Below, piece by piece: positions 1 to 64,000 of a DNA stretch of 64,000 bases. Positions within the stretch are counted from its first letter, which is position 1; every line of letters begins with the position of its first letter. The notes under the pieces are model-generated. The model was not told the origin of the DNA. It saw only the letters and a list, made by a program, of their open reading frames with translations, and searched no databases. Position numbers and translations under genes: made by a program. Source of the stretch: Haliotis asinina (Eukaryota > Mollusca > Gastropoda > Lepetellida > Haliotidae); contig NC_090290.1 of assembly GCF_037392515.1 (NCBI RefSeq), forward strand, positions 186,001 through 250,000, read 5' to 3'.

Positions 1-432
1 TCCCTTTTATTGACAAACTGACCACTAGTATCCGAATGTCCATCCGACTAATCATGTAGAATCGCAAGGTCCTAGTTTATGTCTCTTCAGAGGAATTACT
101 ATTCCCCCAAGAAAAGTGAATCCATAAAATTTCGGTTACTTGGTCAATGCACTTTCCCAGTACATTGACCCTTTCTTACTTCACTTCAAATCTTCCTAAA
201 ATATTTGTAAAATGTATTTTAAGAATTTCAACTCTAAATGTACTGGATAAATATGTGTCATTCTTAATCCACCATCATATTTTCTACATATGGCTGTTCT
301 CTTTATTTTAACGTTCTTCCCATCCCACATGAAATTATATACAGTATTATTCAGTTGATTGAGGAATTCCTTGGCGGGTGATGGGAGCACACAAAAAATA
401 TGTACTAGAGTTGTTATTGCCAGAGCTTTCAA
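1..432 (-). pseudogene. LINE ORF2 C-terminal fragment (L1/Tx1-like)
   Basis: The minus strand from 432 encodes 78 residues that read like the region downstream of the reverse transcriptase in L1/Tx1-type LINEs: a leucine-rich start, then PSPAKEFLNQLNNTVYNFMWDG, shown here only in part, followed by KIKR and a GGLRM motif. Family knowledge: this block (P-x-x-F...YxFxWxGK..KIKR...GGLxM) is characteristic of LINE ORF2 proteins. The frame closes near 196. Bases 1-171 are noncoding in this frame but are matched, as the reverse complement, by 43168-43339, so the copy continues past the readable frame and off the window. It is a broken fragment with no catalytic domain left. The assignment to LINE is firm; the clade is not. 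Confidence 0.7.
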
Positions 433-449
433 GACTGTGATTTTCCCCT

Positions 450-1000
450 TGTTACTGTGAATAAGTTGCCTTGACTAAAGGTATGAGAAATCCCCTCAGC
501 ACCAGCAAAATAAAGCACTGAGATGACTGATATTTTCAATAATTTGTATTCATGAAAAACAGCATTATAAAAAGGTACACAATAAAGGTTTCATGTACAA
601 TGCAACCGAGTCAAATCTAAAGTAATGGGTCACAAACATAATCTCAACACACCCGAAGTCTTGGTGTGAGAGTGAGAAACAGTCTTACTGAATGCAACAC
701 ACTGAGCAGTCAGGCAGTGGTTGGTCAAGCGTTGACGGAGAGGCTGGGAGATATGTACTCCATTAAATCTGTGTGGAACCCATGTCGTCAACATGACAAC
801 TAGCCTTTATATTCACTAATTCTGGAATACTTGAGCACACACGACCATTGCCATCAATGTAGAAGCTTCTGTTAGTGTCCCGGAAGTAAGCACAAATAAT
901 GAAAACATTTAGTCAAGAGGAGGTAACTCTAAAGCGCTACCTTAAAGCCTGCTGCCAAAATATGAAAAGTAATAATATGAATAAGATGAGAAACATCTTG
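450..1000 (-). repeat. LTR of a Gmr1-like Ty3/gypsy family, copy A (3' LTR)
   Basis: This stretch aligns by eye with 20605-20815 and 63575-64000 (same orientation) and, as the reverse complement, with 52262-52610. Shared blocks include AAGAAATCCCCTCAG, GGTTTCATGTACAATGCA and AAGTCTTG...GAGAGTGAGAAACAG. The plus-strand edge starts TGTTAC (450), matching TGTTAC at the LTR start of the 52-57 kb element, so the LTRs probably have TGTTAC/GTAACA ends. It lies directly downstream, in minus orientation, of an RNase H remnant, which makes it a 3' LTR. The U3 edge near 960-1000 is not clean. A solo or truncated LTR is the alternative. Confidence 0.7.
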
Positions 1001-1056
1001 CAGAATTACAATGATATAATGTGAAAACATGCATACATCATCAAGTCATAATGCAT

Positions 1057-1330
1057 TTACAGCCTGTAAAGTGCATCAGCGCAAACATTGTCTTTTCCTT
1101 TAATGTGTTTGATCACATGATTGAACCCTTGCAAGGTCAAACGCCACCTCAAAAGTCTTTGAGTCTTGTTCTTTCTTTTATGAAGAAGAGTCAAGGGATT
1201 GTGATCAGTAAACGCTTCAGTTGGCAAAGTAGTGTTACCTAGGCACACTTCAAAATGCTGCCACAGTAAACCTGACAAAAGATCTAATGTCTCTTTCTCA
1301 ATGGTAGAATAATTTCTTTGATTCTTGTCA
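1057..1330 (-). pseudogene. RNase H remnant of a Gmr1-like retrotransposon
   Basis: The minus strand encodes the C-terminal half of a Ty3/gypsy RNase H: NYSTIEKETLDLL, a FTDHNPLTLL block with the conserved aspartate, and the end motif GKDNVCADAL. The same protein block occurs at 57230-57479 in the plus-strand element. What follows it toward lower coordinates is LTR, not integrase. In ordinary gypsy elements the integrase follows RNase H; in Gmr1-like elements integrase precedes reverse transcriptase and RNase H ends pol. The position therefore supports the Gmr1-like order. The upstream edge is lost near 1330, where a plus-strand hAT remnant begins. Only this domain remains, so it is nonfunctional. 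Confidence 0.75.
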
Positions 1331-1339
1331 CTTATTAAA

Positions 1340-2790
1340 GAAATCAAACAAGCAAGCTTTGTCACATTTTTGAGTGATAGAAGCACGGATAGTGCTATTT
1401 TAGAACAGGAGACAGTGTTTATGGGATATGTTTCCAAGGGCAGTCCTGTCTCATTCCATGCTGGACCTGTATCTCTCGAACACTGCCATGCTGAAACTTT
1501 CCAGACCTCTCAATCCTGAATCAGAGGGCCCAATTTTAGTCTCAGTTCACTTTCGTGGAGCCTCTGTTATGTTAGACAGATCAGATGGGTAGCCAGCAAA
1601 ATAAGAGCTGTTCGAGCTCTGAAAACAAGCTTTCATTCTGTCATCAACCATATTGAAAGTGTATCAACTGGTATATCTGACAGAATTCAAAGTGTAAAGG
1701 GTGGTTGAAAAGAAGACGAAGGATTGGTTCTTTTTGTAAAGTATACTTGCATTCAGTTTTCATGTAGTGTCATGTAGGTATTTGCAACATTTGCAAGTTT
1801 AGGCAACTGGCATGTTCCCTCACTCACGGATAGCATGTGGTTATCCCAAAAAACAAAATTGCAAGAGCAGAAAAATCTGGAAATTGGGTGCTTGTGGCGG
1901 GCGTATGGAATTATCAAATTGTCCAAAATGAAAATGAATTAGGCTTTTGCCTTAAATTTGAAATTCAAATAATTACTTTCTTACAGTGGTTGAGAAAAAT
2001 GAAGACAACCAGTTTTGTGAAAACAATGCATATTTTGCGGGATATACTTTCCATCATCACTGAAGTATCTCTAGTATTTCAGAGGGAAGATCTGCTGATT
2101 ACTGAAATTGCATCAGAATTAAAGTTGGATCCTGTTGGAACAGGAGAAAACATAGAGTTCTTTTCAAAGCAGTACAGTCATGAGGAAGGCAAGTTTGATG
2201 GCATCAAACTAACTGGTCTTTGTAACCCTTACATCCTCAAAACAAGCACATTCTTCCTCCAGTTTGTTGTCAGCATCATTGCATTCATAGATAAGTGGTT
2301 TGTTTCCTGTTAAGTGTTTCTCAGTGTTTTATATATAATACACAGTCACCATCAGAGAGGGAGACATTGTCAGTATATGGCAAAGATGATCTTTCTGATT
2401 TAATGGAACATTTAACATCTATATTTCCCCAAGAACGCAGAGGACAAGTGTTGCAAGAGTTCACCGACCTTAAAGGTCATTTGAAGGGCTGTCCCAGAGC
2501 AGTCTTTGATGCTTAACAGAGCTTGTTGTTTGAGAAACCTCCCAAGTTTCAAAACATTAGCAGGTTGATTGAACTGATGTTTGTAGTAAGTTCTGGAACA
2601 GCCATATGTGAGAGAATGTCCTTAAGCATAAATTTGGTGAAAACCAATCAGAGAACAGTCCTGAATCAGGAAACTTTGCATCACACCTTGAGCATCATGA
2701 CACATGGAAACCAAAGTAACTTTCTGACTTTAACCCCAGACCTGCCTTGCTGGAATGGATGAGAAATACTTCTGGTACCTCACATATTCT
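1340..2790 (+). pseudogene. hAT-superfamily transposase pseudogene (ZNF862-like lineage)
   Basis: Three plus-strand stretches in different frames read as one old hAT transposase. At 1340-1500 there is SFVTFLSDRSTDSAILEQE..VFMGYV, matching the start of the RNase H-like fold in this lineage (SILSDGSTD..ILEQELVY). At 1990-2200 a helical section follows (REDLLITEIASELKLDPVG). At 2390-2790 comes the dimerisation domain: FQNISRLIELMFVVSSGTAICERMSLSINLVKTNQR, here abbreviated, where the family shows STA.CERGFS..N.VKTD.R. Stops and frame changes separate the pieces, and no BED finger, terminal repeats or target duplication could be found. The RNase H remnant on the other strand abuts its 5' edge. Dead copy, identity fairly sure, subfamily less so. 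Confidence 0.65.
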
Positions 2791-2799
2791 TTCTATGGT

Positions 2800-4019
2800 G
2801 AAGGAAGGCGAGTACAAAGGATTGGCCTCCAGTACTCCTGCAAGTTTGTGTGGCAAATGTGTTGAATGACTGTTCGTGTAACTGTTCCCCTTACACACAT
2901 TCTGACTAGTCTGTTTCAGTGACTGTTAGTCACTTGAATGATAATGAGTGTCAGTATTAAGCTTTACAGTTAAAAAGGTTCAGTGATTGGAATATGAGAC
3001 ATTTTCATAGTTTCAAGCTGTAACAGTGCACTAACTAATTAAAGTTGTGGCTAATTTGAATGTCACATTATATGATGACACATTATTGTTATTCCTTGGG
3101 ACAAGTTCTCTTGGAGAAAGGACACGTAAATGTGCCTGTTGGCAAGTGAACTTTAAATAAAATTTTCAACCCACATGATCTGTTTTAGACATTAATGTGG
3201 AACTGCCATTTTGGGGCCCAATTTTGGATATTATTTAGCGTTCTTTGGGATTTGATTGTGGCTTGGTTTACTGAAGTTGATAAGGTCCAAATGAGAGATC
3301 ATTGGCAAATTTAGCAGTAAAGATTTGTGGCCACTTGTCAGGAAATATGTCACTTATCAAAAAACTGAATAATGTTGCAGATGATATTCTCCCCTGGGGG
3401 GATCCATTTTACAAGAGATTAGGGTCCAAAAGGGTGTTGTGAGATTTGATGATTATTTGTCTGTTATTTTGGAAAGCATAATGAAATTTAGCATGAAACC
3501 ATGAATGCATTTTTGAAGGTGCAAACCTACTTACCTTTACATCCTAATGATCAATGTAAAGATACTAATAAAAGACAACAAAACCTAACAGTAACTTAAC
3601 AATATTCTCTTTTATGGTATATGCCAAGTTTATTAAATTCTAAGTAATAACAGTAACCTAACACAATAGCTACTCAAGTGCAAAACATGCTAAAGATTAA
3701 TCATGACTACCTACACTACTATGATTAAACTAAGCCAAAACTACTATGTCCAAAACTAAAGTAAACTAAACTAACTAATACAAACTAAACTAAGGGCTCA
3801 AACTACTACTATAGATGCACCAGTAGCAGCAGAGCTGAATACTGATATACATGGCCATGGTCAAACAGACAGAAACAACATGGGTGGAAGTAGTCTGTAT
3901 ACTGTGAGACTCAAGTGTCTCTCATCACCAGTAAGGGGAGTTCATGTAAACATATTTATACATATTTACGTTATGTCAAGGATGGACTCAGACAACAACA
4001 AACCTTGCACAAGTAAATA
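2800..4019. other. no gene recognised; AACTAAACTAA-rich tract
   Basis: No protein or RNA gene is supported here. A low-complexity stretch from about 3590 to 3800 is built of variants of CTAA/AACTAA, and 3030-3170 is AT-rich. An open frame at 3880-4293 runs across the left end of the Tigger element and is not credible as a gene. Confidence 0.5.
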
Positions 4020-4021
4020 TA

Positions 4022-6403
4022 CAGTCAGTTCTCGTTTATCCGATGCTTGTGGGTGCAGAGAAATATGTTGGATTAAGGAGAGTGTTGGATTAATGTATTT
4101 GTGTGATAATACAATGTATCACTGTTTACTAAAGCTCATGATCGCCATTCTGTTGCATGCATATCCAAAACACTACATCCAGTTATCGTATGTAAAAGTA
4201 TTCACAGTAAAAACAAATAATAACAATACATTCTTGTTATCATTTATTAACATTCATAGATGGTATAACATACATATAAAATCATATTATTAATCAGATT
4301 CATACCTACATTCACATGAATGTCATAACTAAACTGACACAGAACTCACGTTTGTTTTCACACATCAGCAGCCATTATTAACCGGATGTTGAATGTGCTA
4401 CTGCTTTCGTACACTAGCATGTTGACATCTGGTGAACAATAATTTATGTTTATTTAAAAAGGTCTTTGATTGTTTTTTGTTGTTCAGTTTTTTCGGTGGC
4501 CTTCAGCAATTTCATTTTCAAACTGTCAAGGTAAACGAGGTCACTAACATCAAGCACATCTAAGTGGTGTATCAGAAATGTTTGCAGTGTGTTCAAAGAT
4601 GTTTTGACCTGCGATAGCTTGGGAACCACTGGTTCAGTTGTCTGGTCTTCTTCAGTGCTTATTTCCTCGTCAGCAGTAAATGTAGGTCGGACAATCTCGA
4701 TAATTTCATCTTCAGTCAAGGCTTCCTCACATGGCATGTTTGCATCATATTCCATGAATTCGCTGACAGGTACAGGTGCGTCCGGGTAGAGCTTGTCAAG
4801 TGTTTCTTGTAGATCTTGGAAATCTTTAGTTGGTTCATCTTCGGGGTCGATCTGGCTGTCAGTGGGTGGGAGTTCTTTTGTATGGTGCCAGCAGTTAATG
4901 ATTGTTGTCAGCCTCATGTCTCTCCATGCTGATCGAATGAACAGTTGGGCTTGTTTTATGTCCAGTGGTAAAGGCGTTTCTGCGCTGGCGTTGTCAAGAT
5001 GAAATTTCATCTGTTGCTTCTTGTAGAGAAGTTTGAAGTTCTTTGTTACTCCGGCATCTAGGGGCTGAATGTGGGACGTCGTACTGGGAGGCAGAACATG
5101 AAGCTTGACATTAGTTAGATGTACAGAGGCATGGGAAGGGGCGTCGTCTACCAGTAATGTCACCTGTCGTCTCTGTGTGCACATGTGCTTGTCAAATTTC
5201 ACAAGCCAGTCTTTGAAGATCAGCGCTGTCATCCAAGCCTTCTCATTGGCATACCAGTGACACACAGAATTAGGATCAAAAGTTCTACCAAAAGATCTTT
5301 GCTTGTTAAATTTCCAAATTACCAGTGGTTTGGGTTTGTCAGTGCCTGATGCGTTCACCACAAGCATAACAGTAAAGCGATCTTTTAATTGTTTCTTACC
5401 GGACACAGGGCAAGTGCCGAGTGTGGAGTTTGGTTCACTTTTGTAAAAAAAACCAGTTTCATCACAGTTATAAATGATTGTATTCTGCCAGGGTTTGCTG
5501 CAATTCTTCTCTTCCTGCATCTACACCGATTTGAGGGGCTGAGGCTGATTCACCATGAATTTTGTGCATTTTAATTCCATGTCGCTGCTTGAATCTGGCC
5601 ATCCATCCACTACTGTAGGCAAAATCAGTAACTCCTAATTTCTCCCCTAGAATCTTAGCTTGTTCTCTTAACAGGTCATCATTCACATGAATTGACCTAC
5701 TCCTAACATCAGTAAACCACAAAAATAACACCTTTTCAAGATCCTCCTGCTGGGGTTTTCTAGTTCTTGAAGCATTAATTGGAATCAGTCGTAGATATTC
5801 TCAACCACTTAGCAGACTGCTTCAGGATGTCAGATACGGTTGATCGTCCAATCTTCTCATCAAACTTCTACTCAGCAAAAGTGATGTGTTGTTGTTGTGT
5901 TGTCTGGGGTTTGTCTTTTTTCAAAAGGCAAATTTATGTCTTGATCAATGGCGTAATTTCTACTCGGGCTCGCTTAGCAGGTGGTGTACTCGTGACAGAC
6001 ATCTTGTTGTGATGAAAACTCAGGTCGGTTGTAAGCATTTTATACAGATTGCTCTAGTGTTATTTCTTGATTAAATCGTCTCAATAATTATCTTGTGTTT
6101 GTAATTAACAAGTGTGATGTTCACCGACAGTGGTGTCAAGCAGCAGCCAGTAAGGAACATGTTACCACCCATGTTTGACTGTTTACAGTCAGATTATCTG
6201 ACCAGCTGTGTTGATTGTCGGATTAACAAATGTTTTTACAATGTATTTACAATAATCACTTGCTGGCTTGGTGTGTCGGAGTCCGAATGCAAGAATGTCA
6301 GATTAAGGAGAGTAATAATCACTGTTTTAAATGGTTCCCTAATTTTTGGTCAGATAAACGTGGATGTGGGATCATTGAGTGTCGGACAGACGAGAGTTGA
6401 CTG
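4022..6403 (-). mobile_element. Tigger (pogo-type Tc1/mariner) DNA transposon, both ends present
   Basis: The left end starts CAGTCAGTTCTCGTTTATCC after a TA (4020-4021). The right end, read on the minus strand, starts CAGTCAACTCTCGTCTGTCC and is followed on plus by TA (6404-6405). The two ends match at about 16 of 20 positions, and TA is the target duplication expected for Tc1/mariner elements. The length is 2382 bp, usual for Tigger. Subterminal copies of GATTAAGGAGAGT occur at both sides (4072 and 6302). The transposase inside, on the minus strand, is broken, so the element cannot move by itself. Confidence 0.85.
4450..6012 (-). pseudogene. Tigger-like transposase, degenerate
   Basis: Reading from 6012 on minus, the protein starts MSVTSTPPAKRARVEITPL and enters a psq-type DNA-binding helix-turn-helix, but at least three stop codons interrupt it before 5735. 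A CENP-B-type HTH follows intact (5731-5530; motif FAYSSGWMARFKQRHGI). A frameshift near 5470 then separates it from the DDE domain, which runs 5520-4450 as 356 residues. Catalytic positions are visible: NCDETG (D20), LLVDDAPSH (D125/D126) and QPLDAGV (D155) of that segment, fitting the pogo DDD pattern. An acidic tail follows. Family length is normal (about 500). Because the catalytic half is open and the N-terminal half is not, the N-terminus decayed first or the sequence had local mutation there. Confidence 0.85.
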
Positions 6404-6405
6404 TA

Positions 6406-6860
6406 CTGTATAGATATAGGATAATGGTTATGGTAATCTCACGTTCGCATGTGCAGATTACATTATGCATCTAAAAAATAGAATACATACATGATACAAA
6501 GAATACATCTAACCCATTTACATATACATATATATGTATATATCTGATGAAATACACTTGTAAAAATATGCAAGTAAATTTATTTTACCCTGTTTGCATA
6601 CACCTGTTTACATACCCATCGCGTAACTAGATCGTCAATAGCATCCAAAAGGCCTTCAATAGTTTTTTAACCATTCAATAGTTTGCAACTATTGACCGCT
6701 ACTTTTGATGAAACAGATATAGGGGAGGGGTGTTAAGTACATGTATCTGCACCAGGGAGATGGGATGCCATCGAATATGAAACATACAATGACTTTATTA
6801 CATTTTTATTGGATTTCGTCATTACAGCCAAATGTTTACATTTGGAATGTAACTTCAGCT
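6406..6860. other. no gene; alternating AT palindrome
   Basis: The stretch between the Tigger element and the Crypton-type gene has no supported gene. Near 6520-6545 lies a palindromic run of alternating purine and pyrimidine (ACATATACATATATATGTAT), a simple-sequence feature. Confidence 0.5.
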
Positions 6861-9566
6861 CCGCTTCTTTCTACGATGAAGCTGATGGGAGCGGTCGAGA
6901 CGTCGACAACAGTACTTTCAGTTTTGGAGACAGCGGTACCGATGTTGGGAAGCGCCGGGAAACGTTTTTCCACCATGGACGTCGATGGTGACGAGGACGC
7001 CACATCGAAATTCGGTGCCAGAGGACGGTGTCTAAAGTATTTGTCACCTTACCCTGCACGACATTGCCGACAACCCCTTTTGTAGCTGAAACATTCATTT
7101 GATAAACGTTTAATCCATGGGTACGTGAAGTATATTCGTCCTCGCTAAACATCGTCCTTAATATTCATTAGCATTTACTTATCCTCTCCAAGTAACTAGA
7201 CTGTAGGTTACACTTATTTGGTTAAACTTGTATGACAGCATGTCCGGGTTGTTGATACTTTGTAACTGGTATCGTGTCAGCGGAAATACGATTAACATTA
7301 ACACACTTGTCATGTATAACCTATTACAGTGTTTCCGTATTGTATATGTTTATGATTTCAACTTCAGTGTTTTCAGATCTAAATAACTAGAGAATGCGGT
7401 GCAACTGTATTTAAGGTGTTTGGGTTAGTTTTAACATTCAAACACAGTACTCACCCTCGGATAGCAGATGACCTGTGACCTGTCCGCTCCGCAATTAGCT
7501 GCTCATCAAACCCGCTTTCATACAATTGGGTTGCTGTGGTTGCTCGCAATGAGTGGTTGGTATAGTAACCCTCAAATCCTGTGGCTCTGCAGAGTCTCCG
7601 CATGGTCCTTCCCAGCGTCTGCCTTCCAATGGGTGAGGCGCAGTACCACACATCCAGTCTCTGGTACTTGAGGGGTCGTAGGTAGAAGGCGCTAGCATTT
7701 GCCGGCCTGCATCAAACGAAAGACATTTACGTTCGCAGGGCTCAACACATCTAGTAACCTTTGTAACAATACCAGCAACAATTTTGCTCACCCTCTTCAT
7801 TTAAAGAAAAAACCTCTCAGTCCTTTGAGTGAGTAAGTGAGTGAACAACTTATCAGGTTAATGGGGGGAAAACGCCCGAAGCGATGCAAGTCTCTCATGT
7901 TTGTCCTTTAGGTGGAGCCCATGAGCACGAGTATGCTGTTGACACACTCACAACCATCACCGCAGTGATACGGAATCGAACCCACCATTACTCTATTCCA
8001 TTTAAGGAGGGATGCAGTAACAAATGTGATATAATTTATAATTTTCAAGAATAAATTATCGATCAATAATTCCATTGTCTGCAGTTGAGAGTCGCCTAAT
8101 GTAATAGTTACCTGAGTGACGTACTTTTCGTGAAGCCGGAGAGCACATCTCAGAGGATTTTCTGTATTGGGTCCAACTGTGACACACTTTCTAGGAATAT
8201 TCTTGTGGTTCAATCCACCATTGTTGGTTTTAGTCACACTTTCTAAATACCTCAAATGTTTTGCACCATTCTAATGATGATAATTTAAAAAATTACCAAA
8301 TTCTCCAACCGATAAATCATGGTGTTCAGCACCACCCCTCAAACGAAAGCAGATGCCATTTAAGTAGAATACTGTGTGTTGAGCAGCAGTGGAAGACTTA
8401 CAAATAACTCAACAATTTTCAAAGCTCATGTAGTTTTACTTGCATACCTTTGAATCGACGAAATATTCCAAAGTGACTATATCCCCCAACATGTCCTGAT
8501 TTGACACATCATACGACACGATATAGACAACGGCCCTTATGTGACCACTGAACCACCATGTGGTTTAAACTGAAGTCCGAATTTGACTTCCAACAATTTG
8601 GCCCTGATTCGGCACTGACTGCGAGACAGTCACCGATAGCGTGGCTGCCCCAACGAAAACATATCTAAAACTGTCCCTGCTCAGTGTCCGTGTACACCGA
8701 TGCAGGCGTCTGTGCGTGTTGCACGTTTTTCACGAATCGCTAGCCACTGTGTTCAAGTGGTGCGTTCGTGCGAATGTTTTGGGTTTCCTTCTGTCCACTG
8801 TGTCTAATAGTTTTTGCGGCGTATCTTCTCCTAGGATCCCCATTTCCCATAGTATTTCCTCCTGGCTACGGGTCAACACATCGGCTTTCCACTTGTGAAT
8901 TCCAATGCCTTCTCGCGCGAGAGCTTTCATTTTTGCGTCCAAAATTCGGCGAACAGCAGCAAATTCATAATCACTAAATATGTTTATGTCTTTGCCGTTT
9001 TGTCTGAGAAAGTACTGAATTGGGCTCAAAATTTCATTGATGGTGTTCCCATGATAATCCTCCCCTTTCCGATTCTTTACTTCCGTTATAAAGGAAACCA
9101 GATGTCTACATACATCGTCGTCACTGAGATTGAGGAGACACTGTCCCAGACCACAACTGACACCTTTCCTTTCAAGATACCATGCATCAAAAACCCGTAC
9201 AGCCCACTGACTTTTCTTTTCCGTATGTTTATTTTTGGCCAACTTTTCCAAATTGGACATTTCCTCGACAGTTAGAGGTGTGCCGAATCGGGACTCAGAT
9301 TCTTTATTCAAGACATTTTCAGGGAGTTGTTCTTGCGCCTTTTCAAAGTTTTGTGTTGCACGTAATAGTTCTTCATCAGAAGAATTATTTTGGTCAAAGT
9401 CATCTTGCACTGACACAACAAAGTCTATATTGGAAATGTCACTTTCAAGAAGATGTTCAAAGTCTGAATTAATATCACTTTCCGTAAATCTGTCTTGCGA
9501 AAACTTACTCTGTGTCAAAAATAGGTTATCATCACTATCATCCGTCATTGCTGCAGCAATATGCAC
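6861..9566 (-). pseudogene. Crypton-type tyrosine recombinase gene (ZMYM/KDM-like), spliced and broken
   Basis: The first exon (9566-8740; likely start at 9548, MTDDSDD) has an acidic N-terminus and then the N-terminal core domain seen in Crypton-derived proteins: KKSQWAVRVFDAWYLERK, ...NTINEILSPIQYFLRQNG, ...WEMGILGEDTPQKLLDTV. A second exon (8371-8112, acceptor CAG at 8374-8372, donor GT at 8111) carries the first catalytic arginine block FRLRGGAEHHDL, then an in-frame TAG (8271-8273), then NGGLNHKN and ENPLRCALRLHEKY. A third exon (about 7709-7451) holds YLRPLKY..WYCASPIGRQTLG and the box HSLRATTATQLY...ERTGHRSS with the H-x-x-R and GH residues. A last exon near 7040-6861 is possible. The first donor also looks damaged. 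The attacking tyrosine was not located. A former domesticated gene is the alternative to a transposon. Confidence 0.75.
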
Positions 9567-9639
9567 ATGCTCTTATGGCGAATATTACACTGAAACCCGT
9601 TTCGATATTCTGGATGGCGAAACCGGTTACTAATTTTGG

Positions 9640-9766
9640 TTTAAGTAGAATAGACTCCTCAGATGCGTCAATAGTTGATCACGAAGTTAAGTCCTGGGCC
9701 TAACGGCCTCAGACTGAACTTCGTGATCAACTATTGACGCGTCTTCGGAGTCTATTCTATACTTAA
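9640..9766. repeat. large inverted repeat (hairpin), about 49-bp arms, 28-bp loop
   Basis: The left arm is 9640-9688 and the right arm 9717-9766. Both contain GCGTCAATAGTTGATCACGAAGTT in one orientation or the other, given here as shared core TCAATAGTTGATCACGAAGT. The arms differ by a TA indel and a few substitutions near GACTCC/GACGC. The loop holds GGGCCTAACGGCC, itself partly self-complementary. It sits between the start of the Crypton-type gene and the DIRS-type recombinase fragment and ends exactly where the latter's open frame begins (9767). Confidence 0.85.
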
Positions 9767-10042
9767 GGACAACTTATTACTAGGGCTAGATTCCTGGAGT
9801 ATCTAGGCAGTATTCTTCAACGAATTGGTTTCAACAGTGACCTGTACAATGCACATAGTTTTCCTCTTGAAGCGGCTTCAACCTGCAGGGCTGCCCGGAT
9901 AGAAGGACATCTCATCCAAACTTTGGGACGTTGGAGGTCGGACTGCTTTCTCAGATACATTGATGTGTCCAACTCGACATTACAAGCAGCTCAACGTGCT
10001 ATGTGTTATATGCAGACCTTTATCTTAGGTAGTATGAAGTAG
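9767..10042 (+). pseudogene. DIRS-type tyrosine recombinase C-terminal fragment
   Basis: The plus frame ending at TAG 10040-10042 encodes about 91 residues beginning LITRARFLEYLGSILQRIGF and containing HSFPLEAASTCRAA, GHLIQTLGRW and SDCFLRYI. Family knowledge: DIRS/YR retrotransposons end in a recombinase with PLTRxxF...HSFRIGAA...LIxxLGRWxSDxxxRYI. The match is strong over the whole piece. The H-x-x-R arginine is replaced: the codon after HSF reads CCT (P), so the catalytic arginine is gone. The hydrophobic spacing and the final YI are kept. Only this domain is left; no reverse transcriptase is nearby. Confidence 0.75.
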
Positions 10043-10112
10043 CTGAACATACCTTAGGCACCATACGTAACTCTGATGAAAGACTACACAACACGAATGT
10101 GTGGATGACAAT

Positions 10113-10455
10113 GGGCATGGTGTGGATGGCGCCGACGGGACCAGATATATGTTTTAGCTGTTAGCGACCCTCCGCCGTGTACAAGCAGACGGGCAAAGCA
10201 TAGGTGTGTACTTCCTCCCGTGGAGACAGCAGGCAGGAAAAGCAGGCTGGTAAGGCATTGAAACTTTTGTACTTCCTCCTGCGAAGACAGCAGGCAGGAA
10301 AAGCAGGCTGATAAGGCATTGGAAACTTTTGTACTTCCTGCCGCGGAGACAGCAGGCAGGAAGGTTTGGGCTGCCACTGTAAAAGCTGAAGCCAAGTATC
10401 CCCCTCTTTAAGCCAATTTGGAGTTTTGTCCCGTCGGCACCATGCCCACCGTACC
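10113..10455. repeat. unit bounded by inverted repeats around a 61-bp tandem repeat
   Basis: GGGCATGGTG...GCCGACGGGAC at 10113-10141 recurs inverted at 10428-10455 (GTCCCGTCGGCACCATGCCC). Between them lie three tandem copies of a 61- to 62-bp unit starting GTACTTCCTCC at 10208, 10269 and 10331, each with GGAGACAGCAGGCAGGAA or a near variant. The frames that run through this block on minus are products of the repetition and not genes. Confidence 0.7.
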
Positions 10456-12389
10456 TGTTTATTAAGAAAAATATGCATATATATAATTGACTTACAGGTG
10501 TTACAAAACAGGTCCTGCAAACTTTACATGGAAAAATTAATATCCAACGTACCTTATGGGTAACATATGGCAATCTTGGCGTCCTGTACCCCTGCTCCCC
10601 TCCCTCCCCATCCGAAATTGCACTGTATTAGGGAAGGCTGGGTGGGAAATTTTGTGAGCAAAAGCAAAATGGTCTACCTTGTGAGAGCATCCAGCATAGA
10701 TATGAACGGATGTGACGTATAGCTGCGGATGTGACATCAGCGGAAGTGACATCACGGAAGTGACGCAGGTAAAGTTGTGGAAAAATAAAACAATACACTG
10801 TCACGTGGATTGTTACGCTGGATACTCGTTGAGAGCTAAGTGCATAAACTTATGTGAAAGAATAGTAAATGCTGTCTGTGACTAATTAATGGAATGCGCC
10901 GACTAGTTGCCAAGGAACTGGGACAAATCATTTAATAAAATCTGATGCACAGCCTGTTGAATGCAATGTTACCTCGGAGCCTATTAAAACGACTTGGTTA
11001 GGGTTGTAACTTACCTCTCGGTATTAGCGTGTTTATCACACGCTGATGAATTGCTAGAACTCTGCGTTTGTCTTGCAAATGCTGCCTATAAACTTACCCT
11101 ATTCACTTTTTGGGGGCATTCATTCATGTTCACATTCATTGCTGCGGGGTCATTCATATTCACATTCATTCTCTTGGTTCCTCAAAACATTCTCACACAG
11201 GAGAAACTGTTTTGGCCCCAAAAAGTGTAAGCACCTGGTGTGCTAAAGGTAACCCTAGGTCGCATCCGGCGTGTTACCACCTAGCCCTAGGGTGTTCTTT
11301 CACAATCAGGCCCCTACTTTTCCCAAAGCAGTTTTTGTTAAATAAATATTCTATTGCATTCTGTGTTATGTTATTATTTGCATAAATAACCAATAGATGT
11401 ACACAGAGTATAAATATGAAATATTTCCAGTACATTATTTCTCAGAATATATTAACAACTAATGCTTATTTACATAATATTGGAATTAGAGAATCACCAT
11501 TGTGCCCACTTTGTAAACAGGCAAGATAGTCTGTTTGACATCTACTGTTTGAGTACAGTTTTGTAAAGGGAGTGTTGACAGAACTGTCCTCATGACTCGG
11601 AATATTGGGCAAAGGACAAACTGAATTAACATTAGACAATATATTATTTGGTTTTAAGGGGAAAAATAACTCTCCAAACGTTATCAGCCTGATAGTTTAA
11701 AGAAAAATATTTTTATTTTGAGCAGAAAAGGAGTTAAACCCTAAAACTTGCACCAGATCAAAAGTGAGATAAAAAAACTATAACAAATCATGTAAAAGTA
11801 TTACCTTTGTACACAGTGATCAAGCTAACATGTATCTCTTGGTAGTATTAACTTAAAAAAAGTTGCTTATACTTTGACATGTGAAGTCATTTATGAAAAC
11901 AAGCACCACTAAAAATGAAACGTTGGTTCTCCAATGTTTTACATCTAAATAATTAGTGGCTATACTTATCTGCCTACTCCACCAAATATTTTTATGACAA
12001 CAATCAAGATTACTATGGGTGCATTTTTTTATCCTAATTAGTCAGCTTTGATTTTGTTGGCGATTGGAGTTGAAGGTGATTTGAGACTTAACGATCATGT
12101 GACTCCAGGGAACAATAAAATCCTAATCACAGGAGAAGCCTGTGACTGCCCAAGAGACAGTACCCATGAACATATATACAGTGACAACGCAGAACTATCC
12201 AAGCTTTCCAGTGAATTACTAGACTTGTGCAAGTGCTGAAATTAGCTTAAGTGTTTAAGGAAAATAAATGTTACATATTTAGATTTAGGTTATTAAATAA
12301 TTAGGTTTAGTTAATTAATTTACTTAGTATGGGTTTAATATGATGATGATTTAAAATGTAACAATATGCTATTTACAAACATACTGCTA
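10456..12389. other. no gene recognised; short hairpin unit at 11104-11227
   Basis: No coding or RNA gene is supported across this interval. One 124-bp unit, 11104-11227, has perfect 12-bp inverted ends (CACTTTTTGGGG/CCCCAAAAAGTG) and a direct repeat of CATTCAT.TTCACATTCATT inside; it may be a tiny MITE. The remainder is AT-rich single-copy-looking sequence. Confidence 0.5.
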
Positions 12390-12826
12390 CATTGGGAGGA
12401 GGCCATTATGCCAAACCATGTCAAATGCTTTGCTAAAATCCATGAACATGGCCATAGTGTATTGTTTTTGTGTCTGCGCTACCATTATATCTTGCTCCAA
12501 AAGTAAAATATGGTCTAATGTCCAATTTGGAGTGAACCTGCTCTGGTCCTGTTTAGATTAGGTTATGGTTTTGGATTGGGTGTTTTAGCCTATTCTCTAC
12601 AATGATTTTGTAGTTTTGTAGAGGTGGGGATTGTTAGGGAGATTGGCCAAAATGAATCTGGGGAATTTCCCTGGCTCTAGGTCATCATTAGCTCCACCTT
12701 GGCTGTTTCCCAAGTGGGGATGTTTCCTGTGGTCCAGATTTGGTTCACTGTGTGAGTGCGAGGTTTGGCATGTTGCATGGGAGTTCATTAAGTAGAGTTT
12801 GTGTCAGGTTATGTGGACAAGGGGCA
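12390..12826 (-). pseudogene. LINE reverse transcriptase fragment (downstream half, split by gypsy)
   Basis: The minus strand reads, with frame changes, WTTGNIPTWETAKV...PGKFP...PISLT (about 12740-12640) and then TPNWTLDHILLLEQDI...FMDFSKAFDMVWHNGL (about 12545-12400). These are reverse transcriptase motifs of I/Jockey-type LINEs, including the FLDFSKAFDxVWHxGL block with the first catalytic aspartate (D of MDF). The matching upstream part lies across the gypsy insertion at 17214-17650. Several stops break it. The frame is lost below 12390. Confidence 0.7.
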
Positions 12827-13023
12827 TGTAACAGTGTGATATGAAGACCAACGACAGATGACTGTTCACTACAAGTTTTATTGAAGATCTGAATGCGACG
12901 TGTATACATGTGACACGGTTCGCGAGCAGCACGTGCGAGGCAGGCACATCCGGGTAGGGGACCGGTCCGGCTCGCCTGGCCTAACTGCACATGCAGACTG
13001 TATACAAGTCTCTTATCATTACA
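12827..13023 (-). repeat. 3' LTR of the gypsy element
   Basis: This is the 197-bp LTR downstream of gag-pol in minus orientation. It carries AATAAA on minus (plus TTTATT near 12869), the probable polyadenylation signal. It matches the 5' LTR at every base that I compared. Confidence 0.9.
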
Positions 13024-13035
13024 TCTCCCCTCTCT
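13024..13035 (-). promoter_or_regulatory. polypurine tract
   Basis: On minus, AGAGAGGGGAGA directly precedes the 3' LTR. This is the usual place and composition of the primer for plus-strand DNA synthesis in Ty3/gypsy elements. Confidence 0.75.
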
Positions 13036-13101
13036 AGCACGAAACTTCTCCAGACGGCAGGGAACCATCTGAAACATCAAACATGGTTAAACATACAACA
13101 G

Positions 13102-16100
13102 TTAACAATCCACTCCCAATCTCATGGGTGGCTTGGACACACGGCCAAATCTAGTCACAGTCGGTGACGGAGACATCCCAGACACTGGGGACGTCGTAGA
13201 CGACGAAGATGTAACATCGGCGGTTCCAGCACTCTTCACTGGCACAAACGTGCGTGACGACAACAGAATATCACGACGATTCCTCCGAAGTAGACTACCA
13301 CGATCTGTCTGAACAAAGTAAGACCTTGGGCCAACGTCCTGAATGACCGTACCTCGTTGTGACCAATCACGCCGCTGATGATCACGCACTGCAACTTTGT
13401 CACCACACTGAAGCCTACTCAAACTCTTAGTAGACCTGTCGTAATAGCGCTTCTGTTTTACTTTCTGATTCTCCTTATATTTAACAACTTTACGAGATCT
13501 GGGAACTTGCAAAAGTTTCTCCTGAATAGGGAGATTAGAGCGAATACGTCTGCCCATAAGAATCTCGGCTGGGGATCGCCCATTATCAAGAGGAGAGCTC
13601 CTGTAAGCAAGTAACCCCATATAAGGATCCCGACTTTCCTTACGCAAAATGTTTTTCACAATCTGAACAGCTTTTTCTGCCAAACCATTTGACTGTGGGT
13701 AGTTTGGACTAGACGTGTTATGCTTGAATTGCCAGTCACGTGTAAACTGTCTAAATTCGTGACTACGAAACTGGGGACCATTGTCTGTAAATACCTCGTC
13801 GGGGATACCATGGCGAGCAAACGCCGTTTTCATGGAGGCGATGACACGACGAGACGACGTATCTGTCAAGGAGCATACCTCCGGATAGTTGGAGAGATAA
13901 TCTACAATCACCAGATAATCTTTCCCACCACAGTAAAAGAGATCTGCGGCAACTTTCTGCCAAGGGCGAGAAACCGTCGGATGAGGTTGCAGAGGTTCAG
14001 GCTGCTGTCTGTTCCTGTATGTTTGACACATAGAACAGTTAGACACAATATTGTCAATATCATGATTGAGTCGTGGCCAAAAAAGAGTTTCTCTGGATCT
14101 ACGTTTACATTTCTCCATACCAAGATGACCAGCATGAATTTTGTTTAGCATGCAGTTTCTGAGCGAGGTAGGTATTACAACCCTAACACCCTTGAAGATT
14201 ACACCATCTACAACAGTCAAATCATGCCTGTAGTTCCAATACTCACGAAGATTCACGGGACATGAACTTCTATGCTCTGGCCAACCTGACTGAACAATTT
14301 CCATCAAAGCGACTAGCACAGGATCCCGGCTTGTCTCCTGACGTATCTCAGCATAGCGTGTCGTGGACACAGGGAGAGACGAGACGATCATGTCAACGTA
14401 GGCTTGAACACATTCTTCAGATGACGAAACAGATCCGGGCTTTGATGAAGGACATGAGCGGGACAATGTATCAGCTGTAAACATGAACTTTCCCGAGGTA
14501 TGTGAGACTTGAACATCATACTGTTGCATTCTTAACATGAATCTCTGTATTCTGAGAGGGCAGTCATTCAGAGATTTGTTGAAAATTGAAACAAGTGGTT
14601 TGTGATCCGTTTCTACAAGTATGGACTGCCCATATAAGTACTGATGGAAATGTTCACATGCAAAAGTTATTGACAACATTTCCTTTTCGATTTGAGCGTA
14701 CCTTGTTTCAGCACAGGTAAGAGCTCTGGAAGCATACGCTACAGGCAACCAATCAGAATCATACTTCTGCAGCAGGACAGCACCCAACCCATTCTGGGAA
14801 GCGTCAGACGAAATCTTGATTTTCCTCCCAGGATCAAAGAACTTCAGGACTGGCTCCTGTGACACAGCTTGCTTCAGAGACAACCATGATTGTTCCTGCT
14901 GAGGTAGCCACAGAAAATCAACATCTTTATCCAACAATTGTCTAAGTGGTTGCGTCTTCTCTGACAAGCGAGGGATGAATTTACCTAAGTAATTTATCAT
15001 ACCCAAAAACCTTTGGATATCTTTCTTACAGGTAGGTCTCTGCATAGACTGTATTGCTTCAACCTTCCGGGCATCTGCCTTCACACCATCGCTGCTAATC
15101 ACATCGCCAAGAAATGTTAACTCGGTGACTCCAAATACACATTTGTCTGGGTTGAACTTCAAGTTATTCCGACGTGCGATATCAAGGACCTGAGAAAGAT
15201 GGTTATCATGATCTTCAGGTGTCGAACCTGACACAATAATATCATCCATGGAGGTATCTACACCTTCCACTGAATCAAACAAAGTGTGGATTGTCTTATG
15301 ATACACTTCTGGAGCAGAAGATATGCCAAAGGGGAGCCGTAAGAATCTATATCTTCCAAAAGGTGTTATAAACGTACAGACCTTCGAACTCTCCTCATCC
15401 AACCTCAGTTGCCAAAATCCAGCTGACGCATCCAGTTTACTGAAATAACGTGCATTCGAGAACTTTGCAGTGATTTCATCTCGTGTGGGAAGCTTAAAAT
15501 GTTCACGTTTAATGGCCTTATTCAAGTCCTTAGGGTCAATGCAGACTCTCAATTGTTTGTTTGGCTTTTCAACAATTACAAGAGGACTCACCCAATCCGT
15601 TGGTTCATTCACCTTGGTTATGACGTCAAGCTTCTCCATGCGATTGAGTTCCTCCTTCAGTCTGTCATGTAAAGCAAAGGGCACTCGACGACATGCGTTT
15701 ACGACAGGTGGAACATCATTATCGAGCTTGATGTGATGAACACCTGGCAGATTACCTAGACCCTTGAACACGTCTGCATATTTCTGAAATACTACACCTC
15801 CATTCAAAGGTAACTCAGCATCAACAGAGAGAACACGGCGAACCAAATTCAACTGGTCACATGCTTTCAGCCCTAGAATAGACTGAACATCTTCTGGAGT
15901 TACAACAAATATGAGATCAAGTTGTATGTTCTTGTGACAAACTTTAGCTGTAAACTGACCCATTACAGGAATATCAACATGAGAGTAACCAGTGAGTTTA
16001 GTCTTTGAGAGGCGCAGTTTGGGCTTGTCTAATAGTCTGTTGAAATCTTTCTCAGAAAGGATATTAGCTTGAGCACCTGTGTCAAGTTTAAGTGGCAAGA

Positions 16101-16989
16101 ACGTGTTATTGACTTGTAAAGAGACTATCCAATCTTTGCCAGAAACGACATCTGCATCAACTGAATCCACAAAGAGTTCATCTTGGGTTTTCTCAACAAA
16201 GTGAACTTTACTTTTCGATGACTGATTTTTGGACCTACAAACTCTAGCAAAGTGATTCTGTTTCCCACATTTATCACATGATTTTCCAGATGCAGGACAT
16301 TTTCTAGGAGCGTGTGTAAATCCACAATAGCCACACGTATCAGACTGCTCAATCGAACGTGAACCAGAACTCTGTGACTTTTTCCTGTTAGATTTTCGAC
16401 GACCAGATTTTGATTGTTGTTCAACTGAATGTACTGGCTGAGGGTCTAGTGGATGAAGTTCCTTAACTTGAACTTTACTAGCTTCAGCAGCTCTGCACAT
16501 AGTAATAGTCTTGTCTAAAGTCAAATCATCTTCACGCAAGAGTCTTTCCCTTAATGCATCACTTGCAATGCCACAAATTATCCTATCTCGTATGAGTGAG
16601 TCATGCAAATCTCCAAACTCGCATGTTTTTGCTCTGCTCTTTAACTCTGTAACATACTGGTCTATTTTCTCCCCTTCCCTCTGGCTACATGTAAAGAATC
16701 TGTGCCTCTCGAAGGTAATGTTACGTTTGGGAATGCAGTAAGCTTCAAATTTATCCAAAATTGACTTAAGTCTCATGGCATCCATTTCACTCTCAAAATG
16801 AAATGTGTTATAAAGTTCAAGTGCATCTTCTCCAATTGTAGACAAAAAAATAGACGACTTTACCTTGTCACCTTTCCCGTCCTTGTCAGAAGCAGTCAAA
16901 AACAGCTCAAACCGTTGCTTGAACTTACGCCAGTTCTCAGCAAGATTACCAGTCAAAAGCAAAGGTGAGGGTGGTCGTAGTTTGTCCAT
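13102..16989 (-). CDS. gag-pol polyprotein of Ty3/gypsy retrotransposon
   Basis: One uninterrupted frame of 1295 residues starts 28 bases after the LTR. Gag covers about residues 1-260 and ends in two zinc knuckles, CGYCGFTHAPRKC (219-231) and CDKCGKQNHFARVC (238-251). The protease has LDTGA (D303). Reverse transcriptase shows FSKLDASAGFWQL (D520) and SMDD (580-583), where most relatives have Y-x-D-D, so the tyrosine position is serine. RNase H shows SSDAS (D729), E768 and TDHKPL (D795). Integrase has an H-H-C-C finger (HAGHLG...CSMC), D1016, D1069 and E1105, giving the D-x-D-35-E spacing. No chromodomain or envelope gene is present. Gag and pol share one frame with no stop between them. All key residues except the YxDD tyrosine are intact, so this copy may be active. 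Confidence 0.93.
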   Translation of the reverse strand: MDKLRPPSPLLLTGNLAENWRKFKQRFELFLTASDKDGKGDKVKSSIFLSTIGEDALELYNTFHFESEMDAMRLKSILDKFEAYCIPKRNITFERHRFFTCSQREGEKIDQYVTELKSRAKTCEFGDLHDSLIRDRIICGIASDALRERLLREDDLTLDKTITMCRAAEASKVQVKELHPLDPQPVHSVEQQSKSGRRKSNRKKSQSSGSRSIEQSDTCGYCGFTHAPRKCPASGKSCDKCGKQNHFARVCRSKNQSSKSKVHFVEKTQDELFVDSVDADVVSGKDWIVSLQVNNTFLPLKLDTGAQANILSEKDFNRLLDKPKLRLSKTKLTGYSHVDIPVMGQFTAKVCHKNIQLDLIFVVTPEDVQSILGLKACDQLNLVRRVLSVDAELPLNGGVVFQKYADVFKGLGNLPGVHHIKLDNDVPPVVNACRRVPFALHDRLKEELNRMEKLDVITKVNEPTDWVSPLVIVEKPNKQLRVCIDPKDLNKAIKREHFKLPTRDEITAKFSNARYFSKLDASAGFWQLRLDEESSKVCTFITPFGRYRFLRLPFGISSAPEVYHKTIHTLFDSVEGVDTSMDDIIVSGSTPEDHDNHLSQVLDIARRNNLKFNPDKCVFGVTELTFLGDVISSDGVKADARKVEAIQSMQRPTCKKDIQRFLGMINYLGKFIPRLSEKTQPLRQLLDKDVDFLWLPQQEQSWLSLKQAVSQEPVLKFFDPGRKIKISSDASQNGLGAVLLQKYDSDWLPVAYASRALTCAETRYAQIEKEMLSITFACEHFHQYLYGQSILVETDHKPLVSIFNKSLNDCPLRIQRFMLRMQQYDVQVSHTSGKFMFTADTLSRSCPSSKPGSVSSSEECVQAYVDMIVSSLPVSTTRYAEIRQETSRDPVLVALMEIVQSGWPEHRSSCPVNLREYWNYRHDLTVVDGVIFKGVRVVIPTSLRNCMLNKIHAGHLGMEKCKRRSRETLFWPRLNHDIDNIVSNCSMCQTYRNRQQPEPLQPHPTVSRPWQKVAADLFYCGGKDYLVIVDYLSNYPEVCSLTDTSSRRVIASMKTAFARHGIPDEVFTDNGPQFRSHEFRQFTRDWQFKHNTSSPNYPQSNGLAEKAVQIVKNILRKESRDPYMGLLAYRSSPLDNGRSPAEILMGRRIRSNLPIQEKLLQVPRSRKVVKYKENQKVKQKRYYDRSTKSLSRLQCGDKVAVRDHQRRDWSQRGTVIQDVGPRSYFVQTDRGSLLRRNRRDILLSSRTFVPVKSAGTADVTSSSSTTSPVSGMSPSPTVTRFGRVSKPPMRLGVDC

Positions 16990-17001
16990 TCTCTGACGAA
17001 A

Positions 17002-17016
17002 CCACTTCTGACACCA
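17002..17016 (-). promoter_or_regulatory. primer binding site, tRNA-Leu type
   Basis: On minus, TGGTGTCAGAAGTGG directly follows the 5' LTR. It is complementary to the 3' end of animal tRNA-Leu (ending CCCACTTCTGACA plus CCA), which I know from the standard tRNA-Leu sequence. Confidence 0.8.
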
Positions 17017-17213
17017 TGTAACAGTGTGATATGAAGACCAACGACAGATGACTGTTCACTACAAGTTTTATTGAAGATCTGAATGCGACGTGTATACATG
17101 TGACACGGTTCGCGAGCAGCACGTGCGAGGCAGGCACATCCGGGTAGGGGACCGGTCCGGCTCGCCTGGCCTAACTGCACATGCAGACTGTATACAAGTC
17201 TCTTATCATTACA
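17017..17213 (-). repeat. 5' LTR of the gypsy element
   Basis: This 197-bp LTR, read on minus, drives gag-pol. It starts TGTAATGATAAG at 17213 and ends TTACA at 17017 next to the primer site. It includes the promoter region and the AATAAA signal also seen in its partner. Confidence 0.9.
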
Positions 17214-17650
17214 GGGAGTTTTTGTTTTCGAGTGCTGACCTGAGTTTGTGGATGTTGATAATTTTATTTATGGGTAGCAGTGTGGTCGATGGTTTAGGTG
17301 TGTATGAGGGATGGTTTTCGATGGAGTTTTAGAAGTCTAGTGGCTAGTTGGTGGAGTGGCTGATGTTCCGAGAAGTGGACAGCAACTGTGTTTGCTTTAT
17401 CTTTGTTTGTGGGGAGGTCCGGAAGGTTTGGTTGAACGATTTTTTTAATTTCCTAGAACAGTTTTAAATTTGTTCCACATTTTCCTGGAATTGAGGGGGC
17501 TTAGCCTCAGGGTTGTGGAAATTTTTCTGCAGTGATCCTGTTTTGCTGCCCTAATGATCTGTTTAGTGTTGTTTGTGATTCTTTTAGCCAAATGTAATTT
17601 TGAACAGTCCATCTTAGATTGAGGGTCTATTTACTTGCCTTTCTTGCGTT
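17214..17650 (-). pseudogene. LINE fragment (upstream half, split by gypsy)
   Basis: On minus the sequence reads SKLHLAKRITNNTKQIIRAAKQDH..KISTTLRLS and then NIHKLRSALENKNS, with stops between. This looks like the linker between endonuclease and reverse transcriptase of I/Jockey-type LINEs, where a lysine-rich stretch (KRxIRxAKRxHW) precedes the RT. The reading resumes beyond the gypsy element at 12826 with PCPHNLTQTLLNELP. The two pieces are therefore one old LINE cut by the gypsy insertion. Confidence 0.6.
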
Positions 17651-18335
17651 GATAATTTTTGGGCGCTACGATGATACTGTTTTTGGTGCCGAGGTGGTCC
17701 AAGCAGTGGGAATGCATTTATTTGGGTAAGAGTTCTGCCCATATCCCCCCCTTTTCAAATGTCATATTAAGACTGTGACAGTCGAAGTGTCAATAAAAAA
17801 TGCAAACAATGTTAACTATGATGTTAGAAAAATAAGGAATGAAACCATTTCACAAAACACTGACTGGGAATAGAACACTGAACTGTACGAACGGAAGACG
17901 CCATGACACTGGCTGAGAAGGAAGCGGATGTATGACATATTCCATACAACTAATTCTTATACGTGGACGAGCATCATTTGGTGTCAATGCAGTAAGCATA
18001 TGCTTACGTTTAATGATCGCCGGGATACATTGTACCAATGTCTTTGAGGAGCATAGTGAAGATTTCGTCACTGTGTGGTACATATATTCCGCAAGATGTA
18101 AACTGAAATCGCCACAACGAATGTGAGTACTTGGTAATTGCCTTTTAATACATCACCACCTATTCTCTATGAGGTTGGTGCAGGCACCTGTCACAGGATC
18201 TGTACACACAAATAATGGAATTAGTGCAAATATTAGAGTGTTAAATAAAACAATTCATTGACTGCATTATTCAAGGAAAATTTTATAGTAAGTACCTTTG
18301 TTTTTTTCTTTATGATTAACATTGGTGTGGGTATG
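17651..18335. other. no gene recognised
   Basis: No protein or RNA gene is supported. A 77-codon minus frame at 17850-18083 has no recognisable motif. The right edge passes directly into the 55-bp array. Confidence 0.4.
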
Positions 18336-18665
18336 CCCCAGGCCAACCAGTCCGTCGTAACCCTTCCAGCAGTCTGTAATGACATGACTACCCCAGGCCA
18401 ATCAGTCCGTCATAACCCTTCCAGCAGTCTGTAAAGACATGACTACCCCAGGCCAACCAGTCCGTCGTAACCCTTCCAGCAGTCTGTAAAGACATGACTA
18501 CCCCAGGCCAACCAGTCCGTCGTAACCCTTCCAGCAGTCTGTAAAGACATGACTACCCCAGGCCAATCAGTGCGTCATAACCCTTCCAGCAGTCTGTAAT
18601 GACATGACTACCCCAGGCCAACCAGTCCGTCGTAACCCTTCCAGCAGTCTGTAAAGACATGACTA
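18336..18665. repeat. 55-bp minisatellite, six copies, derived from a Merlin transposase segment
   Basis: Units of 55 bp start CCCCAGGCCA at 18336, 18391, 18446, 18501, 18556 and 18611, with only a few substitutions between them. A seventh, diverged unit (18666-18715) merges with the Merlin gene. Read on minus, one frame of each unit encodes GSHVFTDCWKGYDGLVGLG, the Merlin block with the second catalytic aspartate. Because 55 is not a multiple of three, consecutive copies change frame, so the array cannot be an extended protein. Confidence 0.9.
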
Positions 18666-19299
18666 CCCCTAACCACATTGTACGTTATAATCCTCTCCAA
18701 CGTCTGTCGGTCACGTCCGCTGGCACCAAAAAAAAATTCCTACTTTCTCTACAAATTTCCCCCAAAACCCACCGACCCTCTACTACTCTACCCCAATGAT
18801 ACTTATGTTTACCAAACTTACTCTCGTCAATTTCTACTGTCATGCCAGGGCCCCCTATCATGATCGAACTTTCCCTTTCCACAAGTGAAGAGCAAACCTC
18901 TCTACAGTACATGAAATAGTCTGATACAGTTTCTCTAGATGTTTCCAGGACTCTCCCACCCTTATCACAATCAAAACTGGTCTCTCTGATTGTGTCTGTG
19001 TAACTCATCTTATGAGCGAAATAGTAAGTGAGGAGCATAGTCTTAGCCAACGACAAATTGGACCCAGAAAACCATGTACCCCTCCATGCAGGAACTTGAT
19101 TATTATTAGATTTTTTGCATAATTTTTTTTTACATTGAAACCTGAACACAATGTTTTTACCTTTCCTGTTAATACTGTATATGTGGGTAAGTATCTGGTG
19201 ACAGTTAGGGCAGTGAGCTTGTGCTGGTAAAACACTGTAGCGTTTACAAAATTCAACAGTGCTTTCAGGAGTGCGCAAGTTAGCCGACAACGTAAACAA
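18666..19299 (-). pseudogene. Merlin (IS1595/ISXO2-like) transposase, truncated
   Basis: From 19299 on minus, 204 residues begin MFTLSANLRTPESTVEFCKRY, followed by a zinc ribbon (CPNC...CKKKLC) and an HTH-like section (SYTDTIRETSFDCD). The start of the DDE domain is clear: GPGMTVEIDESKFGKHKYHWGR, with D and E of the VEIDES block, then WVLGEICRESRNFFLVPADVTDR. A one-base frameshift follows at about 18695; the next frame gives LERIITYNVVRGSHVFTDCWK, after which the sequence dissolves into the 55-bp array. The C-terminal third with the last catalytic residue is missing. Merlin is the eukaryotic relative of bacterial IS1016/IS1595. Confidence 0.8.
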
Positions 19300-19641
19300 A
19301 TTAATGGGGACGGTAGCTCTGACCGTAGGATCAGAAACTGAGGGCTTGTAGGTGCAGCTGCAGTGGGTGAGGAGGATGGTGCCAGGGGTGAAGGGCTTTT
19401 GGAAGGGGGATCGGCCGGCGTGGCGTAGGAGGTGTTAGGTGCTGGGTTTAGGCCTTGCAATTCCTCGGCGGGTTAAGGACTGGGAGACTGCGATTCAAGG
19501 AAATGAGCGGGACGTTTAATGGTGCGTTTAGGTTGGGAAGGTGTGTTCATAGAAACAGGACTTGAGGGGGTGGTGTTGGTGAATTAGATGACGAAATAGT
19601 GTGCACAAGCACACGATTTGAAAAAAACACGAAGAGAACAT

Positions 19642-20082
19642 GATGAGCAAGAAGTTAACGTGACATAATGTGGGTCACCAAGAAAAATCTACTAATTCAA
19701 CAGACAACGTCGCAAAAAGATATATAAACAGAATTAGTTGTTATGATAGTAGTATGTGAAGTCACACTCTACGTCTACCTAAACATAAGATGAGCACGAA
19801 GTTAACGTGACATAATGTGGGTCACCGAAAAAAATCTACTAATTCAACAGACAACGTCACAAAAAGATATATAAACAGAATTAGTTGTTATGATAGTAGT
19901 ATGTGACGTCACACTCTACGTCTACCTAAACATAAGATGAGCACAAAGTTAACGTGACATAATGTGGGTCACCGCGAAAAATCTACTAATTCAACAGACA
20001 ACGTCACAAAAAGATATATAAACAGAATTAATTGCTATGATAGTAGTATGTGACATCACACTCTACGTCTACCTATACATAA
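19642..20082. repeat. 147-bp tandem repeat, three copies
   Basis: Units begin GATGAGCA at 19642, 19789 and 19936, exactly 147 bp apart, and the sequence after the third (20083) begins GATGATCG and diverges. The copies are more than 90 percent alike by eye; each contains GTTAACGTGACATAATGTGG and ATATATAAACAGAATTA. No coding capacity is evident. Their origin was not found elsewhere in the window. Confidence 0.9.
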
Positions 20083-20604
20083 GATGATCGAAAAACACCG
20101 ACTGACATCAACTGCTCCATAGCCGTGATCACTCAACTGGAAGAAACACCGGAAGATGACATGACATACAGGACAGCAGATCGAATCCCTGGTGAGTCGT
20201 ACAAATTAGTAAAAATGTATAGAACTTGCATCGTTGTATGAAGGATGAGAAGAAGGAGATGAGTGGAGGAGGGACTAAGGCAAGAGGTGCGGGCATCGCC
20301 ATTTTATTTTAATGCTTATATCTCCCCCCCCCACTTTTTGAATATTACCCCAAAACTTCTAAAACCCCGTTAAATGATTTAACCCACCACAAATTTATAC
20401 CAGCGCCCCTTATAATAATATTACTCCGGGGAACAAATCCCCTGGAGCGCGCTTCTTACTGAAAAAAGAGGGGGTTACAGACGGAACTCTTTCCTGTATT
20501 TGTTATGCCGATAATAGTGTTGGTGAGGTTGGTGTTGAAGGTGTTTATATCTGTAATATATTTTTACAAAGGTGTGCGAATTTGGTCCATTTGTTACGGT
20601 TAAT
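20083..20604. other. no gene recognised
   Basis: Nothing supported. A C-run (20328-20335) and AT-rich sequence precede the LTR copy. Confidence 0.4.
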
Positions 20605-20815
20605 AATTTGCTGTGACAAAAGGTGTAAGAAATTCCCTCAAAATATAACACTGTAAAATATTCAGTAATATGTACAGAGCAAACAAAAGCAAGATACAAA
20701 GATTCACAATAGAGGTTTCATGTACAATGCATCTGAGTCAAACCAAACGTAATGGGTGACAAATGTAATATCAACTCACCAAAGTCTTGACTTGAGAGTG
20801 AGAAACAGATAGTAG
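20605..20815 (-). repeat. LTR of the Gmr1-like family, copy B, continued as a satellite array
   Basis: The region matches copy A (450-1000) and copy C (63575-64000): GCTGTGACAAAAGGTGTAAG, TAGAGGTTTCATGTACAATGC and AAGTCTTGACTTGAGAGTGAG in the same order. Where copies A and C go on with ACTGAAT..AACACA, this copy passes into the 93-bp array. No pol sequence is attached. Confidence 0.75.
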
Positions 20816-22294
20816 TAAGGCCGAATGATATACTTACCTTACTCGGTGAGCTGTGTCATGTAGTGGTCATGTAGGTCAAGTGTTGGTGAAGAGGCAGCTA
20901 GGCAGTAGTAAGGCTGAATGATATACTTACCTTACTTGGTGAGCTGTGTCATGTAGTGGTCATGTAGGTCAAGTGTTGGTGAAGAGGCAGCTAGGCAGTA
21001 GTAAGCCCGAATGATATACTTACGTTACTCGGTGAGCTGTGTCATGTAGTGGTCATGTAGGTCAAGTGTTGGTGAAGAGGCAGCTAGGCAGTAGTAAGGC
21101 CGAATGATATACTTACGTTACTTGGTGAGCTGTGTCATGTAGTGGTCATGTAGGTCAAGTGTTGGTGAAGAGGCAGCTAGGCAGTAGTAAGGCCGAATGA
21201 TATACTTACGTTACTTGGTGAGCTGTGTCATGTAGTGGTCATGTAGGTCAAGTGTTGGTGAAGAGGCAGCTAGGCAGTAGTAAGGCCAAATGATATACTT
21301 ACGTTACTTGGTGAGCTGTGTCATGTAGTGGTCATGTAGGTCAAGTGTTGGTGAAGAGGCAGCTAGGCAGTAGTAAGGCCGAATGATATACTTACGTTAC
21401 TTGGTGAGCTGTGTCATGTAGTGGTCATGTAGGTCAAGTGTTGGTGAAGAGGCAGCTAGGCAGTAGTAAGGCCGAATGATATACTTACGTTACTTGGTGA
21501 GCTGTGTCATGTAGTGGTCATGTAGGTCAAGTGTTGGTGAAGAGGCAGCTAGGCAGTAGTAAGGCTGAATGATATACTTACCTTACTCAGTGAGCTGTCA
21601 TGTAGTGGTCATGTAGGTCAAGCGTTGAGGAAGAGGCAGGCAGTATTAAGGCTGAATGATATACTTACCTTACTCGGTGAGCTGTGTCATGTAGTGGTCA
21701 TGTAGGTCAAGCGTTGAGGAAGAGGCAGGCAGTAGTTAGCCGAATGATATACTTACGTTTCTTGATGAGCTGTGTCATGTAGCGGTCATGTAGGTCAAGC
21801 GTTGATGAAGAGGCAGCTAGGCAGTAGTAAGGCGGAATGATATACTTACGTTACTTGGTGAGCTGTGTCATGTAGTGGTCATGTAGGTGAAGCGTTGATG
21901 AAGAGGCAGGCAGTAGTTAGGCCGAATGATATACTTACGTTTCTTGATGAGCTGTGTCATGTAGCGGTCATGTAGGTCAAGCGTTGATGAAGAGGCAGCT
22001 AGGCAGTAGTTAGGCTGAATGATATACTTACCTTACTCGGTGAGCTGTGTCATGTAGTGGTCATGTAGGTCAAGCGTTGAGGAAGAGGCAGGCAGTAGTA
22101 AGGCCGAATGATATACTTACCTTACTCGGTAAGCTGTGTCATGTAGTGGTCATGTAGGTCAAGCATTGAGGAAGAGGCAGGCAGTAGTTAGGCCGAATGA
22201 TATACTTACCTTACTCGGTGAGCTGTGTTATGTAGTGGTCATGTAGGTCAAGCGTTGAGGAAGAGGCAGGCAGTAATAAGGCCGAATGATATAC
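20816..22294. repeat. 93-bp (later 88-89 bp) minisatellite derived from the LTR, about 16 units
   Basis: GAATGATATAC or a one-base variant recurs at 20823, 20916, 21009, 21102, 21195, 21288, 21381, 21474, 21567, 21654, 21742, 21835, 21924, 22017, 22106, 22195 and 22284. The first nine units are exactly 93 bp and nearly identical. Later ones lose an AGCTAGGC-type segment and become 88-89 bp. The unit GTCATGTAGGTCAAGTGTTG..GAAGA.GGCAG matches LTR copy C at GTTATGTAGGTCGAATGTTGATGAAGACAGGCAG, so the array arose inside an LTR. Confidence 0.92.
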
Positions 22295-22343
22295 TCCAGT
22301 TATTCCAAGAGTAGTCTGTGTTGTGATAACAACCAATCTCATA

Positions 22344-23536
22344 CGAGGGGATGTCAATAAGTTTTGAGCCTTGCATAGAAAAACACAAAATATTGGCATG
22401 AACCACATTTTTTTCACATTTTTTTTTCAACATAGTCCCTTTGAGTCAAGACACTTGGCATCTCTGTAGAAGGTGCCATTTTGGTCCTCAAACCAAGCCT
22501 CAGTAGCAGCAATAAGCTCATTATCATCCTGAAATGTACGACCACGCAAGTGTTTCTTGAGATTTGGGAACAGATGGTAATCACTTGGTGACAGGTCTGG
22601 AGAGTAGGGGGGATGCGGCAAGATTTCGTACCCGCATTCCTGGACAGCAGTGGCTGCAACACGAGAGGTGTGTACTGGAGCATTGTCTTGATGTAGAAGA
22701 ATACCACGTCTGATCTTGCCCCGGCGCTTCTCCTTGATTGACTGTCGCTATCCCAGAAGACTGTCGCCATTACCTTCTGCACTGATCTGGAGGCTTTGAA
22801 CTTTTTGGTCCTGGGAGAAGTGACATGTTTCCATTCCATGGATTCTTGTTTGCTCTCAGGATCATAGTGGTGGATCCAAGTTTCATCACAGGTTACTAGC
22901 CTAAAGTGAAAATCTTCTGGATTCTTGTTGTATCTTGTTAGCATGGAGTTGGTTATGGTGACCCTTGTTTGCTTCATTTCATCTGTAAGCATTCTTGGCA
23001 CCCATCTTGCGCACACCTTAGACATGACGGGATGTTCGTGAAGAATTGTCTTGATGGATTCGTGTGAAATGCCTGTGGTCTTCTCTAACTCATGGAGTGT
23101 GATTCGACGTTTTCCCAGCACAAGTCTATGCACTCTGTCAATGTTTTCCTGACTAGTGCTTGTTGTTGGGCAACCTGGACGGGTCATCTTCAAGACTCTC
23201 TCTACCATGCTTAAATTCATTGACCCATCGTTTGATGGTAGCAGACGAAGGGGAAGACTTCCCATAAACTGCTGAAAGCCTTTCTTCAATGTTCTTCGCC
23301 GACTTTCTTTCAAGAACTAAAAACTTAATTACTGCTCAATACTCAATTTTATTCATTTTCACTGCCATGATGGGGGTCTCTTTCTGTCAATGTGAGCTGT
23401 TCAATAACTTCTGAGAGTAGGATACCAAAACTTATGTATCACATCAGCTACACCCCAAGGTTCAATGTCGTACCATAGGCTGTGACACCTGGGTTTGAAA
23501 AATGCTCAAGGTTCAAAACTTATTGACATCCCCTCG
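22344..23536 (-). mobile_element. mariner DNA transposon with both terminal repeats and TA duplication
   Basis: The ends are CGAGGGGATGTCAATAAGTT (left) and its reverse complement at 23517-23536. Both continue TTGA.CCTTG inward, giving a repeat near 30 bp. TA stands at 22342-22343 and 23537-23538. The length of 1193 bp is typical. The transposase inside is on minus and frameshifted. Confidence 0.92.
22414..23330 (-). pseudogene. mariner transposase with several frameshifts
   Basis: The first section (about 23330-23165, separate frame) reads LERKSAKNIEERLSAVYG..SSATIKRWVNEF, the mariner N-terminal HTH. A shift near 23165 leads to NIDRVHRLVLGKRRITLHELEKTTGIS, the second HTH, and then LVTCDETWIHHYDPESK with the first catalytic aspartate. 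A second shift near 22735 follows VFWDS. The last part, in yet another frame, is PPYSPDLSPSDYHLFPNLKKHL (22620-22550), with the final catalytic aspartate of the D,D34D triad, and ends near 22427. Normal mariner transposases are about 345 residues; the pieces add up to that. Not functional. Confidence 0.88.
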
Positions 23537-23831
23537 TATGTATTTCATTGATGGACATTAGGATTTTACATGAAAATGCTTATAACATAACAATTTCACT
23601 GTTGGAATTGAGGCGGCCGATGTAATATTACTTACGATAATATTGGCACTTCGACCACAACCTCGTGTCAGAGGAAGAAAGCGTTATATTCATGCAAAAT
23701 CCTTTTGGTCAGCAATGTGTAGTAAGCAGTCTTTACTTTATAAACTCGATGAAACTTGAACTCCTATTTTATATCCTGGAGGCATGGTACGGGGCGAACC
23801 ATCCGATTTAGTATATACACAAAGAACCAAT

Positions 23832-23927
23832 TTAAGCACAAACTACAGGGTCCTGTGGAAATGTGTGCACAGTGACACCATCACCTGACCCTAAGGAACA
23901 ATTGACTGCAACACAACAATTTGGCAT
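23832..23927 (-). pseudogene. possible THAP zinc-finger N-terminus (31 codons)
   Basis: On minus, MPNCCVAVNC starts a short frame that continues GDGVTVHTFPQDP and ends at TAA (23832-23834). THAP domains begin MPxxCxxxxC and go on to VSFHRFPKDP, so the start is a good fit. The later C2CH residues (C-x2-H) and AVPTIF box are not seen in the next 250 bases. It may be a first exon of a THAP-type transposase or host protein cut away by the mariner and LTR insertions. Chance resemblance cannot be excluded over 31 residues. Confidence 0.4.
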
Positions 23928-24023
23928 ATCTGCCTTGACTTCAAGAAACCAGCAAAATGACGAGCTTCGGGATCTCATTGGAGCTATCTTCAGAGTCCAT
24001 CATTCGCGCCACAGTCTGGACTC

Positions 24024-25591
24024 TTAGGAGTTTAAAGGTTGACAACCATGATGCCCCCTTTTAACCCCAGCAGCCCCACAATCAAAACAATATATCTGTT
24101 TGGAATTCGAAGTTGGGTGTGGGGTAGCTACAGAACCAGAATAACCAGAAGAGGAACCAGTAGTGGGACCAGAGGAACCAATGGAGGAACTAGAGGAAGA
24201 CTTCCCCGAGGGTTCAGCCTTATTTATGTAATTGTTGGATTTAGAGGATGTTTTGTGCTGGGAATTGCTGTGGGCATGATTCTCCGAAGTCGTTACCCTT
24301 TCCCCAAGAACTCTAGCATTCTTACTCAGTTCCTTTAAACGAGAAATCACATCATCCATCTGTTGGTTACTTGGTTGCACTGTAGCTGATTCCATCAGAT
24401 GTGCTTCTCGAGGGGAAGCCAACTCTACTTCAACTCGGCGGACAGCTAGCAAGAGCTTGTTAAACTCCAGTCCCGAATCAAAGTGGTGACGAGTTGCTTG
24501 CTTCAGGTCATTCCGAGAGAGACCCATACAAAAACGGCTTCGAAGCAAACCAGTAGCTGCAGTAGGAGGGAGAGTGCCAGATGTCTCAATCTTTGAGATC
24601 AACTCACAGAGATGACAACTCCACTCAGCTACTGACTCAGTCCTAGCAGTATAAAATTTCTCCATCAGAATCTCACCAGGCATTACATTCCCAAATACCA
24701 CATCCAACTGCTCAAGGGCAGTATCAAGGGAAACAGATTCTGATAGCCCACAAAGCAAATCAGCAGCTGAACCCTTAACTGACCTCCTCATGGCGTTGAG
24801 AATTGCAGTGTCCGAATAGGACTTCTCATGGCGAAAACCAACAATTTCTAGGCGCCATTGTGAATACCTAACCCCGCCCTTAGCTCCATTTCCTGAAAAA
24901 GAAGAAAGCTTGGGACTGGGTGAATTTATGATGGGCATATAGGTTGTTTGGCTAGGTTGTGGAGGTGGAGGATGGACAGTGTGGTGATGAGAACTCATGT
25001 GAAATGGTGTTGAAGCTGGCAAAGAAAATTGAGGCCATCTCTCAGTATGTAAAGTGGTAGGGTACGGTGTTGAGGTGTCCTGAGGTATGGTATTGTTGGA
25101 CCCTGAGGATAAGGTGTCATTGGACCCTGAGGGTATGGTGTTGATGTTCCCTGAGGGTAAGGTGTTGATGTGACCTGAGGGTAAGGTGACGATGTGACCT
25201 GAGGCTGACTAAGGTGGGAAATAGGAAACGACCCCTGCAGCCTGGGTAATGACTCAGGTAAATTAAGCATGGGACTCTCCTCCAACTGCATATGTGGAGA
25301 AGTACCTGAACTCTGCGGAACTGCAGAAAACTTGGGAAACTGACTCGGCAGAGGTGTGTTTCTGTAAGCTGGAGGTGATATGGAATGGGTAACATTCATT
25401 GGATGCCCACCTTCAGCCCCTATACAGTAAGTGTTCTGCATTTGGGTTGATATGTCATCTGCCAGTCGATGCAAAACCCCAGTACGGAGGGACGAAGGAA
25501 GATGTTGCAGACATTCCGTAGCCTCGACAACATCTGGGTCCATATGCTCTAGATTATGCTCAGCCATAGTGAGAAAGTCAAATATGGACAA
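24024..25591 (-). pseudogene. gag of an LTR retrotransposon (single frameshift)
   Basis: From 25591 on minus, the N-terminal part is rich in P, Y, Q and T and contains short repeats of YPQGTSTP/YPQVTSTP. A one-base deletion near 25085 changes frame; the second part (to 24024) holds a gag capsid-like region: KLSSFSGNGAKGGVRYSQWRLEI, RSVKGSAADLL, ALEQLDVVFGNVMPGEILMEKFY, similar in layout to PNMA-type and other gypsy-derived gags. It ends with a serine-rich stretch and a knuckle-like CFDCGAAGVKRGHHGC. No protease or pol follows; downstream are the THAP scrap and mariner. A 5' LTR edge and primer site lie about 960 bp upstream at 26550-26571, so this is the 5' part of one element. Confidence 0.7.
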
Positions 25592-26549
25592 GTAAGTGTT
25601 GTAAAAGGCTAGTGCATGAAGTGTTATGGGGTAATGTCAAGTGTCAAAAAGTGACCAATAACAAATGAGAATATACAAATGTACCTAACTAAAGGGAAAA
25701 AGAATCTCACAAGTTAAGATTCAACAACGTACAACGTTACTAAATCTCAGACCACCAAGAAAAGACCTGAATGCCGAGCAAACAGTGGAAGAGAAGATTA
25801 GAATCAGATGCAACAACTTTACCCTTGTACTATCAAATTATACTGAATTACTGTAACAGATAATTGTTTGCTGAAAATATTTACTGAAAGTGTGATATTG
25901 TTATTTTTTTTTTTACAGAATATTTACTTGGTTAGAATAAAATGGATGCAAATCAATGAAATTGCAATTGCACAATTCTGTCTATAAAGGTTCAGACATG
26001 TAAACAATGTAGAAATAAAAATCTATTCAAAGTTGTAGAAATCAAACTATAGTGAACAGTATTTGCTATATATGTATACATACAATGGTGAAATGCCTGA
26101 TGGATGACAATTTTTTTTTTTTTTTTTCATGATGATTTGAAACAGCACATGATCATGGCACAAGATTCAATTCAATCAACAGTTCAACATACAATCAAAG
26201 AGTTCATGGGACACATAACTCGGATGTGACGAAAAGTACAGTTCTTCATGGATGAGTTCAGTCTGTAAGCATGTCAGATCAGCCTGCTGCTGAGCAATAT
26301 GTACAAGTCATATGGTTAGGGCTCTCAAGGTCCCTATGCAACCAAGACTTACAGTTTTAAGAAAATCCATAGATCCATGAATCACATAAATGAAACACAT
26401 CCAAAGAACAATCCTCACATAATAAAGTCAAATTTGTCCCACCAAAGAATGTTCACCATGTCATGGTCCCAACAGAGTTCATCCATTTGGGCTACACTTC
26501 ACATATGAAGACGAAATGGAGGTGGATGATGTCCGTCTTGAGACAAGCA
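25592..26549. other. leader region between LTR/primer site and gag; no gene
   Basis: This interval is probably the untranslated leader of the gag element. It contains poly-T/poly-A tracts (25902-25914, 26111-26129) and no supported frame. Confidence 0.45.
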
Positions 26550-26571
26550 GCCCCATGTTGAGCGCCAAATT
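26550..26571 (-). promoter_or_regulatory. primer binding site and 5' LTR edge of the gag element
   Basis: On minus the sequence reads GGTTACA, then ATT, then TGGCGCTCAACATGGGGC. TTACA is a normal LTR end (TG...CA), and TGGCGCxCAACxTGGGGC is a common gypsy-type primer site. The LTR extends from 26571 to higher coordinates and includes AATAAA on minus near 26650. Its outer edge was not found. Confidence 0.6.
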
Positions 26572-26719
26572 GTAACCGTGTGTTTGATGGTTTGGCTCTG
26601 GGCTGCTGCTCAAGACGACACAAGGCAATGGTGGTGAAGATGAAGATTTATTTAATGGAGAATGAAGTTGTTGCTGAGTCATGTTCTGGAAAACGAAATG
26701 ATGCTTCCACCTCACCAAC

Positions 26720-27160
26720 AGCAAGTGAAGTCGTAAAATTTCAGAACCAAGTAAATAATTTAGATATTAAATAGTTCAAATTATCACAGTACTGTCAACT
26801 AGTGTATATATCACAGTAAATTATTCAATATCCTTTTAAAGTACCTGCATAAAGTTGTTCAAATATTCAAAAGCACATGGTCCAAGCCATGTATAATTTA
26901 CCTTAATTAAAATGTATGTTCCTAAACTTGTAAAATTATTGAATAAGTATTAGTATTACTTTTAATTATATTTTACTATTGCTTAAAAGACATTTTGCAC
27001 CTTTTCATAGAGAATTATGAAGTAAAGAGGCAGATGGAAATAGATTAGAAAATTGGCCATACCTGGAAAACAAAATGATGTGTAATAGGCGTGATTTTGA
27101 TGTTCGTTACCTTCGCCCAGTGACAGCTGAGTTTGAGAAATAATCAAGTAGGAACAAGAT
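26720..27160. other. no gene recognised
   Basis: AT-rich sequence between the LTR and the 3' part of the LINE. No feature is supported. Confidence 0.4.
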
Positions 27161-27199
27161 CTTAATCAACCTTCATTGGACTTTGCGTTGTGTATTTTT

Positions 27200-27600
27200 T
27201 TAAAAGAATGTAATATTTCAGGCATGTCGGCAGACCTATCCCTCCTTGGGATGCATGGGGTGTCCCTCTTTGGTTGTGGGCGTGGTTGTGGCTGCCAGGG
27301 CCTGGGGTGTCCCTCTTTGGTTGTGGGTGTGGTTGTGGCTGCCAGGGCCTGGGGATGGACGTGACCCTCCTTGGGACTCGTGGGTGAGTGGGGTACACAG
27401 CGGCGTGTGTATGTTGTTTTTTGTTTTTTTTTCCTCTGGGGAGTAGACGCGTCTGGGAGTGGACACGGCCGCTCCCTTTGCTCTCTGCCGGGGAGTAGAC
27501 ACGGCTACTCCCCAACTTCACCCTGGGAGTGGACATGGCCACTCCCTTTGTTCTCTGTTGGGGAGTGGACACAGCCATTTTGTCTGCTCTTTCATTGCCG
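27200..27600. repeat. two GC-rich short tandem repeats at the 3' end of the LINE
   Basis: A unit near 49 bp (GGTGTCCCTCTTTGGTTGTG...) occurs twice at 27258-27355. Then variants of GGAGTGGACACGGCCACTCC, about 60-70 bp apart, recur at 27440-27580. They follow the last recognisable residues of the LINE RNase H and are far more GC-rich than the surroundings. Confidence 0.65.
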
Positions 27601-28634
27601 GGTGTACCAACGTAAGTTGGTATCCAGCACAGCGTGACCTCCTTCTCATTTTCCTGTCTTAGTTTCTGAATGAGAACCAGGATCTCATGTATGGTGTCTG
27701 GTCTACCACTGGAGTGCTTAGTTGCCAGTGACTGGATTGCACTGAGAAAATCTGAGAGGATAACCACTCTTTTCTCATGTAGGCTGTGACAATACCTAAG
27801 TGCATTGTGTATGGCTTCCAGCTCTGCAGTGTAGACCGATTGACCATCCGACAGGCGTGCCGAGATTGTGTGGTTTGAGGTAGCTGTGTGTATGAGGAAA
27901 CCGTAGGCGGTTCTATTTCTCACGGGATCTTTTGATCCATCAGTATATATGTGCGCCGAGTCCTCGTAAAACCGAGTCAATCCTACTGAGCGCTTTGACC
28001 TGTAGTAGCATTGGATTCTCACTTTTAGGCGGTTCATTTGTTAGAGTGATGTCGGCATTTGGGGACCGGAGTCTCCATGGGGGACATTGCACTGTCATTT
28101 GTTGGGTTGGAGGTTCTACCTGGTCGCATCCATGCTCTCGCCTTAGCTGGATGACCCTGAGCCCACCTGGCGTTGTGTTGTGTTTTTTTTTAAGCCACGC
28201 TTTGGTTTTACCATAGTAGAGTTTCTTGTCCCACAATCTAGTGACGAGTGGATTGGAGCAGTGACTCCAATAGTTCAATGTCAGTTTCTCTCGCCTGAGA
28301 TGGAGTGGCAGCTCCCCAGTTTCCACTAATAGGGCTTGGTGGGAGGTACAGGTCGCCGCACCTGTGACCAGTTTAAGAGCTTGGTATTGAATGTTTTCAA
28401 GCCGGCTCAGGGCCGATTGGGAAGCACTGTGGTAGGCTTCGCATAGTCTATTTTACTCCTGATCAGGGACTTATAGAGGGTCAAGAGTGTTTCCGTATTC
28501 GTTCCCTATGAGCTGCCGGATACAGCTCTCATTGCGTTGAGGTCCTTCTGACAACTCTGGGTGATATTGTCTATGTGTTTGGCCCAGGTGAGATGTTGAT
28601 CAAAGTTTACCCCGAGAAACTTGGCTGATTTCTC
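27597..28634 (-). pseudogene. LINE reverse transcriptase C-terminus and RNase H (3' half of split LINE)
   Basis: From 28634 on minus: EKSAKFLGVNFDQHLTWAKHI, SLIRSKIDYA (frame breaks at 28440-28510), TGAATCTSHQALLVETGELPLHLRREKL, then an RNase H domain with IYTDGSKD (first aspartate), AELEAIHNAL (glutamate), ILSDFLSAI (second aspartate) and CWIPTYVGTPGNERADKMA (last aspartate). RNase H marks I-group LINEs. Its first codons join in frame with the end of the RT fragment at 41946 (LKLKGKEV, then EKSAKFLGV), which shows that the 13.3 kb between them was inserted. Several stops make it nonfunctional. Confidence 0.8.
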
Positions 28635-28679
28635 AAAGGACAAGGCATGATAAGGGTGGTTTTTGGCCCACTAACAAAA

Positions 28680-30084
28680 TTGGCTGAAAACATGTTATTT
28701 GTTTAGAGACAAGTTAGCTTTGCATAAAAATGCTATATTTCACATGTTCTGAGGTGTAATTTTTCTGCAGAGGGGCCCAAAATGGGTTTTATCAGTTCCC
28801 ATGAAAAATAACAACAAGTCTGAAATATCATTGTGCCATAATGGCTTATTTACAACTGTTATTTTATTTACATGCATATTACAGCAGTTTCACGACAGGT
28901 AGTCATGCTGAAAAACATGTCAATGTCAGTAATAATGTTTTAATTTCAAGGGGCCCAATTAGGGTTGCAAAACATTGTTAATTCAATTACTTGCCAATTG
29001 TGTCCCCAAAACTCAGTCATTATTCACAGCAATCTTTGCAAATGTAATCCATGGGTCAATTTTACAACTATGCATGATAACAATCATGTTGCACTAAGAA
29101 TCACAGGGTCCTGGTGTGGGTGAAGCTACATTTTGGGCACAGCTTCATTCTAACAAGTAAGTGGAGTCAGCATTTACCACCAGTTTTAGCAAATATACAG
29201 TTACCATCTCAATCATCATATGTTATTACAATAGCCAACTATGTTGCACTAAAAATCACAGGTCTTGACCTCAATGGGGCCCATTTCGTGTGAAATTTCT
29301 CAGTGCAGGTTCATATTAACACCATGCACATGTTAAAGTCAGTATTCAAAAGACTTCACAGAGTAATTATTCACAACTTATCCACTTTAAAGATATAAAA
29401 CATACATTATTACTCTTCATTCACACAGTCATCAATCTCAGTATCTGATTCACTCTCAAGAACTGCAGTATTCAATAGTGTATAAACCTAAAGTAGATCA
29501 AAATGTATAAAATATGAATTTAAAATATTAGGAACAAAATATTTGGGCAACTAGACTGACTTGAAAAGGTGAATGGTCAGTGTCTTATTAGAAAAGATTT
29601 ACATGATGTTAATTAAAGCTTGTTTCACCAGTGTTGTAACATATATAGATTACCAAACCTAAGAACAAAATTACAATATTTGGATTTAAAGTGAAACAGT
29701 TTAGTTAAACAATGTAGGCTTGATAAACAAACTTTGAAAAAAAAGAAAGAAAAGTTACATGGATTTGAACCTGCATGTCTGATAACAAAAGAAACCAACA
29801 GTCCACTATAGCAACCATTAGGCTACTTATTCCTTTGCCTTGCAGTGTGAATTTAAGCTTATATATTACACTTTACAACTATGTATGACTTGATGTCTGC
29901 TTGTGTTCATCACCTGCTAGACATTGATACAATGTTCTTATTCTAGCTAAAACATCCTTTTCATACAGTTAAGTGTAGTCATTTTGGTTAAATGAAATCT
30001 AATATGGCATTGGAAACATCAAGGTACATACGTTCTTGGAAAATGCATATGTTTATATGTATACATGGCAATCCTGTTGAATGA
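28680..30084. other. left subterminal region of the insertion; dispersed short repeats, no firm gene
   Basis: TGTTGCACTAA.AATCACAGG occurs at 29090 and 29244, and GGGGCCCA at 28767, 28947 and 29273. On minus, 29490-29410 could be a last exon: an acceptor CTTTAG, then an acidic tail LESESDTEIDDCVNEE and a stop. No partner exons were found, so I do not call a gene. Confidence 0.4.
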
Positions 30085-30109
30085 CAGTGTTATTTTACCC
30101 ATATGAAAT

Positions 30110-30395
30110 ATTCTTATAAGTTTCTTATAAGATTCTTATAAGATTCTTATAAGTTTCTGATAAGATTCCTATAAGTTTCTTATAAGATTCTTATAAGTTT
30201 CTTATAAGAATCTTATAAGTTTCTTATAAGATTCTTATAAGAATTTTGTATGCAAATTAGATAAGAACTTATAAGATTCTTATACAATTCTTATATGAAT
30301 CTTATAAGAAACTTAGAGGATACTTATAAGAATCTTATAAGAAATCTTATAAGAAACCTTATTGGTTCTTATAAGATTCTTATAAGATTCTCACA
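30110..30395. repeat. left array of the palindrome CTTATAAG in an 11-bp register
   Basis: Twelve units of (A/T)(A/T)TCTTATAAG follow one another without gap at 30110-30241, each exactly 11 bp. After a short break further units run in looser spacing to about 30395. The core CTTATAAG is self-complementary, and TTCTTATAAGAA is a perfect 12-bp palindrome. An 11-bp spacing is close to one turn of DNA. The same motif array stands at 40969-41174. Known CACTA elements have arrays of short subterminal repeats bound by an element-encoded protein. Confidence 0.92.
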
Positions 30396-32074
30396 TACTG
30401 AACCGAAGTACCAACCAGAATTACAGCTGATGACTGTTTGCAGTTTTTATGGGGATGGCCATTAAGAAACCCACTGGTTCTAGAAATAGAAAGCTCTGAG
30501 TTTTACATTTATGGTCACATGAGCAAAAGCATAATTCAACAAACATCAACAGCACGGCATGAGAAATACTATTCAATTTTAATTACATCGCAATTCAGCA
30601 AAACCTCACCCAAGAAAACATTTTCTTACATTAATGGTAATGAAAACATTCATACTTCTTGATACAGTATTTTTAAATCAATATCACTACTTAAAACCTT
30701 GAAAAAATACAAAAAAAATATTGTTAGTCGGGAAAGATATGCCTGTTACAGGAAAGAAAAAAAAAGGTGCTTAACAATCCATTTATCACATTATATAAAT
30801 ATCAATATACTGAACCAAAAAGTGTGAGTTTACACAGGCTTACACCTAAGAACATATTAAGACATATGCATATTTTATACCAAAATTCTCTGTGAACTGC
30901 TGTTTTTTCTCTACGGTAACATAAGCGTTCTTTACAGTAACAGAATAAATTCTTTACTGTAACGGTTGCATTCAGTGTCTGTACATCCAGCAAATGCTGT
31001 TAATTGCATACACATACATTAGAGAATAATATTCGTGTAATGATTACTCCTACATGGGGTAAGATGTTAGTAAAACCTTGAACATGATAATCACAGTGAC
31101 AAATATATTCTTTCCTGCAACAATTACCATTCTCTGCTGTAATCGTCTGAGGACAAATATGTAACTTATCATCTCTTTTTCACATTGTATAAACATAATA
31201 ATATATTGAACCAAAAGTGTGACAGGTTCACACTAATAATATATTAAGATACAAGTTTATATTATACCTAGTTCCTGTTTAAATGTCTGAGTTTTCTTTC
31301 CACAGTTACCATTCTTAGCATTACAGGAAAGAACGCTAAGGAATGTAGTACATCAACACAAATTACATTATGAGGAAAATTAATGCCCCCTCATAAAAAT
31401 TGGACTTTTCAAGTTTCAAATGTTTCACAGTTCGGATGCTATCATGGAAACAAAATTTTGCAATACTGTACATGTCAGTGCAACAGTATTGTTACAGGAA
31501 AGACACTTAATAAGTACATGCCCAAAGTCCTAATATTTTAAGTCCTTTCCCCACAACTCTCAGTCAACAGAACATCTGGAACTTTTGTCATCATGAGAAC
31601 ACAGGAAGTGCCAAAGAGCATGCAGAAGTTTGGGTATGTTGGCATCAGTGATCATACATTATTTCAAATTTGACACAGTCGTTATGGGAAAGAACAATAT
31701 CTGAGGGACAGCTACAAAACATGTCTTATTTTAGAAAATATGAAGTCAAACATCTTTCAATCCTTATGTGTGTGAACTAAACAGCTAATACACAGGAAAT
31801 CAGACCCCGAAGTTAACTAATTTAGTGAATTTGTATCAACAGAGATGAAAAACGAACAACACCCTGACTGAGGGACAATGAAAACAGCTCAATTTTCGCC
31901 CTTTTAAGGACTGTTACGAATAAGAAATCAAAACACATTTGTCCACAATTAAACATGGATATACAAATATAATGCCTTAACTTTCTTCTTGGGCTGAAAG
32001 AGTGCAATAAATTTGAAAAAATATTTATGTAACTGAGCAGGGACAAGAATTCCTGCATTTTTTTAAAACGACTC
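30396..32074. other. region between left array and BEN gene; dispersed TTACAGGAAAGAA-like motif
   Basis: No gene is supported. A degenerate motif, GTTACAGGAAAGAA or its reverse complement, recurs: near 30748, 30905, 30932, 30952, 31110, 31302, 31322, 31492 and 31680. It may be a second, decayed subterminal repeat set or 3' untranslated sequence of the BEN gene. Confidence 0.45.
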
Positions 32075-35000
32075 TTATAGGTCTGTAGTGATCACTCTAT
32101 TTTTCATTTTCTTTCTTGAGTCTGCACACTGGCAGTTCATAATCTGAACTAGCTCTCGTTCAGTTGTCCTCGGGCTCTTTGATAACACGAACCCTGTAAT
32201 GAAAAGATTGATTAAATCATTTCAATTTATCTGTATTATGTTGTACAATTTTGACAATGTTTATATCACCAGTGTTAAAATATTTCATTTGAAAACTAGT
32301 TCAAAAGAAGCTTGAAATTTAGAATTGTTTAACAAAAGATTTTTATCTATGTGTACATGATTAAAATAAATAATTAATAAATAACCGAGTGGAGAAAAGG
32401 GATCATTGTTTGATGTATTCAAGTAATAAATATGAATTTTGAATAATGAACAAAATTTAACTACATGAAATCCAAAACCACAACATTACTCACTTTAACA
32501 CCTACACACAATTCAACATTTCCACAGAAACATACTGCTCAAGATACTTTCATGAATCTAGTTTTTACTTGAATGATAGTCACAATACTTATCTATTAAA
32601 AAAATGTACAGAGATGTTCAATTCTATATTTTCATATGCTTTTTTACACTTGTTTGGTTCAATTTTTCAAGTTCTCTATTAGAATTACCTTTTATTGCTG
32701 CGACTGTCTTTGTTGGCAAAGCAGCCTTCGTCCCTTTCCCTTCTGCGGAGGATTCCCCAAGCTCCTGGTCAGAAAAAAATGCATGAAGCAAATTTCTCAC
32801 GAGCTTGGAGGTTGATCCCTTCGCAGAAGAAATGCAGGCGTCCAGGACAATTTTCTTTAGCATCACCCCTCCGCCAAGGTCAACGAGATCAGCATCGCAT
32901 GTTGAGGGTGATGGCAGAGTACTTGTCCTAGGTGAAACAGGTGATAAAGATGGGGAAGGTGGCGGCGGCGCTGGTGGAGACATGAGCCTAGATTGCGTAG
33001 GAGGGGAGAAAGCAGGTGTTCGGGGAATTGATGGGGAGGTACTTGGCTGCGGCAGAGTTTCGGTGGCTGGATTAACTGGACATAATCCAGCCAGCTGATT
33101 AATAAATCTCTGCACTGATTCTGACATCAAAGAGGATGCAAGATCACCATTGCATGGACAAGGTTGAACTGTCCTTGCCTGCAGTCTTGCCAGGCTAGCT
33201 TTCGTGGCAGCAAGTTCCTCTTCCTTGTCCTTTAATAGCTGCTCTTTGTCCTTTATAACCTGCTCCTTTTCCTTGATGATTTGCTCCTTCTCCTTGATAA
33301 TGACGTCTTTCTCCTCTAGGCTCCTTGTCAACTCCTCTACCTGGTCTCCATGGCCGTACTGCACCACCAAGAGCTCCTCCACCATCTTCTCATGGGCTCT
33401 TATCTGGGCCTTCTTTTCTGTTTCCGAAATCTTAGGTGCTTTCTGAAATATTATTTTTAATAAAATTAAATATATCCATAAAAGCTTAAGTCAATATAAC
33501 AATAAAACAATACTCAAATTACTTCATACAAACATCATGATATCTCTTTATAGTGTCAAGAATTCTTCACCTTGAAACAGTCTTGCTGTCAATCATATTT
33601 TGCGATAAGTAAAGTGAGTTTTAATTTGTTTTATAACAGTTGTTCCAACTATTGTTTTCAATTGCCATAGGCCCTGGTCATTTTTAATACACTTACCCAT
33701 AAAGAGCTTGTAAATAATTGTCAGTAAATTACATTAATTTCTGTAATTTCACAATCACTGGTTAACTGCCCATAAGTAGTGTTTAAGTAGCATTAGTCAG
33801 TATTGATAGTTATATCAAGTAACCGCTTGTAGTTGCTTTGGTTTTATATGCACACTGTCACTCTAGGCAAAATTCATTCTTATGTCTAGTCCCAATTAGA
33901 TCCAAATTAGACTTCGTGATGCAAGATACCCATTTGGGTTTTGTTGAGCTGATTTTTCTTAGAGTCCTTTTCATGAACGTGTACAGTAACAATTATCGTT
34001 TTAGCAATGTTAGGTTTTAACTAAACTGAAACCTACAATTAACAATTCCTCTTTCCTTCTTTATTTGATTATCTTCTTTCAAAGTATTGCATACCTTTGT
34101 AGGTTCCGTAGCTTTGTTAGGATTGGCCAGTTTTCTCTTTTTGGTCTCTACTTCCTTATCAGAATCTGCTTTCTTCTCCTGCTTCCTGTCAGGATAGGCC
34201 ACCTTCAGCAGAGTTGCCTGCTTTGCAGCTTCTTCTTTGTCAGCTGAAAGGATAAACATTTGACTTCAATGCAGGAATGATTTCATGGAAAACAAATGTC
34301 AACTTCACAATTTGTAACCTCTCCAAGGAGCTACTGGAAACTATAATCTCTTTCCTTTTTATTTTCCATTTCTAAAATATTTCAAACTAAGAAACACTTC
34401 TTTAAATATCATGCTTTTCAAATAGTGATCGAAAATCAAAATATGTTGTGAATGAACTAATGGACTAATCTTCTACTGGGCATGGACTAAGGCTAGACCC
34501 AGCCTAAGTGCTATGTGTTTCAGACGAGTTGTTACATAATGATTACATACGGATATTCATGATGTATCTTCTATTTATGGTATCATTCAAAGACATCATG
34601 AAATGTAACATAGGTGAAAATCTGTTTCATCGATCCAATCTGTTGTTGTTACCTTGCTCTTTAAAATACAACTCAGACTTACAAACTTTAAACTCTCACT
34701 TCAATCATGAATGTTTCTTATTATTACACTTACATCCTATGAAGAGAATCTTGGCCTTGTACATTTTCTTGTCAAGCCACTTGGCCATGCAATAGTCTCC
34801 TTCCTGCATGTAGCCCTCTTGGAGAGTCAACCCTGTCTCTTCATCTTCCACTTCTGTTCCCTTCAGGACTCCACTCAGCTGGCCATCGAAGTATCTCACA
34901 ACAGCCCATTTCACTTTAATAAATTGAAATAACAGGTTTAAAACCACTGTATCACGGTCACTCAAATCTGAACAAATAAAATCCAATGACAATATTAGAA

Positions 35001-35717
35001 ATTATACAGACTAGACCAATTATAATAGTCTCTGGTGCATCAGTATATAATATGTCTGTGTGTCTTTATAAGTAACATATTACCATGATTAAGTAAAATC
35101 ATTATCAAATCTAAGATTTATTGAAGCAAATCTGAGTTATTAAAACAGTCTGATCATATGAAACTGACTAACTGCAATTGTTACCTAATAAGTGTTGAGA
35201 AATTAATCCCAAAACAAATCATTGTACTGAGATTTAACAACTGTTTAAAGATGAACTGGTGTCACATTGAAATCGAATTAACTCGGGGCATTCAACTGGC
35301 ATTAAATTACGCCATCATGGAGCTGATAAATCAAATAGTCCCTCAGTCACTGTAGTCTCATTTTAGGAAGGTTTTATTTGTTATGTCAAACTGCAATCGT
35401 CTGGATATAAATACCCTGGACTGGAGACAGCAGGGTAAACGTAATTTTACGTTCAAACTTCGAATTGGACACGAAGAATCATCGCCACCCACGAAATTGT
35501 CACATTTTAAATTTCGACAAAAAGTGTTACAAAGTTTGTTGACGACTAGCGAAATAGATACTCAGAATCGTCTTCATATAGTGTTTTCGTCATATCAAAG
35601 ATACGTGTTTGGTCATTATCTGAAAAAAAAACTTTTAGACAATTAAATTATTCCTCGATACTTACATTTATCGAAGTGGTATGTTCTCACAACACGGCGA
35701 TCGAACGTCTTTGCCAT
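32075..35717 (-). CDS. BEN-domain protein with coiled coil, five exons, 417 aa, inside the EnSpm-type element
   Basis: Exons on minus: 35717-35666, 34913-34734, 34243-34095, 33442-32689 and 32193-32075, all with GT-AG borders and compatible phases (1254 nt, stop included). The protein starts MAKTFDRRVVRTYHFDK. Residues about 18-77 form a small module (LKWAVVRYFDG...GDYCMAKWLDKKMYKAKILFIG), and 78-145 are lysine/glutamate-rich. Residues 160-215 are a strong coiled coil (IIKEKEQVIKDKEQLLKDKEEEL), followed by a proline/serine linker. Residues about 313-410 are a BEN domain: KLVRNLLHAFFSDQELGES...LPTKTVAAIKGFVLSK...ELVQIMNCQCADSRK. BEN domains bind DNA and often recognise palindromes (Drosophila Insensitive is an example). 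The start lies head to head with the transposase gene. Its role as a binder of the CTTATAAG arrays is inference. A captured host gene is the other possibility. Confidence 0.85.
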
Positions 35718-36925
35718 TTTCAAAATCAGGAGTCAAGAATGGTACACGAAGAAACAAAATCGCTCAGTGTTTGACAAAGGACGTGAAAATTACTGGAATC
35801 GGGAATGGTAAATGATGAGTAGTTGAAATTCGCGGGGTCGTAGACAATGGTGAAATGAAAAATACCGCCAAATGGAAACATTGGTTATTTCCACATATGG
35901 AATCGGAAATGTTCAGGAATCGGAACCAGGAAGGCTTATGGTTTATTTTTGTTAATACCAAACTTCAATGGTTGGTTGTTTCATTATTCAGTTATATTTT
36001 TTATATCTTTCTTTTTTCAAAACCGATATTTAATTCAGTATTTTCCTACCCCTCCAATACGATTAAATTTAGAAATCAACTGTTGCATTCCGACCCCGGA
36101 ACCATTTTGGAATTCCCATTTTGGCGCATGCGTATTAAATGAAACGGAAGCCGCCCGCCAATGGAGCTGAAAGGGAGTCGTTCAATTTGGTAAATGGTCA
36201 ACTTTGGATTTCAAGAGAAAATAGCCCAAAAAAGGTAAGAGGCTGTTGAATTAACTGGTCTTATTGCAGCAATACTTCGTTTTAAGCATTTGTGCGTTAT
36301 AATAGATAGATTTTGATGTCCTTTTACCGAATTTTACGATTCACGACGGATATGGAATTTTTAAATGAAAGAGAAAGACAGTCCCAAATGAGTAATGGTA
36401 TGGTAACAAGATCACGGTATTATATTTCTAAATTATGATATGATTTTCACTTTATTGAATATTACAATTCTTTGAAGTTTAGAATAGTTCAGCTATCTAA
36501 AACATCGTGTTCCTGAGTCAAGGCATACATCGATGCTCATAGCTCGCTGAAATAGTCAAGTTCAATAGTACGACCAAAATGCGTAATGTCATTTACACAC
36601 GCGAGTACACGCTCAATTTATTTGTCATAAATGATTAGTAATTCACATTAAGGGTTCAATATCTGGTGACCACAAACATGAAACATTCTAACGGAAATTA
36701 AGCAATTTTCAGAAGTGTCATCGTGTCAGTTTGTTTTTTCATCACTAATGGATAAAAGTAGCATACATATCGACACAAAGCAGTTAGATTTCATGCATAA
36801 CTCTTTCAGTTACTGTCTGTTAGTGATTAATAAATATGGAATAAAATCATTAAATTCAAATTTAATAAAACATGTTTGATTTTCAGTTTCTCAAAGGTTG
36901 AATAAATTACATTGATTATTTTCAG
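35718..36925. promoter_or_regulatory. divergent promoter region and 5' untranslated exon/intron of the transposase gene
   Basis: The BEN gene starts leftward at 35717 and the transposase gene rightward at 36940. A likely noncoding first exon of the latter ends at CAAAAAAG/GTAAGAGG (36233/36234), and its acceptor TTATTTTCAG ends at 36925. That leaves about 400-500 bp for a shared promoter. No TATA box stands out. Variants of GGAATCGGAA occur at 35790-35925. Confidence 0.5.
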
Positions 36926-39900
36926 AAACATCACTTGAAATGGCAGACCCACCAAGAAAGAGAGTTAGTACGTCTTACAAAAGATATATCAAGGAGCACA
37001 CTGGAAAAGAGGGTGTCCCACCCAGTTCCAAAAGAGCATTCATGGAAAGTTACAACAAGATTATTTCTCATTTGCCAAGCTCTCCTGATGCTGTTGATAA
37101 CACAAAGAGCCAGCAAACAGGGTCTGAATCAGGGTTATTTGAAGATGAGGGCGAGTCATCTGCAGATAATGATATGAATCAGCCTAGCTACCATGCAACA
37201 AGTAGTCATTCTGCTGACTCAGCTGACATTGAAGATGATATTGGAGAAGCAACTCTGTTGCAAAGTAATTCCACATCAGGACAACAGTCACATGTGCCAG
37301 ATGAAATTGCAAGCAAGATTCAGGATTTTCAGGAAATGAAGTACAACAGGTGTGAATTCAAACTTTATTTCAATCTTCAACTTGTCCAAAGAAATTTGAG
37401 AAATCTGCTATTGAGAAAAAGGAGAAGTAGTCAACCTATTCTGAAAAAAAAAATAATTCATTTCATTTTTGTATTTCAGTCTATATAACTTGATATTTCT
37501 TAAAAGCACACTTGTTCACTTAAAAATGCGATTTACTTGGGTTCTTCATTTTCTTATTTATGCCAAAAGAGACTGAATATTCACTCTGTCCTCTGTTAAA
37601 AATAACAAATGACTTATGGTGTCATCAAAGCATCATCATTGGTCATTGGTAGGTGATGCAGCAACAATAATGATGTAGCCAGAAATTGATGAAGTGGACC
37701 GATTTGAAAACATCAATTTCCATCACTGAAGCATATTTATAAGAAGAAAACTATCACTTACCCAATAAGATTATCGTCCTAATGCCTGCAGTTCATGAGG
37801 GATAACTGATATGTAGTGAAGATACAAAAATCTATTCATATCCTGTTCTTTATTTTTTCAGTGATGATGATGACATGCAAGAAATCCCACAGAATGATGA
37901 CAGCTTTCATTCGACGTGTTCAAGTGATGGATTTGGTATTATTGATGATGAACTGTCAGAAGAGGATTGCCCAAACAGTGAGGATGAGAATTTCGGTGTA
38001 GAGTCTGACTTCAATAGTTATATTTACAAGGGTGCACAGATAACTTTATCTGTCAGCATACTACTGATTCTGGCCTTTGCAACAAGACATTCACTAACAT
38101 CAGATGGGATAACAGAGTTGTTGCATCTGCTTGCTTTGCACTGTACGGCAGGACACTGTCTTCCAACTACACTTTATTCTTTCAAGAAATATTTTCACAA
38201 TGTTAACCATCCACTGATTTTCCATAAGTACTGTTCATTTTGTTTGCTTGGCATTGAAACATCCATAGAAATGGACACATGTCAGAATCCGCTATGTTCC
38301 AAGAAACTAAATGAAGAAGGAAGTGTGTCTGGCTTCATTGAAATTCCAATAGAATCTCAACTGCAATCTATGTTCAAACGCCCAGGGTTCATCACCAGTT
38401 TAGTACATAAATCAAGAAGTCGCAAGAGAGATGAAGATACAGTTGAAGATATCTGTGATGGTTTACAATACAAGAAATTGGTTGCCGATGGGATACTGAA
38501 GTCAGTGTATGATTTGACATTGACTTTTAATACAGATGGTGCTAAACCATTTAGAAGCTCCAAAACCAGTTTGTGGCCAATTTACTTAATGATAAATGAA
38601 CTGCCTTATGCAGAGAGGAGAATGCCAGAAAATATGGTATTAGCTGGGATTTGGTATGGTGCCAAAAAACCATCAATGACAGGATTTCTGACACCTTTCA
38701 TGAAAACGTTGAAAGGTTTGGAACAAGGCTTTGTGGCTTGCACACCAGATGGAGAAGTGGAGTGTAGAGCTATACTGATAGCAAGCACCTGTGATCTTCC
38801 TGCTAGAGCATGTGTTTGTGCCATGAATCAATACAATGGACAGTCATCATGCGTAAAGTGTCTTCAGACAGGAAAGGTTGTTAAAGTAGGAAAAGGCCAT
38901 ACAAGAGTCTTCCCTCCAAACATGGATTGTTTGGATGGACCAGCTAGATCAGACAACTCAGTGACTAGAGATGCTCTTGATGCGGTACGATTAAAGGTGC
39001 CAGTAAATGGCATCAAAGGGCCCTCGTGGTTTTCCTACCTCACATTTTTCAGTTTTGTACATGGAACTGGCATTGATTATATGCATGGAGTACTTCTTGG
39101 TGTAACTAAACTTATGCATTCACTGTGGTTTGCTAGTAAGCATAATTGTCAAGTGTTTAGTGTTGCTGGCTTCATAGATAAAGTTAATAGACGACTGCTC
39201 CAAATAAAACCTCCCAACTACATGTCAAGACTGCCCAGATCTTTAATGGACTCAGATTACTGGAAGGCATCTGAATGGAAATACTGGTTGTTATTTTATG
39301 CTCCAACAATTATGCATGATATTCTTATGCCAGAGTACTACAGACATTTTTTGCTTTTATCAGAAAGTATTTTCTTACTATTGCAGGATTCCATTAAACC
39401 TTCAGATATCCGCCACAGCAAGATACTGCTGGCTAGATTTGTTGCAATGTTTCCAGTGATGTATGGGGAATCAGTGATGACTCTTAATGTACACCAGCTT
39501 CTGCACTTGCCTGATAATGTTCTGAATTTAGGTCCTTTGTGGTGCTTTTCATGCTTTCCCTTTGAAGATGCAAATGGTTTTTTGTTGAAGTTATTTAATG
39601 GAACACAGCATATTGATAAACAGATAGCTCATGCCGTTGCAGTTATACAGAAAATGCCTGAGTTGATTCCTGCCATAGAGAAGAATAGTGTGGCATATGA
39701 TCTCTATTGTAGGCTGAAAAGCAAATCAAAATACAAAGGTACTATGTTAGATCCTGGCATTTATCTCATTGGAGCAACAAAATTCCTAAAACAGTTGTCA
39801 CCAGAGTATGCTCAAGCTGTGAAGGAAAGCGTGTTAAGTCCTTTTGAAAGGCTTGTGACTTTTAAGCGAGTTAAAGTTGATGGAGATGTGTACTTCTCAG

Positions 39901-40250
39901 AGGCATACAGGCGTGTACTTCTGAGAAATAGTTGTACTGTGCTCTATGAAAGTAATTCATCACATATGTACGGCATAATAGAAACTTTCCTGCAAGTTTC
40001 ACCTGTGTGTCGGTGTGAGGATCTCAGCAGCTGTGTCTGTGTGACAAGAAACTTAGCCATGATTAGGTGTTTAGAAGTGAGTGATAACTACATGGGTGTC
40101 AGTTACATCAAGGAAGTGAAGTCCACTAATGACAAGAAAATAATTGCTGTGAATCTGAAAGCTTTGAAACGGAAGTGTGTGTTTGTCAAAGTTCATGATT
40201 CTGATTCTGCTTTTTTGTGTAATGTACCAAATGTTTTGGAAAAAGATTAA
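36926..40250 (+). CDS. EnSpm/CACTA (Tnp2-like) transposase, 932 aa, two coding exons
   Basis: Coding exons are 36940-37349 and 37862-40250, joined at AACAG/GTGTGA and TTTTTTCAG/TGATG; the split serine codon keeps frame (2799 nt). Residues 1-140 are polar and acidic. The Tnp2-like core has TFNTDGAKPF (D362), ASTCDLPARAC (D447), a CVKC zinc pair (467-470), GTGIDYMHGVLLGVTK (D542), LNVHQLLHLPDNV, and GPLWCFSCFPFEDANG. These blocks in this order are those of EnSpm/CACTA transposases in animals and plants, which cut DNA at the element ends. The length is in the normal range and nothing is broken. Polyadenylation signals AATAAA stand at 40663 and 40939. The right CTTATAAG array starts about 700 bp after the stop codon. 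Exact catalytic residues are assigned by motif resemblance only. Confidence 0.85.
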
Positions 40251-40968
40251 AGTTTTAGTTTATCATTTTTAATACACCACCTTTAAGTTTTGATTCCGAT
40301 CTCATAAAAAGTCAATCATTTCAAACATTGCAAGAACTGTTATGATTGTACAAGTTACAATTTATGAATCTTAAACCTATGAAGTTTGAATTTTCTTTTG
40401 CGTTTGGGATTATTGTTGGTAGTGCTTGAATCATGTTTTTTATTGCCTATCTTATTCTGGATTATATTCATGATACCATCCAGTTATTCATATTGTTCTA
40501 CTTTGGGATGTGCATGTATTTTTACTGTTTTACAATATTTTTAACAATGTTCCTTTTAAGTTCAACTTAATTTGGCATTAAATGTTTTCTTTGAGTTCTA
40601 CAATGGAAAAACTGTCTTTTATTTTCAGTACTCTGTAATTTCTGTTTTGGTTTTTCAGGGCAATAAATCTATTATGATTGAAATAGTTTGTAAAGAATGA
40701 CTATTTTGGATGTTATTTTACAGTGTCAGTCAAACACAATTATTGTCTTAGACATTTCATCAACCAATTTAATGTTAAACCAATGTAATTGTAATATTTA
40801 TCAATTACACAAAATGTTTTGAAAGGATTATGACTTCAATGTAACTGCAAAACCCTTTACAATTATGTAGTTTTAGAAGAACAAATTTGTCGATCATGTT
40901 CTGTTCCATGTACATTTTGTTTGTTGTAGATATCAGAGAATAAATTTTGTAAAAAAATGAAAATTTTA
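40251..40968. other. 3' untranslated/flank of the transposase gene
   Basis: AT-rich sequence with AATAAA at about 40663 and 40939 and no frame worth reporting. Confidence 0.5.
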
Positions 40969-41174
40969 CTTCTTATAAGTTTCTCATACTAAGTAAGAAA
41001 AAGATGAAAAAATCTTATAAGAAATTTTTGTCGCTAAGAAATGAGTAAGATTCTTATAAGAAACACCATTTTCATTTCTTATAAGTTTCTTATTCCCAGT
41101 TATTTCTTATAAGAATCTTATAAGAATTCGTCTTCTTATAAGAATCTTATAAGAATCTTATAAGATCTTATAAG
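40969..41174. repeat. right array of the palindrome CTTATAAG
   Basis: CTTATAAG recurs about ten times, again partly in an 11-bp register (AATCTTATAAG repeated at 41110-41160). It ends 26 bases before a possible terminal CACTGTCATTACCCGTACGG (read on minus from 41200). The left array has the comparable CAGTGTTATTTTACCCATATG 25 bases outside it. Confidence 0.9.
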
Positions 41175-41608
41175 GTAAAACCGTACGGGTAATGACAGTG
41201 ACAGGTGACTCAAAGGTGTCTGATACACAGATGATTATAGAAAAACTATGATCAAATTCTTACATAATAACAAAGATTTTCACCTTTACAGAACTGCTTG
41301 ATCATATTTTGAAAATCTTCAGACATCTTCTTACTTTTCTAGCAGAGACCATCAACCAAACACCAATGTTTTCCTCTCATAAATCTGCCTTGTGAGTGCC
41401 TAATATGATACTGAAAATTTTAATAACGATGTTTGATATGTGTATTTTAAAGCGCAAAACCATTCAAAATATAATGTATCATGGCACAGATGTGTAAATG
41501 TGATGGATTGTTTTTAAAGATGTTAGTTTATGTCAATGTTTATTTTTTGAGATGTTGTATGGGGCAATTTCATAAACCAAAAAAATGTACTTTTTTAAAG
41601 ATTTTGAT

Positions 41609-41709
41609 GTGAGCAAAAGCGTGACCCACCACAATTTTTTAGGTGTACATTCTAATTTACTCGCTTCATACGTGCTGAAAAAATTGGGATGGGTCACGCT
41701 TTTGCTCAC
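41609..41709. repeat. hairpin, 32-bp arms
   Basis: Arms 41609-41640 and 41678-41709 are inverted copies of GTGAGCAAAAGCGTGACCCA plus about 12 bp, with two or three mismatches and a 37-base loop. It lies in the right flank of the 13.3 kb insertion. It could be a small palindromic MITE or part of the larger element's end. Confidence 0.85.
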
Positions 41710-41945
41710 ACTTTTCTATCACTCTGAAAATCAGAAAATGTAGGTTTCTAGAAGATATTGTAAAATATGTTAACTTTGAGGTCTTCAAAGAGGAAAACTA
41801 ACAACACTAGAAACATAAAAATGCAATTGGAGGTAACTTCAACAATTAATTTAGCTCCTTTTATGCTAAAATTATCGTGTTGTAAAATTTTGATAATCAA
41901 GACATGTTGTGGGCCAATAAGGGCCTCTATCATACCTTGTCCTTT

Positions 41946-42510
41946 GACCTCTTTGCCCTTGAGTTTTAGACAGGGTGTGTGGCTTACACGGCAACCCTTA
42001 CGCTTGAAAACCACTCCTACCATTTTCTCAGGTGAGATAGTGAAACCCCATTTGTCACACCATTTTTCCACCCTATCAAGAGCTTCCCGGAGTTGAGCCT
42101 GGATCTTGGATAGCTCTCGATGTCTGACCCATACAGCCCCGTCATCGGCAAACTTAGAGGTGCTGGTGTAGCTGTCATCAATCATGATACTGAATAGCGT
42201 GGGACTGATAATGCTTCCTTGCGGAGTGCCGTTATCTAACCTGTGTCGCTGAGACAGGTGGCCCCCGAGGAGGACTGGTATCAACCTTTCTTGCAGAAAA
42301 CTTTGAACATAATTTGCCATTTTCCCTTGTACACCAACATTCTCTAGTTTAAGGTCCATCGTGCCATACCATGTCAAATGCTTTGCTGAAGTCTAGGAAG
42401 ACAGCAGCTAGGTACTCTTTCTTGACTTGGGCTAATCTTATATCATTTTCCAGCCGGAAAATGTGGTCAAGACATGAGCAGTTTGATCTATACTTGCTTT
42501 GGAAAGATAT
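41946..42510 (-). pseudogene. LINE reverse transcriptase core (5' half of split LINE)
   Basis: From about 42510 on minus: CLDHIFRLENDIRLAQVKKEY, AAVFLDFSKAFDMVWHDG with the first catalytic aspartate, then, after a frame change near 42375, NGTPQGSIISPTLFSIMIDD and KFADDGAVW (the F-A-D-D box), and GFTISPEKMVGVVFKRKG up to LKLKGKEV at 41946. The remainder of this ORF continues at 28634. The FADD box is intact, but the short gap before it (D-SYTSTSKFADD) and the frame change show decay. I-group LINE by its RNase H partner. Confidence 0.8.
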
Positions 42511-42524
42511 ATTTGGAGTAAAAG

Positions 42525-43010
42525 GCAATATTCTTGCCCATGGGCGAGATTTTTTAAAATCGCTCTAAATTAACGGAATTAAGTCAAAATGAGTTGAAAT
42601 TTGTGTTATGATACTCATGAACATACTTTTTTTTGTAGAGATATTTTTTAAAATAGCTCTAAATTAGCAGAATTAAGTCAAAATAAGCTGAATTTCATGT
42701 CACAACACCAGTAAATATACTTTCAATTATTTAAAAACTGCAAAACATGGGGAAAAAACATGTATTTTCAGTGAAAGTAAATATTCTCGTCCATGGGCCA
42801 ATATGTTTTTAACCCATGGGCAAGATTTTTTAAAATGAGTAGAGTCACAATGAGCTGAAATTTGTGTCATGATACTTATTTCATTCATTTACAACCTCCA
42901 AAACATTTATGCTGGACGAAATTAAACACTCTTGCACATGGGCCTGCCCATTGGCCACTGTTTGCCCATGTGGATGCCCATGGGCGAGCGAGTTTAAATT
43001 TTGTGTTTTC
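42525..43010. repeat. degenerate repeats with CCCATGGGC palindromes
   Basis: CCCATGGGC or close variants stand at 42538, 42790, 42820, 42935-42950 and 42967-42985. A longer block (GATTTTTTAAAAT..GCTCTAAATTA.C.GAATTAAGTCAAAAT.AG.TGAA) occurs at 42548 and 42644, and in part at 42830. No coding sequence. Confidence 0.65.
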
Positions 43011-43141
43011 GAGGATAAAAATTTCAGTTTTTCATCCTTAGCACATATACATATTTATTTTTGCCAAATCCCTTGTGAGAGAGTAGTATAACCAAGACAT
43101 TTGGAGTTTAAAAAGTTTATAAAATATTTGATAAAAATATA

Positions 43142-43340
43142 GGGAAAAATTGAAGTCAAGTTAGGTAGGGTCAATGTACTGGGAAAGTGCATTGACGAAG
43201 TAACCGAATTTTTATGGATTCACTTTTCTTGGGGGAAATGGCAATTTCTCTGAAGTATCATAAAACTAGGACTTTGTAATTCTACATGATTAGGCAGATG
43301 GACATTCGGATATTAGTGGTCAGTTGTCAATAAAAGGGAC
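43142..43340 (+). repeat. LINE fragment, inverted copy of 1-195
   Basis: GGGTCAATGTACTGGGAAAGTGC at 43168 (quoted in part) and the following 170 bases match the reverse complement of 1-171 at about 88 percent by eye. Similarity runs on weakly to 43142. With 1-432 assigned to a LINE ORF2, this is a second copy of the same family in the opposite orientation. Confidence 0.8.
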
Positions 43341-43344
43341 ACGC

Positions 43345-44059
43345 AGATGATCGGAAATAATTTGTTTAAGTATCTTCTGGTGCCTACCAGTCAGAAATAT
43401 TATTTGATAGTCTGTCAGATATGTCAATGTTTGGTTGATGAATGGCTAAAAGTTGATTAATGAAGATATCTTAAACTGGAAGAATTTGATGGTACCGGTA
43501 ATGTTTCGGAAAGGGACTAATGAAAGTAACTAATTATTAAGATTGGGTATGAGTCATTTTTGTATGACGTAGGACATTATTTCGGGGGGAGGACTTCTAT
43601 TTTGTTAGTTGTCCGTATATTGAGAGAATTGCTCAGATGAACTTATAGTATCAGAAGTTGTGCAAGAAACCAACAAGTTCTTCCAGGACATAGTAAACTA
43701 ATGTTGTGCTTAGACCAGAAACTAGGAAATATTTGAGGACCTTTGTTTGTGAAAAACCATACCAAAAATAAAAGGACTTGAACGCCAAACTGGACTTATC
43801 CTTGAGTATACCATCTAGCTACATCATTCCCAGTCAAAGAGTGGAGGAAATACAGATTGCCTAGGGAGAAGGTATAACACCCCGACACCCTCAGGTAACA
43901 GTAGCCACAGTGCTGAGAGTTTCTGGACTTTTTTGAGTCCAGAATTAAATTGTGACATGTTATCTGTAAACTTAAAAGCTGACACCTATAAAATATACAA
44001 TAGTACAAGTACTTAAAATAGCAAGTTATACACTATGAACTAATAATGATTAAAACATG
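43345..44059. other. no gene recognised
   Basis: No supported gene. A 70-codon minus frame at 43796-44008 has cysteines but no pattern that I can name. Confidence 0.4.
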
Positions 44060-44910
44060 ACTTGGCCACATAATTGTGTCTGGTGTTTTGATTTGAAGAG
44101 TGTCTATGTAGATGACAGTTTATGCAATACGTAGTGAAGGTGCATTCAGTTATATCATGCATGTCTCACCCACATTTGGGGCACAGTGGCATGTTTTTGG
44201 TGTCAGAGGTTTGGTTGAATGTGAAGCAGAGTTTACATTAGGTTAAGTTTTACGCATGGGGTGGACTTTGTAGTCAGAGCTAGAAATGTTCTGAATTTGG
44301 GGAGTATGGTGGATTTAAAGGTGATAAAGGTGATTGTTGCTTGGTGTTGACTGTTTTGAAGTCTTTTATTAGCGGTTGTGAGGGGAAAGTGTTTGTGATG
44401 TGCATGTATTCTTGTATGTCTGTTGATCCTAATTACTCCTTGTGATTGTGTCAGCCTCGTTGGTGTTTCTCATCTGGTAGTGTTGCCGACAATAACTCTG
44501 TGTTTGAGAGTGTTGTTTACGGAAGGTTGGTTGGGGAATGTTGCCTCAAACCCCCTGCCACAGGAAGTTTATGTATTTGTAGAGGATCTTTTGTTTTTTG
44601 AGACAGAGGGCGAATTTGATTGTTGAGTAGGTCTGATTGAGTGGTGTATTTGTGTTTGTTGTGTAGTCGCCTTTTGTGGCAAGCATGGGTTGCTGAAGAC
44701 CTATTGTAACCCCACATCTTCACGGATCACTGGTGGTAGAGGGTGGGGTGATGATTTGAGGTTTTCTACTGGTTCAGATGGGAGAATTTCGTCTTCCTTT
44801 ACCTTCACTTCGATACACCTTACATGAAACGATCTGTGGAAAGTTTTGTAATGGTATTGTATGAGTGGCATGTCACTCTGAGTCAATTTCCACTGAGGGA
44901 AAAACAAACA
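44060..44910 (-). pseudogene. LINE ORF1 (gag-like) with zinc knuckles, degenerate
   Basis: On minus the readable pieces are MPLIQYHYKTFHRSFHVRCIEVKV (about 44870), then QGVIRINRHTRIHAHHKHFPLTT (44445-44375) and MPLCPKCG-stop-DMHDITECTFTTYCINCHLHRH (44195-44085). I/Jockey-type LINE ORF1 proteins show GVVxVxRxxR, xxxxLTF and then three CCHC knuckles, as here. Stops are frequent. Position and strand suit the 5' part of the LINE whose reverse transcriptase is at 41946-42510; the endonuclease between them is missing or replaced by other repeats. Confidence 0.55.
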
Positions 44911-44987
44911 TGTAAGACTGGGGTAAGAGCTACTTCGTTATCACAGTCACAGGAGTTGGAGTATAACCCACTTTCTCTCAAACAGAT

Positions 44988-45437
44988 TCATATTGAAATT
45001 GTTTCTAGCAATATATTTCTCAGTGTCAAACACATCCATACATCTTTTAGTAACCCGTTATATTTGGTGAAACTTGGTTTCACACCCTTGATATTCATAA
45101 CAAAAATGTGGTGTTTGGTTAACATACCATGTGGGTGAGCAAAAGGTACTTGTTGGCACAAAATATATCTGTAGCTGACAGTGTGGTTTGACATTCTAAT
45201 GGCTGGACATTCAATATACACATGAAAGATATTCTCAGTTAGGCCGCATGATATGCATGAGTCTTTATCAGCTACTTTATTGTGGTAACCTGTGTTTGTT
45301 TTCCTTTTTATATCCCTATGATTGCTGCATGCATCAAAAACGGGACACCATTTTGTCAAATCGGTGAGTATAGAAATGTGAACCCAAGAGAAAAAGTACC
45401 TATGGGAAATAAATACTGAAGTCATTTTTTGATTCAA
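44988..45437 (-). pseudogene. C-terminal fragment of a LINE ORF2 (zinc-finger region)
   Basis: A 149-codon minus frame contains SCISCGLTENIFHVYIECPAIR, which fits the C-x2-C...H...C zinc motif at the C-terminus of many LINE ORF2 proteins (CxxCGxxEExxHxFxxCP). Upstream residues (TKWCPVFDACSNHRDIKRKTNTG) are not diagnostic. Truncated on both sides. Confidence 0.5.
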
Positions 45438-45790
45438 AACATATTATTTTTGTGTTCATTGAGAATCAATTGCATTTAATAAAGCATGTTTACATAAATG
45501 AATAATATGTATTGTAATTAGACACGTCCATTCACAACAATGACATATAACACAGAAAAGCAATTCATTATACAGAAATCATATGCCGTAATATCAAGTG
45601 ATGGCATTTTCGACCATTGCTTCCATTCACAATAATAAGATAACATATTCCAGTAAGATCACTTCATATACAGAAGTCTGCACTATCAAGCGATGGCATT
45701 CACAAATCATTGGCTGTACGTAAAATCTTCAAACTTGATGTCGCTGTCCTCACAGCCAGTTCCTTCCATGCTGCCTCATTGGTTTAGTCA
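45438..45790. other. no gene; short direct repeats left of the pogo pseudogene
   Basis: ATATCAAG.GATGGCATT recurs at 45590 and 45685 with ATACAGAA before each. Possibly the 3' end region of the pogo element; terminal repeats could not be paired. Confidence 0.4.
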
Positions 45791-46862
45791 TCATAGTAGT
45801 CCTGTCTCGCACACAAGGACATCCATGTCTTCATTTCTGTGTTCAGGCGTCAAGCACTCTTCAAACAAAGTATCATCCTCAGAACCGTCCATTACATTCG
45901 AAATTTGACATTTCAAGAAAGAATTTACGATAATACTTGTAAGGATTTCCAGCCACGATTCTTTTACCCATCTCTCCACTTCACTTAGCAGAGCCCTCCT
46001 CATGGCATTTGATTTTGTGTAGGAATGATCTCCGTTAACCATTCAATCGGACCACTTTTTTCTGACATTCACCTTGAATGGCTTGTTAAGTGAAACATCC
46101 AGTGGTTGGAGCAGAGATGTGTAGCCAACTGGAATAACTGCATGGTGCGTTTTCTTCACAGAAGGACACAAATGGGCACTGAACATGTCCCAAGCAAGTA
46201 ATGAGTTGCAGTTTATACACCTGTAGGAAACTTTTCCTTTGCCACTTCTTATGCTTAAACACAATCATTGGCTTCAACTTAGTCCCATCTGCCATACAGG
46301 AAAGTACGAATATGAAATGTTGTTTCTCGTTCCCTGTTGTCTTCAGAGACACTGTCCTTGCTCCTTTAACATCTACGGTCCTTGATCCAGGCATATCAAA
46401 ACTAAGAGGCGTTTCATCCATGTTACCTATCTGTGATAGATCATATTTGACACCCTTCCTTTCCTTGATTACAGAAGCGTGAAATAAATACACTTTTGTG
46501 CTCACTTGGTCCAGCAGTTTCTGGGCAATGTGTGTCCTTTCTGTCAGGGTCAAATTCCTCCATGAATCACGTACACCAGGTTGACAAAGCTCTAAACAAA
46601 GAGAGCAGTCCTAATTCCTCCTTCTTCACCTCGTATATTGTCAGCGCTCAGTGAATAATCATGTTCCTAGTCACAATGAAATTAGCTTGCCTTTTTTCGA
46701 GTATCCACTCAGTCAGGACGTCCTCAAGCTTGGTAAATGGTGTTACAGTGAATCTCCTTGCTTTCTTGTTCTTTGGCATCTCCATAAGCATGGTCTTCTC
46801 CTTTCTCCAGTTTCACACACGTTTTTCATTGATGTCAGTACAGTAAGATCATTCCAAGGGGA
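45791..46862 (-). pseudogene. pogo/JRK-like transposase pseudogene
   Basis: From 46830 on minus: NWRKEKTMLMEMPKNKKARRFTV..KLEDVLTEWILEKRQANFIVTRNMI, a CENP-B-type HTH, ended by a stop near 46655. Then (46553-46265) ERTHIAQKLLDQV...SQIGNMDETPLSFDMPG, where DET gives the first catalytic aspartate, and FIFVLSCMADGTKLKPMIVFKHK. A frameshift near 46255 leads to SVKKTHHAVIPVGYTSLLQPLDVSLNKPFK, with the third catalytic aspartate in QPLDV. The tail (46042-45791) is acidic. At least one stop and two shifts, so inactive. It is a different pogo branch from the Tigger at 4-6 kb. Confidence 0.8.
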
Positions 46863-48053
46863 ACATATTGATACATTAGTTAGACATGGGTGATCAGCTG
46901 TTTGAATGCTAAGGATGATGGTTTAGTTTGCCTATATCTCTATTCACCTATGTCTCCAAATGCCAACAGAAAGAAACAAAGCTGACTAAGTAGGATGATA
47001 AAATTCAAACCCACTCTTAAAATGAAACCGCCTTTCCAGAGTATGGTAATCTTGAAAGACTGTTGTTATATGAATATTTATTTGGAGCAGGAAGATAGGT
47101 ATATTCAATAGGAAGTCACACCTGTCGAGGAGACGAAAGCAGAGATATCACTTCAATTACAAAACACATTCGCTCAAAAAAGATGAAATAGTAAGTTATA
47201 ATGTACGTTTCACAACTTTTATGAGTACTGTTATTGATTTTATTTTTCAAGTTCTTCAATTTGTTTAATTATCACCTTGAACCATTGTTATTTTACTCTT
47301 TTACAACTTTAAAGTAGACTTGCAACAGAAGCATGTGTCTGAGAATTATGTTTTTATAAAAACTTGCAAAAAATAGTTTATAATTCTAATCCTGTCGATA
47401 ATATATGGTCATTTGAAACTTGATAAGTATTTTCAGACATTGTGAAAAGTGAGTTGATAAAAGAATCATATGTCAGTTACGTTCTGAAAATTATATAACA
47501 TTTTAGATGCCACTACTGCCTGGCAGGTATACTGGCCTGTGGTGTCAGGTGTTGAATGGCATAAAAACCTTAATAAAATCATCAACCTCGAACACTAACT
47601 ATTTCAGACTTTACCTTCCTGATGTTTTCTGTAGTATCGGAAGGCAGGCTTAACACATTGATCGAACATTGAAGTTATCATGACTGGAAATTTTACTGAT
47701 AAAATATTAATTCTGTATCTGATCAATTTTCAATGAACATTTGATGGGCAAGTGGCTTGCATACCAGTCTGCAATACTCTATTTCAAAGGTAGTCCCACT
47801 GATGTATGTTGTCTACTCCTGGAATCATCGTCGATATTCATGTCGGTCTTGCCACTCAAAATATTTTCAAAGTGGAAAGGTTGTATGTATGTAATACTGT
47901 CTGTACCTAGTATGCCATCCAGATCCAGGTTTGACTTCATGGATTAATTTATTTGCTAAACTAGTAGCAGACCCCAGTAAGCAAACATGCATGGTACCAC
48001 TTATTTTCTGTGTGTTGATGTAGCAACTCTCGGGTATGATGTCACGCGATCAT
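46863..48053. other. no gene recognised
   Basis: AT-rich sequence without a supported gene or obvious repeat, up to the hAT target duplication. Confidence 0.45.
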
Positions 48054-48061
48054 GTGAACAC

Positions 48062-51000
48062 TAGAGCTGTAACGAATACACCAGGTGCCGAATACGATAC
48101 GTATCACGAATATGGGGCTCCGAATACGAATATTTATTCATGAATACGAATGAAATACAAACAGGGTGAATTAAATTGCATAACTTTAATCAGCTAAAGT
48201 TTTTTTTACAAAAAAAATAAATAAGTAAACATAATATCAGACTAACTTGAGTCTTGGGCCTCTTGGCACTTAAGTAGACTAGAACATTCAACATGAGAAG
48301 CAAAATGTAAGGTCAGGTAACAGAACAGATTGCAGCAATTTAAACTGCAACATTTTTTTTCAAAAACACAAGTATGTCCACATTCTTGGGATTTAGTGAA
48401 GCCCTTTGTGCAGTAACTACATCTCCTGCAGTGCTGAATACCCGTTCACTGGGCACACTTGTTGCAGGGATGCACAGCAAATGCCTGGCCACCTTACTCA
48501 GATAGGGAAGTCTATACTCATTGGACTTCCACCATAAGAGAGGAGAGGAGTTGATACTCAGAGAATCAAGGCTATTATACAGCCGAAGCTCTTCATCTAT
48601 CATGTCCATTCTGGACTTTGTTGCAGGTGTATGTTTTACTACAAAAACATCCCCAAACAGGGATTCCAGAGCTGACTTTTTACAACATGGTTCTTCTGCT
48701 TCTTTCTGGTCTACTGTGACAGTAGACATTGTTTCTGGCACTTCTGCTTCCAATGATGGCAGGTCTGGCAGCGGAGAACTAGCAGGTGCTGATGATGAGG
48801 GACGAGGTTCTTTATCCATGCCTGGTTCGGTCTTGATGACAGCAATGTGCTGAAGAACAGACAGAAAATAAATCATTTTTGAGATGTTTTGAAATTTTAA
48901 TTGTATTGAGTATTTTGGTTTACTTCTGAATAAAGACTAATAAATTATTTCAGAAAGTAACACTTTTGCTGTTAATTTAAAATTTTGGGAATTATGAAAT
49001 AGTGAAACACTGGAAACATGTTTTAAATTAGGTATTTCAACTTATGTAAAATTTGGAAATGAGATGCTCACCTCAGAACAGCTTCTGTCAATATGATCTA
49101 TGACAGATACGATTGATGTCTGGACTTCAAGCCTCTCAATATCATCAAGGAAGGGGAGAGATTTGAATCGTGGATCAATTGCAGATGACTGCTTCATCAA
49201 AGTCTGGATGTCTTGTTCTGTGTATCGTTTGTCAAGATCGTTAGCTACTGCAAGCTTCACTTGTCGAATAACATTTGGATCTCCCTCAGCCACCTGCAGG
49301 TTTTTCTTCAGGTTTGACAGAAGTGGTAGCACCATTGAAATGGTTGGTTGTGATGCATCACACAGGATAGTCGTAACTGTCTTGAGAGGTTCAAGGACAT
49401 GAACCAGATATTCTGCCGTTGTGATGTCTGTGACTGACAAAGTATCCAGATCTTTGTCTTTCTTTATGTCTGGGGACAAAAGGGTTGCCATAATAGCAGG
49501 CTGCTGTTCCAGATACCTGGCCAACATATCATAGGCGCTGTTCCACCTAGTTTTTACTTCACTTAAAAGTGTGATTTGGAAGCTGCAAAAGAGTTTGTTT
49601 AGCCTTAAGCTGTTGACTGGCAGTAGAGCTTTTGTGAAAATAGTTTACAACTCTACGCACACGACCAAGCAGCCTCTGAACTTCACTGATTTTCAAAGCT
49701 TGTTGTGCGGCCAAATTAATGACATGGGCAAAACATTTGATATGTGGAGTCATGTTTGCCTGCTTGGCAGCAACACACATATTTGCTGCACTGTCGGATG
49801 TAAGTGGCTGCAGTCCATGAGGTCTTTCGAGCTTCCACTCGTCTACTGCACTTTTTAGAACCTGTGCAATGTTGGTTCCAGTATGACACTCATAAATAGC
49901 TCGTGTCTGCAAGACTTTATTTTGAAGTATCCACTGAGAGTCAATGAAATGGGCAGTGATTGTGATGTAGCTTTCTGTGGCCCTGGATGTCCACCCATCG
50001 GATGTCATAGCAATTGTCTGTGCTTCATGGAGCTGGCTTTGAACGCTTTGACGCACTTCTTCATACAAGTTCGGCATCACTTTTTCACTCAATGTGGGTC
50101 GTGATGGAACTGAGTATTTTGGTTCAAGGCAATGAACAAAATTTTTGAAAGCACTGTTCTCTACAATAGAATAAGGTCTTAAGTCTGTGGCTATGTAGAG
50201 AGCAAGATTTCTGGTGATGAGTTTAGCTCGTGCACTTCCAGGAGCCAGCTTTGACATGAAAGCTTCTGGGATGCTCAGCTGACCAACTGGCTTACTGATC
50301 ACAGAGTCGGTTGTAGAAGGATTGCTACTGCACTTCCGAAGTGAACTTCCTGAATATCCTGAAGGCTGTTCATTGGCAGAAGCACACTTTGAAGGTTCAC
50401 TCATTTCATGGAGATCAATGGAATGCTTTCTTTTCAGATGAACAGCCATGTTTGATGTGTTTTTGCAAGAGTAACTGAAAATTAATAAAGTCCTTGTATC
50501 AGCTTCAAAATAATGCACAAATACAACTAAATAAACTTTATTTTTCATAGATTTTACTGGCTAAAAATATTTGGGAATTAAAGAATATTTCTAAAATAAA
50601 CTAGCTTTTGAATGTAAGCAAACTAGCTCTGTTACACAAACAGACATTTGTAGTAGTCAATTTTGTACTACAATTGGTAGTTTTATTTATAGCGCGGCAT
50701 TGCCAAAACATCGGGAAAGTACGTCATTGCTAACACGAGATCGGCAAAACGAAAATAGAAACATCACGAATATAACTCACCTCAAAATGTGCTGACATAG
50801 CTTGCAGATCGTTAGGGATCCATCCTGCCCCTCTTTGTACTTCGGAAAGCCAAAATACTTCCATACATTCGATTTAAATTTGGCGGGGGCATTAGCAATG
50901 CCCAGCAATTCTCTTTTGTCGGACATTGCTAGGGAGATCGATCCACTTTACGGTTGTCGTAAAACGCTTATGAAAGACATGTTTTCATAAACTATGCTTT

Positions 51001-51518
51001 CAAAAATGCTGTGTTGCACTAGTTATCGCTAATTTTCAATATAGGTTGTGTCAGTGATGTTTAAAATACGTGTTTCACATGAACAACCAAAGTCGTAATA
51101 GAATCGTAAATGTTTCTGAACAGACAAAATGGCGCGAAGTCAGTATTGCGCCGTGCACGATTCGAAGTTTATTATTTGAATAATTTTACGTTCGTTCAAA
51201 TAAATATGACTACGATAGGTAGGTTTGTTTCCTATCAAATCTATGCATTGACTGTTTACTAAATAGGCGGAAATTATAAAATACATTGCTATGAATGAGA
51301 CTGAATTGTGTCCCGCTCTGTCATGTATGGTGTCATTCTTTGCTTTGTTTTCGATCTTTTTCAGAAAAACTTTAGACCATTTCTTTTCAATATGTGATGA
51401 GTCTGATGACTAAAAATATTCGAATATATTCGGTATTTTAAGTAGCGAATAACGAGTACAATTCGTGCAGGCCAATTATTCGGTGCACCGAATACGTGAG
51501 TGAATCGTTACGGCTCTA
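48062..51518 (-). mobile_element. young hAT DNA transposon with perfect 8-bp target duplication
   Basis: The 8-bp GTGAACAC stands at both 48054-48061 and 51519-51526. The ends are TAGAGCTGTAACGA (left) and, on minus from the right, TAGAGCCGTAACGA. Subterminal CGAATAC/CGAAT motifs are many at both sides (48100-48150, 51420-51490). The 3457-bp length and 8-bp duplication are typical of hAT elements. Perfect duplication and only one visible coding lesion suggest a recent insertion. Confidence 0.94.
48340..50926 (-). pseudogene. hAT transposase (ZBED-like), three exons, one frameshift
   Basis: Exons on minus: 50926-50781 (MSDKRELLGIANAP...), 50474-49072 and 48849-48340, with donors GAG/GTGAG and acceptors TTTCAG and TTCTTCAG. 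The BED finger is split by the first intron: ICKLCQH in exon 1, then SCKN..NMAVHLKRKH in exon 2. The catalytic domain has TSDGWTSRATESYI and LTSDSAANM, then CFAHVINLAAQ. One extra base near 49562 shifts the frame just before TRWNSAYDMLARYL. The dimerisation domain is intact: LPYLSKVARHLLCIPATSVPSERVFSTAG to the stop. Without the extra base the protein would have about 685 residues, the family norm. Everything else is open. Confidence 0.88.
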
Positions 51519-51599
51519 GTGAACACCAACCTCATCTTGCGAAATGCTTTCAAGGGACTGTATTTTAGATTCACAATAGAAGCTGTTTAATGAAATATT

Positions 51600-52130
51600 A
51601 GTGTTTTTATGTATCTATCCAGGCGTTCATTAAGATAGAATGTAAAGAGGTGGCCAGCCGCGTCAAGGAATTGAAGGGGTGATTTGTGGCATGTTGTTCA
51701 CATAGTCTGTCTAGATGGCTATCCAGGTTTTGGTGGATCCAGGATCTGGGAGAGGCGGCTGCACCAAGTTCCACTCTCCATGCCAGTTGGTCTGTTGTCT
51801 CTTGTTTCTTCATGGCAATCACAAATTCTTATATGTTTGGGTGGTGCTTTGTTTCTTGAATCCGTTGTGGAATCCCTCCAAATGATTATTCATTCTGTGG
51901 CCAGTATTTTCATGTTGGTTCCATAGATGAGGAGGGAACCTTGCATCGTAGTCTACCCATGTAGTGGTCATGTACTCGTTGAAGGCAGCAGTGCCCTCAA
52001 CATGTGGAGACTCATTCAGGGCATCCTTCCACGCTTCCTGGACTTGATCCACTGGGAGGAAGGGCAGAGAAGCAACTCGTCACATGTGTGAGTTGAAGGC
52101 TGGGTTGTTCATGTAGTCAGTGACATGGCC
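51600..52130 (-). pseudogene. MULE transposase C-terminal scrap
   Basis: The minus strand reads QEAWKDALNESPHVEGTAAFNEYMTTTWVD, then ARFPPHLWNQHENTGHRMNNHLEGFHNGFKK. After a shift near 51825 it continues ETTDQLAWRVELGA. The block FxxxxWxxxx...RxNNxLEGxHxxFxxxL is the C-terminal signature of MULE-type transposases that also stands at 58500-58620. The two copies differ widely, so they are different families. Confidence 0.7.
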
Positions 52131-52261
52131 TTTCCCTGAAAGGATTGAGATCAACGAGAGAGTTGTAAGGAAAATGTCCTTCCAAAGAGTGATCAGTAAG
52201 GCAAAGGCAACTGGATACATCTGGCCGTGTACAAGGCAGATGTATTTTCTGTGATTTGAGT

Positions 52262-52610
52262 TGTTAGTAATTGGGTCACAATATTTAAGGTTTTAGTGTT
52301 AGTTAAAGTGGGTCACATTTCCTGCAGAGAATGATTTAAGCAGCACGCCTCTAAGGCAGTACGTTAGAGTTACCTCCCTTTGAAAAACATAAACACACGA
52401 CCACTACTGTTCTAGAGCATTCCACATTATATGTGCTCAAACTTTTAGGAGATATTACTGAATGTATATATAAATGATACTTGCTGTGTTGGTACGGACA
52501 CAGACACAGTTATACATATTTATTGGAGTACATATTTCTACATTTTTGTCAATGCCTGATCTATGTAACTGCTGCTTGACCGCTCACTGCTGCTTGACCG
52601 CTCAACGTGT
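52262..52610 (+). repeat. 5' LTR of the Gmr1-like element (3' edge degraded)
   Basis: TGTTAGTAATTGGGTCACAATATTTAAGG resembles the 3' LTR start at 57637 (TGTTACGAG...TTCACATTTATTAAGG). Further on, GCCTCTAAGGCAGTACGTTAGAGTTACCTCC and TGTAACTGCTGCTTGACCGCTCA match reverse complements of copies A and C in the corresponding order (quoted in part from both). The R-U5 part seen in the other copies is mostly absent after 52610. Confidence 0.6.
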
Positions 52611-52680
52611 TAATCACCAGCAAAATGGTGATTGAACTTGAGAAGTTTGTATTGTTCCCTGACTCTGAGACAATGGTCAG

Positions 52681-55600
52681 TTGAGGAAATCAGATTTATT
52701 GCAAATTTCTTCACATCTCAAACTTGATGCCAAACCTGAAAAGAAGAAATTTCAGATTTTGAAGATTGTGTTGAATCACTATATTGATGAGGGAGCTTTT
52801 GAAGATGATGTTTTGGAAATGGTGCCAGAGGAGGGTTCAGATCAATTGGAAATAAAGAAACTTGAAATTCAGTTTCAGATTCAAAAAGAGGAAAATAGAA
52901 AACAGGAAGAACTGAAAAGGTTGGAAATAGAAAAAGAAATGGAAATGAAAAAGTTTGAGAAGGAGAAAGAAATACAATTGAAGAAATTGCAAGTTGATAG
53001 AGAAATTGCTTTGGAAAAAGTTGAACACCCCTCTCAACCCTCAGATTCTTTCTTATTTGACATTGCAAGGCATGCTAGGCTCGTACCTCCTTTCAATGAG
53101 AAAGAAGTAGACAAATATTTTTTACATTTTGAGAAAGTTGCTGAAAATCTCAAGTGGAATAGGGAGTTATGTCATTGCAAACTGTTTTGAAGTGTAAAAC
53201 TCAGGATGCTTATTCAGCTTTCTCAATACAGCAAAGCTCAGATTATGATCTTGTCAAGAAAACACTTTTGAAAGCTTATGAGTTAGTGCCTGAGGCTTAT
53301 TGTCAGAAATTCAGAAATGCTCACAAAAGGGACAATGAGACTTTTGTAGAGTTTGCTAGAGAAAAGGAAACATTGTTTGACAGGTGGTGTGGGTCACAAA
53401 TTTTGATGGTTTGAGACAGTTTGTGTTGATGGAAGACTTCAAGCAGCGTGTTCATGCTGACCTTAAGACTTATTTGGATGAACAAAAGGTTGATGACTTA
53501 CATAAGGCAGCAATGTTGGCAGATGATTATTGTTTGACTCACAAGAGTTCTTTTAGGTCTCCGGATAATACAAAGTTTTTCTGGCCAAAAGGGCTTTTTT
53601 CCCAGGTAAGACTTCAGGACATGTAGGTTGCAGTGGTGTTAGAATAGATTCAAATCCTAGTGGCAAGCAGTCACATGCTTTTCAGTCAAAGCCTAAGACT
53701 ACTAGTGGTTCTGATCCTGTTTGTGCATATTGTAAGAAGCCAGGTCATTTGATTTCTGCATGTTACAAACTCCAGTTTAGAAATCAGGCTACAGGTTCCC
53801 CAAATGCTTTTGTGTCCATCGCACCTAAGCCTTTCTTTCCAGGTGGTTCTGAGGAGAGTTTTGCTTGTGAGAGTAAGTCCCCAGATTCTGTAGTCCGGGA
53901 GGAGTTTTTGCCCTTTGTTTCTAAAGGTTCCGTGTCACTTATGGGAGATAATTCTACCCCATGGCCCGCTATTATCTTGAGGGATACTGGAGCTCTTTAA
54001 CCTCTGATTTTTAAGGATATTTTGCCTTTCTGTGATGAGTCTTCAGCTAACTTCAGCTAAAACAGATGTTTTGCTTCAGGGTATAGGTGGCAATTCTTCT
54101 GCTTCTCTCCATTTTGTGAATTTGACTTCAGATCTGATTTCAGGTGAGGTGAAAGTTGGTGTTCTTGACTCTCTCCCAGTTCCGGCTGTCGATTTGTTGA
54201 TTGGTAATGATCTTATGGGGACCAAAGTTGGCACTAATCCAATTGTCACTGTTTTGCCCTAGAGTTCAGTTAGTACAGAAAAGTTGGAGGATGAATTTCC
54301 GGGTATTTTTCCCTCTTGTGCAGTGACTCATTCAATGTCAAAAGGCATTTCTTCCAAGACTTCTTTGCAGAATGATATCATTTATGATTTGTAAGGTACA
54401 TTCATGGATCATTCTTTGTGTGAGGTAGAGACAGAGGACTTATCTTCAGAGAGTAGTAGCTCTTCAGGACTTTTTGATAAGTCAGATAGTTTGTCAGGTG
54501 GTAAACATGTTCAGGACTTAAGTCAGATAGTTTGTCAAGTGGTGATGAAATCCTTTCCAGAGGGTAGCTTATTAGTGCACAAGGTGAGGATGTAGAAATG
54601 CAGAAGTTTGATAGTAAGGGCTGTTGTTTTTGAGGAGGTTAGCAAGGTTCCAGTTTGTTATTACTACAAGGATCGTGTTCTGATGAGGAAATATAGGTCG
54701 CTGGATGTTCCTGTGGAGGATGAATGGAAATTGTACCATCAAATTGTGGTACTGAAACTATTTCGAAAACATGTACTTTCATTAGCACATGAAAGTCCCA
54801 TGAGTAGGTCATTTGGGTATAAACAAGACTTGTGAGAAAACTTTGGCACATTTCTTTTGGCCCAGTTTGAGACAAGATGTGGCTGAATTTTGTAAGACTT
54901 GTCATGCATGCCAAATTGTTGGAAAACCAAATTAGAAAGTTTGTTCTGCTCCCTTAAAACCAACACCAGCTTTTGAGGAACCTTTCTGTAGAGTTATTAT
55001 TGATTGTGTTGGTCCACTACCAAGGACTAAGTCTGGTAATTAGTATTTACTCACTATTATGTGCTTCTACCAGACTTCCTAAAGCACTTCTGCTTCTAGG
55101 ATTGTTGTTCCTGTGATTGTCAAGGCTTTGATCAATGTTTTCACCTTAGTTGGTTTGCCAGATGTTGTTCAGTCTGATCAGGGCTCCAATTTTATGTCTA
55201 AGGTGTTTCAGCAAGCTCTATACCTGTTAGGAATTAAGCAGGTTAAGTCTAGTGCTTACCATCCAGAGTCACAGGGAGCTTTAGAGAGATTTCATCAAAC
55301 TTTGAAGAATATGGTCAAGACTTATTGTTTTGAGACAGAAAGATTGGGATGAGGGTGTGCATTTGTTGTTGTTTGCTGTCAGAACGTCAGTTCAGGAAAG
55401 TTTAGGGTTTAGCCCCTTTGAAGATGTACGTGAGTCTCTAAAACACTTAAAAGAACAATGGCTCAATAATAGACCTGAGGTCAATCTCTTGGACTATATG
55501 TCTACATATAGGGACAGACTATCAAATGTAAGTGAATTGGCCAGAAAAAAACTGAAAGTTTCACAAGAAAAAATGAAACAACATTGACAGAAAGTCAAAG

Positions 55601-57529
55601 AGAGAAATTTTACTTGTGGTGAGAAAGTGTTAGTTTTGCTTCCCATTCTTGGTCAGCCACTGAGAGCAAGATATCAAGATCCATATGTTGTTGACAAAAA
55701 GTTTAGCGACAGACTATGTCATCATGATTCCTGGTCGTCATAACCAAAAAAGGTTGTGTCATGTAAACATATTTAAGAAATATCATGACAGGTCAGAAAC
55801 CAAACATGTAAATTGTATTGCCACACTCTCCCCAGTTACTGATTATACTGAAGACAGTTGTGAAAATGTTGACAACACTGATGATGGTGGTAGCAATGTG
55901 AAGTTTGATGATCTTAGTGATGATCTTAGTGATGATCTTAGTGATAATGTTTCACCAACGCTGAGAAATTATGATGTGTTAGCTCACCTTAATAAGAAAC
56001 TATCACATTTGTCCCCAAAGGAGAAAGTTCAAATGTCAGATTTGATTCACGAGTTCTCTCACTTATTTCCTGATGTGCCTGGCCGTCGTAAACAAAAGAG
56101 GTTGTGTCATGTAAACATGATTGAGAAATATGATGACAGGTTAGAAACCAAACAGGTCAATTATATTGCCACACTCTCCCCAGTTACTGATTTTTACTGA
56201 AGACAATGTTGAACATGTTGACCACATTGATGATGGTGTTAGCAATGTGAAATTTGATGACCTTAATGATAATGTTTCACCAAAGTGCCTGATGTGCCTG
56301 GTCGTACTGATGTTGTTAGCCATGATATAGATGTAGGTGATGCTGTGCCTGTAAAACAACACCCTTATCGGATGAATCCAGTGAAGCATGAAATTCTGCG
56401 GAAAGAGGTGAAATACATGCTGGACAATGACATTACTGAACCCAGTGACAGTCCGTGGAGTTCACCATGTGTTCTTGTGCCGAGGAGTGGAGGTGGTTGG
56501 TGCTGCTGTGCTGACATGAAAGCTGTCAATTCGCTCTCATGAACTGACTCATATTCTAATCCGAGAGTGGATGATTGCATTGCTCGCATTGGTCAAGCTA
56601 AGTATGTAAGTAAGCTGGTCTGAAGAACGCTCCAGCAACGTTCCAGAGACTCGTCAACAATGTCACATCAGGCCTTGATCATGTCGAGGCTTACATGGAC
56701 GATGTCATTGATTACGACATGGAGTAGGATGACCATCTGAAAAGGACTTTCTTCAAAAGACTGAGGCGAAGTTAACTGTGAATCTCGCCAAGTGTGAATT
56801 CGGAAAGTCACAGGTGGAATTTTTAGGGCATGTTGTAGGGCATGGCCAGGCACAACCAGTTCATGCTAAAGTTGAAGCAATTGTACATTTTCGAGTACCC
56901 CAATCTAATAGAGAACTCATGAGATTCTTGAGTATGGCTGGCTATTACAGAAAGTTTTGTCAAAACTTCTCAGATGTTGTATCTCTACTTACCAAACTTT
57001 TGGGGAAAAAGGTAAAATTCAGTTGGGATGTCAGTTGTCACACTGCATTTGAAAAAGTCAAAGCCATACTCATGAATTCTCCAGTATTACAGGCATGAAA
57101 TTTTGAGAAAGCATTTAAATTGCAAATTGGTGCAAGTGATGTTGGTGCAGGTGCTGTCATGATTCAAGAGGCTGATTCAGGAATTGAAGATCCAGTTTGT
57201 TATTTTCAAAGAAATTTCACAAGCATCAAAGAAATTATTCTACCATTGAGAAAGAGACATTAGGTCTTTTGTTAGCTTTAGAGGACTTTGAAGTGTACCT
57301 TGGTACCACTACTTTGCCAATTGAAGTTTTTACTGATCACAATCCATTGACTTGTCTTCACAACATGAAGAACAAGAATCAAAGACATATGAGGTTGAGT
57401 TCGACCTTGCAAGGGTTCAGTCTTGTGATCAAGCACATTAAAGGCAAAGACAATGTTTGTGCCGATGCACTTTCCAGGGTGTATATGTATGATGACTTCA
57501 TGATGCTGTATGTATCTATTTTGTCATAG
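52681..57529 (+). pseudogene. Gmr1-like Ty3/gypsy gag-pol, integrase before reverse transcriptase, broken
   Basis: Gag: coiled-coil N-terminus (52820-53020), then a SCAN-like capsid segment ARLVPPFNEKEVDKYFLHFEKVAENL and YQ..F RNAHKRDNETFVEFAREKETLFDRW, and a knuckle CAYCKKPGHLISAC (53727-53768). Protease: LRDTGAL, ended by a stop at 53998, then LLIGNDL (54200). Integrase next: an HHCC region (54790-54920), IIDCVGPLP (55000), VQSDQGSNF and YHPESQGALERF (55170-55290). Reverse transcriptase after it: VKQHPYRMNPVKHEILRKEV (56355), a deletion near 56620, YMDDVI (56690), then RNase H with YSTIEKETL, FTDHNPL and GKDNVCADALSRV to 57480. This order, copia-like in a gypsy lineage, defines Gmr1-like elements. 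Many stops and frameshifts; dead. Confidence 0.85.
55727..56220 (+). repeat. internal duplication of about 357 bp in the Gmr1-like element
   Basis: GTTGTGTCATGTAAACAT, CACACTCTCCCCAGTTACTGAT and GTGAA.TTTGATGA occur in the same order at 55755-55910 and 56103-56265. The offset is about 350-360 bp. Between them lies GATCTTAGTGAT repeated three times (55908-55945). The duplication falls between integrase and reverse transcriptase. Confidence 0.75.
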
Positions 57530-57636
57530 TAATTCTGCGAGAAGTTTCTCATGTTTCTCATATTATTACATGTCATGTTATGTCAGGGTCAGGGTTAGGG
57601 TTTTGCTATGATTGTCTATTTCGTCAAGGGGGAGAG

Positions 57637-57741
57637 TGTTACGAGTGTCTTCACATTTATTAAGGAATTAAAAGATATCTGAATTATAGTTAAAGATATC
57701 AATAATGATTTATAGATATCTGTAACTCAGAAGCAATATGG
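57637..57741 (+). repeat. start of the 3' LTR of the Gmr1-like element, cut by a TTAA transposon
   Basis: A purine tract AAGGGGGAGAG (57626-57636) precedes TGTTACGAG, the expected junction of polypurine tract and LTR. The LTR can be followed to about 57741, where the TTAA element starts. Its continuation beyond 61628 was not recognised. Confidence 0.6.
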
Positions 57742-57995
57742 TTAAAGGGGCACTGATGCGGAGCAATTTCCGTGGACTGGTGTAAACTTTTGTTATTGTT
57801 TTTCTCCAGTGAGTACCCGGATGATATCCCAGAATTCGTGACTGGTTCGTGACCTCTGCTGCGCTGTCCGTAAGCGCAATTGATAGTTTAATTATAGACA
57901 GATCAACTGAGGTGAAGTCATTTTTACTTCATTCCAAATGTATTATGAAAACAAATGAAACACTTTGAAGGTTAATCATCTGCCCGTGGCAGAAA

Positions 57996-59880
57996 GGTTC
58001 CCTCCCATTACGACTACTCTCCAACTGGACTACTCATTAAATACACAAACTTAATGGACGACTGATTTCTAATTACTACCTGTCACCCCTATCATGCGAC
58101 TCTTGGATCAGTTCATTTTCAACAAAAATATAAACACACGTGTAATCTCATGTTTATTTTACATACAACACATTACACATTTATCACACATTTATCACAT
58201 AGCGCATTTAATTTGTCGCATAGCCAAAATAGTCATCACTGAATGTTGCTAGGTACAAGTATATCATGTGCACAGTGTTCAGTCTAATTTCAGCAATCTT
58301 CCTGCAGCGTCCACGAACTCCAAGGGTGTCTTCTGGTTGTTCTGCAGCTGGGTCTTCAGGTTCTGCAGACGAGTGTCCAGTTGAACATACTTCCTCTTCC
58401 TGGGTGGAGGGTTGGCACCATGCATCATCTGAGCAAGCAGTCTTCTGTTTGAGGATTCCAAGGACTTGATGGTGGAGATGAAACTGAAGATGTTGGGATG
58501 ACAGCGCTGCACAGTTTGGTTCAGGTGATGGTACCAACCCTCTAGGTGGTTGTTTGTTCTCGGCCCTTCAGTGTTGTTGTGGTTCCAGACAGCAATGGGG
58601 AATCTAGCACCGAAGTCCACCCAGTTGTTCACGATGTAGTCTTTAAACTGCTCGCACTTGGCATGACCAATAGGGCCGTCATTCATGCAGTCCACCCACA
58701 CATCTTGGACATTCCCTGCAGGCAACAGTGCCAGTGCAGCAGCACGGCGAACCAAACGTCCAACTTCAGGGTTGTCCTTATAGGCACGTACACTGACGGT
58801 CTGGTAAGAGGCAAAACATGAGGGGAAACATCTTGCCGCCGGCCATGGAGTGGATGACATACAGCTGGTGCCACAGTCCTGGACAAGAATAGAAAGTGCC
58901 ATCCATATACAGAATGTTCGCTTGTTGGGCCATCTCAAGTGTTTCATCCGTCGCAAATACAAGAATCTTGTCTTCTCTGCCACTGTTAACTGCCAGGAAT
59001 CGGCGACCGTCTTTGGTGTTAGCCCAGGAACCCTCTATGTTGACCGATGCTAGGTCCTTTGGAAGTGCAGGCGTTGTCTTGCGTCGGTGACGATACAGTC
59101 CAGACTTCACAGAGCACAGGGGCGGGGCAGTGGCGGCAGCTTCTACAGGGATGTTGTTGATTTCGTCGTTGTAGATTTGTTGAATTGCAGTCGTTTCTTC
59201 ACGGGAGCGCTTGCGGAGGTTGCTGATCAACTTCATTGATGTCTCATCTTCTGGTGGGTGGTTGTGTGCTCCTGTAACAGTACGAATGAATTCGCCAACT
59301 GTAGAGATGTTTCCTTTGCATCCAGTCTGAGCACATCTCCAGTAGACTGCAGTATCTCCAGTGCGGTTCAGCTTGTATCTATAGCTCTGATGTATAACCT
59401 GCCGGGCTCCTCTCTGTGATATCACAAACTCTGCTCTCTGAACATTCGCCATAGTTATAACATGAAATTTCCATTCCAATCTTATATAGTTAAGTTTTGA
59501 AAAACTGAGACGTTGAGACATTTAACTCTCTACTACCTCTTGCTACTACTCCTTTGTTTTGCATTGAAGCTTGTTTGTTTGTTTATACAAGAATACTTTG
59601 ATCGGTTCTTTTAAGGATCATCACAAACACAACTTTAAAGATGCAATCAGATAAAACTAATGTTTGTATAAACAAATAGCTGATCAAACAAGTGAGGATT
59701 ATCAATCCGTCCTGTTTCCTGGTTATTTAATTATTTTTTTTTAAATGTTATGTTCTTTACTTAACTAAGTCAGTGGAATGAGTCCATTATTATAAAGGGT
59801 GCCTAATTGAAATGAGTATTTCAACAGTAGTCGAGTTGGGAAGTAGTCCAGTTGGAGAGTAGTCGTATTGGGAGGACACC
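57996..59880 (-). mobile_element. MULE DNA transposon, 1885 bp, nested, with 8-bp target duplication
   Basis: GGCAGAAA stands at 57988-57995 and at 59881-59888. The ends are GGTTCCCTCCCATTACGACT (left) and, on minus from the right, GGTGTCCTCCCAATACGACT; similarity continues through CTCTCCAACTGGACTACT, giving about 40 bp with few mismatches. The transposase inside is on minus and has an internal deletion. Confidence 0.88.
58279..59452 (-). pseudogene. MULE transposase with FLYWCH finger, internal deletion
   Basis: The start at 59452 gives MANVQRAEFVISQRGARQVI. Residues about 1-75 form a FLYWCH-type zinc finger (YRYKLNR...YWRCAQTGCKGN...GAHNH). Then comes the beginning of the MULE DDE domain: ILVFATDETLEMAQQANILYMDGTFYSCPG (aspartate in MDGTF) and YVIHSMAGGKMFPLMFCLLPDR. 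Near 58810 the frame changes and the sequence jumps to VRAYKDNPEVGRLVRRAAALALLP, so the part with the second catalytic aspartate (about 60 residues in relatives) is lost. The C-terminus is fine: WVDFGARFPIAVWNHNNTEGPRTNNHLEGWYHHLN to 58279. The deletion makes it inactive. Confidence 0.85.
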
Positions 59881-59889
59881 GGCAGAAAT

Positions 59890-61605
59890 GGTAAAAAACT
59901 ATTAGGACGGAAAACGTCTCTATATTTTGTCTCATAACCCTAGTTAGTTTATTGTCATACTTGTATGATTCTGAAAATTAATAAAAGAACACACGATCTG
60001 CTTATACTCATAGTAAATTTCTAACATAACAGCAACATTTATACATTGTATAAAATGCCAATGTGGATCTTATTTCACACACATACGCGATCTAGTGTGT
60101 TTTTTCTGTCATACAGATTCTGCTGAATGCTACAACAAATAAATTAAAACAAAATGCAAAACATGAATGTAAAACAGACAGATTTTATAGCAACGATGTC
60201 AGGCTACTACCTTGTTCAGGAATGTATCCATCAATATCCACGTAAAAGAAATCGTATTCCATTCATCTGCAGATGGTAAGTAATCCTGCTCTGTGTCGCG
60301 TGTCTTACAACTGTCCCATTTGCGAAAAAGTAACACATCGTTTCATGTGTTTCGTTGGTGAAAACCAGATAAACCTCTGATTGGTCTCCCAAGATAGCAC
60401 ACCTGGCAACTAATTGTATGATGTCCACTATTCTAAGTAATTTAGTTAACCAATAATGAGCAATCAATCAATCAACGCAAGGGTGGTTAATTCTTTGAAG
60501 GGAGGATGTTGTTTTTGCACTCACACTTTACGACAGGGTGTAGTCATCTACACACACTGTCTTTTGACAAATCCGCTAGAAGATAAAAGTAATTAATCAA
60601 TCAGTGAGTTATCGGTTAATCCTTTGATCGATGTTTGTTTTTGTAACTTAGTTGATAAACCCTCTTGCATCACTTACATCCACATATTACATAACATACA
60701 ATACATTTGCCATTACAGACCTTAATTTATAATGTTGAGTATTTACTCCAGACAGGAGAAATGCCAAATGGGAACCTTTGTTGAGTAACCGAAGTTGTGT
60801 TACTACTAATTATACCTGTTATAAATTCATTAATTGACCATCCAGAGAATGATGACAAATAACACGTGTAGGTTTACACCATCAAATGCGAGTTACAGCA
60901 AGGAAGATGTAATCTCTGTGTCGCATGCAGCCTGAAAACACTATTGGGCCGAAACTGTTTTGAGGATACCAACGGAATTTCGTTACATAAGGAATACACA
61001 CGGGCATTTGCTGTGTACTTGGGTAAATACGTGAAATAAGGGTTTTTTACGTAAGAAAATTTTCAGATTTCTCTACCAAAGGCAAAGTCATCGTTTTTTG
61101 TTTACGAATTCAAATAAATGAACTGTGTGTTTTTATTATCATAAATAATAAACCATTGTAGCTACCATAGCTACCAAAATTTTCGTAAGATATTTACTAT
61201 CACAGCTGAACCAACACTCAGAATTACCTAAATATAAAGCTTTGCAATCTTCCGTACTGAAACAAATGGCTACGTGCCTGTAGACATCATATTTTCATGT
61301 AACATGATTAAATATCAGGTTAAAAACACTGAAATAGGATCAAATTGGATCAGTAACTATACCATCCAAGCATCCGAAAAGAACTACACTGCTGGGATAT
61401 TTGGTTACGATCAGACAAGGAATTCCGTGGATATTTTTAAACAAATGGCATGTGATGGGCATCCGGCCTCCCGAATGTTTAGGTGAAGAAATTCTGCTAA
61501 TATGGACAGGAGCCCAGTTCCTTCGTCCGTCACGGTCGAAGGAGCGGGCGCTGACCAATTTGCGGTTTGATTTCGTAATTAGACCGTTGGCGAGAAACAT
61601 TATTC
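59890..61605. other. interior of the TTAA element; no gene recognised
   Basis: Minus frames at 60231-60467 and 61340-61600 are open (78 and 86 codons), but I recognise no family in either. The second lies just inside the right terminal repeat and could be a remnant of the element's own gene. Confidence 0.4.
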
Positions 61606-61629
61606 GCTCCGCATCAGTGCCCCTTTAAA

Positions 61630-63570
61630 GCAGGTGACAAGATTAAATGACAGTGCATGGGAAAACCACTAAACAAGATAAATTCTCCCCGGAAATGTAC
61701 ATGAATTCTACAGTGCCCCACATCGGCATAAATCACATTACATCATGGAGGCCACCCCTCTGACTGGTTGAATTGCAAGAGAGAATTTTTAGAAAGGCTG
61801 ATTTAAGGCATTTATATGTTGAAATGAGTAGTTTAATGGTTTCATTTGTAACAATGCAAATAAATGATTTATGTACGATTGTACCCACCCTCACAAACCT
61901 AAAGAGTATATGTGATATGCATCACACTGAATGTGCTGGTATATCATTATTATCTGCTTTCATGTCATAATTTACAGATTTCCTTGCAGAGAGGATACCA
62001 TGCATATCATTACAAAAAGATGTGTTAATGCGGTCAAGCAATGCACAGGTCACTTAACCCCCATGATACTGAGGGTCTTCTTTTTGACACACATTTTCAT
62101 AAGATCTTTGTATATGCATGTTATTTAGTATACGTCTTACCTAAGTCACATTCAAGGTATAAACATACTGATATTAGGGATGAAGCTAATGGATTCCCCA
62201 GTTCTAATTGTCTAAACAGGTTTGATTTAAATGAAGTACAAATATTGTCTCACAAGCACAACTCTTTAGAAATTGTCTTGTGATTTGGCACACGGGTCGG
62301 TGATACTGTAATGTAAACACCCAGTGAGCCTGTCAGAGAGTGTTTGGTTATATGTGTACATGATCCAATGCTGTATATTCATAGAATGCTGACAACAAAT
62401 AAAAACGTGTTCAAATATAATAGTACTTAGTAATATGAACAATTTTGTCCAGAGAAATGTACTTTATGACTGTAGTAACAGTTCCTAATGAATTGCTTAT
62501 CATGAATATGAGTTTGCTGAGATTTTGTCAACATGACAGCTGGCTACCGTTGATACAAGAATTGAATGGTTTACGGCCTGTTGTGTACAGGGAAATCATC
62601 TGGGAGTACATTGATAACAACTTTTCAGTCAAAACCCCAGGGGAAATTTTTCTAGAACGTCTTGAGAAAATACGAAGGGGTAATCGTCCACGAGAATCTG
62701 AAGAGGGTTGTAGTGGTTTAGAGTCGCATTGGCATTATTTCAGCCATATAGAGACGAATCTGAGTAGAATGTATAAAGGCGGTGTTCTCAGCCACGATGC
62801 AGGATCAATTGTCTTGACAGTACAGCCATTCTAAATATGTAAGCTTGAATTTTCCTTAGTTCATTTCATAACTTATTTACGTTGTAGTTATATTATTTGA
62901 CTAATATCATGAAAATGCATTCCATATTCATAAACAGAAGGATTACATCTTTGAAATGATGTATGATATGTAGTAGTAATAATGATTTTGAGCTGATATA
63001 AACATATGCTCCATCTATGAGCTCAGAATCTCTGGTAACTCGGTGTCATAGCAGTAAATCCCTCTGGTTGACTGGTGTTGAAAGAGTTACGTAACTTTCG
63101 GCTGTATTTCACAAAATGCGTAATCTGATTAAATGTATCTGTAAAGGTTTTAGTATAGTGGTAATGTTTTCTATGAAATACCTACTGTTATGAAAGTCAG
63201 TAAGTTCTATCTCACTACTACACTGTACAGTAGAGTAGTACCCTAAATTTGTTATTGTATTTTTTCCGATTAAGTCGGTAGAGACTCTATATCGGGGCAT
63301 CAAACATCAGTTTCATTACATTTTAAATTTTGTTCAATTCGGTTATATGTCATCATGCTTAGTCACATAATACATGCAATAATACTGACAAATCCTTACT
63401 GCATCGCTATCTTCAACTGTCAGCTAGTGGAAAGACAATTCTTCATTGGGTCCTAGTTGTAGTGTGTAAAGTGTGATCAGTACCAAAGAAAGATCAGCAA
63501 TCAAATCAAGAAACCAGGAAGTAAATATATAAGAAATATTTTATTTGCATAACTGTTTATGACAAAATAA
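61630..63570. other. no firm gene; 129-codon open frame at 62445-62834
   Basis: The only notable frame is plus 62445-62834, 129 codons, without a recognisable domain; it has normal amino-acid composition (LIQELNGLRPVVYREIIWEY, ..PGEIFLERLEKIRRGN) and might be an exon. No splice structure could be built around it. The rest is AT-rich. Confidence 0.4.
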
Positions 63571-63574
63571 TTGT

Positions 63575-64000
63575 TACATTTAATTATTGCTGTGACAAAA
63601 AAGTATAAGAAATCCCCTCAGAACCAGCAAAATATAACACTGAGAAATCTGAAATTTTCAATATGTATTCAGCAAACAACAGCAAAATTCAAAGGTACAC
63701 AATAGAGGTTTCATGTACAATGCAACTCAAGTCTAAAGTAATTGCTCACAAGTACAGCGTCAACTCACCGAAGTCTTGGCTTGAGAGGGAGAAACAGTTA
63801 TACTGAATTTAACACAGCAAGCGGTCAGACAGCAGTTATGTAGGTCGAATGTTGATGAAGACAGGCAGGTTAATGTTCTCCAGTTAATCGTGTGTGTCTG
63901 TGTCATTAACACAACCAGCCTTTATATACAAAGTCGCTGATTCCTGAACATTCAGGCACGTACGACCATTGCCATTAACGGAGAATTTTCTCGTAATCTT
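63575..64000 (-). repeat. LTR of the Gmr1-like family, copy C, runs off the window
   Basis: This copy matches copy A (450-1000) block by block in the same orientation: AAGTATAAGAAATCCCCTCAG, TAGAGGTTTCATGTACAATGCA and CGAAGTCTTGGCTTGAGAG (quoted in part), then ACAACCAGCCTTTATAT and GTACGACCATTGCCATTAA. It begins near TTGTTACATTTAATTATTGC. It is the best guide to the undisturbed sequence from which the 93-bp array in copy B arose. Confidence 0.8.

Follow-up and report, generated by a model that had tools for sequence, protein, structure and literature searches.

A CCC-ended, CACTA-like DNA transposon of Haliotis asinina with a resident BEN-type gene and palindrome arrays at its ends

The textbook example of a transposon dependent on a second, array-binding protein is the plant CACTA element; the Ac transposase binds its own subterminal repeats, and the partner of RAG1 is RAG2, not a BEN protein. 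In the plant system, as described in the sections of the source drawn on here, the subterminal repeats are bound by TNPA, and neither TNPA nor TNPD is dispensable (PMC2613891). BEN domains are described, in excerpts of the respective accounts, as dimeric binders of short palindromes that are assisted by neighbouring multimerising regions, as in the case of Insv on CCAATTGG, and the Elba site is given as CCAATAAG (PMC6317261). The target of the NACC1 BEN domain is ACATGT (PMC7764960, in part), and BANP is another BEN protein that binds a short palindrome as a dimer (PMC11472053, in part). The window analysed here, meaning the whole 64-kb stretch of DNA, contains an 11,092-bp animal DNA transposon, young, intact and present in few copies, at positions 30098-41189, with CCC...GGG ends and TA on both flanks. 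A Tnp2-type transposase gene and a gene for a BEN-type protein lie between two arrays of an 8-bp palindrome, CTTATAAG.

The initial annotation placed an element of EnSpm/CACTA type at 30085..41200. The element is there, and the points at which homology between copies ends set sharper limits:

30096-30097, unstranded: putative left target-site duplication, TA, which lies outside the ends in 3/3 two-ended copies
30098-30112, plus strand: short, imperfect terminal inverted repeat of the left end, CCCATATG...; copy homology ends here
41175-41189, minus strand: right terminal inverted repeat, reading CCCGTACGG... inward; copy homology ends here
41190-41191, unstranded: putative right target-site duplication, TA, outside the ends of copies

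In the inward direction the right end reads CCCGTACG... and the left end CCCATATG..., and the right end is AGG instead of GGG in two copies. The copies with two recognisable ends, namely the window, a copy at C1:58.3M and a 163-bp copy on C5 (one of the two with AGG), all have TA flanks. Among seven one-ended copies, TA is present in three (C3, C5 at 60.5 Mb and C12), and the others have AC (C7 at 2.7 Mb), AT (C4 at 54.18 Mb), TG (C15) and TT (C7 at 39.7 Mb), these counts of ends and duplications excluding five badly degraded ends (L034, L036, L037, L072 and L074). Because the one-ended copies vary in this way, TA looks like a duplication with site preference rather than element sequence. The flanks of the C1:58.3M copy can alternatively be read as a 3-bp AGT/AGT duplication. 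A left-end pattern allowing up to 3 mismatches matched 7 places versus 6 for the reversed control and served only to locate places. Two further candidates were rejected, as homology stops at the CCC ends: a target duplication of 8-10 bp (AATGACAGTG, near both window ends), which is absent from the other full-length copy, and CACTG-like ends from about 30085, with which that copy disagrees. The test for plant-type CACTA or CAC..GTG ends was negative. The assignment to the EnSpm/CACTA type thus holds for the Tnp2/CMC transposase but not for the ends, which are CCC...GGG and, with the 2-bp duplication (AGT being the alternative for one copy), are those of animal TRC elements.

The transposase gene lies on the plus strand, head to head with the BEN gene, and its two exons, joined at predicted GT-AG sites that were placed by inspection, encode the intact Tnp2-like protein of 932 aa that had first been annotated:

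36940-37349, plus strand: transposase exon 1, from the splice model
37862-40250, plus strand: transposase exon 2, with Tnp2/DUF1258, a DDE motif with C(2)C and H(3)H, and a RAG1/Transib-like core, from profiles, motifs and fold
39753-40229, plus strand: C-terminal part of the transposase with a BAH-like fold (791-aa frame, residues 627-785)

The protein scores 32.1 bits against the Tnp2 profile (Transposase_21, PF02992; cut-off 28.6) and 38.4 bits against DUF1258 (cut-off 33.1). Across 18 aligned proteins D307 and E564 are invariant and D221 is found in at least 90%, and from their position in the motif these three are the likely catalytic residues; C326/C329 and H540/H544 are also invariant across the 18 sequences. 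The core is RAG1/Transib-like, as in the CMC/CMCT clade, and motif and fold place the element in the CMC clade (EnSpm, Mirage, Chapaev, Transib). A PDB search with the transposase sequence returned a single match at E 0.18, and there was no match among phage records or among viral contigs searched with the transposase profile. A relative in the sea star Patiria miniata shows 61% identity across two thirds of the query.

The BEN gene lies on the minus strand and is modelled with five exons and GT-AG junctions, drawn by inspection from open frames and consensus sites. The five exons and the head-to-head arrangement agree with the earlier description, whereas the encoded protein is 435 aa long in the present model and not 417 aa:

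35666-35717, minus strand: BEN exon 1, the least certain, from the splice model
34734-34967, minus strand: BEN exon 2, N-terminal region, from the splice model
34095-34243, minus strand: BEN exon 3, from the splice model
32689-33442, minus strand: BEN exon 4, with the heptad-repeat region, a proline-rich linker and the start of the BEN domain, from the splice model and profile match
32075-32193, minus strand: BEN exon 5, with the end of the BEN domain and the stop, from the splice model

The BEN domain thus straddles a splice junction. The heptad region of exon 4 contains 21-bp tandem repeats, and exon 2 alone gives a mean pLDDT of 65.8 in single-sequence folding. The identification as a BEN protein was right though weak: against Pfam BEN (PF10523, cut-off 23.2) the full-length protein reaches 22.8 bits, just below the cut-off, and a 105-aa C-terminal piece reaches 25.4 bits, above it, so that the family assignment of the predicted protein is a weak one made through this piece. 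The same profile matches at E 0.1 or better in four of five alignment rows, three of the five being stitched from pieces. A PDB profile search with the C-terminal region gave two matches, both to NACC1 BEN structures and both weak (E 0.17 and 0.23), and a PDB search with the full BEN protein gave chance-level matches only. Searches of the protein database for BEN relatives found none at E 0.01 among 7,995 candidates scored and, in a second search, none at E 1 among 35 candidates. Four of the six BEN-domain matches in the 1.14-Gb genome are copies of the element's own BEN gene, in a search so insensitive that the window's own BEN exon is matched only at E 3. The other two, at C12:11.86M and C9:33.5M, are weak and may be unrelated host BEN genes. 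The genome protein search found no single-copy host gene close to the element's BEN protein; the initial annotation had named such a gene in relatives, with no arrays near it, as refuting its reading.

The palindrome CTTATAAG occurs 27 times in the 64-kb window versus 1.28 expected, a count reached in 0 of 100 shuffles, and all 27 sites fall into two blocks with none between:

30113-30386, unstranded: left CTTATAAG array, 17 exact sites, 20 at up to 1 mismatch
30358-30365, minus strand: variant site in the left array that matches the published Elba site CCAATAAG when reverse-complemented, no more than a resemblance
35718-36939, unstranded: gap of 1.2 kb between the head-to-head genes, zero CTTATAAG sites inside
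40972-41174, unstranded: right CTTATAAG array, 10 sites

At both ends the first site begins 16 nt inside ACCC, reading inward. Both arrays had been described as keeping an 11-bp register. The left one does so, with 12 consecutive sites (up to 1 mismatch) at exact 11-bp steps and a 2-bp drift across 20 sites, and the right one only in part, with 10-11-bp steps among the outer sites and 18-42 bp elsewhere. Tandem duplication alone could produce an 11-bp register. In the right arrays of 7 copies the site cores carry fewer mismatches (18/502) than the rest (69/1095; p = 0.03), and in the left arrays of 6 copies the cores are not better conserved than the spacers (71/520 versus 81/579; p = 0.93). 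Pairs of CTTATAAG show no genome-wide enrichment (85 versus 217 for the reversed control) and are concentrated in the element, which holds 43 of the 50 places listed, out of 85. One old locus resembles a long, degenerate, expanded array.

Copies were surveyed in one genome of 1.14 Gb in 159 contigs. A further copy with both genes and both arrays, a search for which in related genomes had been proposed as a check, is present in this same genome at C1:58.3M. It is 99.2% identical across window positions 30096-41191 with unrelated flanks beyond, its BEN and transposase frames are intact, and it has 17 and 11 exact CTTATAAG sites. An old copy at C4:53.48M (aligned blocks 87-93%) contains both genes in the same order and the right-end array, together with inserted DNA and frame damage, and its recovered homology begins at window position 30395, just inside the left array. 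A deletion at C1:91.78M has left a copy in which the 3′ part of BEN is fused to the 3′ part of the transposase, and the 163-bp derivative on C5 retains the ends and sites alone. In the protein search, BEN pieces were found at nine loci (38 rows). Six of these also have other element parts: the window, C1:58.3M, C4:53.48M, C4:54.18M (left end), C6:36.63M (left arrays) and C1:91.78M (transposase end). At the remaining three (C1:84.65M, C9:66.28M and C55) no other element part was found in the DNA examined. Several partial copies have BEN without transposase or transposase without BEN. Copies lacking BEN, which the initial annotation had named as evidence against it, were not seen among the complete ones.

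The diverged copies allow selection on both frames to be estimated relative to the window. For BEN, dN/dS is 0.06-0.30 in all eight diverged copies (dS 0.13 to 0.52). Fisher tests on seven of these eight give p values of 1.8e-10 to 5.3e-7, which overstate independence owing to shared history, neighbouring duplicate copies and the skipping of gap and stop codons; the direction is consistent. For the transposase, dN/dS is 0.32-0.35 in two diverged copies, with p values of 2.9e-7 and 0.03 that are to be read in the same way. The C1:58.3M copy is too similar for dN/dS, its BEN gene having 1 silent and 4 replacement changes. These codon patterns point consistently to purifying selection on the BEN frame. 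That the BEN gene belongs to the element is well supported, since both full-length copies and one old, near-complete copy carry it and its dN/dS is low throughout. A BEN gene of the host that merely adjoins the transposon is ruled out, as both genes recur together in copies.

The reading we favour, with somewhat better than even confidence, is that of an animal CACTA-like, CCC-ended transposon in which the BEN protein acts like TNPA in that it binds to the arrays and pairs the two ends. The element would run on two proteins of its own, with the transposase cutting and joining at the short ends. Dimers of the BEN protein would bind CTTATAAG by way of the C-terminal BEN domain, and the heptad-repeat stretch would tie these dimers into larger complexes covering both arrays. 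Such complexes would bring the two ends together, making BEN necessary for transposition, and BEN may also regulate the element, like TNPA in maize Spm. Binding of CTTATAAG by the BEN protein is itself an inference from this analysis, which suggests a second protein that would hold on to the ends while the element moves, comparable to a helper protein of maize. An end-binding accessory role appears most likely because of the precedents of plant TNPA, of published pairs of BEN domain and palindrome and of Tn3 TnpA, the confinement of the arrays to the ends, and the 163-bp copy. Counting against this reading are the left-array cores, conserved no better than their spacers, the palindrome arrays of another repeat family near which no BEN gene was found, the weak BEN match, the possible origin of an 11-bp register by tandem duplication, the partial copies with one gene but not the other, and the failure of the protein database search to yield a BEN relative, all within a survey of one genome.

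A different division of labour, in which the CTTATAAG arrays are bound by the transposase or by some factor of the host and BEN does something else, e.g., keeps chromatin open or insulated, is unlikely, though it deserves the most weight among the alternatives. It draws on another repeat family of the genome. An array of a different 8-bp palindrome, ACCATGGT, repeated every 10 bp, is found 3′ of the Tnp2 genes L009-L011. The 18-base double site of ACCATGGT (up to 1 mismatch) occurs 521 + 425 times in the genome versus 3 + 4 for the reversed control. Among 36 more distant matches to the ACCATGGT array (69-70% identical), an exact double site lies at a distance of 4.1-4.8 kb for 32 and of 5.9 kb for one, and for three there is none among the matches listed; such pairing fits the opposite ends of a single repeat family with units of roughly 4-5 kb. 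Neither the genome protein search nor the insensitive BEN-domain search gave a BEN match at these units, and therefore palindrome arrays alone need not imply a BEN partner. In another Tnp2 family (L005/L006 and L019) the ends are GGG or GGGT and the subterminal repeat is a different one, mostly non-palindromic by eye. The BAH-like C-terminal fold of the transposase would also suit such a division of labour. However, BEN detection that recovers the element's own exon only at E 3 lessens the force of the missing matches, the L009-type elements are seen in part only, and the 8-bp palindrome and heptad/BEN layout match pairs of BEN protein and palindrome in the published sections consulted (PMC6317261, PMC7764960).

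It is distinctly less probable that BEN mainly regulates the element, as a repressor or anti-silencing factor comparable to the suppressor and promoter roles of TNPA, and takes no part in the transpososome. The head-to-head arrangement of the two genes would suit such a role, and BEN proteins appear in the portions of the literature cited as repressors, boundary factors and transcription factors (PMC6317261, PMC11472053), but the intergenic gap is devoid of CTTATAAG and every site lies at the ends. It is very improbable that the element merely carries along, as a passenger, a BEN gene that was captured from the host and plays no part in it, as the three loci with BEN but no other element part are outweighed by the purifying selection indicated in all eight diverged copies and by the same placement of both genes in full-length and old copies.

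Beyond the TNPA-like role favoured above, a broader scenario may be put forward tentatively, with a little less than even confidence. A BEN chromatin factor would have become a TNPA-like second protein in an animal transposon, independently of plants. Its dimers would line up on 8-bp palindromes spaced about one helical turn apart, pair the ends and allow cutting by a RAG1/Transib-like transposase that has a BAH-like tail, and related families of the same genome would use other palindromes and other partners, with protein and array co-evolving. A selected BEN gene in an animal relative of CACTA elements would show the same solution reached via a different DNA-binding fold, and BEN domains, which descriptions mostly assign to chromatin and boundary factors of the host, would gain a place inside a mobile element. 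The element would also yield a compact, testable two-protein system and, in the 163-bp copy, a natural substrate for studies of subterminal repeats.

Compared with plant CACTA elements (En/Spm and Tam1, with TNPD and TNPA/TNP1), as far as the available sections of that account extend (PMC2613891), the element shares a Tnp2-type transposase, subterminal short repeats, a second element protein (its role here being proposed), small derivatives that retain the cis sequences, and a repeat motif that differs by family. It differs in having CCC instead of CACTA ends, in encoding the second protein in a separate, divergent gene and not as an alternative splice product, and in having repeats that are perfect palindromes and putative binding sites. 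Drosophila Insensitive, a BEN-solo boundary factor, likewise combines a coiled coil and a C-terminal BEN domain with an 8-bp palindromic target and has been proposed to form multimers that link distant sites, but in the parts of the source used it is a host chromatin factor off transposons with CCAATTGG as its target (PMC6317261). The DBD1 domain of bacterial Tn3 TnpA is a BEN-like fold that recognises transposon ends; it differs, in the excerpted description, in being part of the transposase itself, in a bacterial element, and in binding terminal inverted repeats with no subterminal array (PMC9579193). RAG1 and Transib share the catalytic-core fold and the DDE and Cys/His motifs of the CMCT clade, and differ in having about 10% sequence identity to the element's transposase, which bears the BAH-like C-terminus. 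No account of a DNA transposon that carries a BEN gene was found in the open-access literature, covered mostly through top-ranked matches and with Repbase Reports and subscription journals outside it. Animal TRC elements (SmTRC1, Tribolium and Aedes) share the Transposase_21 gene, the CCC ends and the 2-bp target duplication, and are described with a transposase ORF and tandem repeats, a BEN gene and palindrome arrays being unmentioned in the available portion of that source (PMC1636069). By its end sequence, the element is not a plant-type CACTA element and fits the animal TRC description, with the BEN gene and the palindrome arrays as new features.

On contig C15 of the genome (G000, 1.14 Gb in 159 contigs), four loci (L038, L040, L043, L047) fall within one array, which looks like an old left array of the element that has expanded until its degenerate 11-bp units span well over 1 kb. 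This indicates that the 11-bp register can lengthen through tandem duplication.
G000:C15:48876204-48878100, degenerate 11-bp-unit array

For the sequence surrounding the element, AATGACAGTG lies a short way beyond both termini of the window copy (30080-30089 and 41191-41200), at a greater distance on the left than on the right. It was not seen at the second full-length copy, on contig C1, and probably belongs to the site of insertion. To either side of the element lie frames for PF00078 (reverse transcriptase) and PF00075 (RNase H), and a 1295-aa open frame at 13102-16989, judged by eye, resembles a retroelement gag-pol polyprotein.
Window 20811-22295, 93-bp tandem repeat, 16 copies, strong GC skew
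Window 41748-42377 and 27162-28037, reverse transcriptase and RNase H frames

Palindrome arrays of ACCATGGT, in a 10-bp register, mark a second and more numerous repeat family (e.g., G000:C4:42195909-42195994, L009), in which a partner site lies at a distance of 4.1-4.8 kb from 32 of the 36 array matches. The motif is also found 3′ of the Tnp2 genes L009-L011.
G000:C2:83468622 and 83472857, example ACCATGGT site pair

Another Tnp2 family, with a transposase 37-40% identical, comprises L005, L006 and L019; its termini carry GGG or GGGT, and its subterminal repeats resemble GAAGCGCCCC.
G000:C13:55.63M, C4:19.18M and C4:49.54M, loci L005, L006 and L019
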